Positions 1 to 64,000 of a stretch of DNA of 64,000 bases are shown here, in pieces. The position numbers and the translations under genes were made by a program. Positions within the stretch are counted from its first letter, which is position 1. Each line of letters starts with the position of its first letter. Source of the stretch: Candidatus Kinetoplastibacterium oncopeltii TCC290E (GTDB lineage Bacteria > Pseudomonadota > Gammaproteobacteria > Burkholderiales > Burkholderiaceae_B); contig NC_020299.1 of the NCBI RefSeq assembly GCF_000340865.1, positions 1-64,000 on the forward strand, read 5' to 3'. The notes below the pieces were generated by a model. That model saw nothing but the letters and a program-made list of their open reading frames with translations, did no database searches and was not told where the DNA came from.

Positions 1-1419
1 ATGGAAGATTTTTGGTTGTCTTTTATATCTAGCTTAGAAAAGGAACTTCCCCATCAACAAATTAGTGCTTGGATTAAGCCACTGATTCCTGTTGCTTTTG
101 ATGATTCTAAAAGTATTTTGCGCATATCAGCCCCAAATAGATTTAAGCTTGATTTAGTTAAAAAGAAATTTGCTAGTCAAATTGAGATACTGGCTTCAGA
201 GTGGTTTAAAAAGTCAGTGAATGTTATATTCGAGTTGCCAGTTAATAGTGAAAGGATAATTCATAAAAAACCTGATTTATTAAAGTCGTTTGTTGGTAAT
301 TATACTTATAATAATAAAATAGATTATAGTAATAACCATGCTACTCCAAAGATTGAAATATCACTATCTAGTGAAGTTGCTAATGTTGCATATGAAAGAT
401 CTAGATTAAATACTGTTTTAACTTTTGATAGTTTTGTTACCGGCAAGGCGAATCAACTAGCTAGAGCAGCCTCATTACAGGTTTCTGAAAATCCTGGAGT
501 CTCATACAATCCACTTTTTTTATATGGTGGAGTAGGATTGGGTAAAACTCATTTAATACACGCTGTTGGTAATTCTATGTTGTGTGCTAGTAATGATGTA
601 AAGGTTAGGTATGTTCATGCTGATCAGTATGTCTCAGATGTTGTTAAAGCTTATCAAAGAAAAGCTTTTGATGAGTTTAAAAAATATTATCATTCTCTAG
701 ATTTATTGCTTATAGATGATATACAATTTTTCTCTGGTAAAAACAGAACACAAGAAGAATTTTTTTATGCTTTTGAAGCTATGGTTGCCCAACATAAACA
801 AATAATAATAACCAGTGATACATATCCTAAAGAGTTGTCTGGGATCGATAGTAGATTAATATCTAGATTTGATTCCGGTTTAACTGTAGCTATAGAGCCT
901 CCAGAGCTAGAAATGAGGGTAGCTATTTTATTAAGAAAGGCAGAATCAGAGAATTTACCAATGCCAGAAGAAGTAGCTTTTTTTATAGCCAAGCATCTAA
1001 GAAGCAATGTGAGAGAATTGGAGGGAGCATTACGTAAGGTTTTAGCTTATGTTCGTTTCCATGGTAGAAATGTTTTAACCGTTGATGTTTGTAAAGAAGC
1101 TTTGAAAGATTTATTATCAGTTTCCAATGGACAAATTACTGTGGAAAACATACAAAAAACTGTTGCTGATTACTACAAAATTAAAATAGCTGATATGTAC
1201 TCTAAAAGAAGACCAGCAAATATAGCATTACCACGACAAATTGCTATGTATTTATCTAAAGAACTTACTCAAAAGAGCTTACCTGAGATTGGTGATTTAT
1301 TTGGTGGTCGTGATCACACAACTGTACTGCATGCTGTTAGAAAAATTTCTGATGCTCGTATTAAACAAGCCGATTTAAACCATAATCTTCATGTGCTTGA
1401 ACAAACTTTAAAAGGATGA
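1..1419 (+). CDS. dnaA: Chromosomal replication initiator DnaA
   Basis: DnaA binds DnaA boxes at the origin, opens the adjacent A+T-rich DNA and loads the replicative helicase. The 472 residues are normal for the family. Domain I occupies about residues 1-80, followed by a short Asn-rich linker. The AAA+ domain has Walker A GGVGLGKT at 176-183 and Walker B LLLIDD near 235. The C-terminal DNA-binding helix carries the DnaA signature GGRDHTTV near 435. The window begins exactly at the ATG, so promoter, ribosome site and any origin to the left cannot be seen. dnaN follows directly, giving the classic dnaA-dnaN-gyrB order. Confidence 0.98.
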
Positions 1420-1421
1420 TT

Positions 1422-2534
1422 ATGAAGTTTTTACATGTAGTTCGTGAATCATTATTAAAAACACTATCCAATATAGTAGGTATAGTAGAAAGGCGTAATA
1501 CTATGCCAATTTTGTCAAACTTAATGATTCGCAAAGATAAAGGAAATAAGGTTGCCTTCATTACTACTGATATTGAGGTTCAGATGACTACGTATGCAAA
1601 CTGTGGTTCTGGAGAGAGTGAAGTTTCTACTACAGTATCTGCTCGTAAGTTTTTGGATATATTAAAGGCTTTACCTGATATGAGTAATATTAACGTTGAG
1701 TTACATGATAACAAAATTTATATTGAATCATCAAAAAGTAGATTTAATTTGCAGACTATCAATTCCGAAGAATTTCCAGTTATGTCATGTCCTGACACCT
1801 GGGATATATCAGTAAGACTATCACAAAGAGATCTTAAGAGTTTGTTTAGTATGGTCTATTTTTCTATGGCTCAGCAAGATATTCGTTATTATTTAAATGG
1901 TATGCTTTTGGTTTTTAAGGATAATTGTATTTTTGCGGTATCTACAGATGGACACAGGTTATCTTATAATTCTATAGAAGCAAATGAATTCGAAGGTTGC
2001 AAGGAGGTTATTGTACCAAGAAAGACAATCCTTGAACTGCAACGATTATTGCAGGATTCTGACGATATTATTTGTATAGATGTCTCGAGTTCCCAGATAA
2101 AATTTTGTTTTCGTGATATTGAATTTATATCTAAATTAGTCGAGGGTAAGTTTCCTGACTTCAGAAAAGTTATACCTAATAATTATCCTATAAGTTTTCC
2201 TATTAATAGAGAATATTTTCAAGGAAGTTTACAGAGAGTTGCTATTATAACAAACGATAAATTTAAAGGCGTTAGGTTTCACTTTGAAACTAATAACCTT
2301 AAGGTTTCTTCATCAAACACAGATCATGAAGAAGCTCAAGAAGATTTAGAGATAGATTACAGAGGTAATGATTTTGATGTTGGTTTTAATGTAAACTATT
2401 TACTAGATGTTATATCTAATTTGAAAAGTGAAAATTTAATCTGGTCTATAACTCCTGATAGTAATGCTTCTGTCTTAATTACAGTTCCAGATGATCCTAA
2501 TTTTAAATATGTTGTCATGCCAATGCGCATATAA
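1422..2534 (+). CDS. dnaN: DNA polymerase III beta sliding clamp
   Basis: This is the ring-shaped processivity clamp that holds the replicative polymerase on DNA. About 370 residues form the usual three repeated clamp domains. GIVERRNTMPILSNL near the N terminus and the C-terminal VMPMRI are characteristic, the latter matching the usual VMPMR(I/L) end. An earlier ATG at 1416 overlaps the dnaA stop (ATGA). The ATG at 1422 is preferred because AAAGGA lies 5-6 bases upstream and the protein then starts MKFLHVVRE like its relatives. It is probably co-transcribed with dnaA. Confidence 0.97.
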   Translation: MKFLHVVRESLLKTLSNIVGIVERRNTMPILSNLMIRKDKGNKVAFITTDIEVQMTTYANCGSGESEVSTTVSARKFLDILKALPDMSNINVELHDNKIYIESSKSRFNLQTINSEEFPVMSCPDTWDISVRLSQRDLKSLFSMVYFSMAQQDIRYYLNGMLLVFKDNCIFAVSTDGHRLSYNSIEANEFEGCKEVIVPRKTILELQRLLQDSDDIICIDVSSSQIKFCFRDIEFISKLVEGKFPDFRKVIPNNYPISFPINREYFQGSLQRVAIITNDKFKGVRFHFETNNLKVSSSNTDHEEAQEDLEIDYRGNDFDVGFNVNYLLDVISNLKSENLIWSITPDSNASVLITVPDDPNFKYVVMPMRI

Positions 2535-2571
2535 AAGTAGGTTATATATTTTTTAGTCAATCTATTAATAA

Positions 2572-5034
<2,463 letters not shown>

Positions 5035-5042
5035 TATATGAT

Positions 5043-5855
5043 TCATTTTAGAATACTCATTACTTCGGTGCTATTAGTTATTGTTACACCAAGACTTTCC
5101 ATATGTAAAAGAAAGTCTTTCGTGTTTTTTTCATATCCATTAACAGGACTCATGCAATCAGTCAGAAGCATTATGCTATGAGGATCTTTTCTACTGCTAT
5201 TATAAATAAGATCTTCCATAGTCCTTTTTACACAGTGACTACTAGATTCTCCTGCTATTAATAAAATATCATATTTATCCAGATACTTTATTAATTTATT
5301 ATTAATACATTTTTTATTCTTTCTATTATCCTTGGAAAGGGCACTAAATTGCTCTCTTAGCGGATCTAATCCCTTTAAAATGACATTAGCTTTTTTTGAA
5401 TTTATTTCTTCCCATATATTACGAGGTGCCTGTACATAATTATTAATATTACTTCCCCATGTACCAATTTCACAATGTACCGGCCATATAGTTAGTCCTT
5501 CTTTTTCAGATTCTTCTATATATTCAAAATAGTTAATTATCTGTTTTTTGTTATATTTAGTTTTAGGAGTAATATTTCCTTTTATAATTTCATCTGATGT
5601 AATTTTAGAAAAAGGTTCTAAATCATTATCTCCTCTTTTCCAAAAACATGTATGAGCTATGTCCATACTGAAATGACTATCTAGAGTGATAGTCATTTCA
5701 GATATTATATTTATATTAAAATATATAAATTTCCCAAGTCTTTCCATATCATTATTAGAACCAGATATTGGTAAAGTTGGGGTTTGATACTTATTTTTAG
5801 GGATATCACAAAAGTCATTTTGAGGATCAATAATCATTAAATGTATTTTCATCAT
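5043..5855 (-). CDS. Nicotinamidase-like cysteine hydrolase
   Basis: This belongs to the isochorismatase/nicotinamidase superfamily and, if it is a true nicotinamidase, would deamidate nicotinamide to nicotinate for NAD salvage. All key elements are visible: IIDPQNDF (catalytic Asp), LDSHF plus a nearby His (metal ligands), WPVHCEIGTWGS, VILKGLDPLREQFSAL (candidate catalytic Lys) and SSHCVKRT (catalytic Cys). It is longer than typical enzymes of about 210 residues because of Lys/Asn-rich insertions. The start at 5855 (or the adjacent ATG at 5852) lies one base after the topB stop. A longer frame to 5906 would overlap topB and adds only a Lys-rich tail. It converges on gyrB. The exact substrate is uncertain. 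Confidence 0.8.
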   Translation of the reverse strand: MMKIHLMIIDPQNDFCDIPKNKYQTPTLPISGSNNDMERLGKFIYFNINIISEMTITLDSHFSMDIAHTCFWKRGDNDLEPFSKITSDEIIKGNITPKTKYNKKQIINYFEYIEESEKEGLTIWPVHCEIGTWGSNINNYVQAPRNIWEEINSKKANVILKGLDPLREQFSALSKDNRKNKKCINNKLIKYLDKYDILLIAGESSSHCVKRTMEDLIYNSSRKDPHSIMLLTDCMSPVNGYEKNTKDFLLHMESLGVTITNSTEVMSILK

Positions 5856-5856
5856 A

Positions 5857-8316
5857 CTAACTTTTAGCTTTTTTATTTTTTTCAAATTTAAATAATATTT
5901 TTTCATTATTTAGTATTAAATATGCTTTAAATTTTCTTTTTGTTCTAGCAGAAATAAAATTATCTAGAAGACTTGTAGATCCTGTGTTTAGTAATTTTAT
6001 TACTTGTTCTATAGATATCTCCTGGTTTAGAATTTTCTTATTTATACGAAAATCACATTTTTTATTTTCGCTCATATTATTTGCGCATATATAACTGTTA
6101 TTATTTTCAAAAATATTACCAGAGCATTTTGGACAATTTCCTAATATTTCTTTTTCAGAGATATTCAAAATCATATTATCATTACTTTGTCCAAAATCGA
6201 ACTCCAATTTCCAATCATTGTTAATATATAAAGTTGCAGAGAAATTTCTAAATGATTTACTGATAAAGTTATCTAAAGGACCTATCTTCTTATTTTTTAA
6301 TAAATCTTCAACCTCTTGTAATTCAAAAGTTCTACTACCAGGATGCTTGCTTATTGAAAAATCACATTGCAGACAGCTATATCTTCGATAATTTTCAGCA
6401 AATTCACCACCACATTTCGGACAAGGGTTTTCAAAAACAACATAATCACCTGGCACATTATTGTTTTCATATTCCTTCGTTTTTTTTACTATAATTTCAG
6501 TCATTTCAATGATTTCGTTCATAAAAATAGAGCTTTCAAGTTTATTTTGCTCTATTTTTTTTAATTTTTGCTCCCATTCTCCTGTCAACTCTGGTGATGT
6601 TAGTTCTTTTATATTTAACCCTGAAAGTAGTATCATCAATTGATTTGCTTTAGCTGTTGTTATTAATTCCTTTCCATTACGGCGTAAATATTGTTCACTT
6701 ATCAACCCTTCAATTATAGAAGCTCTTGTTGCTGGAGTTCCTAATCCTCTTTCAGAAATTGCCTCTTTTAAGTTTTCATCTTCTATCAGTTTTCCAGCTC
6801 CTTCCATTACCGATAACAGAGTAGCTTCATTATAACGAGCCGGTGGTTTTGTATTTAAATCTTTTATGATAATAGATTTATTAATAACCTTTTCATTGTT
6901 AGTGATTTTAATTAGATCAACATCACTATTTTGGCTATCTTTACCATATACTGATAGCCATCCAGGATTAATCAATACTTTTCCTTCTGTTTTGAATTTA
7001 TTATTGTTAATCTCAGTTATTCTTGTAGTATTAAAGTATTCAGCTGCTGGAAAAAACACAGCTAGAAATCTTTTCAAAACCATAAGGTATATCTTTATTT
7101 CTAATTCGTTTAATTTGTTTGGAATTTGTAGAGTGGGAACTATTGCAAAATGATCAGAAATTTTTTTATTATTAAAAATTCTTTGATTTAATGTTATCCA
7201 TTTGTGTTGAATGATCTGTTTGGCGCAATTTGATGTGACACTATCAATTATTTCAGTTTTACTATCAGAAAGCAATTGAACTGTATCTGTAACTATTGTT
7301 ATATAATCTTCTGGTAAATGACGTGAATCTGTCCTTGGATATGTTAATGCTTTATGTTTCTCATATAAAGACTGAGCTAAATTAAGAGTTGTTTTTGCCG
7401 AGAATCCAAATTTTGTATTTGCTTCCCTCTGTAGTGAAGTAAGATCAAACAAAGTAGGTGATAATTGTGTAGATTTTTTAGATTTATCGTAAGCAAAACC
7501 GGTAGAATTTTCACATTCTTTTTTTATTTCATAGGCTTCTTCATAAGACCATATCCTTGATTCTTTATTCTCTGGATCATTCTCATTTTTTTTAAAAGAA
7601 TGATTGATCCATTTAGACTCATATGATCCATTATTAGCTGCAAAAGTAGCTAATAATTCCCAGTAATTTTTAGATATAAAATCCTTTATTTGTTTCTCAC
7701 GTTTGCTGACTATAGCAAGAGTAGGAGTCTGTACTCTACCAACAGTTGTTTTAAAAAAACCTCCATCTTTACTATTAAATGCTGTCATGGCTCTGGTACC
7801 ATTAATACCAATAAGCCAGTCAGCCTCAGCTCTAGAACGAGCAGCATATTCAAGAGATTTTAGTTGTTCATCAGTTTTTAGATTTTTAAATGCAGTTTGT
7901 ATGGCATCCTTAGTCATTGATTGAAACCATAATCGATAAATCTGTTTTTTTGTTCCGGAGAATTCTATAATATATTTGAATATTAGTTCTCCTTCTCTAC
8001 CTGCATCACATGCATTTATGATTGATGTGATATCTTTTCGTTTTATGCTTTTGTTAAGTATCTTTAAGCGTTCTGAAGCTTTCTTGTCTATAGGAATTAA
8101 TTCAAATTTACTTGGTATAATAGGCAAACTAGAAAGACTCCATTTACCTCTAGATGGTTCATTTGGTGCTGATAGTGTAAGTAGATGTCCTATACTCGAT
8201 GTTATTACATAATCTTCATTTTCGTAAAGCTCATTACACTTCTTAAATCCTCCTAATGCTTTCGATATATCATTTGCAACGGATGGTTTTTCTGCAATTA
8301 TCAGCTGTTTATTCAT
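5857..8316 (-). CDS. topB: DNA topoisomerase III
   Basis: This is a type IA topoisomerase that decatenates and relaxes DNA by single-strand passage. The 819 residues comprise an N-terminal TOPRIM domain (IIAEKPSVANDISKALGG), the type IA core with the active-site Tyr at about 326 in LTYPRTDSRHLP, and GLGTPATRASII near 520. The C terminus has a four-Cys zinc finger (CPKCGGEF...CLQCDF) followed by two copies of a small C-terminal repeat domain, each with an LDNFIS motif. A second Cys cluster (CPKCSGN) lies between them. The nicotinamidase-like gene follows immediately in the same direction. Confidence 0.95.
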   Translation of the reverse strand: MNKQLIIAEKPSVANDISKALGGFKKCNELYENEDYVITSSIGHLLTLSAPNEPSRGKWSLSSLPIIPSKFELIPIDKKASERLKILNKSIKRKDITSIINACDAGREGELIFKYIIEFSGTKKQIYRLWFQSMTKDAIQTAFKNLKTDEQLKSLEYAARSRAEADWLIGINGTRAMTAFNSKDGGFFKTTVGRVQTPTLAIVSKREKQIKDFISKNYWELLATFAANNGSYESKWINHSFKKNENDPENKESRIWSYEEAYEIKKECENSTGFAYDKSKKSTQLSPTLFDLTSLQREANTKFGFSAKTTLNLAQSLYEKHKALTYPRTDSRHLPEDYITIVTDTVQLLSDSKTEIIDSVTSNCAKQIIQHKWITLNQRIFNNKKISDHFAIVPTLQIPNKLNELEIKIYLMVLKRFLAVFFPAAEYFNTTRITEINNNKFKTEGKVLINPGWLSVYGKDSQNSDVDLIKITNNEKVINKSIIIKDLNTKPPARYNEATLLSVMEGAGKLIEDENLKEAISERGLGTPATRASIIEGLISEQYLRRNGKELITTAKANQLMILLSGLNIKELTSPELTGEWEQKLKKIEQNKLESSIFMNEIIEMTEIIVKKTKEYENNNVPGDYVVFENPCPKCGGEFAENYRRYSCLQCDFSISKHPGSRTFELQEVEDLLKNKKIGPLDNFISKSFRNFSATLYINNDWKLEFDFGQSNDNMILNISEKEILGNCPKCSGNIFENNNSYICANNMSENKKCDFRINKKILNQEISIEQVIKLLNTGSTSLLDNFISARTKRKFKAYLILNNEKILFKFEKNKKAKS

Positions 8317-8425
8317 GTTTTTGTAGGTATTAAGCGTATATTGTGTATTTTATTATTTAATTTATCATATTAAGGATGTTTTTAAATAAATTGTCAATTG
8401 TCTATTGTTTTATATTTATAAATTT

Positions 8426-8454
8426 TTGGTTATACAAATTTGTTTTTTTATAGT
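8426..8454 (+). promoter_or_regulatory. Candidate sigma-70 promoter for the ArgD-type gene
   Basis: TTGGTT (8426-8431) and TATAGT (8449-8454) are separated by exactly 17 bases in the divergent region between topB and the aminotransferase gene. They would place a transcript start about 70 bases before the ATG at 8531. Both hexamers are near consensus, but chance matches are common in such A+T-rich DNA. Confidence 0.4.
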
Positions 8455-8530
8455 TTTTCACTATTAGCAGTACTATACTGATCAATCATAGGATCTTTTA
8501 TTAACATTTTTGACTTTGGTGGTTATTTTT

Positions 8531-9721
8531 ATGGGACTAAATAAATTTAAAGTGTCATCATTAATGGATATAACAGCACGCCCAGATATAGTATTTGTAC
8601 GTGGACATGGTTCTTGGCTAGAGGATAATACTGGTAAAAAGTACCTGGATTTTATACAAGGTTGGGCAGTTAATTGCTTAGGACATAGTCCTAAGGAGGT
8701 TATTAATTCTTTATCAGAACAATCAAAATTGCTTATAAACCCTTCACCAGCTTTTTATAACCAACCATCAGTAGAATTAGCAACCAGTCTTGTTAATGCA
8801 TCTTGTTTCGATCATGTTTTTTTTGCTAACAGTGGTGCTGAGGCAAATGAAGGAGCAATAAAACTAGCTCGGAAATGGGGGAAAATATATAAAAAAGGGG
8901 CATACAAAATTATAACCATGAAAGATAGTTTTCATGGTCGTACTTTAGCTACTATGTCAGCATCTGGAAAAGCAGGTTGGGATAATATTTTTCCACCTAG
9001 AATGGAAGGTTTTATAAAAGCAGACTTAAATGATATAGAATCGGTAAAAAGATTAATTGACGACGATGTAGTAGCTATCATGCTTGAGCCAATTCAAGGA
9101 GAAGCAGGTGTAATACCAGCAGATAAGAAATTTATGCAAGATTTACGTGATATTACAAATCTTCATAATTTGCTTCTTATCGTTGATGAAGTTCAAACTG
9201 GAATGGGCAGAACAGGTACATTATTCGCTTATCAGCAATATGACATAGAGCCAGATATAATGACCTTAGGTAAAGGTATAGGCGGTGGCGTACCTTTATC
9301 TGCTCTTCTTGCAAAAGATAGTATTTGTGTATTCTCACATGGTGATCAAGGAGGTACATATAATGGTAATCCCTTGTGTACCGCTGTTGGTTTATCAGTA
9401 CTAAATGCTATAAATAATTCTAGTTTTATGGAAGATGTCCGAATTAGTTCTGATTTTCTATCCAAAGGATTATCTATTATATCAGATAAATACGATATGA
9501 ATGGAGAGAGAGGAATTGGTCTTTTGCGTGCTTTGATACTAAATAATAATGATGCTCAAGCTATTGTAGATCTTGCAAGAAATTTTGAGCCAACAGGTTT
9601 ATTATTAAATGCTCCTAGATGTAATCTTTTAAGATTCATGCCAGCACTAAATGTTTCAAAAAATGAGATTTCTTTAATGTTAGAAACATTAGATAGTATT
9701 TTATCAAAAATATTAAGATAA
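8531..9721 (+). CDS. argD: Acetylornithine/succinyldiaminopimelate-type aminotransferase
   Basis: This is a PLP-dependent class III aminotransferase of the ArgD family. It would convert N-acetylglutamate semialdehyde to N-acetylornithine in arginine synthesis and possibly act in lysine synthesis. Seen motifs are FANSGAEANEGAIKLARKW (phosphate-binding region), HGRTLATMSASGK, the cofactor Asp in LLIVDEVQTGMGRTG, and the PLP Lys in MTLGKGIGGG, followed by GTYNGNPL. The ATG at 8531 has GGTGG about 8 bases upstream and fits the family start. A more upstream ATG at 8510 would add seven unrelated residues. The gene is convergent with dsbA. Family confidence is high; the exact substrate is inferred. 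Confidence 0.85.
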   Translation: MGLNKFKVSSLMDITARPDIVFVRGHGSWLEDNTGKKYLDFIQGWAVNCLGHSPKEVINSLSEQSKLLINPSPAFYNQPSVELATSLVNASCFDHVFFANSGAEANEGAIKLARKWGKIYKKGAYKIITMKDSFHGRTLATMSASGKAGWDNIFPPRMEGFIKADLNDIESVKRLIDDDVVAIMLEPIQGEAGVIPADKKFMQDLRDITNLHNLLLIVDEVQTGMGRTGTLFAYQQYDIEPDIMTLGKGIGGGVPLSALLAKDSICVFSHGDQGGTYNGNPLCTAVGLSVLNAINNSSFMEDVRISSDFLSKGLSIISDKYDMNGERGIGLLRALILNNNDAQAIVDLARNFEPTGLLLNAPRCNLLRFMPALNVSKNEISLMLETLDSILSKILR

Positions 9722-9732
9722 TAATTTAAAAA

Positions 9733-10365
9733 TTATTCTTTTCGGAGTTTTTCTATAAGATGATCTATTGTGCTTAGCGTGCACTCATATTCATCACCTG
9801 CTATAGCGGGTGATGTAATATACTTTCCCCCTATAATAAAACTAGGTACTCCTTTTATTTCGCATAATTTTGCCAATTGATTGAATCTGTTTGATTTAGA
9901 CTGTATATAGAATGAATTATATAGCTCCAAAAATTCATTTGTATTTATATCTTTATTTTTTAGCCAATCTGTTAAATCTCTTACATTTTTTATAGACTTC
10001 TTTTCTTTAGCAAACATATGGAATAACTCACCATGTAAATATGGTTTATTGATCTCATTTATAGTTAAATATAGTTTTTGTAAATCTTCAGATCTTTTAT
10101 TAGAAGATACAGGAATTTTTATCAAAGTCACGTCTGCTGGAAGCGAAGATTGCCATTGATTTAGAATATTTTCTAAAGCCGTGCAATGATGGCACATATA
10201 AGACAAGAATTCTATTACTTCTATATTGTTGTTACTAAGAGGTTCGATTTTATTCTTAAGTATCTCATATTTATTTTGAGAATTACAATTATTTGACATA
10301 AGGAAAATTATAATAAAACAACCAATTTTAATTAGCAGTTGATATTTTTTATAAATTTTTTTCAT
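9733..10365 (-). CDS. dsbA: Thiol:disulfide interchange protein of the DsbA family
   Basis: DsbA is the periplasmic oxidase that introduces disulfide bonds into exported proteins. A basic N terminus and hydrophobic stretch (IGCFIIIFLM) form a signal peptide. The thioredoxin-fold active site is C-H-H-C in YMCHHCTALE, and the cis-Pro loop is GVPSFIIGG. Size (about 210 residues) is normal. The chosen start at 10365 gives a standard signal peptide; an ATG at 10395 is possible. In relatives it lies near argS, often with a SPOR-domain gene between. Here that space holds only a 44-bp palindrome. The redox partner DsbB is not in the window. Confidence 0.88.
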   Translation of the reverse strand: MKKIYKKYQLLIKIGCFIIIFLMSNNCNSQNKYEILKNKIEPLSNNNIEVIEFLSYMCHHCTALENILNQWQSSLPADVTLIKIPVSSNKRSEDLQKLYLTINEINKPYLHGELFHMFAKEKKSIKNVRDLTDWLKNKDINTNEFLELYNSFYIQSKSNRFNQLAKLCEIKGVPSFIIGGKYITSPAIAGDEYECTLSTIDHLIEKLRKE

Positions 10366-10438
10366 TGCATAAGAGATTTTGAAATATAGCTTCATAGTAG
10401 AAAGACTATTACCTAAATACCATTTTTAATAATTGTAA

Positions 10439-10482
10439 ATTGTTTCTTATATATTTCAATATTGAAATATATAAGAAACAAT
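10439..10482. repeat. Perfect 44-bp palindrome between argS and dsbA
   Basis: The half-site beginning TGTTTCTTATAT is followed directly by its exact reverse complement, extended by one A:T and one T:A pair, giving 22 paired positions per arm. As RNA it would fold into a roughly 20-bp hairpin with a minimal loop. It lies downstream of argS and upstream of dsbA, both on the minus strand. No T-run follows on either strand, so it is not a textbook intrinsic terminator. Confidence 0.9.
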
Positions 10483-10516
10483 CAAAATATAATCAGTAGC
10501 AATTTTTATGCTAACA

Positions 10517-12205
10517 TTACATTCTTTCTGGAGCAGATATTCCGAGTATATCTAATCCATTCTTAAGAATTTGTAAAGAAGCTTGTGCTAATCGTAGTCT
10601 AGATAATTTTATATCTAATTGTTCTGAAATAATATGCTTTGAGTTGTACCAAGTATGACAATCATAAGCACAGTCTCGTAACCAAAATGCTAAAATATGA
10701 GGAGAAAGCTCAGTTGCTGACTTATATATAATAGCAGGGAATTCCGATAGTCTTTTTATTAAATTTATTTCTTCTATGCTATTGAGCAATGATAGATTTG
10801 CTTTGTATATATCTTCAATATTTATATTTGCTTTGTTTAATATAGAGCTTATGCGAGCATGTGCGTATTGTATATAGAATACTGGATTTTCTTCTGATTT
10901 TGATAATGCTAGGTCTATATCAAATATAAATTCAGTATCAGAACGTCTTTGTATTAAAAAATAACGAGCAGCATCTCTGCCAACCCATTCAACAAGATCA
11001 CGCATAGTAACATAATTGCCAGTTCTTTTTGAGACTTTAACTTCTTCCCCATTGCGAACTATTTTAACCATTTTATGTAAGATATAGCTAGGATAATCTT
11101 TAGGTATTCCTATTTTTAATGCCTGTAAACCAGCTCTTACTCTTGATATTGTCCCGTGATGATCACTACCTTGTATATTGATAGCATAATGAAATCCTCT
11201 ATCCCATTTAGTCTTGTGATAAGCAACGTCTGGGAGAAAATATGTGTATTCACCAGTACCTTTTCGCATTACTCTATCTTTATCATCACCTGTATTAAGA
11301 TCAGTAGTTCGTAACCAAATGGCCCCATCTTTTTCGTAAGAGTAACCGTTACTGTCAATTTTCTTTGCAACTTCTGATACTTTGCCAGAAGTGTATAGGG
11401 AACTTTCTAGATAATAGCTATCAAATTTTGTCCCAAATGATTTTAAATCTAAATCTTGTTCTTTTCTTAAATAAGCTACTGAGAATTCTTTTATATCTGA
11501 TAAAGATTCTATATTACCGCTTGCTATTATATGACTTAACTTATCTATTTGAATAGATTTTTTGTTAATAAAGTCATTAGCTATATCTGAAATATAATCA
11601 CCTTTGTATAGATCATTATCATCTATATTATTTGCAACAAAACTACTTCCTTTTGCGATTCTTTGTACACTGAGAGCTAGGTTGTTAATCTGATTTCCTG
11701 CGTCATTGTAATAGAATTCATTAAATACAAACCATCCCAGTGCCTTATATAGTTTACATATTGCATCTCCTATTGCTGCTTGTCTAGCATGACCAACATG
11801 AAGAGGACCAGTAGGATTAGCTGAAACATATTCTATTAATATTTTCTTATTTATATTAGTGCTACAGCCATACAATTCTTTCTGTTTTTCAATCAAAGGT
11901 ATAGTTTCAAAAATAGCGTTATGAGATAAATAAAAATTTATGAATCCAGGACCAGCTATTTCAATTTTATCAACTATTTTTGATAAATTAATATCAATAA
12001 GTAAGTTTGATACTAATAGTTTTGCAATATCATTTGGATTGATTTTCTTTATCTTAGAAATCCGCATTGCGCTATTAGTTGAAAAATCACCATGAGTTTG
12101 TATCTTTGGTTTCTCTAGTAAAATTTCAATATTAATTTCTGGGAAATATCTATTTATTAAACTTTCGATAGATAAGATTATTTGTTTTTTGTGCCCTAAG
12201 AGCAT
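10517..12205 (-). CDS. argS: Arginyl-tRNA synthetase
   Basis: This class I aminoacyl-tRNA synthetase charges tRNA-Arg. Its 562 residues match the family. An N-terminal Add-1 domain (about 1-100) is followed by the HIGH-type motif HVGHARQAAIGD near 135, the catalytic Rossmann fold with IQGSDHHGTI, the KMSKS counterpart KVSKRTGNYVT near 385, and the C-terminal DALR anticodon-binding domain with HARISSIL. It is transcribed towards dsbA and probably independently of leuA, since a strong hairpin lies in the 86-base gap between them. Confidence 0.97.
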   Translation of the reverse strand: MLLGHKKQIILSIESLINRYFPEINIEILLEKPKIQTHGDFSTNSAMRISKIKKINPNDIAKLLVSNLLIDINLSKIVDKIEIAGPGFINFYLSHNAIFETIPLIEKQKELYGCSTNINKKILIEYVSANPTGPLHVGHARQAAIGDAICKLYKALGWFVFNEFYYNDAGNQINNLALSVQRIAKGSSFVANNIDDNDLYKGDYISDIANDFINKKSIQIDKLSHIIASGNIESLSDIKEFSVAYLRKEQDLDLKSFGTKFDSYYLESSLYTSGKVSEVAKKIDSNGYSYEKDGAIWLRTTDLNTGDDKDRVMRKGTGEYTYFLPDVAYHKTKWDRGFHYAINIQGSDHHGTISRVRAGLQALKIGIPKDYPSYILHKMVKIVRNGEEVKVSKRTGNYVTMRDLVEWVGRDAARYFLIQRRSDTEFIFDIDLALSKSEENPVFYIQYAHARISSILNKANINIEDIYKANLSLLNSIEEINLIKRLSEFPAIIYKSATELSPHILAFWLRDCAYDCHTWYNSKHIISEQLDIKLSRLRLAQASLQILKNGLDILGISAPERM

Positions 12206-12244
12206 GATATGTTTCTATAATGTTATTTAGTTAATGTTTTATTG

Positions 12245-12281
12245 TGCTATGGGTTAATGTTTACATAATTAACTCATAGCA
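12245..12281. repeat. Hairpin between leuA and argS
   Basis: A 14-bp stem with one G-T wobble (arms TGCTATGGGTTAAT and ATTAACTCATAGCA) encloses a 9-base loop. On the minus strand it lies about ten bases beyond the leuA stop, so it could end or stabilise the leuA transcript. The sequence after it, ACAATAAAAC on the minus strand, is not U-rich. Confidence 0.75.
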
Positions 12282-12291
12282 AATACACCTT

Positions 12292-13974
12292 TTAAGATTG
12301 TTTTTCTGATTTTAGATGTCTATTTATTGCGCTAAGAACTGCTCTAAAAGATGCAGTAACAATATCCCTGTCAATGCCTACTCCAAATATAGAATTATTA
12401 TGATCAATGCGCAATTCTACGTAACAAGCAGCACGTGTATTAGTATTTGATCCTAAAGAATGCTCATGATAGTTCATTATCCTCGCTGGCAATCCCAGTG
12501 CTGATATAAAAGCAGAAATTGCTCCATTACCTTCTCCACGCAATATGCGTTTTTCTCCGCTACATTCTATCTCTGCTTCAACAGCAAAATGCTTAGCTTC
12601 TGCAGCTTGTGGATCACCATCTATACGATGGCGAATTAGTTTCCATGGTGAGCTTTGATCTAAGTATTCTGATTTGAATATATTGTAAACCGCTTCAGCT
12701 GTAACTTCTCTTCCAGTTTTATCTGTAAATCTTTGAACAGCCCTGCTGAATTCTATCTGTAATTTTCTAGGTAGTACTAAACCATATTCTCTTTCCAGAA
12801 GATATGCTACTCCACCTTTACCTGATTGACTATTAACACGTATTACAGCATCATAATTTCTTCCCAAATCAGCTGGATCTATTGGAAGATAAGGAACTTC
12901 CCATATTGCATCTGTTTTTTGTAAAGCCATTCCTTTCTTTATAGCATCCTGATGTGATCCTGAGAACGCTGTAAATACAAGATCCCCAGCATATGGATGC
13001 CTTGGTGGTGTGATCATTTGCGTACAATGTTCGACACACCTTCTTACCTCATCAATATCAGAGAAATCTAACTCTGGATGGATGCCTTGAGTATATAAGT
13101 TTAAAGCTAATGTTATTAAATCGACATTACCAGTCCTCTCTCCATGTCCAAATAAACAACCTTCTACTCTATCAGCTCCTGCCATAATAGCTAGCTCAGC
13201 TGATGCTACTGCGGTACCACGATCATTATGAGGATGTACACTTATTATAACATTATCTCTATTATTTATATTTTTTTTCATCCATTCTATTTGATCTGCA
13301 TATATATTTGGAGTGGATGATTCTACTGTAGCAGGTAGATTTAATATTAGTTTATTATTCACAGTAGGTTGAAAAATATCTATCACAGTATTAGCAACAT
13401 CTAATGCAAATTCTAATTCTGTTGAGCTAAAAACTTCTATTGAGTACTCATACTGCCAAAGTGTTTTGTCTGAATATTGTGAAAATAGATCTTTAATAAG
13501 ATTAGTACCGTTTACGGCAATTTGTTTAATTTCATCTCGATTCATATTAAATACTATTTTTCTAAACGAAGGTGCACATGCATTGTATAAATGAACTATT
13601 GCACGTTTTGCTCCATAAACAGCTTCTATAGTCTTTCTTATTAAGTCTTCCCTTGATTGAGTTAATACTGAAATTGTTACATCGTCTGGTATATAGTCAT
13701 CTTCTATTAGCTTTCTTGTAAAATCAAACTCGGTTTTTGATGCAGAAGGAAATCCGACTTCTATTTCTTTAAATCCAATTTTCAGCAATTGCTCAAAGAA
13801 ACTTATCTTGCGTTCGATATTCATTGGCTCGATAAGTGCTTGATTGCCATCTCTCAGATCAGTACTTAGCCAAATAGGAGCTTTTGTTATAGATTTACTA
13901 GGCCAAGTTCTATCAGAGTAATCTTCTTTAAAAGGGCGAAATGGCACATATTTAGTAGCTGGTTTGGTAATCAT
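12292..13974 (-). CDS. leuA: 2-Isopropylmalate synthase
   Basis: LeuA condenses acetyl-CoA with 2-oxoisovalerate, the committed step of leucine synthesis. The 560 residues fit the longer LeuA form (with the R-x-W-P-S-K N terminus) found in many actinobacteria and betaproteobacteria. The N-terminal TIM barrel shows [11 protein letters not shown] (metal Asp and catalytic Arg), the metal motif HPHNDRG and [18 protein letters not shown]. The C-terminal regulatory domain, about 430-560, binds leucine in relatives. The upstream 289 bases hold no recognisable Leu-rich leader peptide. Other leu genes are outside the window. Confidence 0.96.
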
Positions 13975-14263
13975 AGTTTATATCCACATTTATTATAAAA
14001 TTATTTTGACAAATAGCATTGACTATTTTTAACTATATATGCTGAGCATTTATAGAAAAGCACTTGGCACTTGATTTATTTATATAAGATTCATAGACAC
14101 AACCTATAAATTAGTTATCATTGAGTCAATTTTAGAATCTTTATAATATCTACATACGACTATATTATCATGTAAATATATAAGATTGTTGTCATATGAT
14201 ATCTATTATTCTGCTATATTTTTGATATTTTGGTATTTTTTTTATGATTGATAATAAGACTAG
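13975..14263. other. Intergenic region upstream of leuA
   Basis: This A+T-rich spacer should hold the leuA promoter. I see a possible minus-strand pair TTGACT/TAGGTT with a 17-base gap (14101-14129), a near-palindrome around 14033-14055 (CTATA and ATGCT arms) and a direct repeat of CAAGTGC near 14062-14075. No leader peptide rich in Leu codons and no gene are visible. Confidence 0.5.
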
Positions 14264-14638
14264 TTATTTTGTTAGATCTATAGTTTTTATATTTTTTGAC
14301 ATTTCATCAAATATAATTCTTTTATTTTTTTCTATTTTATCTTGGTCAACTGGCAAAATTTCTTTTTTATAATGATTCATTATTAGAGGAGTTTTTGTTT
14401 TTTTAACACTATCTTTTTCTGATATATATTTCTCTATAAACTTATTAGAATTTGGCTGTGGCGGTTGTGCTATATGTTGTTTACCATCAGCATTTAAACG
14501 CATGATGCCACATTCTTTATTATAAATCTCCATAGATAATGGATTATTATTTGTTAGCCATATATCAAGAAATTTAATAAACATTAATACCATAGATATT
14601 AATATGAACAATAATATTACTTTTTTTATTTTCGACAT
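14264..14638 (-). CDS. Unknown single-pass membrane-anchored protein
   Basis: I do not recognise this protein of about 124 residues. It starts MSKIKKV and has one strong hydrophobic segment (about residues 8-26, LLFILISMVLMFIKF) after a basic start, so it is probably an inner-membrane anchor or uncleaved signal with a soluble C-terminal part. The soluble part contains CGIMRLNADGKQ, a Pro/Gln-rich patch (AQPPQPN) and a Lys-rich tail. The ATG at 14638 lies 7 bases after the prfC stop, so the two are likely co-transcribed. An earlier ATG at 14659 would overlap prfC. Retention in a reduced genome suggests it is used. Confidence 0.6.
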   Translation of the reverse strand: MSKIKKVILLFILISMVLMFIKFLDIWLTNNNPLSMEIYNKECGIMRLNADGKQHIAQPPQPNSNKFIEKYISEKDSVKKTKTPLIMNHYKKEILPVDQDKIEKNKRIIFDEMSKNIKTIDLTK

Positions 14639-14645
14639 TTCTATT

Positions 14646-16247
14646 TTATTGCTTCGCAAATGTCTTGTTATGTTCTCTTGTTTTATGGAATTTTATATTT
14701 GGATATAGCTCTAATAGTGACCTGAGTTGAGCTCCTGAGCTAATCAAAAGTGCTGGTGAATTAGTAATATCAAAGACCATATTTGTAATATTTGAAGTGA
14801 TAAATCTATCAAGTATATATTTATCACTTGATGATACCCATCTTGCCATATTATATTTAGTATTGTTAATTGTGACATCAGCACCATATTCATTTTTTAA
14901 TCTATGCGCCACAACTTCAAATTGTAATTTGCCAACAGCACCTAAGAGCAACGGTCCTCCTGAATAATACTGAAATACTTGTATAGCTCCTTCTTCTCCA
15001 AGTTGTCGTAGACCATTATATAATTGTTTTGTTTTTAATGGATCTTTAGGCTCCACAGAACAAAACATTTCAGGAGCAAAAAATGGTAATCCAGTAAATT
15101 CTAAATATTCTCCCTCTGTTATAACATCTCCTAGATGGATAGTTCCGTGATTAGGGATTCCAATAATATCACCAGCAAAAGCTTCTTCTACTATTTCTCG
15201 ACGTTGTGATAAAAAAGATACAACATTGTTTGTCTTTATGTCTTTTTTCGTTCTGATGTTTTTTAGACTCATTCCCCTAGTAAATTGTCCGGAATTTATC
15301 TTTATAAAAGCTACCCTATCTCTATGTGATGGGTCCATATTTGCTTGGATCTTGAATACTAATCCTGAAAATTTTTCCTCTTCTGGATATACATTCCTAC
15401 TTATTGCGTTAACTTTGGAAGGTGATGGAAAATAATCTACTATAGAGTCTAATATTTCCTGAATTCCAAAATTATTTATTGCTGAACCAAAGAATATAGG
15501 TGTTTGATCTCCATTAATAAATTTTTCTTGTTCAAATTTTGGAGCCGCATTACGAATTAAATCTATTTCTTGAGATATAGGTGCGAAAAAATTATCAAAT
15601 CTTTCTTTTTCTTTATTGTCAGTTGAATTATTTAGTATATTTTCAGGTTTAGTATATGTTTCTTGACCAGGCTTAAATACCAGTATTTTATCATCTATGA
15701 GATTAAATACACCTTTAAATGATTTACCCATACCAATAGGCCATGAAAATGGTATAGCCTCTATTTTTAAATTATTCTCTACTTCTGATAATAGTTCTAA
15801 TGGCTCTCTAACTTCTCTATCAAATTTGTTTATAAATGTGATAATAGGAGTTTTCCTGGATCTGCATATATCAAGAAGTCTTATTGTTTGTGATTCAATT
15901 CCATTAGCTGCATCTATGACCATTAATGCACCGTCAACCGCAGTCAAAACTCTATAGGTATCCTCAGAAAAATCTTGATGTCCAGGTGTATCTAGCAGGT
16001 TTATTATACAATCTCTATATTCTATTTGCATTACCGATGACGCTACTGAAATTCCTCTTTGTTTTTCTATTTCCATCCAATCAGAAGCTGCATAACGGGA
16101 AGATTTTCTAGATTTTACACTGCCAGCTATTTGTATAGCTCCAGCAAACAAAAGTATTTTTTCTGTAAGGGTAGTTTTTCCAGCATCAGGATGGGAAATT
16201 ATAGCGAAAGTTCTTCTTCTTTTGACTTCTTTAGCAATAGCCTTCAT
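14646..16247 (-). CDS. prfC: Peptide chain release factor 3
   Basis: RF3 is a translational GTPase that removes RF1 or RF2 from the ribosome after termination. The 533 residues are typical. GTPase motifs are HPDAGKTTL (G1, about 19-27), RGISV (G2), DTPGHQDF (G3, about 91-98) and NKFD (G4, about 147). Later parts carry the GSAINNFGIQEILD G5 region and the C-terminal domains of the EF-G-like fold. It is transcribed away from the two upstream tRNA genes. Confidence 0.97.
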   Translation of the reverse strand: MKAIAKEVKRRRTFAIISHPDAGKTTLTEKILLFAGAIQIAGSVKSRKSSRYAASDWMEIEKQRGISVASSVMQIEYRDCIINLLDTPGHQDFSEDTYRVLTAVDGALMVIDAANGIESQTIRLLDICRSRKTPIITFINKFDREVREPLELLSEVENNLKIEAIPFSWPIGMGKSFKGVFNLIDDKILVFKPGQETYTKPENILNNSTDNKEKERFDNFFAPISQEIDLIRNAAPKFEQEKFINGDQTPIFFGSAINNFGIQEILDSIVDYFPSPSKVNAISRNVYPEEEKFSGLVFKIQANMDPSHRDRVAFIKINSGQFTRGMSLKNIRTKKDIKTNNVVSFLSQRREIVEEAFAGDIIGIPNHGTIHLGDVITEGEYLEFTGLPFFAPEMFCSVEPKDPLKTKQLYNGLRQLGEEGAIQVFQYYSGGPLLLGAVGKLQFEVVAHRLKNEYGADVTINNTKYNMARWVSSSDKYILDRFITSNITNMVFDITNSPALLISSGAQLRSLLELYPNIKFHKTREHNKTFAKQ

Positions 16248-16347
16248 TGCGTTTTCTTATAAATGATTTTGAATATTATAATTTTATTTAACTAGCAAAT
16301 ATCTAATAAACAAAAAAGACCAGAGAAAAGGATTTAACAGTAAAATT

Positions 16348-16423
16348 TGGCTCCCCGAGCTGGACTCGAACCAGCGACCTGCGGATTAACAGTCCGTCGC
16401 TCTACCAACTGAGCTATCAGGGA
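16348..16423 (-). tRNA. tRNA-Asn (anticodon GTT)
   Basis: The minus strand folds as a complete 76-nt cloverleaf with encoded CCA. The acceptor stem TCCCTGA pairs with TCGGGGA (one wobble). The D-arm is AGCTCAGTTGGTAGAGC, the anticodon loop CTGTTAA on stem CGGA/TCCG, and the T-arm has GGTTCGAGTCC. Confidence 0.97.
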
Positions 16424-16462
16424 AAAGTGATTCTAATTCAAAATTAAAAACAGCACCGTTAA

Positions 16463-16491
16463 ATGATATTTTTAAATCTGATGTATGTCAA
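16463..16491 (-). promoter_or_regulatory. Sigma-70 promoter for tRNA-Asn
   Basis: On the minus strand a consensus TTGACA (16491-16486) is followed after 17 bases by TATCAT (16468-16463). This predicts a start about 33 bases before the mature tRNA-Asn. It is one of the best promoter matches in the window. Confidence 0.65.
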
Positions 16492-16532
16492 TAGTTAAAT
16501 TATATTATTTAAAATATAGTAATACCGTTATG

Positions 16533-16608
16533 TGGTGCCGACTAGAGGAGTTGAACCCCCGACCTTCGCATTACAAGTGCGCTGCTCTACCAACTGAGCT
16601 AAGTCGGC
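16533..16608 (-). tRNA. tRNA-Thr (anticodon TGT)
   Basis: A complete 76-nt cloverleaf with encoded CCA lies on the minus strand. Acceptor GCCGACT pairs with AGTCGGC. The D-arm is AGCTCAGTTGGTAGAGC, the anticodon loop CTTGTAA on stem CGCA/TGCG, and the T-loop GGTTCAACTCC. It has its own promoter and so need not be transcribed together with tRNA-Asn. Confidence 0.97.
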
Positions 16609-16631
16609 TCAATAAAAAACAAACATATTGT

Positions 16632-16660
16632 ATTGTAATGAATTTTTAATAAAAAGCCAA
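16632..16660 (-). promoter_or_regulatory. Sigma-70 promoter for tRNA-Thr
   Basis: On the minus strand TTGGCT (16660-16655), a 17-base spacer and TACAAT (16637-16632) predict a start about 17 bases before the mature tRNA-Thr. It sits in the gap after sspB. Confidence 0.6.
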
Positions 16661-16676
16661 TAACAACGTATATTAA

Positions 16677-17048
16677 TTATTTTACTATAGAAAACTGCTT
16701 GCTTTTCTCATTTTTTAATTTATCTCCATCATTATTATTTAATAATGGAAATTCCATACCTACTCCTGTTGCAGGAGAGTATATTGCTAAAACATTATTT
16801 ATTGGTATAAGAATATTTTCTATTGAATCATTGAAATTAGCTTGAAACGTTATAAAGCTATTTTTTATTTGCAATTTTTCTGTTGCTTCCATACTAATAT
16901 TTAGAGTAATTTCCCCATTTTTTACATATAAATGTGGAACTTTAGTATCATCGTCAGTTTTAACTAAAATATAAGGATCATAGTTATTATCTGTACACCA
17001 TTCATACAAAGCTCTTATAAAATAAGGTTTAGTGGAATTTAATTGCAT
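16677..17048 (-). CDS. sspB: ClpXP protease adaptor SspB
   Basis: SspB binds ssrA-tagged proteins from stalled ribosomes and delivers them to the ClpXP protease. The 123 residues show the family N terminus (KPYFIRALYEWCTDN), PHLYV, the NGEITLNIS stretch and SPATGVGMEFP. The acidic tail of many homologues is replaced by a short Asn/Lys-rich end, though a terminal IVK remains that could correspond to the ClpX-binding tip. It follows sspA by 10 bases, as in other betaproteobacteria. Confidence 0.93.
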   Translation of the reverse strand: MQLNSTKPYFIRALYEWCTDNNYDPYILVKTDDDTKVPHLYVKNGEITLNISMEATEKLQIKNSFITFQANFNDSIENILIPINNVLAIYSPATGVGMEFPLLNNNDGDKLKNEKSKQFSIVK

Positions 17049-17058
17049 AATTTATCCT

Positions 17059-17670
17059 TTATCTACGCATGATCTTTTCTGAAGGTGTTAAAGATTCTAT
17101 GTATGCTGGTCTAGAAAAAATTCTTTCTGCATACTTCTGTAATGGAGCTGCATTCTTTGATAAAGATATTTCATAGTGCTCCAATCTCCAAAGTAGTGGT
17201 GCTATTGAAATATCTAACATAGAAAAATCATCTCCTAGAAGGAATTTATTTTTTGCTAAGATCGGGGCAAGTAATGTCAATCTATCTTTAATTTTTAAAC
17301 GAGCTTCAGTAACTGCAGCATTCTCATGCTTAGTACTTTTACTTTCTAATATTTTAACCTGAGAGAATAGTTCCTTTTCAAAATTATGCAAAAACAACCT
17401 AATTCTTGCCCTTGTTATAGGGTCTGCAGGCATTAACTGTGGATGTGGGAACCTTTCATCTATATATTCATTTATTATATTAGATTCATATAAAATAAGA
17501 TCTCTTTCTACTAAAATAGGCACATTGCCATAGGGGTTCATTGTAAGAATATTTTCGGACTTGTTATTTATATCAACATCACGTATTTCAAAATCCATCC
17601 ATTTCTCAAATAAGACAAAACGGCATCTTTGAGAGAAGGGACACGTTGTTCCCGAGTAAAGCACCATCAT
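17059..17670 (-). CDS. sspA: Stringent starvation protein A (glutathione S-transferase fold)
   Basis: SspA is a GST-fold protein that in E. coli binds RNA polymerase and alters transcription under starvation. The 203 residues have an N-terminal thioredoxin-like domain (YSGTTCPFSQRCRFVLFEK, then the NPYGNVPIL cis-Pro motif and YESNIINEYIDERFPHPQLMP) and a helical C-terminal domain. It pairs with sspB. In free-living relatives petABC lies upstream. Here only about 100 bases separate it from the Nif3-family gene. Confidence 0.93.
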   Translation of the reverse strand: MMVLYSGTTCPFSQRCRFVLFEKWMDFEIRDVDINNKSENILTMNPYGNVPILVERDLILYESNIINEYIDERFPHPQLMPADPITRARIRLFLHNFEKELFSQVKILESKSTKHENAAVTEARLKIKDRLTLLAPILAKNKFLLGDDFSMLDISIAPLLWRLEHYEISLSKNAAPLQKYAERIFSRPAYIESLTPSEKIMRR

Positions 17671-17698
17671 TTTTAAGAATTACCTTCAAGTTAGTCAT

Positions 17699-17731
17699 TG
17701 TTATTGTTATAAATTGATATTGACAATAACA
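17699..17731. repeat. Hairpin between the Nif3-family gene and sspA
   Basis: A 9-bp perfect stem (TGTTATTGT and ACAATAACA) with a 15-base loop lies where the petABC genes sit in related free-living genomes. It may end the upstream minus-strand transcript, but no T-run follows. Confidence 0.5.
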
Positions 17732-17774
17732 TACAAATTAAATCTATATAGTATTAATACAATTACAATTGCTA

Positions 17775-18533
17775 CTAAATAGGATTTTCTATTTCTATGT
17801 ATTTTACTTTAATATGAAATGTTTTTTCTAAGGCATTTCCTAAAGCTTGTATACCATACCTTTCGGTTGCATGATGACCAGCGCATATGAAGCCGACATT
17901 TGTTTCTCTAGATATGTGAACTACTGATTCAGATATTTCTCCAGTTATATAAACATCTGCACCAATATCAATTGCTTCTTGAAACATCTTTTGACCTCCT
18001 CCTGAGCACCATACAATATTTTTTATGTTTTTTTGTGGATCTCCTATAAGTAATGAACTACGATTCAATTTGTCACTTATAACAACATTCAAATGCTCCA
18101 TGTTATATAAATTTTTTAACATACCTGACCACAACATGGAGCCTTTTTTAATGTTTTTTCTTATATTGTCAAATCCAAGAAAAGAACCAAGAGTTATATT
18201 ATTGCCTACCTCTGGATGATCATCCAGAGGTAGGTGATATGCAAAAACATTTAGATTATTTCTTAGACACAAATCGATGCGTTTGCGTTTTATTCCTGAT
18301 ATAGATAGGTTATCATTTGCCCATAGCAAACCATGATGCACTATAACGGCATCTGCTTTAGCAGCAATAGCTTTTTGTAGAAATAATTCACATGCCGTCA
18401 CTCCTAAAGCTACACTATATATTTTTTCTTTTCCTTCTATTTGTAATCCATTATGACAATAATCTTTATATTTTTCAGGATCAAGCAAAGAATTTAACCA
18501 GTCTAATAAAATCTGTGATGTTATGTATTCCAT
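17775..18533 (-). CDS. Nif3-like dinuclear metal-centre protein (YbgI family)
   Basis: The Nif3/YbgI family forms toroidal hexamers with a dinuclear metal centre; the cellular role is not firmly settled. The 252 residues include the opening DWLNSLLDPEKYKDYCHNGLQIEG, the metal-ligand region DAVIVHHGLLW, YHLPLDDHPEVGNN, GADVYITGEISE and the late AGHHATERYGIQALG. All metal-binding His and Glu motifs appear intact. It lies between the sites where petABC and tatABC-htrA occur in related free-living bacteria. Confidence 0.9.
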   Translation of the reverse strand: MEYITSQILLDWLNSLLDPEKYKDYCHNGLQIEGKEKIYSVALGVTACELFLQKAIAAKADAVIVHHGLLWANDNLSISGIKRKRIDLCLRNNLNVFAYHLPLDDHPEVGNNITLGSFLGFDNIRKNIKKGSMLWSGMLKNLYNMEHLNVVISDKLNRSSLLIGDPQKNIKNIVWCSGGGQKMFQEAIDIGADVYITGEISESVVHISRETNVGFICAGHHATERYGIQALGNALEKTFHIKVKYIEIENPI

Positions 18534-18618
18534 TCAATATTCTTTTAAATATATAGGCAAAGCATTCATGTATCAATTTTTAATTACATGTTATTATGTT
18601 TTTATTGCCAGTGAACTA

Positions 18619-18963
18619 TTATAACATTTTCCTATGCAAATCTCTGCCTCCAAGTATATGAAAATGTAAATGGGGAACTTCTTGTCCAGAATTAATTCCA
18701 GCATTGCTAACTATCCTAAAACCGTCTTTGCATCCATTATCTATAGCTAATTTTGGTATAATTGATATCATTCTACCCAACCATTCAGAGTCATTATTAG
18801 ATATATTTTGCAACGATTCTATATGTGTTCTTGTCACTAGCAATAAGTGAAGTTTGGCAATAGGATTTTTATCGCAAAAAACTATGAATTCTTTATCCTC
18901 AAAAACTATTTTTGCTGGCAAATCTTTTTTTATAATTTTGCAAAAAATACAATCATCATTCAT
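18619..18963 (-). CDS. hinT: HIT-family purine nucleoside phosphoramidase (HinT-like)
   Basis: This is a histidine-triad hydrolase acting on AMP-linked phosphoramidates such as misformed aminoacyl adenylates. It shows [19 protein letters not shown] at the start and the catalytic triad HLHFHILGG near the end, in about 114 residues. The ATG at 18963 overlaps the hisE stop by 8 bases. A longer frame from 18981 lacks homology. In Bordetella-type genomes it ends the his operon and is followed by tatABC, which is absent here. Confidence 0.92.
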
Positions 18964-19324
18964 TAGGATCCTTTTTATCAAGACGTCTAGCTTTTTCTTC
19001 TATGCCAGATAATCCTTCTCTTCTTGCAAGTTCTTCTAAAACATCTTCTGGTCTAAGGTTATAATATGTTAGCAATACAATACAATGAAACCAGAGATCA
19101 GCTGTTTCATTTATAATAAATTTAGATTGTCCGTCTTTAGCAGCCATAACCAATTCTGTGGCTTCTTCACCTATTTTCTTAAGAAAAGAATCTGGTCCGG
19201 TTGTAAATAATTTTGCCACGTAAGAGTTATTACTAGATTTATTGCTTTCATTAGGTTTTCTAGTTTCTAGCGTATCAGCTAGTCTTGATAACACTTCTTG
19301 TTCTGTATTTGTTAGAATATTCAT
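18956..19324 (-). CDS. hisE: Phosphoribosyl-ATP pyrophosphatase
   Basis: HisE is the second histidine enzyme, cleaving PR-ATP to PR-AMP and pyrophosphate. It is a MazG-like all-helical protein of 122 residues with [17 protein letters not shown] (metal-binding Glu residues), [13 protein letters not shown] and the LARREG end. It is separate from HisI, not fused as in enterobacteria, and starts two bases beyond the hisI stop, so the two are surely co-translated. Confidence 0.95.
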
Positions 19325-19326
19325 GT

Positions 19327-19749
19327 TTATTTATATATATATTTAGGGTCTTTTAATATTGGACAAGTCTCTTCCCAGGTTAATTCATTGATATCATCTT
19401 CTGATTTAGAATATTCTAGACTAAAAAAGAAACAACTTCTTCTTCCTGTATGGCAAGATATTCCTCCTGTTTGCTCTACTTTAATCAATATTGCATCCTT
19501 ATCACAATCTGTACTTATATCATGAACAATTTGTACATGTCCTGATTCTTCACCTTTACGCCATAGACGATTACGAGATCTAGACCAGTAGACCGCTTTT
19601 TTTGTTCTTACTGTTTCATATAAAGCATTATCGTTCATCCACGCCAACATAAGAATAGAGTTTGTTTTATAATCTTGCGCGATTACTGGCAATAGACCAT
19701 TTTCATCAAATTTAAGATTTTTTATCCAAGATATTGAGTCACTTAACAT
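19327..19749 (-). CDS. hisI: Phosphoribosyl-AMP cyclohydrolase
   Basis: HisI opens the adenine ring of PR-AMP to give ProFAR. The 140 residues contain [36 protein letters not shown], the metal motif [13 protein letters not shown] and [10 protein letters not shown] (zinc Cys). It lies 9 bases after hisF in the operon. Confidence 0.96.
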
Positions 19750-19758
19750 GAAATATTT

Positions 19759-20538
19759 CTACCTAACAGAGATGCCCAGATTAGCCATAAAGTGTTTACA
19801 CTCATTTATAGTATAAAGTCCGAAATGAAAAATACTTGCTGCAAGAACAGCACTTGCATGGCCTTCTGTTATACCGTCAGCTAAATGCTTTAGGCTTCCA
19901 ACACCACCAGATGCTATAACTGGGATTGGTAAAGCATCAGATATAGTTCTTGTAAGTTCTAAATCAAATCCAGTTTTTGTTCCATCTTTATCCATACTTG
20001 TTAACAAAATCTCGCCAGCACCGTATTGAGACATCATTTTTGCCCATTCTACAGCATCTATACCAGTAGACTGTCTGCCTCCTTTTATTAGAACTTCCCA
20101 TTTAGGAGAGGAATCGCCATATTTAGAAATACGGCGAGCGTCTATAGCTACTACTATACATTGTGATCCATAGTACTCAGATGCTTCTTTAACAAGTTGG
20201 GGATTTTCAACAGCTGAGCTATTTATACTAACTTTATCAGCACCAGCATTCAGTAATTTTTTTATATCAGCTATTTTCCTAACACCACCACCTACTGTTA
20301 GAGGAATGAATACATTGGAAGCAACTTTCTCTATTATTGGTAAAATTAGATCACGTTTTTCACTAGTTGCAGTAATATCAAGAAATGTTATTTCATCAGC
20401 ACCTTGTTCATCGTAACGTTTTGCTATTTCTACTGGATCTCCTGCATCAGTTAAATTAACAAAATTCACTCCTTTTACTACACGTCCATTAGTGACATCT
20501 AGACATGGTATAATTCTTTTTGTTAGAAAATTTAGCAT
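19759..20538 (-). CDS. hisF: Imidazole glycerol phosphate synthase cyclase subunit
   Basis: HisF is the TIM-barrel synthase that uses ammonia from HisH to make imidazole glycerol phosphate and AICAR. The 259 residues include the catalytic Asp in [54 protein letters not shown] (second catalytic Asp) and [12 protein letters not shown]. The hisA stop is one base away, and the order HAF matches the hetero-complex HisH-HisF. Confidence 0.97.
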
Positions 20539-20539
20539 T

Positions 20540-21286
20540 TTATTTTAATTTTGTTAGTTCGTCGGCTAGTTGTTGAGCTGATTTAAAGTCTAAAGATCCT
20601 TCATATATACTTCTTCCTAAGATAGCACCAGCTATACCTTCTTCAGCAACTTGACATAATTTCTCGATATCTTTAATAGTCGCTATGCCACCTGATGCGT
20701 ATACAGGAATTTTTATATTTTTAGCAAGGTCGACAGTAGCCTCTATATTCACCCCAGATAACATACCATCTCTACTTATGTCGGTATATATGATCGAATC
20801 ACATCCATAGTTCTCAAATTTTTTTGCTAAATCTATTAAATTATGTTTAGTAAGTTTGCTCCACCCATCAGTAGCAAGTTTACCATCTTTAGCGTCTAAT
20901 CCTGCTATTATATGCCCAGGAAAAGCCACACAAGCATCATTTAGAAAACCTGGGTTTTTTACTGCTGCTGTTCCTATAATCACGTAAGATATTCCTGAAT
21001 CTAAGTAATACTCAATAGTATTTAAATCACGAATACCACCTCCTATTTGTACAGGAATTTCATCATTGATAGTGTCTAGTATAGACTTTATTGGTATACT
21101 ATTTTTAGGCTTTCCGGCGACTGCCCCATTAAGATCCACTAAGTGAATACGACGAGCTCCATTTTCTAGCCATCTTTTAGCTACTATAGATGGATCTTCT
21201 GAAAATACCGTAACATCATCCAAATTTCCTTGGCGTAGTCTAACACATTGTCCGTCTTTAAGATCGATAGCGGGAATCAGTAACAT
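20540..21286 (-). CDS. hisA: ProFAR isomerase
   Basis: HisA is the TIM-barrel isomerase converting ProFAR to PRFAR, paralogous to HisF. The 248 residues show [17 protein letters not shown] (catalytic Asp), IQIGGG-type [35 protein letters not shown] (second Asp) and [11 protein letters not shown]. It sits between hisH and hisF. Confidence 0.97.
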
Positions 21287-21339
21287 ATATATATACTATG
21301 AATTAAGTTGATCAAAAAAATATTATTTTAAATTTAATA

Positions 21340-22002
21340 TTAAATTTTCCAGTTTGCAAAGTTGCGATAGAGAATTAACCCGTATTTTGAACTTTTTTCT
21401 GGATGAAACTGTACTGCAAATATATTATCAGAAGCTATGGCACAAGTGAAAGACAAACCATAATTTGTTTCTCCTACTATGATATTTTCATCTTCTGGGC
21501 AAACATAGTAACTATGAACAAAGTAAAAATGAACATCTTGAGGTATATCTTTCCACAAAAAATGATCTTGTTTTTGATGAACCTTATTCCATCCCATATG
21601 TGGAACTTTCAGTAGTTTGGCATTGCACTTTCCTTGCAAATTATCAGAATTGAAAAAATGTTCACCACTAAATTGTTTTACAGATCCTTTTAATAATCCG
21701 AGACATTTAATATTTCCATTTTCCAAACTATAATCAAACAGCATTTGTTCACCTACGCAAATACCTAATAGAGGTTTTTCTGAAATAGAGTTTTTAATTA
21801 AGTCTATTAAATCTAGCTTTTCGAGATTTTTCATGGAGTCTAGCATTGCTCCTTGACCTGGAAGAACTAATTTATCAGCTTTTTTTATCTCTGCAACTGA
21901 ACTACAAATTTTAATTTTAGCTTCTGGAGCTGCGTATTGCATGGCTCTAGCTACGGAATGAAGATTTCCCATTCCAAAATCAATAATAGCAATATTAGAC
22001 AC
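21340..22002 (-). CDS. hisH: Imidazole glycerol phosphate synthase glutaminase subunit
   Basis: HisH is a class I glutamine amidotransferase supplying ammonia to HisF. Motifs are AIIDFGMGNLHSVARAM, LPGQGAMLDSM (oxyanion strand), the nucleophile Cys in LLGICVGEQM and the His-Glu of VQFHPEKSSKYG. The frame is open to an ATG at 22077 inside hisB, but homology begins at a GTG codon (22002-22000), giving VSNIAIIDFG. That start avoids a 47-base overlap with hisB and is preferred, although the upstream AAGAAA is a weak ribosome site. Confidence 0.93.
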   Translation of the reverse strand: MSNIAIIDFGMGNLHSVARAMQYAAPEAKIKICSSVAEIKKADKLVLPGQGAMLDSMKNLEKLDLIDLIKNSISEKPLLGICVGEQMLFDYSLENGNIKCLGLLKGSVKQFSGEHFFNSDNLQGKCNAKLLKVPHMGWNKVHQKQDHFLWKDIPQDVHFYFVHSYYVCPEDENIIVGETNYGLSFTCAIASDNIFAVQFHPEKSSKYGLILYRNFANWKI

Positions 22003-22030
22003 TTTGAGTTTCTTATTAAGTTTATATAAT

Positions 22031-22618
22031 TTATAATACGCCTTTAGTAGATGGCATAATTCCAGACATTCGTGCATCTTTGGTTATTGCTTTCCGCAAT
22101 GCTATTCCAAATGCTTTAAATATGGACTCACATTGATGATGTGAGTTGCTACCACGTATATTATCAACATGTAATGTTATTAATGCATGGTTAACTAATC
22201 CTTGAAAAAATTCTCTTATTAAATCTACATCGAATTTACCAATATGTGACCTAGTAAATAAAACATTATATTCAAGATGTGGCCTGCCGGAGCAATCTAT
22301 AATTACTCTAGATAGTGATTCATCAAGAGGCACAAACGATTCACCATATCTAGATATGCCAACCTTATCGCCCAATGCCTTTTTAATCGCCATTCCCAAA
22401 GTTATCCCAATATCTTCAACTGAGTGATGATCATCTATATGTAAATCTCCATTAGATTTTATTCTTATATCAATTAATCCATGACGAGATATTTGGTCTA
22501 TCATATGATCTAAGAATGGTATTCCAGTATCTATGGATTTATCGCCAGATCCGTCAATATTAATTGATAAATTAATCTGTGTTTCATTTGTATTGCGTGT
22601 AATTTGAGCTGTACGCAT
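22031..22618 (-). CDS. hisB: Imidazoleglycerol-phosphate dehydratase
   Basis: This is the monofunctional HisB of 195 residues; no N-terminal histidinol-phosphatase domain is fused, unlike in E. coli. The manganese-binding motifs [22 protein letters not shown] and [14 protein letters not shown] are all present. The missing phosphatase step must be encoded elsewhere. Confidence 0.97.
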
Positions 22619-22623
22619 AATAG

Positions 22624-23727
22624 TTATTTTTTAGAAATAATTTTCGAAATAGTTTTGATTAGTAGATCATTTTCAGAATTAGTCCCAATAGATAACCTCA
22701 GACAATTGCTTAGTAAAGCATGAGAATCAGACAGATCTTTTACTAATATGTTACTTAATTTCAATTCGTTAAAAACATTTGTTGCAGATATGCTCTTATC
22801 AAATTTAACTAAAACAAAATTGCCATAAGAATCGTACACTTTAACATTATTTAGTTTTTTTAATGATTCTGATAATTTTATTCTATTTAATAGAATTTGA
22901 TTAGAATGTTCATCTAAAATATGTTTATTATCCAGTATGCTAAGAATGACCGATTCTGTTAGAACGTTTATATTGTACGGAGGTCGTATTTTGTTTATCT
23001 GATTTATCCATTTCGGATGACCTGCTAGATAACCGAATCTTATACCAGCTAGACCAATTTTCGAAACAGTTCTTAAGATTAAAACATTGCTTAGTTCATG
23101 TAAGCGATTCATCCATGATTTTTTGTTAAAAGCATAATAAGCCTCATCTATTATTACTAATCCAGGAGCTATATTTATTATTGATAGTACATCATTGTCA
23201 TTCCATAATCCTCCAGTTGGATTATTTGGCATGGCTAAAAATATAATTTTTGGCGAATGTTGTTTTATAGATTTTAGCATATTGCTTGTATCTAATTGAA
23301 GATCATCAGTAAGATTAACCTTAATAAATTTTGCATGATTGAATTGTGATGCCATTTCAAAAAATACAAAAGAAGGTGATGGTGATAAAACTGTATCCCC
23401 TGGTTTACAGCAACTTTGAATTATTAAGTGTATAAGCTCATCAGATCCGTTTCCAAATAATAAATCAGATTCATCGGGTATATTAAACTTATTTTTTATA
23501 GTTCTTATTAATTGAGATTTATCAGTATTTGGGTATCTATTTAGTTTGACTTTTCTTAAATTAGTAATAATATGCTCAAGAATATCCTCTGGTAAATCAT
23601 ATGGTGATTCCATGGCATCCAGTTTTATATAATTTGCTGATTTACTCACAGGGTAAGCAGTCATGCTTTGTATATCTTCTCTAACTGTAACTTTAATAAT
23701 ATCTAAGAGCTTTTTATCTTCTATCAT
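22624..23727 (-). CDS. hisC: Histidinol-phosphate aminotransferase
   Basis: HisC is the PLP-dependent class I/II aminotransferase for imidazole acetol phosphate. It shows [35 protein letters not shown], the cofactor Asp in [10 protein letters not shown] and the PLP Lys region [16 protein letters not shown]. The ATG at 23727 has GGAAA 7 bases upstream and overlaps hisD by 14 bases. A previous ATG at 23739 lacks a ribosome site. Confidence 0.95.
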
Positions 23728-25033
23728 GATTTTTTCCATCTATGCGATATTGAGCACTGGCTGCATGAGCTTGCAATCCCTCGCTATTTGCTAGAATTGA
23801 TGCTGTTTTTCCTAGATTTATAGATCCCTTCTCTGAGATATTGATAAGGCTAGAACGTTTTTGAAAATCATATAATCCTAGTGGGGATGAGAATCTTGCT
23901 GTACGAGATGTTGGTAGTACATGATTAGGTCCGGCACAATAGTCGCCTAATGATTCTGAGCTAAAACGTCCTATAAATATTGCTCCTGCATGTCTAATTA
24001 ATGGTACTAGTTCATTCGCATTTTCTGTAGATATTTCTAGATGTTCTGGAGCAATCATGTTAGCTATATCACAAGCCTCTGACAAATCTTTTACTTTAAT
24101 AAGTGCACCCCTATTAGATAAACTTTTCTTCAAGATATCAAATCTAGGCATTTTTGGAAGTAGTTTATTAATTTGATTTTCAACTTCATCTATAAAATCT
24201 AAATCTGGACATAGCATTATTGATTGAGCCAGTTCATCATGTTCTGCTTGTGAAAATAAATCCATAGCAATCCATTCTGCTGGTGTTTTTCCGTCGCATA
24301 TAATCAATATTTCGCTAGGGCCAGCTATCATATCTATACCAACAGTTCCAAAAACTTTACGTTTTGCATATGCGACGTAAGAATTACCTGGTCCTACTAT
24401 TTTATCTACTCTAGGCACAGTTTCTGTGCCATATGCTAAGGCGCCTATAGCTTGTGCACCACCTATAGCAAATAATCGATCTACACTGCCCAATGAAGCA
24501 GCAGCTAGAACCATATTATTAATATGACCATCTGGAGTAGGAGATACCATTATTAATTCCGGAACACCAGCTATTTTAGCAGGTATTGCATTCATGAGAA
24601 CAGACGATGGATATGAGGCCTTACCCCCTGGTACGTACAGACCGACTTTGTCTATAGGGGTTATTTTTTGACCAAGTATATTATTATCTGAATCTTTATA
24701 GCTCCAAGTAGATACTATTTGTTTTTCATGATATTCTTTAATCCTGCTAACTGAAATTTCTAATGCTTTGCGTTGTTCTTTGGGAATATTATTAAGGGCT
24801 TTGATCCATTTCTCTTTTGGAATTTCTAATTCATCTGGATAAATAACTTCAAGTCTGTCAAATTTTCTAGTGTAATTCAATAAAGCTTTGTCACCATCAT
24901 TCTTTATATCTTTTAGTATTGAATGTACAGTTTTTTCAATTGATTCATCTTCGCTAGATTCGAACTCTAGTATAGAAGATAGAGAAGAACTGAAATTTTT
25001 ATCCAGGGAATCAAGACGTTTGATCGTATTCAT
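23714..25033 (-). CDS. hisD: Histidinol dehydrogenase
   Basis: HisD carries out the last two oxidations from histidinol to histidine using NAD and zinc. The 439 residues include [72 protein letters not shown] (zinc Gln/His), APEHLEI and [13 protein letters not shown]. Length and motifs are intact. Confidence 0.97.
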
Positions 25034-25074
25034 ATTATTGATACTTTTTAGTTTAGCAAGAAATTAGGGATAAT

Positions 25075-25749
25075 TTATTCATACGAATTAGTAGCGCGAG
25101 AAAATGCATTTAAAAGTGGCTGCAAAAATTCCCTACGATTTTTTAATGATGCTTGATTGACTATTAGCCTAGAAGATATAGGCATTATATCTTCTACTGC
25201 AATTAAGCCATTAGCTTTGAGTGTATCTCCAGTCGAAACAACGTCAACAATAGCATCAGCAAGCCCAACAATAGGAGCCAATTCCATTGACCCATACAAT
25301 TTTATTAAATCAATATATACACCTTTCGATGCAAAATGTTCTCTTGTAGATTGAATGTACTTTGTAGCCACACGTAACCTAGATCCTTGCTTAACAGCAT
25401 CTTTATAATTAAAATCTTGTCTTACAGCAACTGCTAAGCGGCATCTAGCTATATTTAGGTCTATTGGTTGATATAATCCACCCGGTTGTTGTGCAGAGTG
25501 TTCTATAAGCACATCTTTGCCAGCAATTCCTAAATCTGCAGCACCATACTGAACGTAAGTAGGAACATCTGACGCCCTTAGTATAAGTATTCTTAGATTA
25601 GTATCACTAGTTTGTATTATTAGCTTACGAGATTTCTCAGGGCTTTCACTTACTTTTATACCTGCTTCTGCCAACAGAGGCATAGTGTCTTCAAAGATTC
25701 TTCCTTTGGACAAAGCCAATGTAATGCTTTTGTTTATAGTTTCTTTCAT
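25075..25749 (-). CDS. hisG: ATP phosphoribosyltransferase, short form
   Basis: HisG is the first enzyme of the pathway, joining ATP and PRPP. At 224 residues it is the short form lacking the C-terminal regulatory domain. In known bacteria this form works with the HisZ subunit, which is not in this window. Motifs are [51 protein letters not shown] and [18 protein letters not shown]. The ATG overlaps the murA stop by four bases, so the his genes are probably transcribed with murA. Confidence 0.96.
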
Positions 25750-27026
25750 TCTTCATTCCTATTGATAGCTCGTTTAATATTAGCTCCTAGCTTTTGAAGT
25801 TTCAATTCCATATTCTCATAACCACGATCCAGATGATAAATTTGTTCTATGGTTGTTTTCCCTTGGGCAACCAATCCAGCTATAACTAAACTTGCTGATG
25901 CTCTTAAGTCTGTAGCTTTTACAGTTGCTCCAGAAAGAAAATCAACTCCACGAACTGTAGCAAAATTACCATTGATTGTTATATCAGCTCCTAATCTATT
26001 GAGTTCTTGTACATGAAGATATCTGTTTTCAAATATATTTTCAACTATCATCGAAGTGCCATGCGAAATACTATTGAGAGCCATGAATTGTGCTTGCATA
26101 TCAGTTGCTAAGCCAGGATATTCACGTGTTACGATATCTACAGACTTAGGTCTTTTACTGATGCTGCATATCAAATTTCCATCATCTTGTTTTACTGTAA
26201 CTCCAGATAGTCTTATCTTATCTATAGTAGCTAACATATCATTAGGATTAATACCTTTTATTTTTATGTTACCACCTGTTGCAGCTAGAGCACATAAAAA
26301 AGTTCCAGCTTCAATTCTATCAGGTATTATTTTATGTTTTGCTCCATATAACCTATCAACTCCGTGTATAATTACTCTATTTGTGCCGTGTCCTTTTATG
26401 TTAGCACCCATCTTTATGAGCATATTAGACAAATCTACTACTTCTGGTTCACAAGCAGCATTCTCTATAATTGTTTCACCTTCAGCAAGAGTAGCCGCCA
26501 TTATGATATTTTCAGTTCCAGTTACTGTTACTACATCTGGACGAACCAAAGTTCCTTTAAGTTTTCTTGACTTAGCTATAACAAAGCCATGCTCTATACG
26601 TATATCAGCCCCTAATGCAGATAAACATTTTATGTGCTGATCTACTGGTCTCTGTCCTATAGCACATCCCCCTGGCATACTAACAATAGCTTCTCCAAAC
26701 CTAGTTAAAAGTGGACCAAGAACCAAAATAGATGCCCTCATTGCCTTAACGAGCTCGTATGGAGCTTTTAAGTTTTCTATTTTATTTGACATAATAGATA
26801 CTTCATTCTTAGTATGTCTTTTGGTTGTTGAGCCAAGATGGCTCAATAAATTAATAGTTGTATCGACATCATGAAGATCAGGTACATTGCTCAGCGAAAT
26901 TGTTTCTGATGTTAGTAATCCCGCACATAAAATTGGTAATGCAGCATTTTTAGCACCAGAGATGATCACATCTCCTTCAAGCTCTGAGCCCCCGATGATT
27001 TGTAATTCTTCTTCCATTGAAACCAT
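25746..27026 (-). CDS. murA: UDP-N-acetylglucosamine 1-carboxyvinyltransferase
   Basis: MurA transfers enolpyruvate from PEP to UDP-GlcNAc, the first committed step of peptidoglycan synthesis. The 426 residues show [30 protein letters not shown], the catalytic fosfomycin-target Cys at about 121 in [15 protein letters not shown], and [17 protein letters not shown]. It lies directly upstream of hisG, an Alcaligenaceae arrangement. It shows the symbiont still makes cell-wall precursors. An internal ATG at 27017 is an alternative start. Confidence 0.97.
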
Positions 27027-27110
27027 GATAAATCTTTTTATGTTGTTATTTCTTAGCCCTAATATCGAAAAATTGGCTATTTATAGTATTAATGTACTAT
27101 ATCTTTATTA

Positions 27111-27923
27111 TTATGACCTTAATTTATAGCCGGTAGACATAAGGCGTAAAGCAAAAATAGATAAAAATATAAGTACAGATATTAATATTGCGAAGCTTAT
27201 ATAAGGAGAAGTGTCAGATTTTTCAAAAAAGCCATAGCGAAATCCATCTATCATATAAAACATAGGGTTACAATATGATATTTTTTGCCAAAATTCTGGT
27301 AATGTATGTACGGAGTAGAACACTCCTGACAGAAAAGTAGAAGGTACTATTAAGAAGTTTTGAAACATAGCTAACTGATCATATTTTTCAGAATATATAC
27401 CAGCAATCATCCCAAGAACGCTCATTATACTACATGTTAGTAAAGCAAATATAATTATCCATATGTAATTTACAGCACCGATAGGATGAATGGCAATAGA
27501 AAAAAGCCATACGAAAATTCCAACAGCTAGTCCTCTTACTACCGCAGCGAGTACGTATGCAAAAAATATTTCTACATGAGACATTGGTGAAAGTAACATG
27601 AAAATTATACTACCAGTAACTCTACTTTGGATTAATGACGAGGATGTATTAGAAAAAGAATTTTGCATCATGCTCATAGCTATTAGTCCTGGGATTATGA
27701 AGCTAGTATAAGGCACATTATTGAAAGCTACTCGATCTTGTAATATTTGATTAAACACTAACAAATATAAAAGCGAAGTGGTAACCGGTGCTGCTACAGT
27801 TTGAAAGAAGACTTTATAAAAACGTAGTATCTCTTTCTTCAATAAAGTGATAAAACCGATCATATTTTTTTTTGGTTCTATTGTCATATCTTTGCTTTTA
27901 TGGTTTTTAAATTTAAATTCCAT
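27111..27923 (-). CDS. ABC-2 type exporter permease
   Basis: This is the membrane subunit of an ABC-2 family exporter resembling YadH; the substrate is unknown. About six hydrophobic segments are seen after a basic N terminus (KKEILRFYKVFFQTVAAPV). The typical FLSGVFYSVHTLPEFWQ and YCNPMFYMIDGFRYGF regions lie near the C terminus. The start at 27923, 7 bases after the upstream ATPase stop, is preferred; 27887 is possible. It forms a unit with the ATPase gene. In relatives bolA lies between it and murA, but here the gap is only 84 bases. Confidence 0.85.
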   Translation of the reverse strand: MEFKFKNHKSKDMTIEPKKNMIGFITLLKKEILRFYKVFFQTVAAPVTTSLLYLLVFNQILQDRVAFNNVPYTSFIIPGLIAMSMMQNSFSNTSSSLIQSRVTGSIIFMLLSPMSHVEIFFAYVLAAVVRGLAVGIFVWLFSIAIHPIGAVNYIWIIIFALLTCSIMSVLGMIAGIYSEKYDQLAMFQNFLIVPSTFLSGVFYSVHTLPEFWQKISYCNPMFYMIDGFRYGFFEKSDTSPYISFAILISVLIFLSIFALRLMSTGYKLRS

Positions 27924-27930
27924 GACTATC

Positions 27931-28698
27931 TTATATTTCCTTATTGATAGATGATAATTCATTGCAATCAATAATCTTTACAAAAGCTTCTTCAAGATTC
28001 TTTCCTCCAAATCTTGATATTATATTTTTTGTTTCATCTAACGCTATTAGATTTCCTGATTTCAGAATAGCAATACGATTACACATATCCTCAGCTTCTT
28101 CAATATAATGTGTAGTTAATAGAATAGTATGTCCTTCCTTATTTAGACGTGACATAAATTTCCATAATGTGTGACGTAGTTCTATGTCTACACCAGCTGT
28201 TGGCTCATCTAATATTATTATTGGAGGACGATGTACAAGTGCTTGTGCTATTAATACTCTTCTCTTCATTCCTCCAGATAGAGATCTCATATCATGATCT
28301 CCTTTGTCAGTAAGAGATAAATTATCAAGTAACTCTTCTATCCATAATTCGTTTGATTTTATCCCAAAATATCCTGATTGTATAAATAGTGTCTCTCTTA
28401 CAGTAAAAAATGGATCATATACTAATTCCTGTGGGACAGTACCTACTAGATTTCTTGCCTTTCGATAATCTCTTACAACATCATGACCGTATATATTAAC
28501 TTTACCAGAGGTAGGAAAAGAAAGTCCGGATAATATAGAAATAAGACTAGTTTTGCCAGCGCCATTTTGCCCAAGGAGTCCGAAAAATTCCCCAGGTTTG
28601 ATTTGTAGGTTAATATTATCCAAAGCCTGAGTTTTTTTGCTAGATTTACCTTTAGGCGTATAAGCCTTACATAATTGTTCTATAGATATTGAAAACAT
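27931..28698 (-). CDS. ABC exporter ATP-binding protein
   Basis: This is the nucleotide-binding subunit partnering the ABC-2 permease (YadG-like). The 255 residues include Walker A GLLGQNGAGKTSL (about 38-50), Q-loop VPQEL, signature LSGGMKRRVLIAQAL and Walker B IIILDEPTAGVD, followed by the switch His in LLTTHYIEEAEDM. It sits between the permease and the mla genes, as in Bordetella-type genomes. The transported molecule cannot be told from sequence. Confidence 0.92.
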   Translation of the reverse strand: MFSISIEQLCKAYTPKGKSSKKTQALDNINLQIKPGEFFGLLGQNGAGKTSLISILSGLSFPTSGKVNIYGHDVVRDYRKARNLVGTVPQELVYDPFFTVRETLFIQSGYFGIKSNELWIEELLDNLSLTDKGDHDMRSLSGGMKRRVLIAQALVHRPPIIILDEPTAGVDIELRHTLWKFMSRLNKEGHTILLTTHYIEEAEDMCNRIAILKSGNLIALDETKNIISRFGGKNLEEAFVKIIDCNELSSINKEI

Positions 28699-28730
28699 AT
28701 ATTTTTTTAAATAGATAAACAGGATTGTTG

Positions 28731-29366
28731 TTATTTATGAATTTTATTTAATTTTTCTATGAGGGCATTTATACCATTACTATGAATTTCATTGTTAAAT
28801 TGATTGCGATAACTCTCTATCAACCACATTCCTTCAATACTTACATCATAAATCTTCCAGGTATTTCCATGTTTTGTTAGCCTGTAGTTGATCTGTATCT
28901 GCTTTCCATTACTTTGTTGTATTAGTGATTTTATTATAGCGTCATTAGATTTTGCTTCTCCACGATATGGAAACACTTTTATTTTTGTATTTTTTGATAT
29001 TAAACTAAAGGCGCTCCTATATGTTTTGATTAGTGTATTACGGAATGCTTTTATCAAGGCTTTTTTTTGTTCTTCAGAAGCTGTTTTCCAGTTTTTACCA
29101 GCTGTTAGCTTAGTAGTTTTAAAAAAATCAACGTGAGGAAGTATATAGTTATCGACCACCACGTTAATACTTTCCAAATCATTTATGCCTGATTCTATTG
29201 TTTTTTGTATCTCTATTAAAGCAAGATTTGTAACATTAGTTATAAAATTATCTGGGTTGTTGACATTATTATTTTGGGAATATGATTTATTAGGTAGCAA
29301 TATTATTGAAATAAAATATAAAAAAAATATTATTTTTTTTATATTTTTATCTGATGAAAGAAACAT
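28731..29366 (-). CDS. mlaC: Phospholipid-binding protein MlaC
   Basis: MlaC is the periplasmic shuttle that moves phospholipids between the outer-membrane MlaA complex and inner-membrane MlaFED. A signal peptide is visible (KKIIFFLYFISIILLPNKSYSQ). The Ttg2D/MlaC domain follows, with ILPHVDFFKTTKLTAGKNW, IKSLIQQSNGKQIQINYRL and WKIYDVSIEGMWLIESYRNQF. The 211 residues match the family. Only 32 bases separate it from the next ABC gene, where mlaB stands in related genomes. Confidence 0.93.
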   Translation of the reverse strand: MFLSSDKNIKKIIFFLYFISIILLPNKSYSQNNNVNNPDNFITNVTNLALIEIQKTIESGINDLESINVVVDNYILPHVDFFKTTKLTAGKNWKTASEEQKKALIKAFRNTLIKTYRSAFSLISKNTKIKVFPYRGEAKSNDAIIKSLIQQSNGKQIQINYRLTKHGNTWKIYDVSIEGMWLIESYRNQFNNEIHSNGINALIEKLNKIHK

Positions 29367-29397
29367 GCTGTATTTTTCCTTTTAGCAAATATTTTGT

Positions 29398-30126
29398 TCA
29401 ATTCTCATAATCAGGTACATCTGTATCATCTGCATATTTGTTAATCATGGTTCTTTTTCCCATATATGAGTCTCTTATTAATGTATAAGGGTCAATTGCA
29501 ATATTATTTAACAAATCTGTTGCGTATAGAAGATTTGCCCTAGAATCTAAGGCAAGTAAAGAAGCAAAGCTGATTTTACATGATGTACCACATGGTAGTA
29601 TGTTTATTGGATTTGATAATAAATCAAAAAAAACTCCTGCGCTATCACGTAAATTACTAGGACCAATTAATGGCAGCACAATATAAGGTCCAGTTTTTAC
29701 TCCCCAAACTGCTAAGGTTGTTCCAAAGTCATTTTGTATTTTTTCTAATCCGTTTTTAGAAGCAACATCAAAACATCCGCATATACCCATAGTTGTATTA
29801 AACATAAACCTTCCCAATGTATTAATAGCATCATGGCAGTTACCCTGAAGTATACTATTAAAAGCTGAGTTTATATTATTTGTGTTATCCAATGCATTAT
29901 GCATACAATCTCTTATAGCTTCCGGAATGATTAAGTTGTAGTAGCTAACTATTGGAATAAAGACAAAATTATCAACATTCTGGTTGATTTTAAAAAAAAA
30001 CCTATTTATCTTCTCTGAAGATTCATATTTAAATTCATTTTTCTGATTAAATGTGACTGTACTGCAAGCTGATAATAGAAGAGAAAATGATAGTACAATA
30101 AGGGCAGAGATATTTCTTTTATTCAT
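29398..30126 (-). CDS. mlaA: Outer-membrane lipoprotein MlaA (VacJ)
   Basis: MlaA extracts misplaced phospholipids from the outer leaflet of the outer membrane. The N terminus is a lipoprotein signal with lipobox LLSACS (LSAC). Family motifs follow: INRFFFKINQNVDNFVFIPI, RFMFNTTMGICGCFDVASKNG, FGTTLAVWGVKTGPYIVLPLIGPSNLRDSAG. The length of 242 residues is usual. It is encoded inside the mla cluster, as in betaproteobacteria, unlike E. coli. Confidence 0.94.
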   Translation of the reverse strand: MNKRNISALIVLSFSLLLSACSTVTFNQKNEFKYESSEKINRFFFKINQNVDNFVFIPIVSYYNLIIPEAIRDCMHNALDNTNNINSAFNSILQGNCHDAINTLGRFMFNTTMGICGCFDVASKNGLEKIQNDFGTTLAVWGVKTGPYIVLPLIGPSNLRDSAGVFFDLLSNPINILPCGTSCKISFASLLALDSRANLLYATDLLNNIAIDPYTLIRDSYMGKRTMINKYADDTDVPDYEN

Positions 30127-30155
30127 TGAGTTTTTTGTTATGAAAATGATATTTA

Positions 30156-30656
30156 CTAATAAGCAAACTGCTCAGAATCATTTGCAGATAATCCAATTAT
30201 GTTCTTTTCATTAGAACTATATAAGAATTTGCTCATCAATTGTTCGATAGATATAAAACCCTGAGTATATACTATGCATCCTAAATGTTTAATATTTTCT
30301 TCTTCATTGCCTGGATTAATATCTATATATTGTTCACCAAGTAAACCAGATGTTAATATAGAGGCAGAAGTATCTACAGGTAATAGATATTTCTTGTTTA
30401 TATTCATAGTAACATTGGCAAGAAAAGATTTTGTGTCTAGTGATATATTTTTTACTCTACCTATGGTGACACCAGAACTTTTTACCTGCGAATTTATTCT
30501 AAGAGAGCCAATATTGTCAAAATTAGCTTTAACTATATAGGTCGATGTAAAAGTCTTATTTCTTAAATTATTTGTTTGTAGAACAAGAAAAAATAGCGAT
30601 GCTATTCCGACAACAACAAACAAACCAACCAAAAATTCAGTTTTAGAGTTCATCAT
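30156..30656 (-). CDS. mlaD: Phospholipid transporter subunit MlaD (MCE domain)
   Basis: MlaD is an MCE-domain protein anchored in the inner membrane that forms a hexameric ring on MlaFE. One N-terminal transmembrane helix (FLVGLFVVVGIASLFFLVLQ, about 7-26) is followed by an MCE domain with IGSLRINSQVKSSGVTIGRV and ILTSGLLGEQYIDINPG. The 166 residues are normal, and an in-frame second ATG lies one codon on. It is 10 bases after mlaE. Confidence 0.95.
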   Translation of the reverse strand: MMNSKTEFLVGLFVVVGIASLFFLVLQTNNLRNKTFTSTYIVKANFDNIGSLRINSQVKSSGVTIGRVKNISLDTKSFLANVTMNINKKYLLPVDTSASILTSGLLGEQYIDINPGNEEENIKHLGCIVYTQGFISIEQLMSKFLYSSNEKNIIGLSANDSEQFAY

Positions 30657-30666
30657 AATTAAAAAG

Positions 30667-31446
30667 TTAGTTTACGAATAATATAGAGGTCATAAAAAAA
30701 TCTAGTAGAAACACAAGTAGGGATCCTATTACAACTGTCCTGGTTATAGCTTTTGAGATTCCATCAGGAGTAGGTTTACATTGCCATCCTTCATTTAATG
30801 AAATTGCAACTGTAGACAGACCAAAAATTAAACTCTTAAATATAGTTCCATATATAATATCAGAGTATATATCAAATCCGCATTGAATCTGTGACCAGAA
30901 AAGACCAGAATCTATACCTACAACCATGACTCCTACAAACCAACTTCCTATAATACCAGCCGTTGAAAATATTACGGCTAATACTGGCATAGATAATATT
31001 CCTGCCCAAAAACGTGGAATTAACAGTCTCTCTATTGGATCAATTGCCATTATCTCCATTGCTAATATTTGCTCACCAGATTTCATTAATCCTATCTCTG
31101 CTGTCATTGATGTGCCTGCCCTTCCAGCAAAAAGAAGTGCTGTAACTACAGGTCCTAGTTCTCTTGTTAATGATACAGTTACCATCAAACCAAGAGTATC
31201 TTCAGCTCTAAATTTACTAAGCATCAAATAACCTTGAAGTCCTAATACAAATCCCACAAACAATCCAGAAATTGAGATTATTAAAACAGAGTTATTACCT
31301 ATCAGATAAATCTGATCTATGATCAAATTTGTCTTTTTTTTTGTAAAATTACTTCTGATGACTATTTTACACAATAAACAGCATAATTTTCCTGTATTTA
31401 AGGTAAATGCATGAGCACGATTTATAATTTTGTTTAATTGAATCAT
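30667..31446 (-). CDS. mlaE: Phospholipid transporter permease MlaE
   Basis: MlaE is the permease of the Mla ABC system. It has about five hydrophobic helices and the MlaE signature GLQGYLMLSKFRAEDTLG, SLTRELGPVVTALLFAGRAGTSMTAEIG and RFWAGILSMPVL. The ATG at 31446 overlaps the mlaF stop by four bases (ATGA) and is the best start. A frame open to 31473 lies inside mlaF. Confidence 0.94.
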   Translation of the reverse strand: MIQLNKIINRAHAFTLNTGKLCCLLCKIVIRSNFTKKKTNLIIDQIYLIGNNSVLIISISGLFVGFVLGLQGYLMLSKFRAEDTLGLMVTVSLTRELGPVVTALLFAGRAGTSMTAEIGLMKSGEQILAMEIMAIDPIERLLIPRFWAGILSMPVLAVIFSTAGIIGSWFVGVMVVGIDSGLFWSQIQCGFDIYSDIIYGTIFKSLIFGLSTVAISLNEGWQCKPTPDGISKAITRTVVIGSLLVFLLDFFMTSILFVN

Positions 31447-32264
31447 GTTTGTTGCCTTAGTTTTAATAGCCATTCTTTGAAATCATCAGTTTCAGGATAA
31501 TCAAACGGCACCGGTCCTTTAGTAGATCCGTTTACAAATTGTTTAACAAAAGGATCTTCCGACCTAGATAACGATTCTGGTGATTCTGATGCTATTATAG
31601 AGCCATTTCCAATTATATTTATTTTATCTGCTATCCTAAAAGACTCTTGCATTTCGTGTGTAATTAATATAGAAGCACATTGTAGAGTGTTAGACAATTC
31701 TTTTATAAGTTTTGCTATTACTCCCATTGAAATTGGATCCAATCCAGAAAATGGTTCATCATATAACATAATCCAAGGGTCCAATGCAATTGCCCTTGCT
31801 AAAGCAACTCTTTTGGTCATTCCACCTGATAAATTTGTTACTGGCATATGAGCCGCTGCTCTTAAACCAACTGAGTTCAGTTTTTCTAAAACTATATTTA
31901 TTATTTCTTCAGTAGATTTTTTTGTAAGTTCTACTAAAGGGAATGCTACATTATCGAATACGTTTAGATCAGTAAATAGCGCTCCATGTTGAAGCAATAC
32001 ACCCATTTTTTTTCTTAGATTTTTAAGATCTTTTTCTGGCAATGAACTTATATCTTGGTCAAATATTTTTATATTTCCACTAATAATTGGTATCTGATTT
32101 GTTATTGACTTAAATAAAGTAGTTTTCCCTGATCCAGAGCTACCCATTATTGCAATAATTTCTTTTTTGCGTATATCCATAGATATGTTGTTCAATATTA
32201 TAGATTTTCCATACCCAACTGTTAAGTCTTGTATGGATAATATAATCTCATTATCTTTTTTCAT
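31443..32264 (-). CDS. mlaF: Phospholipid transporter ATPase MlaF
   Basis: MlaF is the ATPase that powers phospholipid transport. The 273 residues show Walker A MGSSGSGKTTLFKSI (about 35-49), signature LSGGMTKRVALARAI, Walker B IMLYDEPFSGLD and switch His in LITHEMQESF. It is the first gene of the minus-strand mla cluster and is divergent from rpoH. In E. coli the STAS subunit MlaB supports this ATPase; no mlaB is found in the cluster here. Confidence 0.95.
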   Translation of the reverse strand: MKKDNEIILSIQDLTVGYGKSIILNNISMDIRKKEIIAIMGSSGSGKTTLFKSITNQIPIISGNIKIFDQDISSLPEKDLKNLRKKMGVLLQHGALFTDLNVFDNVAFPLVELTKKSTEEIINIVLEKLNSVGLRAAAHMPVTNLSGGMTKRVALARAIALDPWIMLYDEPFSGLDPISMGVIAKLIKELSNTLQCASILITHEMQESFRIADKINIIGNGSIIASESPESLSRSEDPFVKQFVNGSTKGPVPFDYPETDDFKEWLLKLRQQT

Positions 32265-32540
32265 AAAAATCTTAATGATTGTTTAATTAACGAGGTTGGC
32301 ACTATCATGCATAATTAACAATATATAATTAATGTTTTGAGCTAATAATAGCAGATTGGAATTAATGTTTATTAATTTTTGCAAATTTTATATAAATAAT
32401 GTATCCTGACCAGCTATATCTGATTGGTATCTAGCCTTGATTTAAAACATATGGGTTTTGTAAAAAACCTGCTAAAATCTGCAATGGTACACTACATTTA
32501 CAGTATTAGGTAATTTTATAGTTAGTCTAGAGGTGTAATT
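32265..32540. other. Divergent promoter region between mlaF and rpoH
   Basis: This 276-base A+T-rich spacer must hold promoters for both directions. No hexamer pair stands out with a good spacer. For rpoH, AGAGGTG at 32529-32535 is a good ribosome site. No gene or RNA is recognised. Confidence 0.5.
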
Positions 32541-33428
32541 ATGACTGAATCTAACGGTAGTTTTTTAACACATTCTTCTAGCACCTCATTAGCTTTAGAT
32601 TCTTTCAGTCTCAGCGGTATTGGAACTATAGAAGCCTATATTGCCAATGCTAATAGAATGCCTGTTCTTACAGCTGATCGCGAAGTGGAATTGGCTCGCT
32701 GTTTGAGAGATACGGGTGATTTGAGGGCTGCTAAAGAATTGGTGCTCTCTCATTTACGTTTGGTAATATCTGTTGCCAGGCAATATCTAGGCTATGGTCT
32801 GCCACATGCTGACTTGATACAGGAAGGAAATATTGGATTAATGAAGGCTATAAGGCGTTTTGACCCGGAAAGAGGAGTACGTCTTATGTCATTTGCAGTC
32901 CACTGGATAAAAGCAGAGATACACGAATTTGTTATAAGAAATTGGCGCCTAGTGAAGATTGCAACTACAAAAGCTCAACGTAAAATATTTTTTAATTTGC
33001 GTAGCATGCGATCTAACGGTAACTATCTAGACTCAGCCCAGATAGATAGGATAGCAACTAGTCTAAACGTTCGTAGCGAGGATATAAGGGAGATGGAAAC
33101 TCGTCTCTCTGGATGTGATATTCCAATAGACTCTAAAGAAGATGGAGATGATAGTTACCATCCCTCTGAATATTTATTTGAGTCTAAGGATGAGCCAGAT
33201 AATATTTTACATAAGAGAAATTATGATCTTATGCAATCGGTTGGCTTAAAAAAAGCGTTAGAAATTTTGGATGGTCGTTCGCGCAAAATAGTAGAATCGC
33301 GCTGGTTGCAAGACGAAAATAATCATACTTTACAAGAATTAGCAGACGAGTTTGGAATTTCAGCTGAAAGAGTTCGTCAAATAGAATCAGCTGCTATGAA
33401 AAAAATGAAAAGCTTCTTGTTGAAATGA
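32541..33428 (+). CDS. rpoH: Heat-shock RNA polymerase sigma factor (sigma-32)
   Basis: RpoH directs RNA polymerase to heat-shock promoters. The 295 residues show region 2 with LVLSHLRLVISVARQYLGYG, LPHADLIQEGNIGLMKAIRRFDPERG and SFAVHWIKAEIHEFVIRNW, the RpoH-specific box QRKIFFNLR and region 4 with LQELADEFGISAERVRQIE. Keeping an alternative sigma factor is common in reduced genomes, where chaperone demand is high. AGAGGTG precedes the ATG by about 5 bases. Confidence 0.96.
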   Translation: MTESNGSFLTHSSSTSLALDSFSLSGIGTIEAYIANANRMPVLTADREVELARCLRDTGDLRAAKELVLSHLRLVISVARQYLGYGLPHADLIQEGNIGLMKAIRRFDPERGVRLMSFAVHWIKAEIHEFVIRNWRLVKIATTKAQRKIFFNLRSMRSNGNYLDSAQIDRIATSLNVRSEDIREMETRLSGCDIPIDSKEDGDDSYHPSEYLFESKDEPDNILHKRNYDLMQSVGLKKALEILDGRSRKIVESRWLQDENNHTLQELADEFGISAERVRQIESAAMKKMKSFLLK

Positions 33429-33489
33429 TGCTCATTTTATTTAATTTCTAATTTAGTAAAATTTTATTTATAGTTAGGAAGCTTAGTTC

Positions 33490-36006
33490 ATGAATGTTGG
33501 TTTTATAGTTTTTGGATTGACAGGTTTATTAACATTAGTATGTTTTCTGTCTCCTTTGTCTGTGCGTATTAAGCTTCCATATTCTGTTATCTTAGCGATT
33601 GTTGGATGCATTTTAGGCATATTAGTTTATGGTCCGCATAGTTGGGCCCCATTTGTTGTGGCTGATTTTCTAGATTCCCTAGGATCTCTAGAAATTTCTT
33701 CTGAAACTTTTCTGATGGTTTTTCTACCTGTCTTATTATTTGAGACTGCACTATCAATGAATGTAAGAAGATTATTAGATGATATTGGCCCAATATTAAT
33801 GATGGCAATTGTTGCTGTTATCGTTTGTACTATAGTAGTAGGATTTACTATTAATGCTATATCCTCTTATGGTTTAGTAGCATGTCTTTTACTAGGATCT
33901 ATTGTAGCTACAACAGATCCTGTAGCCGTAGTTGGTATTTTTAGAGAAGTTGGAGCACCAAAGCGTCTAACAACATTAGTAGAAGGTGAAAGTTTATTCA
34001 ATGATGCAGCATCTATAGCTTTATACACAGTATTATTAGCAGTATTATCTGGTAGTGGCGAGCTGTGTATAAGAAATATAGTAAATGATTTTGTCATTCT
34101 ATTTATTGGTGGTGGATTTGCTGGTTACGTTATGGGTAAAGCAGCTTGCTTCTTGTTTACTTGGCTAAGAGGTTTTCATGCAGCTGAGATTACACTTACA
34201 CTGACATTAGCATATTTATCTTTTTTTATTTCTGAGCACTATCTTAATGTTTCTGGTGTTGTTGCTACAGTTATATCTGGATTAGTAGTTGGATCTACTG
34301 GCCGTACAAGAATGTCTCCGACAACTTCTGAGTATTTATCGAAGTTTTGGGAACAATTTGGTTTTTGGGCTAATTCTTTAATTTTTCTTTTCTCTGCCAT
34401 GTTAATACCTCGTTTTATGGGTACTTTGAACTTGCAGACTTGTATATTGATACTTATAGTTTTTGCTATTACACTTGTTGCTAGGGCAGTAGTAATATTT
34501 GGCTTGCTTCCTATACTGAGAATCACAAGATTAGGCACTACAGTTAATCTTCCTTACAAGTTAGTGATGTTATGGGGGGGGCTGAGAGGTGCTGTTTCTC
34601 TAGCTCTAGCTCTTGCAGTTACAGAAAATAATTCTGTTCCAGAAGAATTAAGACATTTTATTGCAATTGCTACTACCGGATTTGTTCTTATGACGCTATT
34701 TATTAATGGAGTCACTTTAAGGCCCTTAATAAGGGTTTTAAAGCTAAATGAACTATCTCTAATTGATACTACTATCAGAAATCAAGTTCTAGGAGTTACA
34801 TTAAAAGAGCTGCAGGTTCACATAGAAGATATTGCTAGGACGGAGCACATAGGTCAAGATTCTTTAGAGCGCATACAAGCTGTCTTTAAGTCTAGTTTAT
34901 CAAGATTACACGATGTTCCTGTTTCCCAAATGAGCAAATCAGAACGTGTATCGGCCGGTTTAGCAATTTTAGCTCAAAGAGAAGAAGAGATGCTTTTTGA
35001 CATATTAAAAGCAAAAATTGTAGATGAGAGAGTTGCTGAATCACTATTATCACGTGCTGAGTATTTGGAAGATGCAATTAGAATAGGTGGTTTAAATGGT
35101 TTTGAGTATGCCGTCGAAAATGATTTGCGTTATTCCAAAATGATTAGAGTAGCTTTATGGTTTCATAATATATTCGGTTATAACGAATGGCTTTCTGAGA
35201 AGTTAGGTTATCGCTTTGCTAATCTTATGAGTAAACGATCAATAGAACAAAAATTGATATTGTTTGCAAGTGAAAAAGTTTCTCCAATTTTAGGAAGTGA
35301 AGCGACCGATGTTATAATAAAAGCACATAAGCGTCGACTTGGTCTTATAGAAAATGCTTTACAAGCTATGAATTTACAATATCCATTGTATGCTACTTGG
35401 CTACAAGAAATTTATCTTGGAAGAGCTGCTAGGGAATTGGAGAGTATAAGATATAGTGACATGTTGAGTAAATTCTTAATCAGCGGAGAGGTTTACGATG
35501 ATTTGATGGAGAAATCACATTCTCGTTGGCATTATATAGATAGACATCCACCTCTTGACATTGAGTTAAGTGCTGCTGAGCTAATAAAAAAAGTGCCGTT
35601 ATTTCATGATCTTAGCCTTAATTCTCTTAAATCTATATGTAGGCTATTAAAACCTAGATTAGCTCTACCAGATCAAATAGTGATAACAAAAGGGAAACAA
35701 GGTAGAGAAATGTACTTTGTTGCTTCTGGAGCTGTAGTTATGCATTTGCCTGATGATACTGTTGTTGAGTTAGGCAGTGGCGAGTTTTTTGGAGAATTAG
35801 ATTTATTTGGCAAAGATCCATTAGTACTAAAGGTTACTTCCCTTGGGTATAGCAAGTTACTTTTGCTAAATTCTAAAGATCTTAGTGTTTTATTAGAAAA
35901 AGATTCAGAGCTCAGATATCGTATAGAGAGTGTGGTTAATCAGAGAAGAATAGCGATAGATACCTGGAGGCAGAGATCCAATTATAACAATATTAGTTCA
36001 GATTAG
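33490..36006 (+). CDS. Na+/H+-type antiporter with C-terminal cyclic-nucleotide-binding domain
   Basis: This is a CPA1-family cation/proton exchanger of 838 residues. About twelve hydrophobic helices fill residues 1-410. Conserved transport motifs are ATTDPVAVVGIFREVGAP, LVEGESLFNDAASIALY and WGGLRGAVSLALALA. A helical soluble region follows. A cNMP-binding-like fold lies at about 690-820, with ITKGKQGREMYFVASG and GEFFGELDLFG. WGGLRG is encoded through a run of eight G (34574-34581). The last 14 bases overlap the convergent Nudix gene. Ion selectivity is not evident. Confidence 0.88.
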   Translation: MNVGFIVFGLTGLLTLVCFLSPLSVRIKLPYSVILAIVGCILGILVYGPHSWAPFVVADFLDSLGSLEISSETFLMVFLPVLLFETALSMNVRRLLDDIGPILMMAIVAVIVCTIVVGFTINAISSYGLVACLLLGSIVATTDPVAVVGIFREVGAPKRLTTLVEGESLFNDAASIALYTVLLAVLSGSGELCIRNIVNDFVILFIGGGFAGYVMGKAACFLFTWLRGFHAAEITLTLTLAYLSFFISEHYLNVSGVVATVISGLVVGSTGRTRMSPTTSEYLSKFWEQFGFWANSLIFLFSAMLIPRFMGTLNLQTCILILIVFAITLVARAVVIFGLLPILRITRLGTTVNLPYKLVMLWGGLRGAVSLALALAVTENNSVPEELRHFIAIATTGFVLMTLFINGVTLRPLIRVLKLNELSLIDTTIRNQVLGVTLKELQVHIEDIARTEHIGQDSLERIQAVFKSSLSRLHDVPVSQMSKSERVSAGLAILAQREEEMLFDILKAKIVDERVAESLLSRAEYLEDAIRIGGLNGFEYAVENDLRYSKMIRVALWFHNIFGYNEWLSEKLGYRFANLMSKRSIEQKLILFASEKVSPILGSEATDVIIKAHKRRLGLIENALQAMNLQYPLYATWLQEIYLGRAARELESIRYSDMLSKFLISGEVYDDLMEKSHSRWHYIDRHPPLDIELSAAELIKKVPLFHDLSLNSLKSICRLLKPRLALPDQIVITKGKQGREMYFVASGAVVMHLPDDTVVELGSGEFFGELDLFGKDPLVLKVTSLGYSKLLLLNSKDLSVLLEKDSELRYRIESVVNQRRIAIDTWRQRSNYNNISSD

Positions 36007-36706
36007 TATTTAAATAATTCTTTATCGTTATAAATTTTATAATATCCGATAATATTATTATGGATGATTCTATTGTAAAATTATCGGATAATAGCTTAGG
36101 GGTTATTTCTTCTATCATTATTTTTTGAAAAAAATCTACTTCTCCATCATTATTTATTGGATAAAAGTCTTTTTTTAAAATAACAGCTCTGCTTATAAGT
36201 TCTTCTACTTGATAACCTTCGTCAGTGATTTTTTTTATATCGAAAATTTTACAAAGATTTCCTTTTACCATAATGTCATTTTCAATTAAATTTGCTTCTT
36301 CATAGCATTCTCTGGATAGAGCCTGTTCTAGATTTTCTCCTTTACTAACTAATCCTCCAACTATTGTTTCTAGTTTTCCTGGATTTATAGCTTTTTTAGA
36401 AGATCTTTTTGAAATCCATAATTCCTTATTATTTAACCAAGAATTCATATGGACTGATCTGGTCTTGAAACCTAGCAAGCGAGCAGCAGAACGTTCTATA
36501 TATCCTAATTTTTCATAATTTGGGCCTATGATATCTAAAAGTTCTTTGTTCCATTTTTTGATATCATATTTAGATTTTAATATTTGAGTTATATTCATTA
36601 ACACTTCTTCCAGATCATTCTTATTTATCATGTCATGACCAATTTGAAATTTATTATTTTTAATAAAACCTAATCCGTGTTGTTGCAATATTTCACATGT
36701 TTCCAT
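35993..36706 (-). CDS. Nudix hydrolase with N-terminal DUF4743-like domain
   Basis: This Nudix pyrophosphohydrolase of 237 residues resembles the thiamine-pyrophosphokinase-associated type with a DUF4743-like N-terminal part (YIERSAARLLGFKTRSVHMNSW). The Nudix box is GLVSKGENLEQALSRECYEEANLI, with the REx2EE core intact and the usual late Gly replaced by Asn. ISKRSSKKAINPGKLETIVGG precedes it. The substrate is unknown. Its end overlaps the antiporter gene by 14 bases. Confidence 0.82.
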   Translation of the reverse strand: METCEILQQHGLGFIKNNKFQIGHDMINKNDLEEVLMNITQILKSKYDIKKWNKELLDIIGPNYEKLGYIERSAARLLGFKTRSVHMNSWLNNKELWISKRSSKKAINPGKLETIVGGLVSKGENLEQALSRECYEEANLIENDIMVKGNLCKIFDIKKITDEGYQVEELISRAVILKKDFYPINNDGEVDFFQKIMIEEITPKLLSDNFTIESSIIILSDIIKFITIKNYLNTNLN

Positions 36707-36709
36707 GCG

Positions 36710-36841
36710 TTAAATTCCTGATTCTTTTTTGTTAATAGTAACAATTAGGAAGTTAGTCTCGTTTTCATGGTTTAATGGAGCACATAGCTCACAAAAAATA
36801 TCTCTTAACTTATTAATTTCGTTGATAGATCTGTTGTTCAT
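36710..36841 (-). CDS. Possible small protein of 43 residues upstream of the Nudix gene
   Basis: An ATG on the minus strand at 36841 opens a 43-codon frame (MNNRSINEINKLRDIFCELC...) ending with TAA three bases before the Nudix ATG. It contains a CxxC pair and the hydrophobic stretch NFLIVTI. I do not recognise it. Close spacing suggests possible co-transcription or a remnant of a longer gene, but a frame this short can occur by chance. Confidence 0.3.
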   Translation of the reverse strand: MNNRSINEINKLRDIFCELCAPLNHENETNFLIVTINKKESGI

Positions 36842-36975
36842 ATTTATAATTTAACATAGATTTATTATTGTATTCGTGGTAAGTATTTTGCTTATTTATC
36901 GTTTACTTTGTTATTTAAATTGCCTGTAATTTTTAGGTATCATTTCATACTCCATCAACCATCTAAATGATTTTT

Positions 36976-38343
36976 ATGCTAAATATTATTATACTCGCCG
37001 CTGGATCTGGAAAGCGGATGCAATCAAAAATTCCTAAAGTTTTACATACATTTGCAGGTCGTCCTATGTTGGAGTATGTAATAGAAAGTGCGAAAAATCT
37101 TAATCCTGATTCTATAACAGTTGTTTTAGGTCATGAAGCTGATCTTGTTAAATCATGCATAAAAAATAATGATTTAAATTTTGTGTTGCAGGAATCTCAA
37201 TTAGGAACGGCTCATGCCGTTATGTGTGCTATCCCTATGATCTCTTCCTTCGATAATGATGATAGTAATACACTTATTTTATATGGTGATGTTCCATTAG
37301 TTAATGTTAGAACATTAAGATCATTATTAGACTCTTGTCATGCTGGTATCTCTATACTGACTAGTATATCTGATAATCCTTATGGCTACGGTCGAATCAT
37401 TCGTAATGAATTTGGTGATATTGTTCAGATAGTGGAGCATAAAGAGGCTAATTGTGAACAGCTAGCCATAACCGAGGTTAACGTTGGTATTGTCGCAATT
37501 CAGACAGAGAAACTAAAAAAGTGGATAGGCATTATATTTAATAATAACGAACAGAGAGAGTATTACCTCACAGATTTAGTAAAAATTGCTGTTGATGATG
37601 GAGTAATAGTCGGATCTGTTTCTCCAAATGATTCTTGGGAAGTTCTGGGGATTAATGATCATATTCAGCAAGCAAATATTGAAAGAATATATCAATATGA
37701 ACAAGCTAAAAATTATATGTCTAAAGGATTAACCTTATCTGATCCTCGTCGTTTTGATGTTCGCGGTTCTTTAAAATTTGGTCGAGATGTTTTTATAGAC
37801 GTTGGCTGTATTTTTGAAGGAGTAGTTGAATTGGGAAATGATGTTCATATAGGGCCATATTGTGTTTTGCGAGATGTAACCATAGAGAAAAATACTCGAA
37901 TAGAAGCCTATAGTCATATAAGTAATAGCATTATGGAGAGTAATGTTGCAATAGGTCCGTTTGCTAAGTTATGTAAAGGTTCCTATATAAAAAGTAACTC
38001 TAAGATAGGCAATTTTGTAGAAATAAAAAATACAAATTTTGGAAATAACAGTAAAGCTAGTCATCTTTCTTATATCGGAGATTCTAATATTGGTTCAAAT
38101 GTTAATATAGGAGCAGGAGTTGTTACTTGTAATTATGATGGAGTAAATAAATTTCGCACAATTATAGAAGATAATGCTTTTATAGGATCTGGATCTCAAT
38201 TAATAGCTCCTATCAAAGTAGGAGAAAGTGCAACTATTGGAGCAGGAACAACATTGACTGATGATGCTCCAGCAGATCAGTTAACATTAGCCAGAGTTAG
38301 ACAGAAAACTGTAGTTAATTGGAAGAGACCAAAGAAGAATTGA
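36976..38343 (+). CDS. glmU: Bifunctional UDP-GlcNAc pyrophosphorylase / glucosamine-1-P acetyltransferase
   Basis: GlmU makes UDP-GlcNAc from glucosamine-1-phosphate for peptidoglycan and lipopolysaccharide. The N-terminal uridylyltransferase shows LAAGSGKRMQSKIPKVLH, LQESQLGTAHAV and LYGDVPL. From about residue 250 the left-handed beta-helix of hexapeptide repeats includes NIGAGVVTCNYDGVNK and ends GAGTTLTDD. The ATG at 36976 gives the family start MLNIIILAAG; an ATG three codons earlier is less likely. glmS, which acts two steps before, follows. Confidence 0.96.
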   Translation: MLNIIILAAGSGKRMQSKIPKVLHTFAGRPMLEYVIESAKNLNPDSITVVLGHEADLVKSCIKNNDLNFVLQESQLGTAHAVMCAIPMISSFDNDDSNTLILYGDVPLVNVRTLRSLLDSCHAGISILTSISDNPYGYGRIIRNEFGDIVQIVEHKEANCEQLAITEVNVGIVAIQTEKLKKWIGIIFNNNEQREYYLTDLVKIAVDDGVIVGSVSPNDSWEVLGINDHIQQANIERIYQYEQAKNYMSKGLTLSDPRRFDVRGSLKFGRDVFIDVGCIFEGVVELGNDVHIGPYCVLRDVTIEKNTRIEAYSHISNSIMESNVAIGPFAKLCKGSYIKSNSKIGNFVEIKNTNFGNNSKASHLSYIGDSNIGSNVNIGAGVVTCNYDGVNKFRTIIEDNAFIGSGSQLIAPIKVGESATIGAGTTLTDDAPADQLTLARVRQKTVVNWKRPKKN

Positions 38344-38706
38344 CAACTTAATTGATTTGTAATGTACATATAAATATATTTTATATGTGTTGTAGTAATT
38401 ATTTTAGCTCTCATATTGACTATATATTTATATGTTTCAAGAAAAACTGAAGTGCTTTATTATTATAATAATCAAAAATATAATTGTTTGTTAATTTCAC
38501 TGTTGTCTTGATGATTGTACTTATTTAAGTAAAGACATCGCTTTGCAATTAATTTTAAAATCTTTTAATTTTTTAAATATGAAAATAATATTATTTTCAT
38601 ATTTATTGCTGTTTTATATTTATTAATAGTATCCTTATCTATAGATCTGAATATGATATATTTCATTATATGGTTTTTTATATATTGATTATCTGGAGTA
38701 ATCATT
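38344..38706. other. Non-coding gap between glmU and glmS
   Basis: This is 363 bases of very A+T-rich DNA with no open frame of substance on either strand and no tRNA. Its main feature is the 32-bp palindrome listed separately. The last part must carry the glmS promoter and ribosome site (CTGGAG at about 38694-38699). No glmS ribozyme is expected in proteobacteria, and none is seen. Confidence 0.6.
38574..38605. repeat. Perfect 32-bp palindrome between glmU and glmS
   Basis: The left arm TAAATATGAAAATAAT is followed directly by its exact reverse complement, 16 bases per arm, centred between 38589 and 38590. It could form a near-loopless RNA hairpin or cruciform, or be a binding site. No U-run follows directly, so a standard terminator role is unclear. 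Confidence 0.9.
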
Positions 38707-40536
38707 ATGTGTGGCATTATAAGCGCTGTTTCTTGTAAAGATGTAACTGCTATGTTGATTGACGGTTTATCACGTTTAGAATATAGAGGCTATGATTCTT
38801 GTGGTATTGCAATTTACGGTAAAAAGAACCTGAGAAGGGTTCGTAGCATGAAAAGAGTTTCTGATTTAAGTAAACAGATAATAGAGAACAGTCTATATGG
38901 TTGTATTGGTTTAGCTCATACAAGATGGGCAACACATGGGATGCCATCTACGCATAATGCTCATCCTCATTTTTCTAATCTTGATTCTGGAAAACCAAGG
39001 ATTGCTTTAGTTCATAACGGTATAATTGAAAATTATGATGAACTAAGAGTAAAACTACAAAAATCTGGATATGCCTTCGAAAGTCAGACAGATACAGAAG
39101 TTTTAGTCCATCTTATAAATTATAATTATGATGGTGATATTTTTAGAACTGTTCAAAAAGTTACTAAACTATTAACTGGGACATATGCCATAGCTGTTTT
39201 TTGTACAGATGAGCCATATAGAATAATAGGATCTTGCAAGGGGGCTCCTTTAGTATTAGGTATAGGTGATAATGAAAATTTTCTAGCTTCTGATGTTCTA
39301 GCAATATCAGGTAAAGCTAATGAGGTAATATACTTAGATGATGGGGATATAGTTGATATACAATGCAATAATTTTCTAATTTTAGATTCTTATAATGTTC
39401 CAGTAAATAGAAAAAAATATCCAAAAAGCAGCTTTATGGGTGTTGTAGAATTAGGAGCTTATCGCCATTATATGCAAAAAGAAATATTTGAGCAGCCTAG
39501 GGCTGTTGCAGATACTTTACAAGAAGTGAATGCATTATCAGAAGATATTTTTGGTATCGAGTCTATAGAAATATTTCGAGATATAGATTCTGTTCTAATA
39601 ATTGCCTGTGGTACTAGCTACTATGCAGGTATGACTGCAAAATATTGGATAGAATCTATTGCTAAAATCAGAGTTTCTGTTGAGATTGCCAGTGAGTATC
39701 GCTACAGGGATAGTGTTGTGAATCCAAAGTCTCTGGTATTAGTAATATCTCAATCCGGTGAAACATCTGATACTTTATCAGCACTCAAACATTCCATTTC
39801 CTTAGGTATGAATTATAATATGGCCATATGCAATTCTCCAACCAGTGCCATAGTTAGAGAGTGCAAGCTCTGTTACATAACTAGAGCAGGTATAGAAATT
39901 GGAGTTGCATCAACAAAAGCCTTTACGACACAGTTATCAGTATTGTTCTTGTTATCTATCACTCTTGCAAAAAATCGTTCCATTTTGAGTAAAGATAACG
40001 AAATAACCTTTTTGAAAGCTTTGCGTCATTTGCCAGCGGCTTTATCTTCTGTTTTAGATCTGGAGCCTTTAGTAATCAGTTGGGCTAATCATTTTGCTAA
40101 TAAGGAAAACGCTTTATTCCTTGGTCGAGGAATGCACTATCCAATAGCACTTGAAGGTGCTTTAAAAATGAAGGAAATTAGTTATATACATGCAGAAGCA
40201 TATCCAGCTGGAGAATTAAAACATGGTCCACTAGCTTTGGTTACTGATAATATGCCTGTTGTAGTGGTTGCACCAAAGGATATATTGCTAGAAAAGTTAA
40301 AATCCAATATGCAAGAAGTCCAGGCAAGGGGTGGAAAGTTATATGTTTTCGCCGATGCTGATAGTAAGATTAACGATGATAGCATACACCTAATAAGAAT
40401 GCCTGAAAATTATGGTATGCTATCACCGATTTTACATACTATTCCATTACAATTGTTGGCCTATCATACTGCATGCATACGTGGAACAGATGTTGATAAA
40501 CCAAGAAATTTAGCGAAAAGTGTAACAGTGGAGTAA
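38707..40536 (+). CDS. glmS: Glutamine-fructose-6-phosphate aminotransferase
   Basis: GlmS makes glucosamine-6-phosphate from fructose-6-phosphate and glutamine. The glutaminase domain begins with the catalytic N-terminal Cys (MCGIISAV), followed by [19 protein letters not shown] and HNGIIENY. Two SIS sugar-isomerase domains follow, with [23 protein letters not shown] and [18 protein letters not shown]. The C terminus [13 protein letters not shown] is the family hallmark. The 609 residues are full length. It is convergent with trpC, 9 bases apart. Confidence 0.97.
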
Positions 40537-40545
40537 ATATTTATA

Positions 40546-41334
40546 TCAAAATATTAGTTCACTTAATTTCTGTCCTGGATCTATGGATTTCATAAGAGTT
40601 TCTCCAATCAAGAATGCATTTATATTTGATTTTCTCATTATTTCTATATCTTCTTTTGAAGAAAATCCACTTTCTGTAATTATTATTCTTTCGCTTGGTA
40701 CATACTTCTTTAGATTTAATGTATTATTTATATCAGTATGGAAACTTCCAAGATTTCTATTATTGATTCCGATAAGTTTTGTTTTAAGTTGTAGTGCCAT
40801 ATCAATTTCACGTTCTGTATGTGTTTCTACCAGTACATCCATCCCTAATTCCATTGCGGTGGCTTCTAAATCTATTAATTGCTTCATATCAAGTATAGAT
40901 ACTATTAACAATATGCAATCTGATCCTATTGAACGTGCTTCTAAAACTTGATATTCATCTATTACAAAATCTTTACGCAAAATAGGTAAAATACAAGCAG
41001 ATCTAGCTTTACGAAGGTCTTCACAACATCCTTTAAAGAACTCTAAGTCAGTTAATACCGATATGCAAGTCGCCCCATTTTTAGCGTAGGTTATAGCAAA
41101 TTTTTCTGGATCGAAATCATTTCTGAGTATTCCTTTAGATGGTGAAGCTTTTTTTATCTCTGCTATAATACTTGGTGATCCTTGTTTAATCTTTTTTTCT
41201 ATTGCATCAGCAAAACCTCTAGTTGGATCTTGCTCACATATTTTTTCAATGAGAATAGAACTGCTGTTTTTTTGTTTTGCTATTGATATTTCTTCTTTTT
41301 TCTTAAGAACAATTTTATTTAAAATGTCATTCAT
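40546..41334 (-). CDS. trpC: Indole-3-glycerol phosphate synthase
   Basis: TrpC closes the indole ring from CdRP. It is a monofunctional TIM barrel of 262 residues with [15 protein letters not shown] (catalytic Lys and Glu), [37 protein letters not shown] and [12 protein letters not shown]. It is not fused to trpF, which is not in the window. The ATG overlaps the trpD stop by four bases. Confidence 0.97.
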
Positions 41335-42362
41335 TTTGAGAACTTCCTAGTGTAGGCTCTAAATTCTTCTAATTTATCTCTTGCTGATCCATTTTTTATG
41401 ACTTCAAAAGCTAATGAGACACCTTGTTTAATATTATTAGCTTTATTACCTGCATATATTGCAAGTCCAGCATTTAATGCAACAATGTCTCTAGCAGATC
41501 CATCAACATTGTTTAAAGAATCTAGTATAAGCTGGGCCGATTCTGCTCTGTTTGATACTTTGATATTTCGGTTAGATGCCATTGGTATATTATAGTCTTC
41601 AGGATGAATTTCGTACTCTGTTATTATCCCATTTTTTAATTCTCCGACCATTGTTGCACTACCCAATGCAGCTTCATCCATTCCTTCTTTACCATATATA
41701 GTTAGTACATGGCTAGATTTAAGTTTTTTTAATACTCTAACTTGAATGCCTACTAAATCAGGATGGAAAACTCCCATTAGTTGATTAGCTGCACATGCTG
41801 GATTAGTCAGTGGTCCTAATATATTAAATATTGTACGAACACCAATTTCTTTTCTAACTATAGAAATATTGTCCATTGCTTTTTGATGTAAAGGCGCAAA
41901 CATAAATCCTATTCTTGTATTTTCTATACACTCAATAATATTTAATGGTTCTAATTCTATATTTACTCCTAGTTCTTCTAAAACATCTGCACTTCCAGAA
42001 GAGGAGGATGCGCCACGATTACCATGTTTTGCTACTCTTACTCCTGCAGCAGCTGCAACAAACATAGCAGCAGTAGATATATTAAAAGTTTGACTACCAT
42101 CTCCTCCAGTACCACACATATCCAAAAGATTTTCTCTATTTTTAATAGGCACTTGTTTAGAGAATTCTCGCAATGCTAAAGCAGAAGCTGTTATTTCATC
42201 AATAGTTTCTTTTTTGACTCTTAAGCCTATAAGTATTGCGCTTGATAGTTGTGGGGATAGTTCTCCATTTATCATCATGCTCATCAAACTGAACATCTCA
42301 TCATGGAATATTTCTCTATGTTCTATACATCTAGTTAATACTTCAGTCACAGTAATAGACAC
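41331..42362 (-). CDS. trpD: Anthranilate phosphoribosyltransferase
   Basis: TrpD joins anthranilate with PRPP. The 343 residues show the PRPP motif [40 protein letters not shown], and GPLTNPA. It is separate from the glutaminase TrpG (fused in E. coli). It lies between trpG and trpC in the order EGDC. Confidence 0.97.
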
Positions 42363-42378
42363 GTATTATCCTCCGATT

Positions 42379-42945
42379 CTAATTTATCATAAGAAAATTT
42401 TTTAATAACTGGTATCCATGTTCACTAAGTATTGATTCTGGATGAAACTGAACACCGAAGATTGGTAGTTTTCTATGTCTTACACCCATGATATCACCAT
42501 CAGGAGCTGTTGCAGTAACTTCCAGGCATTCAGGTAACGTCGAAGGGTCTATAGTTAATGAGTTGTATCTTATTACTGTATATGGTGATGGTATACTATT
42601 AAAAATTCCAAGACTATTGTGTGACAATTTTATTGTTTTTCCATGCATGACATTATTAGCTCTAATAATATTTCCACCAAATGCTTCACCTATAGCCTGG
42701 TGTCCTAAACATATACCTAATATAGGAAGTTTTTTAGAAAATTCTAATATAGTAGATATACTAATTCCTGCTTGAATAGGAGAGCAAGGTCCTGGAGATA
42801 TGCATATTCTATCTGGTTTTAGATCATAGATACTTTGAATATTAATTTCATCGTTTCTATATACACATACTTCTTCTCCAAGTTCTCCAAAATATTGAAC
42901 TATGTTATATGTGAATGAGTCATAGTTATCTATCATTAAAAGCAT
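42379..42945 (-). CDS. trpG: Anthranilate synthase glutaminase component
   Basis: TrpG is the class I glutamine amidotransferase feeding ammonia to TrpE. Motifs are [25 protein letters not shown], the nucleophile Cys in [21 protein letters not shown] and [15 protein letters not shown] (His-Glu). At 188 residues it is full length. It could also serve p-aminobenzoate synthesis, as TrpG does in some bacteria. Confidence 0.96.
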
Positions 42946-42982
42946 TATTTTATCCCTAAAGTTTATAATAGTTTAATTTATG

Positions 42983-44494
42983 TTAATCTAAACCATTCTG
43001 TACCTGTTCTGCAGCTCTAAGTATTGCTCTAGCTTTGGCTTCAGTTTCAGCCCATTCTAATTCAGGATCAGAGTCCGCTACTATTCCCGCAGCAGATTGA
43101 ACATATAGTATTCCATTTTTAATAATTCCAGTACGTATAGCTATAGCAACATCCATTTCTCCGTTGTAGCTTATGTATCCAGCTGCTCCACCGTATACTC
43201 CTCTCCTTACTGGTTCTAATTCATCTATTACTTCCATTGCTCGTATTTTAGGTGCTCCTGTTAGCGTTCCAGCTGGAAATGCTGCTTTTAAAACATCCAT
43301 ATTACCCATATTTGATTTTAATATTCCTGTAACATTAGACACTAAGTGCATAACATGTGAGTATCTTTCTATAGTCATAGTATCAGTAACTTTTACAGTT
43401 CCAATTTCAGAGACACGACCTATATCATTTCTAGCTAAATCAATAAGCATTACATGCTCGGCAATTTCTTTGGTGTCAGATTTAAGAGATTTTTCTAATT
43501 CAAGATCTTGCTCATGAGTGCCGCCTCTCTTTCTAGTTCCTGCTAGTGGTCTTATTGTAATTTGTGATTTTTTTATTCCGTTAGTTATAATCTTTTCTTG
43601 CCTAACTAATATTTCTGGTGATGATCCGACAACTTGAAAATCATCAAAGTTCCAGAAATACATATATGGAGAAGGATTTATTGATCTCAAAGATCTATAC
43701 AGCGATAGAGGATTATCTCTGAATGATTTAGTAATTGTTTGTCCAATCACTACTTGCATTAAATCTCCTGCTTCGATATATTCTTTAGCTTTGATTACAG
43801 CTGAAATATAATCTTTTTTAGTGAAATTTCGTTTCTCATTAGTTTGCATACTGTTATGAGAATAAGGTGTCTCTATAGGTTTTTTTAATCTAGTCTTTAA
43901 TTCTGCCAATCTTTTTTGTGTTTTTGAGTAGCTTTCTGGTTTATTAGGATCGGCATATACTATTAGATAAATACGTCCTGCTAGATTATCAACAACAGCC
44001 AATTCGTCTATATGTAATAACATTATATCAGGTGTGCCTTCTTCCATTCCTTCCGGGAATGGTTTTACTGCTGCTCCTAAACAAGGCTCGATGTTTCTAA
44101 CAACATCATAGGCAAAATACCCGGCCAGTCCACCACAAAAACGCAATACTCCTGGCAATGGAGCTGCCCTAAATCTATCTTGATATTCTTTTACAAAATC
44201 TAGAGGATTACCTTCATGTGTTTCTAAAATCTTACCATTTGTAATGACTTCAGTTATTTTACCGATAGATCGCAAAATGGTTTCAGCTGGTAATCCTATA
44301 AAAGAATATCTCCCAAAACGATCTCCACCCATAACAGATTCTAAAAGACAACTCATCTTTCCTGAGCTGTTATTAGAGTAAGCAAGCTTAAGATATAGAG
44401 ACAAGGGAGTGTCTAAATCAGCATAAGTTTCTGATATTAGAGGTATTCTATTATATCCTTGGGATACTAATGAATTAAATTCTATTTCTGTCAT
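42983..44494 (-). CDS. trpE: Anthranilate synthase component I
   Basis: TrpE makes anthranilate from chorismate and is the branch-point enzyme of tryptophan synthesis. The 503 residues include an N-terminal domain with LLESVMGGDRFGRYSFIG, a Ser-containing motif matching the Trp feedback site of relatives, and the catalytic core with PSPYMYFW, IRPLAGTRKRGG, EKEIAEHVMLIDLARND-type HVMLIDLARNDIGRV, FPAGTLTGAPKIRAMEVIDELE and YGGAAGYISYNGEMD. It is the first structural gene behind the attenuator. GGAAA lies about 9 bases before the ATG. Confidence 0.97.
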   Translation of the reverse strand: MTEIEFNSLVSQGYNRIPLISETYADLDTPLSLYLKLAYSNNSSGKMSCLLESVMGGDRFGRYSFIGLPAETILRSIGKITEVITNGKILETHEGNPLDFVKEYQDRFRAAPLPGVLRFCGGLAGYFAYDVVRNIEPCLGAAVKPFPEGMEEGTPDIMLLHIDELAVVDNLAGRIYLIVYADPNKPESYSKTQKRLAELKTRLKKPIETPYSHNSMQTNEKRNFTKKDYISAVIKAKEYIEAGDLMQVVIGQTITKSFRDNPLSLYRSLRSINPSPYMYFWNFDDFQVVGSSPEILVRQEKIITNGIKKSQITIRPLAGTRKRGGTHEQDLELEKSLKSDTKEIAEHVMLIDLARNDIGRVSEIGTVKVTDTMTIERYSHVMHLVSNVTGILKSNMGNMDVLKAAFPAGTLTGAPKIRAMEVIDELEPVRRGVYGGAAGYISYNGEMDVAIAIRTGIIKNGILYVQSAAGIVADSDPELEWAETEAKARAILRAAEQVQNGLD

Positions 44495-44514
44495 ACTTTT
44501 TCCATGCTTATTAA

Positions 44515-44549
44515 TAAAAAACCCAGAACTATAATAAATTGTTCCGGGT
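44515..44549 (-). terminator. Trp attenuator terminator hairpin (segments 3:4)
   Basis: On the minus strand ACCCGGAAC pairs with GTTCTGGGT (9 bp, one G-U) across an 11-base A+T loop, followed by TTTTTTATT. It lies about 20 bases before the trpE ATG, so it would end transcription before trpE. Its 5' arm can instead pair with the end of the leader-peptide gene. Confidence 0.85.
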
Positions 44550-44660
44550 CGATTGAAGTATTGATTATTAATACAAACTATTTGATTATGATCTAATGAT
44601 CATTTACCCGGACGAAATCAGCCACCAGCGCCATAAAGCGTCATGTGTTTTATCCAGGTA
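44543..44660 (-). promoter_or_regulatory. Antiterminator and protector pairing of the trp leader (segments 1, 2, 3)
   Basis: Segment 1 TACCTGGA (44660-44653) can pair over 8 positions (one G-U) with segment 2 TCCGGGTA (44612-44605). Segment 2 also pairs over 7 perfect positions with segment 3 ACCCGGA (44549-44543), the 5' arm of the terminator. The Trp codons lie between segments 1 and 2. A ribosome held there would block 1:2, favour 2:3 and prevent the terminator, so trpEGDC would be read when charged tRNA-Trp is scarce. A short ATGATC/GATCAT hairpin lies between segments 2 and 3. Confidence 0.75.
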
Positions 44661-44672
44661 GTTACAATTCAT
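44604..44672 (-). CDS. trpL: Trp operon leader peptide
   Basis: This is a 22-codon frame on the minus strand, MNCNYLDKTHDALWRWWLISSG. It carries three Trp codons within four (TGG CGC TGG TGG) in a genome where TGG is otherwise sparse. It ends in TAA 109 bases before trpE. Its codons contain both pairing segments 1 and 2 of the attenuator. No strong ribosome site is visible before the ATG, but this is the only ATG in the frame; an in-frame stop lies shortly upstream. The role is inferred from the known trp attenuation mechanism. Confidence 0.85.
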   Translation of the reverse strand: MNCNYLDKTHDALWRWWLISSG

Positions 44673-44787
44673 TATTTTATAATTAGATATGAAATAAATT
44701 TAAATGCTTGAAAGTACTATAAAATAGCTCCATCATAATGATGGACCAATTTAGAAACTTTTGTCAAGTTATCTATGATAAGTCCAT

Positions 44788-44815
44788 AGCATATATATTT
44801 GAATTATTATGTCAA
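44788..44815 (-). promoter_or_regulatory. Candidate promoter for trpL-trpEGDC
   Basis: On the minus strand TTGACA (44815-44810), a 16-base spacer and TATGCT (44793-44788) would start the leader RNA about 110 bases before the trpL ATG. A second TTGACA at 44767-44762 and a pair TTGGTC/TATTTT further down are alternatives, so the true promoter is uncertain. Confidence 0.35.
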
Positions 44816-45240
44816 AATTAAACTAGCATATTGTATGATGTATTTTATTCATCAGATATAGTAGAAATTACTGCTATAGTTTGTTATATTTTCATTTCCA
44901 TTTAATTACACAGGCATAATATTTGGTCATATATAATCACAATAGCTATTACATATTTAAATCATGGCAATAAATTAGTATTTTGTGATATTTAAATTGT
45001 AAGCCCTGTATATTTTACTGACTATAAATTCTCTTTATTGATTATTATTTAGCTTGTTTAAACTATAAAACACATAATAATAAGCTGCATTTTGTCTACA
45101 TTTATTCTTTTATAATTTTTAAGCAATAAGTTTTTTATTATGACTCATTTATACTACTTAGAGATATCATAATATAAATCTATAATAAGATATAAATCCA
45201 TTGACACAAAATAACTTTATTCCAGATTTTTTAATTATAA
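44816..45240. other. Non-coding remnant region between rpe and the trp leader
   Basis: Together with the leader this gap is about 570 bases. In related free-living bacteria the phosphoglycolate phosphatase gene gph lies here, between rpe and trpE. No frame with gph motifs is readable on the minus strand. The nearest is a short frame just after rpe (MDLYLIIDLYYD, faintly like an HAD start), which is weak. I see nothing else. Confidence 0.45.
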
Positions 45241-45933
45241 CTATAGATCAGACATTGCATTAGATCTCATTAAACTAATTATGCTAGCATAATCTTTTGA
45301 GTTAAATATTGCAGATCCGGCAACAAAAACATTAGCTCCAGCAACGTGTGCTTGTTTTATGTTGTTTGCATTAATTCCTCCATCAACTTGTAAAGATACA
45401 TAAGAACCACTAATTTCTTTCCAATTTTTTATTTTATCTGAAGCTTCCTTTAATTTTATGATGGTAGATGGTATAAACTCTTGACCACCGAATCCTGGAT
45501 TTACTGACATTATTAGTATGAGATCAACTTTATCCATTATGTAATCTAGATAGTTTAATGGTGTTGATGGATTGAATGCTAATCCAGATTTGCATCCTTG
45601 ATCTCTTATTATTGATAATGTTCTATCTAAGTGTTTTGTCGTTTCTGGGTGAACTGTAATTATATTGGCTCCGCTTTTAGCAAATTTTGGAATAATATCA
45701 TCTGGAGATTCCACCATTAGATGTATATCTAATGGTACTTCAGTAATATTTCTTATGGATTCGCACACCATTGGTCCAATGGTTAAGTTTGGTACATATA
45801 TATTATCCATGACATCTATATGTATCCAATCAGCACCAGACATAACAACTTTTTCTATTTCTGCACCTAGATAAGCAAAATTAGCTGATAGAATGCTAGG
45901 AGCAATTATAATTGGTGATATTTTTGTATTCAT
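45241..45933 (-). CDS. rpe: Ribulose-phosphate 3-epimerase
   Basis: Rpe interconverts ribulose-5-P and xylulose-5-P in the pentose phosphate pathway. It is a TIM barrel of 230 residues with APSILSANFAYLGAEIE, HIDVMDNIYVPNLTIGP, the catalytic DIHLMVE, MSVNPGFGGQEFIP and QVDGGINANNI. All metal and catalytic residues are present. It is now separated from trpE by a long non-coding gap. Confidence 0.97.
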   Translation of the reverse strand: MNTKISPIIIAPSILSANFAYLGAEIEKVVMSGADWIHIDVMDNIYVPNLTIGPMVCESIRNITEVPLDIHLMVESPDDIIPKFAKSGANIITVHPETTKHLDRTLSIIRDQGCKSGLAFNPSTPLNYLDYIMDKVDLILIMSVNPGFGGQEFIPSTIIKLKEASDKIKNWKEISGSYVSLQVDGGINANNIKQAHVAGANVFVAGSAIFNSKDYASIISLMRSNAMSDL

Positions 45934-46145
45934 GAGAATTTGTATAATGGATTTTATTTATTGAGGATGCTAATTTTATAATTATTTGTAGTGTATGACT
46001 ATTGTTATTAATTAGATTTAATAACATGCATTTTTCACAAGAGGATATTTTAAATTTTTAATATTAGTTTAAAGTTATAAATGAGAATAATTTTTTTATT
46101 GTTTCAATATCGATAATATATTTTTCTTTACTATGTTAAAGTCAT

Positions 46146-47247
46146 TTGGATGTAATATCTATACATATGATAAATTTTCAAAAATCAGATTGGACCAATA
46201 TAACCAATTTGGGAAAAGATAATTTTCTACAAGTTCGGAAGATGTTCTTGAAGAATTGTCAGTGCATAAATGATCATAAATTAACAAATTCTAATAATAA
46301 TTATTCAGAGTCAATAGAACGGAAAAAAGTATGTTCTATTGCAAATTTATATGATAGAGAAATATCAACTAAAAGCAAGGAAACAAATAATTTTCTAAAA
46401 TCATATTTACAACCTTGGATATTTCTAGATTCTGCTAATAATCTGACTACTAGATTGCTAACAAGTCGCTATGAGCCATTATTATAGATACATGCTGAAT
46501 CTTATCAATGGCCATTAGTTTGCCAGATGATCTTCTTAGCATAGATTTGTCATATGCTTATCCCGAATTTAAATGTAAGATATTTAGAGGAAGAATTATT
46601 AAATGGTAAGTTATTCCATATTACTAAAAATCAGAAATCATATTGAAAGAATGATGCTTTCCAACTATAGCTTTGACAGATAATTTGATAGATAACTATT
46701 TTCTTGGTATTCAGAGTTCTGGTTGTATATTTTTAATGGACTAAGAGAATTTCTGGGATGTAATTAGATTATCATTTGCTGAGCATAATGCTCATTTATA
46801 CATATCAATTAGTGATTGGTTAGTAGAGAAAGAGGAATTAGAAATATATAAGATATCTATCTACTTTATTAAGAATTGTGCTGAAAATAATCCAGGTAAA
46901 ATCACTGGATTATTGAATACAAATCTATCGTCTTTGTTTTTTTCTTATAGTGATTTTTTGAATCAGAAATTGGTCATAAAGGAGCTTACAGTATAGAGTT
47001 AACAGCAATGGGACCCATTGCTGTTAATAGTAATTTTATTAAATTATGCATAATGATGTTTATATCATTTAATCTTCCAGATTATTCATTATTTTAGAAT
47101 TTTGTATTTGCGCAAGATACTGGATAAGCAATAAAAGGTCCTGGACGTTTAGATATATTTACCGGTAGTGCTCTGGATGCAGGATTTATTACTACTGATA
47201 GATTAAAGCATCAATGTAAAATATGGGTGTTGCTTCCAAAATCTTAA
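46146..47247 (+). pseudogene. mltA: Broken mltA (membrane-bound lytic murein transglycosylase A)
   Basis: Readable blocks of an MltA-like protein appear in order but in different frames and with several in-frame stops. First, QPWIFLDS...TSRYEPLL (counterpart of the TGYYEPLL motif) ends in TAG at 46487. Next come PDDLLSIDLSYAYPEF, RGRIIKW-stop-VIPYY and YFLGIQSSGCIF. Then RLSFAEHNAHLYISISDWL leads into ENNPGKITGLLNTN, and finally GPIAVNSNF, FAQDTG-stop-AIKGPGRLDIF and WVLLPKS-stop. At least five internal stops and two or more frame changes make a working enzyme implausible. The first 113 codons (46146-46487) are open but are only the N-terminal third. It ends 16 bases before the next gene. Confidence 0.88.
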
Positions 47248-47263
47248 TAGAACATTAAATATT

Positions 47264-48442
47264 ATGAATAAACACGATATAGTTATTTGTGGGGCAGGTA
47301 TAGTTGGTCTTTCCACTGCTTTAGCATTGGCTAAAGAAAAACAAAATGTTGCTATACTTGCGCCTCTTTATACCGACATTCCTAAGCATAAGGATGAATA
47401 TGGATCAAGAATATATGCTATATCAGCATCTAGCAAAAGATTTTTAGAAAAAATAGGTTGTTGGTCTAATATAACAAATAACCGTTTAACATCTGTGACT
47501 GGCATGGAGATTTATGGAGATGCTTATGGATCTATGCTTGACTTGAGTGCATGGCAATCTTCAGTATCTCAACTATCTTGGATCGTAGAAGCAGAGGAGA
47601 TTGAAAAATCATTAGTTAAAGAGATTCTTAATACAGATATACAATGGATAGATGATCTCTGTGCTGGTTATCAAAATAGCATGCTAATTACAGAAAAAGG
47701 AAAGAGAATATCAGCAGAACTTTTTGTTGGGGCAGATGGTTCTAACTCTACATTACGTAACTCTGTAGGAATTATTCGTTCAGTTAAAAATTATGATGAA
47801 ATAAGTTTGATTGCAAACTTATGTTCTCATGGAAAGCATAGGGGTAAGGCATTTCAATGGTTTGGAGAACACGGTATTTTGGCGTTGTTACCTTTACCAG
47901 ATCTGTCTTTTGGTAATCAGGTATCAATGGTCTGGTCTGTTAATAAAGATATCGTTAATTTTTTAGATGGTATGAGTATTGATCAACAAAAACTATACAT
48001 AGAGGATAGGTTAGCTGATATTACTTGTAATAGGTTGGGTTATATAAAAATAGTGAGCAAGAAAATATTGAAATTTAACTTAACATTGGAAAAATCAAAG
48101 CTTATAGCTCCTAGAATGGTTTTTGTAGGAGATGCTGCCCACAGATTACATCCGTTAGCAGGACAAGGGTTGAATGTTGGCCTAGGCGATTCAGAGTTTT
48201 TGTGTGATATTCTTTTGTCAAAGCGGCAAAATCAAAATTTTGGTGACGCAGAAATATTGAACAATTATAGCAAAATTAGAAGTCGGCAGATATTCCTAAT
48301 GAGTATTTTGATTGATGGTTTGCATAAAATGTTTGGTAGTAAATCTCTTCCAATTAAATTGGCTCGCAATTACGGGTTATCTTTGATTGACAGAGCATTT
48401 TTTCTTAAACCAAAAATTGTGAAATTTGCTTCTAAAAATTAA
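47264..48442 (+). CDS. FAD-dependent ubiquinone-type monooxygenase (UbiH/Coq6 family)
   Basis: This is a flavin aromatic hydroxylase of the UbiH/UbiF/VisC/Coq6 family, probably acting on the ubiquinone ring. The 392 residues show the FAD dinucleotide motif CGAGIVGLSTALALAKE (about 8-24), the GADGSNS DG motif near 160 and the second FAD motif FVGDAAHRLHPLAGQGLNVGLGD near 285. Which ring position it hydroxylates cannot be told. It starts just after the mltA remains and is convergent with folB. Confidence 0.85.
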   Translation: MNKHDIVICGAGIVGLSTALALAKEKQNVAILAPLYTDIPKHKDEYGSRIYAISASSKRFLEKIGCWSNITNNRLTSVTGMEIYGDAYGSMLDLSAWQSSVSQLSWIVEAEEIEKSLVKEILNTDIQWIDDLCAGYQNSMLITEKGKRISAELFVGADGSNSTLRNSVGIIRSVKNYDEISLIANLCSHGKHRGKAFQWFGEHGILALLPLPDLSFGNQVSMVWSVNKDIVNFLDGMSIDQQKLYIEDRLADITCNRLGYIKIVSKKILKFNLTLEKSKLIAPRMVFVGDAAHRLHPLAGQGLNVGLGDSEFLCDILLSKRQNQNFGDAEILNNYSKIRSRQIFLMSILIDGLHKMFGSKSLPIKLARNYGLSLIDRAFFLKPKIVKFASKN

Positions 48443-48452
48443 TTTTCAATAT

Positions 48453-48812
48453 CTATCTATAATATTTTTCCTCTATCGAGATATTTTTACAATTACTAAA
48501 AACATTAAATTTCGTTATTGTCATTTTTAAAGATATAATTTCTGGAAAAGTATTCATAAGTTCATCTGATATGTTGTAAGATAGAGTTTCTATAAGACCA
48601 AAATGCTTGCTAGTTGTTATTTTTGTTATTATCTCAACTACTTGTCTGTAGTCTAACACATGTTTAATATCATCTATATTAGTATCAGATGACTCTAATT
48701 TTAGAATAGCTGCAATCTTTATTTGTTGTTTATTATTTATCTCTCGCTCTAATATTCCTACACTGGATTCTATAATCAAATCATGGATTAGTATTTTTCT
48801 TGAGAATTTCAT
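48453..48812 (-). CDS. folB: Dihydroneopterin aldolase family protein
   Basis: FolB converts dihydroneopterin to 6-hydroxymethyl-dihydropterin in folate synthesis. The 119 residues fit, with ILIHDLIIESSVGILEREINNKQQIKI, VLDYRQVVEII, and LIETLSYNISDELMNTFPEI (active-site Glu). Homology is modest but the pattern is characteristic. It is convergent with the monooxygenase gene and lies at the edge of the long gene-poor region. Confidence 0.85.
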   Translation of the reverse strand: MKFSRKILIHDLIIESSVGILEREINNKQQIKIAAILKLESSDTNIDDIKHVLDYRQVVEIITKITTSKHFGLIETLSYNISDELMNTFPEIISLKMTITKFNVFSNCKNISIEEKYYR

Positions 48813-50493
48813 TATTTAAGTCCTATTGAAATTGGATAATTGCCATATTATTTTAATATATTCACATATGATGGAATGGCTAATTGTTATAAGTTTTTAG
48901 ATATATTTTTTTGACCTGTTAAATTGAACAGTAAAGAAGATTAATTTCTTATTACGAAATAATCAGATGCTAACACAATCACCGATTTTATATCCATTTA
49001 AAATATCTGCATATTGTTTTTGTTATTCAACATTATGAATTTACTGCTAAAAGCAAATCTTATGATGACCTTCCAGCATTATATACTGTTTAATTTTTTA
49101 ATAAAATCCATTATTTTGCTTCTAATATTTGCATGTAAAATTGTGTTCTATATATTTATTATAGTTTATTTAAATTTTACTAGCAAAGCATGTACTAACA
49201 ATTTTACTAGTCCTTATAGATAATACTCTATAAATATCTATGTATTTATGTTTGTTGATTTTTCTATTTTATATTATATTATATGATAAATAATATTTAT
49301 CATTGCTATTTCTTTATTATTGAGTTATTAGAGTACTCATATTATTTATAGTAACTAGTCCGTGCATCAAAAGAATTTTGTGCTAGAGTTTGTTTATTTC
49401 AATTGAGAGAATTTATTGCTTTTTCTGCATATCAAATCTTCATGCAGTCTTTGATTGATTAACCATGTTTTAAGAATAAAAATTTATAGTAATAAAAAGT
49501 GAAGCCTTTAAATATCCATAATAGTGATGTTTGATTAGTTTTCTGCAAACTTTAATATATAGATACTTCTGATTTACTATGTATATTTATTATTTACCTA
49601 TTAATAAAACAGAAGATACTCTGTGTTTTAAAGCCCAATTTTAATTAGAATTTGTATTTATAAAAAATAAAACTCTCGCTATTACCAAAAAAAAGTAGAT
49701 ACTTCATTTACGGGATCAAAGAATTTTATCTGTGAATCACATATTATCTTTGGATATTCATTAATTATATTTAGATCCAACATAGTCGAATTACCATATA
49801 ATATTATCTCATTTCTAGCTCCTAAATAGAAAAAAGTTCTTATTCTAGTATTTTAAATTTCTACTGGATGATCTATGAGTTCATGATAACATTTAGCAAG
49901 ACAAAGTCAGGACCTTATATATTAATTAATATATAATGTTTCTAATTTTATTAAACTAACATATATATTCCAATTATTAATTTTTTTATTTTAAGAATAC
50001 ATTCAATATGTTCTTGACTATTTGCTCTTAAAAATAGTCTAGATCCATTAAAAAATGTTCTTTCATTATCTTAATGGGTTCCATATACTAATTTGTTGAA
50101 GTCATATATTGTAATATTCCACTGTGACTTTATATTCAGTTTTGTCTATTGCCCATAAATAATCTTTGGTTTTGATATTTATATTATACCGTATCTATGT
50201 CTTCTAGGATCAAGGCAGGCATAGAGAGATCTGGTTCGATTATTTTATCTTTCTTTGTTCGAATTCTATATTTATCTATGTAAAGAAATATCAAGTATAT
50301 CTAATTTATATCTTAATAATTTTTTCATAATTATCTGATTGATTAATATGATTTATTTATACGTTTATCAATTTTTAGTGAAGTATATGACTTTATAATG
50401 TTTAGTATAAGATAAACTTTGGCAGATTTTATAATGTTTTAAGTGTTTACTAATTATCTACTATAATAAGTTACTTCTTGAGGAGAATTTAGA
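48813..50493. other. 1.7-kb region without an intact gene
   Basis: This is the longest gap in the window. It holds scattered protein-like fragments on the minus strand (listed separately for 49686-50290) and a weaker one near 49390-49480 (LINQRLHEDLICRKSNKFSQL). It also holds a perfect 22-bp A+T palindrome at 49915-49936. A 69-codon plus-strand frame at 49014-49223 looks like chance low-complexity sequence. The right end provides the ATP synthase promoter region, with TATAAT at 50462-50467 and AGGAG at 50481-50485. It is best read as decayed genes plus regulatory DNA. Confidence 0.6.
49686..50290 (-). pseudogene. Unidentified decayed coding sequence
   Basis: Reading the minus strand from about 50290 down gives codon-like, non-random stretches broken by stops and frame changes. 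Near 50270-50190 is DKIIEPDLSMPALILEDID. Next is NITIYDFNKLVYGT followed by a stop, then DNERTFFNGSRLFLRANSQE and HIECILKIKKLII. Near 49830-49690 is GARNEIILYGNSTMLDLNII, continuing to KFFDPVNEVSTFFW. The composition resembles real protein rather than A+T noise. I do not recognise the family. Confidence 0.45.
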
Positions 50494-50853
50494 ATGTCTT
50501 CTATGATTAGGGTCATAATATATCAGTGGATTATGTCAGTAGTATTTTCAGTTATCGGTTTACTTATAGGATATAAAACGGGAATGTCTTTTTTTTTAGG
50601 TTGTTCTGCATTTTTAATTCCTAACCTTTTTTTTGCTAGCTATCTAAGTTTAATATCTAATATTATTAACTATAGGGAACAAGCTTATTTTTTTTTAGTA
50701 GGAAATTTTGTCAAGTTAGTCTTATCTGTTTTTCTTTTATATTTTTTTGTTTTTATAGCTCCAGAAAATATATCATGGTTTTTCTATTTGCTTGGTTTGT
50801 TTTTTTCTCTTAAAGGTCACTTGTTACTATTATTCTTTCAAAGATTTATGTAG
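50494..50853 (+). CDS. atpI: ATP synthase protein I
   Basis: AtpI is a small membrane protein, thought to help c-ring assembly or magnesium handling, and is not essential for catalysis. The 119 residues form about four hydrophobic helices (IGLLIGYKTGMSFFLGC, FLIPNLFFASYL, FFLVGNFVKLVLSVFLLYFF, FYLLGLFFSL). It is first in the operon with a strong AGGAG ribosome site. The coding sequence includes a run of nine T (50589-50597), a possible slippage site. Confidence 0.85.
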   Translation: MSSMIRVIIYQWIMSVVFSVIGLLIGYKTGMSFFLGCSAFLIPNLFFASYLSLISNIINYREQAYFFLVGNFVKLVLSVFLLYFFVFIAPENISWFFYLLGLFFSLKGHLLLLFFQRFM

Positions 50854-50916
50854 AATGTAACTTTCTAAAACCACTCGTTAAATATTGTTTTATAATCGGA
50901 GCAATAGGGCTTAGTT

Positions 50917-51798
50917 ATGGTTCCTTCCTATGAAGTATCGCCGCAGTCTTCTTATATACAGCACCATTTAGTGCATATGAACAATTTGGGGAAACAACAA
51001 GAATCTATAGTTCAATTTAATGTAATAAACTATGATTCATTATTTTGGTCAACATTTACAGGAATAGCTGTTGTTTTTTTATTATGGTTAGCAACAAGAC
51101 GTTCAACCAGTGGTGTCCCTGGTCGTTTTCAAACATTTGTTGAAATGATCGTAGATATAGTCGATGAACAATCTAAGTCTATTATCAATAATGCTGATAG
51201 CAGGAAATTTGTTTCTCCATTAGCACTTACTATTTTTATTTGGATTGTTTTCATGAATGCCCTGGATTTTCTTCCAGTTGATCTTTTTTCAAGTATCTTT
51301 AGATTTTTAGGCATTGGCAACCATCATGACAGCTTGTTTTACTATCATCGAGTCCTTCCTACTGCTGATTTGAATATTCCTATTGGTATGTCTTTGGGTG
51401 TTTTATTGTTAACTCTGTATTATGGAATAAAAATAAAACATGCTAATGGTTTTTTTAGAGATCTATTTTTTGCTCCGTTTAATGCTAATGGTTTTTTGTC
51501 TTTGATTATTGCTCCTGCTAATTTACTATTAAACTTAGTAGAATATTTTGCTAAAACAGTTTCTTTAGGTATGAGACTATTTGGAAATATGTTTGCTGGT
51601 GAGCTAATATTTATGCTTATAGCTTTGTTAGGTGGCTCATGGAGTGGTTTTAACAGTTTAAGTTACACGTTGGGATTTGCTCATTTATTAGCTGGTTCAA
51701 TATGGGCTATTTTTCATGTTTTAATAGTAATTTTGCAGGCATTTATTTTTATGATGTTAACGCTTGTTTATATTGGACAAGCACATGACAGTCATTAG
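50917..51798 (+). CDS. atpB: ATP synthase Fo subunit a
   Basis: Subunit a forms the proton half-channels next to the c-ring. The 293 residues have five or six hydrophobic helices. The essential Arg lies in [18 protein letters not shown] near 230. Other signatures are PVDLFSSIF and the C-terminal [18 protein letters not shown]. It lies 63 bases after atpI. Confidence 0.97.
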
Positions 51799-51807
51799 AT
51801 TTTATAG

Positions 51808-52101
<294 letters not shown>

Positions 52102-52170
52102 TTCATTTGAGAATATTTATAAAATCTTTATTGATTTCTCAGAAAGTACAGTTATTGGAGATATTAAACC

Positions 52171-52641
52171 GTGAATTTAAATGCGACGATTTTTTTTCAA
52201 ATGATTGTGTTTTTTATTTTAGGATGGGCAACTATGGTGTTTGTTTGGCCCAATCTTATAAAAGTAATTGATGAGCGTCGCAAAAAAATATCCGACGGTT
52301 TATCAGCTGCAGATAAGAGTATTGCTGAACTTTCTAATGTTAATGATCGTGTTAGATTAATAGCAGAGAGCGCAAAGAAAGATGCTCATGAGCGTTTAGC
52401 TAATGCAGAAAGACAGGTCTATGATATTATTGACAAAGCACGATTTGAAGCAGAAATAGAAAGGTCAAAAATTATAGCTCAAGCCAAACAAGATACAGAT
52501 ATTATTATTCGTAATGCTAGAGATGCATTAAGAGAAGATCTTGCTAGCTTAGCAGTAAAGGGGGCTGAACAAATACTTCGACGTGAAGTTAGTCTAAATG
52601 AGCATAGAGATATTTTGGATCGTCTTAAGGCTGAATTATAA
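52171..52641 (+). CDS. atpF: ATP synthase Fo subunit b
   Basis: Subunit b is the peripheral stalk. One N-terminal membrane helix (FFQMIVFFILGWATMVFVWP, about 8-27) is followed by a long charged helix (to residue 156) that dimerises. The start is a GTG at 52171 with GGAG ten bases upstream, giving the family start MNLNATIFFQ. Confidence 0.97.
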   Translation: MNLNATIFFQMIVFFILGWATMVFVWPNLIKVIDERRKKISDGLSAADKSIAELSNVNDRVRLIAESAKKDAHERLANAERQVYDIIDKARFEAEIERSKIIAQAKQDTDIIIRNARDALREDLASLAVKGAEQILRREVSLNEHRDILDRLKAEL

Positions 52642-52658
52642 ATTTTTGGATAGATTTC

Positions 52659-53204
52659 ATGATAATGTTTTCAACAGTATCTAGAAAGTATGCTGAGGCA
52701 TTATTTTCTGTGATTCAAGATAAAAGCACATCATCTTTGGATTTTTGGTCCTCGGTTCTGGATGATACAACTAAGATTATATCTAACAGTGATGTGGCGC
52801 AATTTATTTCTCACCCTGTTGTTGATAAGCTAGAAAAACTAAAAGTGTTAAAAAGTTTGTTAAGCCCTGAAGTTCCTCGAATGTTTTTCAACCTTTTAGA
52901 ATTACTTATAGAGCGTAACAATTTATTGATGTTGCCTGATATTTCTGAACAGTTTTCAAAATTAAAAAATAATTATGAAGGTGTTGGCATAGCTAAGATT
53001 TTTACTGCATTTTCTTTATCTACAGACCAAGTTAAAAATTTAATTGCAAAACTAGAGAGTCGGACTAGGTTAAAATTAATACCTAAGGTTCTTGTTGATG
53101 AGTCACTTATTTGTGGAGTCAAAATTTTTATTGAAGATAAAGTATTTGATATTTCGGTTAAAAATAGTTTGTCTAAAATGCAAGAGATCTTGACGACTTT
53201 GTAA
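52659..53204 (+). CDS. atpH: ATP synthase F1 subunit delta
   Basis: Delta links F1 to the peripheral stalk. The 181 residues include the OSCP-family SRKYAEALFSVIQD start, FISHPVVDKLEKL, and LIERNNLLMLPDISEQF. A second in-frame ATG lies two codons on. It is 17 bases after atpF. Confidence 0.95.
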   Translation: MIMFSTVSRKYAEALFSVIQDKSTSSLDFWSSVLDDTTKIISNSDVAQFISHPVVDKLEKLKVLKSLLSPEVPRMFFNLLELLIERNNLLMLPDISEQFSKLKNNYEGVGIAKIFTAFSLSTDQVKNLIAKLESRTRLKLIPKVLVDESLICGVKIFIEDKVFDISVKNSLSKMQEILTTL

Positions 53205-53228
53205 AATAGTAAATTTTTAGGAGTTAAT

Positions 53229-54770
53229 ATGCAACTAAATCCCTCAGAGATTAGCGAATTTATAAGAAGACGTATCGAGGGTATGGATTCAGAAATTGAT
53301 GTTCGTACAAGTGGTGTTGTTGTTTCTGTTACCGATGGTATTGCTCGTATCTATGGATTAGCAGATGTTATGCAAGGAGAAATGTTAGAATTTTCTAATA
53401 ATTCTATAGGTCTTGCTCTTAATCTTGAGCGTGATTCTGTAGGAGCTGTTATTTTAGGAGATTATACTGGCATTTCTGAGGGTGATGTAGTTAGAACAAC
53501 AGGACGTATATTAGAGGTTCCTGTCGGGTATGGATTGCGTGGACGTGTAGTTAATGCACTTGGTGAACCTATAGATGGTAGAGGTTCTATAAAATATGAA
53601 TCTACTGATGTTATAGAAAAAGTTGCTCCTGGGGTTATTGATAGACATACTGTTTCTCAACCTCTACAAACAGGTATTAAGTCTATAGATTCTATGGTTC
53701 CTATAGGTAGAGGTCAGCGTGAACTTATTATTGGAGATAGGCAGACAGGTAAGACTAGTGTAGCTATTGATACTATCATCAATCAGAAAAACAGTGGTGT
53801 TACATGTATTTATGTTGCTATTGGTCAAAAAGCAGCTTCGATTAATAATGTTGTGAGAAAATTAGAAGAGCATGGTGCTTTAGCATATACCATTATAGTT
53901 GCTGCTACTGCTTCTGACTCTGCTGCTATGCAATATATAGCTCCATATGCAGGTTGCACTATGGGAGAATATTTTAGAGATAGAGGAGAGGATGCACTTA
54001 TAGTTTACGATGATCTAACTAAGCAAGCATGGGCGTATAGACAAATATCATTATTATTGAAACGACCTCCTGGTAGAGAAGCGTATCCAGGGGATGTATT
54101 TTATTTGCATTCTCGACTTCTTGAGAGAGCTGCAAGGGTCAGTGAAAGTTATGTCGAAAAATTTACAAATGGTATAGTTAAAAATAAAACTGGTTCTTTA
54201 ACTGCTTTACCTATAATTGAAACTCAAGCTGGCGATGTTTCAGCATTTGTCCCAACAAATGTTATTTCAATAACTGACGGACAGATATTTTTGGAAACTG
54301 ATTTGTTCAATGCAGGTGTTAGACCAGCTATCAACGCTGGTATTTCTGTGTCTAGGGTAGGTGGAGCTGCTCAAACAAAAATTATAAAGAAATTGTCTGG
54401 TGGAATCAGAACTGATCTAGCACAGTACAGAGAATTAGCTGCTTTTTCTCAATTTTCTTCTGATCTGGATGAGGCAACGCGTCGTCAATTAGATAGAGGC
54501 AAGAGAGTAGTTGAATTACTTAAACAGCCACAATATCATCCATTAAAAGTATGGGAACAAGCTGTATTATTATTCTCATTGAATAGAGGTTTTATGGATG
54601 ATGTCAATGTTCAGGACATTAATTTATTTGAGATATTCATAAAAGATTTCTTGGAAAAGAATTATTCTTCACTTATTAGTAGAATTGAAGATAGTAAAGA
54701 TTTATGTCAAAAAAATGAAGAAGACTTATCTTTGGCTATTCAAGATTTTAAAAAACATAATAATTTTTAA
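53229..54770 (+). CDS. atpA: ATP synthase F1 subunit alpha
   Basis: Alpha is the non-catalytic nucleotide-binding subunit of the F1 hexamer. The 513 residues show Walker A GDRQTGKT (169-176), [35 protein letters not shown] and [23 protein letters not shown]. Length is as in E. coli. Confidence 0.98.
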
Positions 54771-54804
54771 TTGATTTTATTAGTCTTTTGATTAGGAAAT
54801 ATCA

Positions 54805-55704
54805 ATGCCAGGGATTAAAGAAATTCGTAGTAAGATTAAGAGTGTGCAGAGTACTAGTAAAATTACTAGAGCCATGGAAATGGTTGCTGCTTCTAAAATG
54901 AGAAAAGCTCAAGATAGAATGAAAATATTCCGTCCATATGCTAGTAATATGCGTAGGATGGCTGTTCACCTTATGCAAGGAAACCCTGAATATTCGCATT
55001 CTTATTTGATTGAAAGAAAAACGTCTGCTGTTGGGATAATTTTAGTTTCTACAGATAAGGGTTTATGTGGAGGAATGAATACTAACATCAGTAGATTAGT
55101 TTTATCTAAAATTCAAGAATTTAGTAAGAACGATATAGAGGTGTATACTTCTGCATTTGGTCAGAAAGGACTCAATTTGCTTACTAGAATAGGTAGTAAT
55201 TTATTATCACAAGAGACACATCTTGGAGATATTCCTGACATTAGTAGATTGTTACCTGTTCTGGATGTACAGTTAAAAGCTTATATAGATGGCAAAATAG
55301 ATTCTCTATATGTGGCTTCAACTAGATTTGTTAATACAATGAGACAGGAGCCTATATTTTTGAGACTTCTACCATTGTCAACAAATTTATATGATCCATA
55401 TCATGAAACTGATAGTCAGTTTCCTATTGCTGATACAAACGTTTATAATTGGGATTATATTTATGAACCAGATGCTAAAACAGTAATAGATAATCTCTTA
55501 GATCGTTATGTAGATTGTTTGTTATATCAAGCTATAGTTGAAAATATGGCTTCAGAACATTCTGCAAGAATGGTTGCAATGAAAGCAGCCTCCGATAATG
55601 CAAAAAGAGTTATTGACGATTTGCAAATGATATATAACAAAAATCGTCAGACTGCGATTACTAAAGAAATTTCTGAAATCGTCAGCGGTGCATCGGCTGT
55701 TTGA
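54805..55704 (+). CDS. atpG: ATP synthase F1 subunit gamma
   Basis: Gamma is the rotating central shaft. Two terminal coiled-coil helices bracket the protein: MPGIKEIRSKIKSVQSTSKI at the start and ASDNAKRVIDDLQMIYNKNR near the end. STDKGLCGGMNTN marks the conserved middle. It is 299 residues. Confidence 0.97.
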   Translation: MPGIKEIRSKIKSVQSTSKITRAMEMVAASKMRKAQDRMKIFRPYASNMRRMAVHLMQGNPEYSHSYLIERKTSAVGIILVSTDKGLCGGMNTNISRLVLSKIQEFSKNDIEVYTSAFGQKGLNLLTRIGSNLLSQETHLGDIPDISRLLPVLDVQLKAYIDGKIDSLYVASTRFVNTMRQEPIFLRLLPLSTNLYDPYHETDSQFPIADTNVYNWDYIYEPDAKTVIDNLLDRYVDCLLYQAIVENMASEHSARMVAMKAASDNAKRVIDDLQMIYNKNRQTAITKEISEIVSGASAV

Positions 55705-55736
55705 ACTATGCTTAAGTATAAATATTCTTATAGTAA

Positions 55737-57149
<1,413 letters not shown>

Positions 57150-57155
57150 TTCGTT

Positions 57156-57581
57156 ATGAGTAATCATATCAATGTTAATATTGTTAGCCTATCAGAATTA
57201 TTATTTTCAGGTGAGGCTAAGTTTGTTTTATTACCAGCTGAATTCGGAGATATAGGTGTATTGCCTGGTCATGTTCCTTTAATATCACTTATTCGTACGG
57301 GCATGCTAAAAGTAATTTGTCCAGATGATACAGAGCATAATATTTTTGTGGCTGGTGGTATATTAGAAGTTCAGCCCAAAGAGGTGACTGTGTTAGCAGA
57401 CACAGCTGTTATGGCTACAGAATTAAACGAGGCAAAAATTATAGAAGCTCGCAAGAAAACTGAAGAAGTTTTGAGAAATATCAAGGATAGAGCCGATATC
57501 ACGAGTGTTGAAATGGAATTGAATATGCTTGCAGTACAGGCAAAAACAGTTCGTAAGTTTGGTAAGGCTAGAGTATACTGA
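57156..57581 (+). CDS. atpC: ATP synthase F1 subunit epsilon
   Basis: Epsilon is part of the rotor and can inhibit ATP hydrolysis. The 141 residues form an N-terminal beta-sandwich (LPAEFGDIGVLPGHVPLISLI, FVAGGILEVQPKEVTVLADTA) and a C-terminal helical hairpin. It completes the operon order I-a-c-b-delta-alpha-gamma-beta-epsilon. Confidence 0.96.
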   Translation: MSNHINVNIVSLSELLFSGEAKFVLLPAEFGDIGVLPGHVPLISLIRTGMLKVICPDDTEHNIFVAGGILEVQPKEVTVLADTAVMATELNEAKIIEARKKTEEVLRNIKDRADITSVEMELNMLAVQAKTVRKFGKARVY

Positions 57582-57627
57582 TTCTAATCCTAGCTTCATA
57601 TTGATTTATAAAAGGTGGTATTCCCAT

Positions 57628-58692
57628 ATGTTGAAAAATGATATTTTATTGCGTTCTTTATTCCGTGAACATGTTGAGTATACTCCAATTTGGCTAATGA
57701 GGCAGGCTGGCAGATACCTACCTGAGTATAGAAAGATAAGAGAACTTGCCGGATCTTTTATGAATCTATTAACCAATCCAGAATACGCTTGTGAAGTTAC
57801 TCTTCAACCTTTGAAAAGGTATAACCTGGATGCTGTTATATTATTTTCAGATATTCTTACTGTTCCGAATGCTATGGGTCTTGGTTTGAATTTTACTGAC
57901 GGATTAGGTCCTATTTTTTCTCGCAAAATAAGAACAGAGGATGATATAAGAAGGTTTTTGTCCGTTCCAGATATGAATTCTTTAAGTTATGTTTTTGATA
58001 CTATAAATTTAGTAAATAATGAACTAAAACAAAAAGTACCTCTTATAGGGTTTTCCGGAAGCCCATGGACTTTAGCATGCTATATGATAGAGGGTCAATC
58101 ATCTAAGGATTTTAGCAATATAAAAAAGATGCTTTATTCAAGACCTGATTTATTGCATAAGATATTAGAAATAAATACTGACGCTATTATTCAGTATCTA
58201 AATTTGCAAATTGCTGCTGGTGTAGATGCTGTTATGCTATTTGATACTTGGGGAGGTATTCTTACTAGCACAGCTTTTAAAGATTTTTCCTTAGCATATA
58301 ACAAAAAAATATTTGACAGTCTAAATAGAATAGTTGGAGATAAAAAGATTCCAGTAGTTAGTTTCACGAAGGGCGGTTCTTTGTGGCTGAAAGATATAGT
58401 CAAAAGTGGTTGTGATGCCATAGGATTGGATTGGACTATTGATATGTCTGAGGCTAGACATATTATATCGGATACTGTTGCCTTGCAGGGAAATCTAGAC
58501 CCATTAGCATTATTGGGGGATCACGGTTTATTGAGATCAGAAGCTAGAAATATCATAGAATCATTTGGTTTTGTAGGCAATGGTGGTCATGTTTTTAATA
58601 TTGGTCATGGATTAACTCCTAATACAGATCCATATGCTGTATCAGAGTTGATCGAAGAAGTTCATGCTTATAGCAGATTATTCCACGTGTAG
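57628..58692 (+). CDS. hemE: Uroporphyrinogen decarboxylase
   Basis: HemE decarboxylates uroporphyrinogen III to coproporphyrinogen III in heme synthesis. Motifs are PIWLMRQAGRYLPEYR near the start, ILFSDILTVPNAMGLGL, GFSGSPWTLACYMIEG and HVFNIGHGLTPNTDP. The ATG at 57628 has AAGGTGG about 9 bases upstream. The frame is open further back into atpC but that part is not homologous. Symbiont heme synthesis supplying a heme-requiring host is known for trypanosomatid symbionts. Confidence 0.96.
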   Translation: MLKNDILLRSLFREHVEYTPIWLMRQAGRYLPEYRKIRELAGSFMNLLTNPEYACEVTLQPLKRYNLDAVILFSDILTVPNAMGLGLNFTDGLGPIFSRKIRTEDDIRRFLSVPDMNSLSYVFDTINLVNNELKQKVPLIGFSGSPWTLACYMIEGQSSKDFSNIKKMLYSRPDLLHKILEINTDAIIQYLNLQIAAGVDAVMLFDTWGGILTSTAFKDFSLAYNKKIFDSLNRIVGDKKIPVVSFTKGGSLWLKDIVKSGCDAIGLDWTIDMSEARHIISDTVALQGNLDPLALLGDHGLLRSEARNIIESFGFVGNGGHVFNIGHGLTPNTDPYAVSELIEEVHAYSRLFHV

Positions 58693-58721
58693 ATTGTTAA
58701 TATTGTTGTGTTTATAACAAG

Positions 58722-58747
58722 ATATTAAACATATATATGTTTAATAT
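58722..58747. repeat. Perfect 26-bp palindrome after hemE
   Basis: The left arm ATATTAAACATAT is followed directly by its exact reverse complement. It lies 29 bases after the hemE stop and could form the 3' hairpin of the ATP synthase-hemE transcript. No U-run follows. Confidence 0.85.
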
Positions 58748-58854
58748 AATTATTTCTTGTAAATTTTAAAATGTAATAACGATTTGAATTTTAATAAATA
58801 AATTATTTGATATTATTTTTGCTTATTCTACTATATTTTTTCAAGATTATTTTT

Positions 58855-58911
58855 CCTAGATATGAGTAGCTTCTCCACAAAGTTATACACAGAAGAATAC
58901 ATATATCTAGG
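58855..58911 (+). promoter_or_regulatory. Two DnaA-box-like sites within an inverted repeat
   Basis: TTATACACA (58883-58891) fits the DnaA-box consensus TTATNCACA exactly. TTCTCCACA (58871-58879) differs from TTATCCACA at one base. Both are in the same direction and start 12 bases apart. They are flanked by CCTAGATAT (58855-58863) and its exact reverse complement ATATCTAGG (58903-58911). A role in replication or in DnaA control of priA is possible but unproven. Confidence 0.5.
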
Positions 58912-58983
58912 TAATTTCTACATTTAGATTTATTATCATTTTTCTAAAGTCTTATAATCAATTATTTCTTTTATATTAATTAA

Positions 58984-61083
58984 ATGCCAATTCAAAATAA
59001 ATTATCAATTTCTTATAATTGGTTATGTGTAGCATTAAATTTGCCATTATTTTCCATTTTTGATTACAAAAGTATTAACATTATTAATGTAGGTTCTAGA
59101 GTAGTTGTCCCTTTTGGAAAAAGGACTTTAATAGGAATAGTAATTAAAATTCTAGAGAAACCTTCTATAGATGCATCTTATGTCAAAGAAGTTTTAGAAA
59201 TCTTAGATGATTTACCTCCATTTCCTCAAGATTGGCTAAAATTGCTCGAATTCACCGCTGATTACTATCAAAGACCTTTGGGAAATGTTATGTTCTCTGT
59301 AATACCATTACCATTGAGAAGTTTATCTTCATATAGAGGGAAACGCACATTAGGTGGTCCTATTGTTAAGTTAGGTAAGTCAGATGATAAAATGTCACCA
59401 TTAATCATATTACCATCAATAAAAAAATATGATGCAATATTAAATGATGAGCAAAAGAAGGCTGTATCTATAATAAATTCATTAAAAGAATTTAAGGCAA
59501 TTTTATTGTATGGAATAACAGGTAGTGGGAAAACAGAGGTTTATCTTAGAGCTGCTCGTAATATATTGCAAAACTCCAATAAGCAAATATTATTTTTAAT
59601 TCCTGAGATAAATTTAACACCACAATTAGAAAAATCTGTGAGAGATAGTCTTGCCGGTATTGTAAATTATGAAGATATATTAGTAATGCATAGTAAACTT
59701 ACTATGAAATCAAAATTAGACGTTTGGTACAGAGTACAGTGTTCTAAGGCTAGAGTTCTATTGGGTACAAGAATGTCTATATTTGCTCCATTCAATAATA
59801 TAGGTTTAATAGTTATAGATGAAGAGCATGATACTTCTTATAAACAACAAAATGGATTAAGATATTCAGCTAGGGATTTAGGAGTATGGAGAGCTCGTCA
59901 TTTAAATATTCCAATAATTTTAGGATCAGCAACTCCTTCATTAGAGACATGGAATAATGCAATAATAGGTCACTATTTGCGTATTTATTTGAAAAAAAAA
60001 GCAAGAGACTTCAGTCAGAATGATATAAAACTAGTAAATACCAAGAAATTTCGTCCTAATAATGGTTTAACAGCTCCTTTGATAGAGGCTATAAAAGATC
60101 GTTTGAAAAAGAAAGAGCAATCTTTAATTTTTATTAATAGAAGAGGTTATTCACCAGTATTTTGTTGCTTTTCCTGTGATTGGATTAGTAAGTGCCCTAG
60201 ATGTACAGCTTTTACTGTTTTACATAATACTTCAAATAATGAAAGTAGGCTACAATGTCATCATTGTGGTTACTGTATGATATCTCCGTTATCTTGTCCA
60301 GAGTGTGGAGATCAGGATTTGAGGCCTATAGGTAGTGGTACTCAAAGAGTGGAGGAAGCTTTAATAGGATTGTTTCCTAATGCTAATATAGTCAGGATAG
60401 ATGCTGATAGCACAAAATGTAAAGGAAGTCTATCTTCTTTATTAAATGATGTAAATAACGGCAATGTCGATATATTAATTGGTACACAAATGCTTGCAAA
60501 GGGACATGATTTTTTAAGGGTAAGTTTGGTAGGAGTAATTAATTCTGATGCTATGATTTTCTGTCAAAATTTTCGTGCCCCAGAACATTTATTTTCTCAG
60601 TTGATGCAAGTTTCTGGAAGAGCTGGACGCCATTTAAATGGAGGAGAGGTTCTTATACAAACTTCTTTCCCTGAGCATATGATCTATAAATTTGTTATAA
60701 ATCAAGATTATGATGGTTTTGCTAAATATTCATTAAATCTAAGATCAATAGCAAATCTTCCACCATACTCATATCAAGCATTATTGAGTGTTGAGTCAAA
60801 AAATCTAAGAATTGCAATGGATTTCTTGCATAAATCTAAAAATATAATAAAAGAAAAAGTTTCTTTTGAGTTTAACTATTTATCAGATATAACTTGTTAT
60901 GATCCAATTCCATCCAGAATAGTACGTATTGCAGATATTGAACGTGCTCAGATGTTAGTAGAAGGGAAACATAGATCATTATTAATAACTTTTCTAAAAG
61001 TATGGCTGAGGCATATCAGTAGATTACCAAATAATAAAAATAAAATTAAGTGGTATATAGAGGTAGACCCATTAGAGATTTAA
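58984..61083 (+). CDS. priA: Primosomal replication-restart helicase PriA
   Basis: PriA reloads the replisome at stalled forks. The 699 residues have an N-terminal DNA-binding part, helicase Walker A GITGSGKTEVYL from about 177, the DEEH motif in VIDEEHDTSYKQQ, LGSATPSLET, and paired zinc-binding Cys clusters (CCFSCDWISKCPRC, CHHCGYC, CPECGD) in the middle. ILIGTQMLAKGHDF and QVSGRAGR follow. It is convergent with the next gene. Confidence 0.96.
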   Translation: MPIQNKLSISYNWLCVALNLPLFSIFDYKSINIINVGSRVVVPFGKRTLIGIVIKILEKPSIDASYVKEVLEILDDLPPFPQDWLKLLEFTADYYQRPLGNVMFSVIPLPLRSLSSYRGKRTLGGPIVKLGKSDDKMSPLIILPSIKKYDAILNDEQKKAVSIINSLKEFKAILLYGITGSGKTEVYLRAARNILQNSNKQILFLIPEINLTPQLEKSVRDSLAGIVNYEDILVMHSKLTMKSKLDVWYRVQCSKARVLLGTRMSIFAPFNNIGLIVIDEEHDTSYKQQNGLRYSARDLGVWRARHLNIPIILGSATPSLETWNNAIIGHYLRIYLKKKARDFSQNDIKLVNTKKFRPNNGLTAPLIEAIKDRLKKKEQSLIFINRRGYSPVFCCFSCDWISKCPRCTAFTVLHNTSNNESRLQCHHCGYCMISPLSCPECGDQDLRPIGSGTQRVEEALIGLFPNANIVRIDADSTKCKGSLSSLLNDVNNGNVDILIGTQMLAKGHDFLRVSLVGVINSDAMIFCQNFRAPEHLFSQLMQVSGRAGRHLNGGEVLIQTSFPEHMIYKFVINQDYDGFAKYSLNLRSIANLPPYSYQALLSVESKNLRIAMDFLHKSKNIIKEKVSFEFNYLSDITCYDPIPSRIVRIADIERAQMLVEGKHRSLLITFLKVWLRHISRLPNNKNKIKWYIEVDPLEI

Positions 61084-61099
61084 TTACTGTAAAAATTAA

Positions 61100-61966
61100 C
61101 TACTTGTAGGTTATATTGTTTCGTATTTTTCGAGCTTGGTCTGCTATTTCATTTGCAGTTAATCCTATAGGTCCTATATTTTCTTTAGATAGATTTTCTG
61201 ATGCTTTTCCATGTAGCCAAACAGCTCCCAATATAGCTTGCTTCAAACATAGTTTTTGTGATATTAAACTACCTATCATCCCTGCTAGTACATCACCTGT
61301 TCCGGAAGAAGCAAGTCCTGGGTTTCCTGTTGTATTGCGAAATACTATACGATCAAAAGGAGAACATATCAGAGTGTTTTTACCTTTTAAAACTACCCAT
61401 GATTTAAAATTTTTAGATAATATTCTTACTGCATCTAGTCTATTTTCTTGTATTCTTTGTGTTGAGCAATTTAATAATCTAGCAGCTTCTGACGGGTGTG
61501 GTGTTAATATTACTTTGTTACTTTCATAATTCGAAATTGGAATAGTAAATTCTTTACAAGCTAGCATATTCAATGCATCTGCATCCAAAACAATTGTTGC
61601 TCCTTTATTCAATAAAAATATTTCATCAATTAATTTCCGTGACAATTCAGATTGTCCTAATCCGCAACCTACAACCCATGTATCGACTTTGATCTGATAT
61701 TTTAACCAGTAATTAGCTGTATTTATCATTAATTCTGGTTGCATAAAATCAACTGATATAGGTGATTTTTTATTAGCAAATCCAATTAATACTTTGCCTG
61801 CACCAAGTTTTAGAGCAGCTCGTCCTGCGAGCAATACAGAACCAGACATGCCATTACTACCACCAATGATCCCAACTGTCCCGTGATCACCTTTATTACT
61901 ATTCAGGTTTCTTTTTTTGAATAATTCTGGTAAATTTTCAATATTAATATTAATTAGTTTGTGCAT
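61100..61966 (-). CDS. nnrD: ADP-dependent NAD(P)H-hydrate dehydratase
   Basis: NnrD repairs hydrated NAD(P)H damaged by heat or enzyme side reactions. It is a ribokinase-like fold of about 288 residues with GDHGTVGIIGGSNGMSGSVLLAGRAALKLGAG, VVGCGLGQS, ILTPHPSEAARLL, VVLKGKNTLI and the catalytic region GNPGLASSGTGDVLAGMIG. The epimerase domain (NnrE), fused in E. coli, is absent. The ATG at 61966 starts MHKLININI; an upstream ATG at 61993 adds nine unmatched residues. Confidence 0.9.
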   Translation of the reverse strand: MHKLININIENLPELFKKRNLNSNKGDHGTVGIIGGSNGMSGSVLLAGRAALKLGAGKVLIGFANKKSPISVDFMQPELMINTANYWLKYQIKVDTWVVGCGLGQSELSRKLIDEIFLLNKGATIVLDADALNMLACKEFTIPISNYESNKVILTPHPSEAARLLNCSTQRIQENRLDAVRILSKNFKSWVVLKGKNTLICSPFDRIVFRNTTGNPGLASSGTGDVLAGMIGSLISQKLCLKQAILGAVWLHGKASENLSKENIGPIGLTANEIADQARKIRNNITYK

Positions 61967-62024
61967 TATTCTTATGCGATTATATTTAAACAAATAAAAG
62001 TTATTTATAGTATCTTATTTTATT

Positions 62025-62099
62025 GCATCCGTAGTTCAATGGATAGAATGTGAGTTTCCGAAGCTCTTGATGCAGGTTCAATTCCTGTCGGATGCGCCA
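62025..62099 (+). tRNA. tRNA-Arg (anticodon CCG)
   Basis: This is a 75-nt cloverleaf with encoded CCA. The acceptor GCATCCG pairs perfectly with CGGATGC. The D-arm is TAGTTCAATGGATAGAA, the anticodon loop TTCCGAA, and the T-arm AGGTTCAATTCCT. It reads CGG, a rare codon in this A+T-rich genome. The anticodon stem has a G-T pair and one weak outer pair. Confidence 0.95.
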
Positions 62100-62114
62100 A
62101 AGATTTTTGATTTT

Positions 62115-63725
62115 TTAATTTCGATTATTGTCATTAAAATGTTTACTAAGGTCGTTTTGTAAAGATTTAACATATTCCTCAAAATTTATTTCACTTTTTC
62201 CCTCTAATGAGGAAAAATCCTCATGAGATTTAATAGCATTTTCTTTATATTTATCATGATTTGAATCTGTTTTTTCTTTTAAAACAGATGAATGATATTT
62301 ACTTATCCCTAATGAATATTCTGCCAAAGATATTTTTTTATCTCTTAGATCTCTAATAATCTTTGCAGATGGAGTAAGGTCTTGGTCATTTACTTTTTTA
62401 AGTTGATTTAATACTGAATCGTAATGTAAATTTTTATTAGTTTCTTTATCCAATAAAGAAGCAACATCTCCTATTTTAGTAATTAATTCAGTAGAAAATT
62501 GTTTTAATGGAACAGTTGAACCTTTCTTCTTGATTAGTAAGCTTGGCTCTCTTCCTCTGTACGCGACATTTGAAAAATTTTCATAGTGTTCTTTATACTC
62601 ATTTTTAATGAATATAGGACTATCTTCAATTGCACAAAATAATAGAAAAGAATCTAAAAAACGACAAGTTTCTATACTGATTCCTATAGAAGATTCTAAG
62701 TCAATGTCCAGACATCTTACTTCAACATATTGAACCCCATTCTGTTTTAAACCATTTATAAGCCGATCATTATTATTAATAGAGCATTTAGGTCTTATCA
62801 TGGAATAGTATTCGTTCTCAATCTGAAGTATATTAGTATTTAATTGTATCCAATCTTCTCCGTAATTAGTTCCAATATTTTGGTACCCAGGCCAGGGCTT
62901 CATTATAGCTTCATATAGCCCTGTAAGGAACTCTTCCAAGTTGTTGTAAGATATATCTAGCTTAGATTGAACTTTGCTATAGTAGCCAAGCTTGCTTACT
63001 CTTAGACTAGTTGCATAAGGCAAATAGACAGTCTTGCTATCTATTTTAGCAAGATCATCTATATTGATGTTATTTTTTATCAAATCAACAGATATTGCTG
63101 GCGTTGATCCAAATAAATATACTATCAACCAGGAGTATCTTATGAAATTACGCATTAAATTAAAATAACATTGACTATTAAAATTTTTCTGATTTTTATC
63201 TTTACAGTTTAAGTTTTCTAATATTTCATTATTTAAAGAAAAATTATAATGAAGTCCTGATATGCATTGCATTTTCCTTCCATAGCGTTTTGCTAGGCCT
63301 TTCCTATATACATGCTTATACATACCTATGTTGTTTTTCCCAAACCATGCTATTGGTATTTCACTATCTTTTTTTGAAGATAGTTCTGGTATTGAATTGT
63401 GCCATAGCATTTCATTATTCAGTGAGCTATAAACGAAATTATGTATGCTAGTAAGTTCTTTTATCAAAGAATCAACAGAATTATTAGTTCCTGTAATAAG
63501 TTCTAATAATGCTTCTGAGTAATCAGTTGTTACATTTTTATTAGTTAAAGATGATCCTAATGTATGTGGATGAGGCAGATTAGACAAATCTCCGTAATAA
63601 TTAACCCTTAATGCCTCTCTTTCTATTCCTCGTAAGATTTTTGAAGAAAGATTTTTAATATCTTGAAGTAAATTGATGTTATTAGGTATTAGACGTTGTA
63701 TGTCATGCATATTTGAATTTTTCAT
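62115..63725 (-). CDS. gshA: Glutamate-cysteine ligase
   Basis: GshA makes gamma-glutamylcysteine, the first step of glutathione synthesis. The 536 residues are of the E. coli-type (GshA family 1), with LRGIEREALRVN, TTDYSEALLELIT, ISGLHYNFSLN, FGSTPAIS, YATSLRVSKLGY and YVEVRCLDIDL. The C-terminal 50 residues are Lys/Asn/Ser-rich. It is divergent from the last partial frame. gshB is not in the window. Confidence 0.95.
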   Translation of the reverse strand: MKNSNMHDIQRLIPNNINLLQDIKNLSSKILRGIEREALRVNYYGDLSNLPHPHTLGSSLTNKNVTTDYSEALLELITGTNNSVDSLIKELTSIHNFVYSSLNNEMLWHNSIPELSSKKDSEIPIAWFGKNNIGMYKHVYRKGLAKRYGRKMQCISGLHYNFSLNNEILENLNCKDKNQKNFNSQCYFNLMRNFIRYSWLIVYLFGSTPAISVDLIKNNINIDDLAKIDSKTVYLPYATSLRVSKLGYYSKVQSKLDISYNNLEEFLTGLYEAIMKPWPGYQNIGTNYGEDWIQLNTNILQIENEYYSMIRPKCSINNNDRLINGLKQNGVQYVEVRCLDIDLESSIGISIETCRFLDSFLLFCAIEDSPIFIKNEYKEHYENFSNVAYRGREPSLLIKKKGSTVPLKQFSTELITKIGDVASLLDKETNKNLHYDSVLNQLKKVNDQDLTPSAKIIRDLRDKKISLAEYSLGISKYHSSVLKEKTDSNHDKYKENAIKSHEDFSSLEGKSEINFEEYVKSLQNDLSKHFNDNNRN

Positions 63726-63963
63726 TGTTAGTATTTCATTTATATTGATAAGTTGATTGCATCATAATTCAAAAAAATACTTGTCAGTTTATAACTATTA
63801 TCTATTAACTATATTTAATAATCCCATTATATCTTATAAAGATTTTATAGTGGCATTTTATCAAAAGAGTATAGAATACCTAATTTGTATGAATTTTAAC
63901 TTTTTTAAAAGGATAATCAATTTTCTAAATATTATATTTAGTTTATTGATAAGAAGAAATTAT
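63726..63963. other. Divergent A+T-rich region upstream of gshA
   Basis: This 238-base spacer contains no gene. It should carry the gshA promoter on the minus strand and, if the plus-strand frame at the end is real, a promoter for it. No hexamer pair is convincing. Confidence 0.4.
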
Positions 63964-64000
63964 ATGAAAGATGGAGCTAATGGAAATTTTTTAGAAAATG
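63964..64000 (+). CDS. Possible start of a gene running off the window
   Basis: An ATG at 63964 opens MKDGANGNFLEN and is still open at the window edge. AAGAAG lies about 6 bases upstream. Only 12 codons are visible, so neither the product nor the reality of the gene can be judged. Confidence 0.35.
   Translation, partial: MKDGANGNFLEN

Follow-up and report, generated by a model that had tools for sequence, protein, structure and literature searches.

A predicted trp attenuator in a trypanosomatid symbiont: an inherited family trait with a decay series among its sisters

According to PMC3846528, symbionts of this kind live in trypanosomatid protists and possess a complete route from chorismate to tryptophan, and the protist hosts have only the beta subunit of tryptophan synthase. 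A candidate regulatory switch ahead of the trp genes would here lie in a symbiont that, on the same account, makes tryptophan its host cannot make alone. The question raised by the locus is whether such a switch is present and intact in a genome of 810,172 bp, as an initial annotation had proposed, and whether it is special to the symbiont. We addressed it in the first 64,000 nucleotides of contig NC_020299.1 of Candidatus Kinetoplastibacterium oncopeltii TCC290E (the window) and in related genomes.

All features described here lie on the minus strand. The leader open reading frame (ORF; MNCNYLDKTHDALWRWWLISSG, 44604–44672) has its ATG at 44672 and its stop codon at 44606–44604, and consists of 22 codons plus the stop. 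Its control codons, TGG CGC TGG TGG (W14, R15, W16, and W17; 44622–44633), are conserved and place three Trp codons (44633–31, 44627–25, and 44624–22) within four. Segment 1 (TACCTGGA, 44653–44660) lies over leader codons 5–7, and segment 2 (TCCGGGTA, 44605–44612), which overlaps the leader stop codon, can pair either with it or with segment 3 (GACCCGGAAC, 44541–44550). Segment 4 (AGTTCTGGGT, 44521–44530) is followed by the U-run of a predicted intrinsic terminator (44516–44521), and the spacer between segments 2 and 3 is predicted by folding to hold a small hairpin, AUGAUC-AUUA-GAUCAU (44588–44603). In the profile annotation of the window, rpe lies upstream of the leader. Downstream are trpE (anthranilate synthase component I, 42983–44494; NCBIfam TIGR00564, E 9.7e-155, 516 bits, just below the cut-off of 517.7), trpG (42379–42945; TIGR00566, above cut-off, a subfamily that also includes pabA-type proteins), trpD (41331–42362; TIGR01245, above cut-off), and trpC (40546–41334; NF001373, above cut-off).

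The three pairings have balanced duplex energies of −14.1 (1:2), −13.7 (2:3), and −16.3 kcal/mol (3:4), and 2:3 and 3:4 compete for segment 3, so that the antiterminator is exclusive with the terminator. These data bear out the initial annotation in its description of a 22-codon leader with three Trp codons in four upstream of trpE, and of exclusive 1:2, 2:3, and 3:4 pairings followed by a U-run. Folded alone, the 3:4 hairpin reaches −14.3 kcal/mol (z −4.1) and the entire leader −43.5 kcal/mol (z −4.15), with 0 of 200 shuffles as good in either case; the RNA ending at segment 3, in which 2:3 forms, stands out less from its shuffles (z −1.57; 14 of 200 equally good). A generic terminator scan, covering loops of 3–8 nt only, did not list the 3:4 hairpin. 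When the 300 nt upstream of trpE were shuffled with dinucleotide composition preserved, a W.WW or WW.W leader appeared in 2 of 5000 sequences, a terminator in 4 of 1000, and the two together in 0 of 5000; a chance origin of the combination is rejected. The pattern TGGNNNTGGTGG has 17 matches across the 810-kb genome, compared with 11 for a reversed-pattern control, and the Trp codons are therefore meaningful only in combination with the ORF, the hairpins, and their conservation.

The locus thus brings together a leader ORF with clustered Trp codons, a terminator before trpE, an antiterminator exclusive with it, and a trp biosynthetic gene downstream. From its sequence, the predicted pairings, and their conservation and co-variation (see below), we infer that it is very probably a ribosome-mediated transcription attenuator of trpEGDC, a switch that appears to raise the trp genes when tryptophan is scarce, with transcription from a candidate promoter, ribosome stalling, termination, and a response to tryptophan as its presumed steps. 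RNA polymerase would transcribe the leader and a ribosome would translate the 22-codon peptide. With ample Trp-tRNA, the ribosome would get to the stop codon and cover segment 2; because the stop codon lies inside this segment, a ribosome there would leave segments 3 and 4 to pair, and transcription would stop ahead of trpE. With scarce Trp-tRNA, the ribosome would stall at Trp codons 14–17, and the free segment 2 ahead of it would pair with segment 3, preventing 3:4 and allowing trpE to be transcribed. If the leader were not translated, 1:2 would form and the terminator would be left free. That tryptophan output still responds to supply, as suggested in the initial annotation, is something we likewise infer.

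Is the element special to this symbiont? TrpE was found at E ≤ 1e-100 in 192 of 200 sampled genomes of the family, the window's own included, and upstream DNA was compared for 76 loci (30 best matches, 40 spread over genera, L086 and L100, and four more), of which 8 belong to the symbiont genus and 68 to the rest of the family. Among these 68, a W.WW leader is present in 64, Trp-rich variants in three (W-R-Y-W in L064, G-Y-W-W in L083, and W-R-W-C in L086), and neither in one. A terminator-like hairpin with a T-run accompanies 65 of the 68; by the criteria used, no terminator hairpin was found in L084, L144, and L100. The hairpin arm matching segment 3 contains CCCG(G) in 61 of the first 62 loci (59 by one scan, L070 and L079 by another), and in 71 of 73 the leader ATG precedes the first Trp codon by 39–48 nt. 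Eleven named loci (L002–L012) agree with the family pattern, but partly repeat genomes in the set. The Trp codons, the segments, and the terminator are hence conserved in most close relatives examined, as the initial annotation required, and the putative attenuator is an inherited trait of the family. The earlier claim of a complete attenuator kept in a reduced genome holds as far as all parts are intact; it does not single out this symbiont.

In L100, from a free-living genus of the same family, there is no leader because gph runs to the start of trpE, an arrangement that looks like a deletion of leader and terminator. Outside the family, L014 and L015 have other Trp-rich frames, with no hairpin found, and L013 is a poor match. 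Many loci of an order-wide set (48 from an order search, 46 of them in other families) have other Trp/Arg-rich short ORFs, e.g., A-W-L-W-R-R-W and R-W-R-W-R-R, and for 9 of the 48 our short-ORF script listed nothing. Different Trp/Arg-rich short ORFs precede trpE in L088, L089, L098, L107, L103–L106, L109, L111, L014, and L015; those of other families are possibly further attenuator types.

If the pairings matter, segments should fit their own partners best. As segment 1 shifts in register from genus to genus, we used a partner-swap test rather than column covariation, with one locus for each of 30 genera outside the symbionts (of 32 labelled, those with leader motif and hairpin; g8 and g43, for which the hairpin scan found none, were dropped). 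Native partners paired more strongly than swapped ones for 1:2 (−21.1 versus −18.3 kcal/mol), 2:3 (−16.9 versus −15.7 kcal/mol), and 3:4 (−17.1 versus −15.6 kcal/mol), with 0 of 2000 permutations as good each time. Limiting segment 1 to −48 to −18 nt from the first Trp codon gave z −6.7 for 1:2 (0 of 1000). The test keeps some effects of relatedness, but control windows argue against that explanation: segment 2 gave z values of 1.4 with the downstream region, 0.3 with far upstream DNA, and 1.4 with the 5′ untranslated region, and no clear excess with the Trp codons (z −1.05, 146 of 1000).

In sliding 18-nt windows, the segment 1 signal spanned centres −42 to −24 and peaked at −36 and −30, with a weak tendency at the first Trp codon itself (z −1.45, 21 of 300). 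Together with the spacing of the ATG, this puts segment 1 of the family over approximately leader codons 2–6. In the window, 19 nt separate segment 1 from the first Trp codon, in agreement with the approximately 18 nt of the initial annotation, which had pointed out the difference from Escherichia coli; the layout is common to much of the family. It is not uniform: an ungapped stem search lists 13 family loci whose best complement starts ≤17 nt from the first Trp codon, part of them overlapping it (L005 and L069, which are the same genome; L023, L027, L035, L037, and L045, from one genus; and L040, L047, L048, L054, L062, and L073).

This position bears on what a stalled ribosome could do. With an assumed footprint, a ribosome holding Trp14, 16, or 17 in its A site would cover approximately leader nt 24–61 over the three positions, leaving segment 1 (nt 13–20) behind it and segment 2 (nt 61–68) ahead and free. 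With segment 1 behind the stalled ribosome, 1:2 would have to be blocked either by the ribosome wedged in the 40-nt 1:2 loop or by a following ribosome at the start codon that covers segment 1. Folding with only the bases under the stalled ribosome forced open still gave 1:2 and 3:4 rather than 2:3, and since this does not reproduce the switch, steric blocking or a second ribosome must be assumed. We consider it possible, if a shade short of probable, that the family represents a type of attenuator in which the stalled ribosome never covers segment 1, which would lie over leader codons ~2–6 within the footprint of the initiating ribosome, and in which 1:2 is blocked by a ribosome wedged in its loop or by a second one queued at the start codon. 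If so, the switch would respond to initiation and stalling jointly, and would be kept by an obligate symbiont to match tryptophan supply to the demand of its protist host.

The leader start of the window has no Shine-Dalgarno match (+2.9 kcal/mol for the duplex with the anti-Shine-Dalgarno sequence). Over 72 loci, of which six are symbionts and five are named records (two of these five duplicate genomes in the set), leader starts have a mean duplex energy of +0.2 kcal/mol (1 of 72 at ≤ −4), compared to −0.3 kcal/mol (4 of 72) when upstream letters are shuffled, −3.1 kcal/mol (5 of 72) for the trpE starts of the same loci, and −2.0 kcal/mol (13 of 35) for 35 hand-picked genes of the window. A leaderless transcript for the leader ORF was considered and dropped, because −10-like hexamers peak 61–80 nt before the leader start and TGNTA(T/C)AGT is found upstream. 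In L022, L030, and L031, the stop codon of gph and the start codon of the leader share the sequence ATGA, an overlap that hints at translational coupling of gph and leader.

TGNTA(T/C)AGT, which we take to be an extended −10 motif, is present upstream in 67 of 72 loci from outside the symbiont genus (within gph wherever this was inspected), versus 0.4% of mononucleotide shuffles. These 72 include the eleven named loci (L002–L012), of which at least four duplicate genomes in the set; leaving all eleven out gives 57 of 61. Where present in loci L002–L012 and L019–L085, the motif lies in the gph 3′ region, 63–193 nt before the leader start, and is probably the trp promoter of the non-symbiont loci. 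For the symbionts we propose instead a candidate promoter, TTGACA-N18-CATCAT (44738–44767), identified by pattern matching in the 3′ end of the gph remnant. Its TTGACA is identical in the three closest genomes, its −10 match is weak, and a rival match at 44815–44788 scores higher in the window; promoter-like matches near the leader number 12 versus 9.5 in shuffles, hardly an excess. A short hairpin with a T-rich tail (TCCATCATTATGATGGA, 44745–44729) overlaps the candidate −10 region. The TrpR profile PF01371 had no match in the window's genome, with E. coli and Bacillus subtilis positive as controls.

Within the symbiont genus, the eight genomes differ in how much of the element they keep. All three pairings are present in the window's genome (G000) and in G078. 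G007 retains W-R-W-W with a weak 1:2 (−8.2 kcal/mol), and G140, G155, and G101 have W-L-W-W with a 1:2 of −7.8 to −10.0 kcal/mol, the stop codon being shifted downstream of segment 2 in the latter two; the leader of JADMLC010000001.1 (Candidatus Kinetoplastibacterium crithidii) is the same as that of G101. In G048, a 22-codon ORF in the same place reads W-R-C-F-F (by eye), so that two of the three Trp codons are gone, and 1:2 is down to −6.9 kcal/mol. Seven of the eight keep 2:3 (−12.4 to −13.7 kcal/mol) and 3:4 (−13.8 to −16.3 kcal/mol). In G121, a gap of 62 nt separates trpE from the end of an rpe-like frame (55% identity with the window rpe over 212 aa), and this gap contains no Trp leader and no qualifying hairpin. 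No gph adjoins trpE in that genome, and searching a 2.6-kb stretch there with the G078 gph gave no hit. In a TrpE tree, G000, G078, and G007 form one group and G048 joins G140, G155, and G101, the placement of G121 not being firm. The putative trp attenuator is being eroded elsewhere in the genus, and the lost leader of G121, the lost Trp codons of G048, and the leaderless L100 indicate that the control is dispensable in places.

Between rpe and trpE, the window carries the decayed remnant of gph (phosphoglycolate phosphatase; about 44720–45240) that holds the candidate promoter. It was located by tblastn, which aligned the open G078 gph frame to 44720–45135 at 35% identity across 130 positions and at 64% in the last 22 aa; the G078 protein itself matches phosphoglycolate phosphatase models slightly below their cut-offs. 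A frame with a gph-like end of 229–237 aa is open in G078, G007, G140, G048, and G101, and is shorter in G155. In 40-nt bins, identity to G078 is 82–95% from ~44774 to trpE versus 19–72% in the decayed gph, a contrast that suggests, from this one comparison, selective retention of the promoter region, leader, and terminator; that gph has simply decayed unevenly is the weaker explanation.

The graded decay of the genus, from the weak 1:2 of four members through the nearly Trp-less leader of G048 to its absence from G121, would also fit an inherited attenuator that is drifting and no longer regulates in this symbiont. However, the parts in the window are all intact and stand out from the decayed gph, and 2:3 and 3:4 survive in seven of eight genus members, which makes such a relic unlikely in our judgement. 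Another thought is that the terminated leader RNA or its peptide might also act in trans, like peTrpL of Sinorhizobium meliloti, a precedent described in PMC7298713. A short RNA with an Arg/Trp-rich peptide is indeed conserved over the family, but the cis role already accounts for this conservation, and we rate the additional function as quite improbable. Hardest to credit is a constitutive terminator that would only trim transcription arriving from rpe and gph, with no sensor in the leader ORF: the gene order rpe-gph-trpE permits such read-in, but 67 of 68 family loci outside the genus have a Trp-rich leader, the three variants counted, and segment 1 co-varies with segment 2, which would be superfluous in a plain terminator. 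We retain the reading of the element as a ribosome-mediated attenuator acting on trpEGDC.

The kind of system is textbook. In E. coli trpL, regulation follows the 1:2, 2:3, and 3:4 pairing scheme, and the window resembles it in having a short ORF with clustered Trp codons, then a hairpin and U-run before trpE. It differs in its leader peptide, in the lack of a TrpR match, and in the lack of a Shine-Dalgarno match at the leader start. Used as a positive control, E. coli trpL has its best segment 1 window overlapping the Trp codons (−15.9 kcal/mol, centred at +6), whereas no such overlap with the control codons is found in the window, where the best segment 1 lies at −24 to −18 (−14.1 and −13.9 kcal/mol), and the family signal lies at about −36 to −30. 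The Trp leader family of Rfam, presumably RF00513, concerns the same gene and the same principle, yet the window and 20 related loci gave no Rfam leader match at gathering thresholds, nor did 44400–44900 give any match even at E up to 1. Our literature search turned up no account of attenuation in Kinetoplastibacterium, nor of trp attenuators in the family to which it belongs; older subscription comparative papers, which could hold it, lay outside the search, and priority can therefore not be claimed. As far as these searches show, the new elements are the occurrence of the system over most of a family although Rfam has no entry for it, the placement of segment 1 near the leader start, and the decay series. 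The family layout provides a natural setting for testing how the 1:2 hairpin is blocked by a stalled ribosome.

Two other systems invite comparison. The trpL/peTrpL of S. meliloti is a Trp attenuator leader outside the gammaproteobacteria (PMC7298713). In the aphid endosymbiont Serratia symbiotica, where leaders of amino acid operons have been studied, PMC4122931 describes a threonine leader that has been eroded or detached, a case of loss, whereas the window has an intact trp system beside a decayed gene, with sister genomes at other stages. With intact, weakened, nearly Trp-less, and deleted versions, this one genus lets one ask directly what it costs to lose supply-responsive control.
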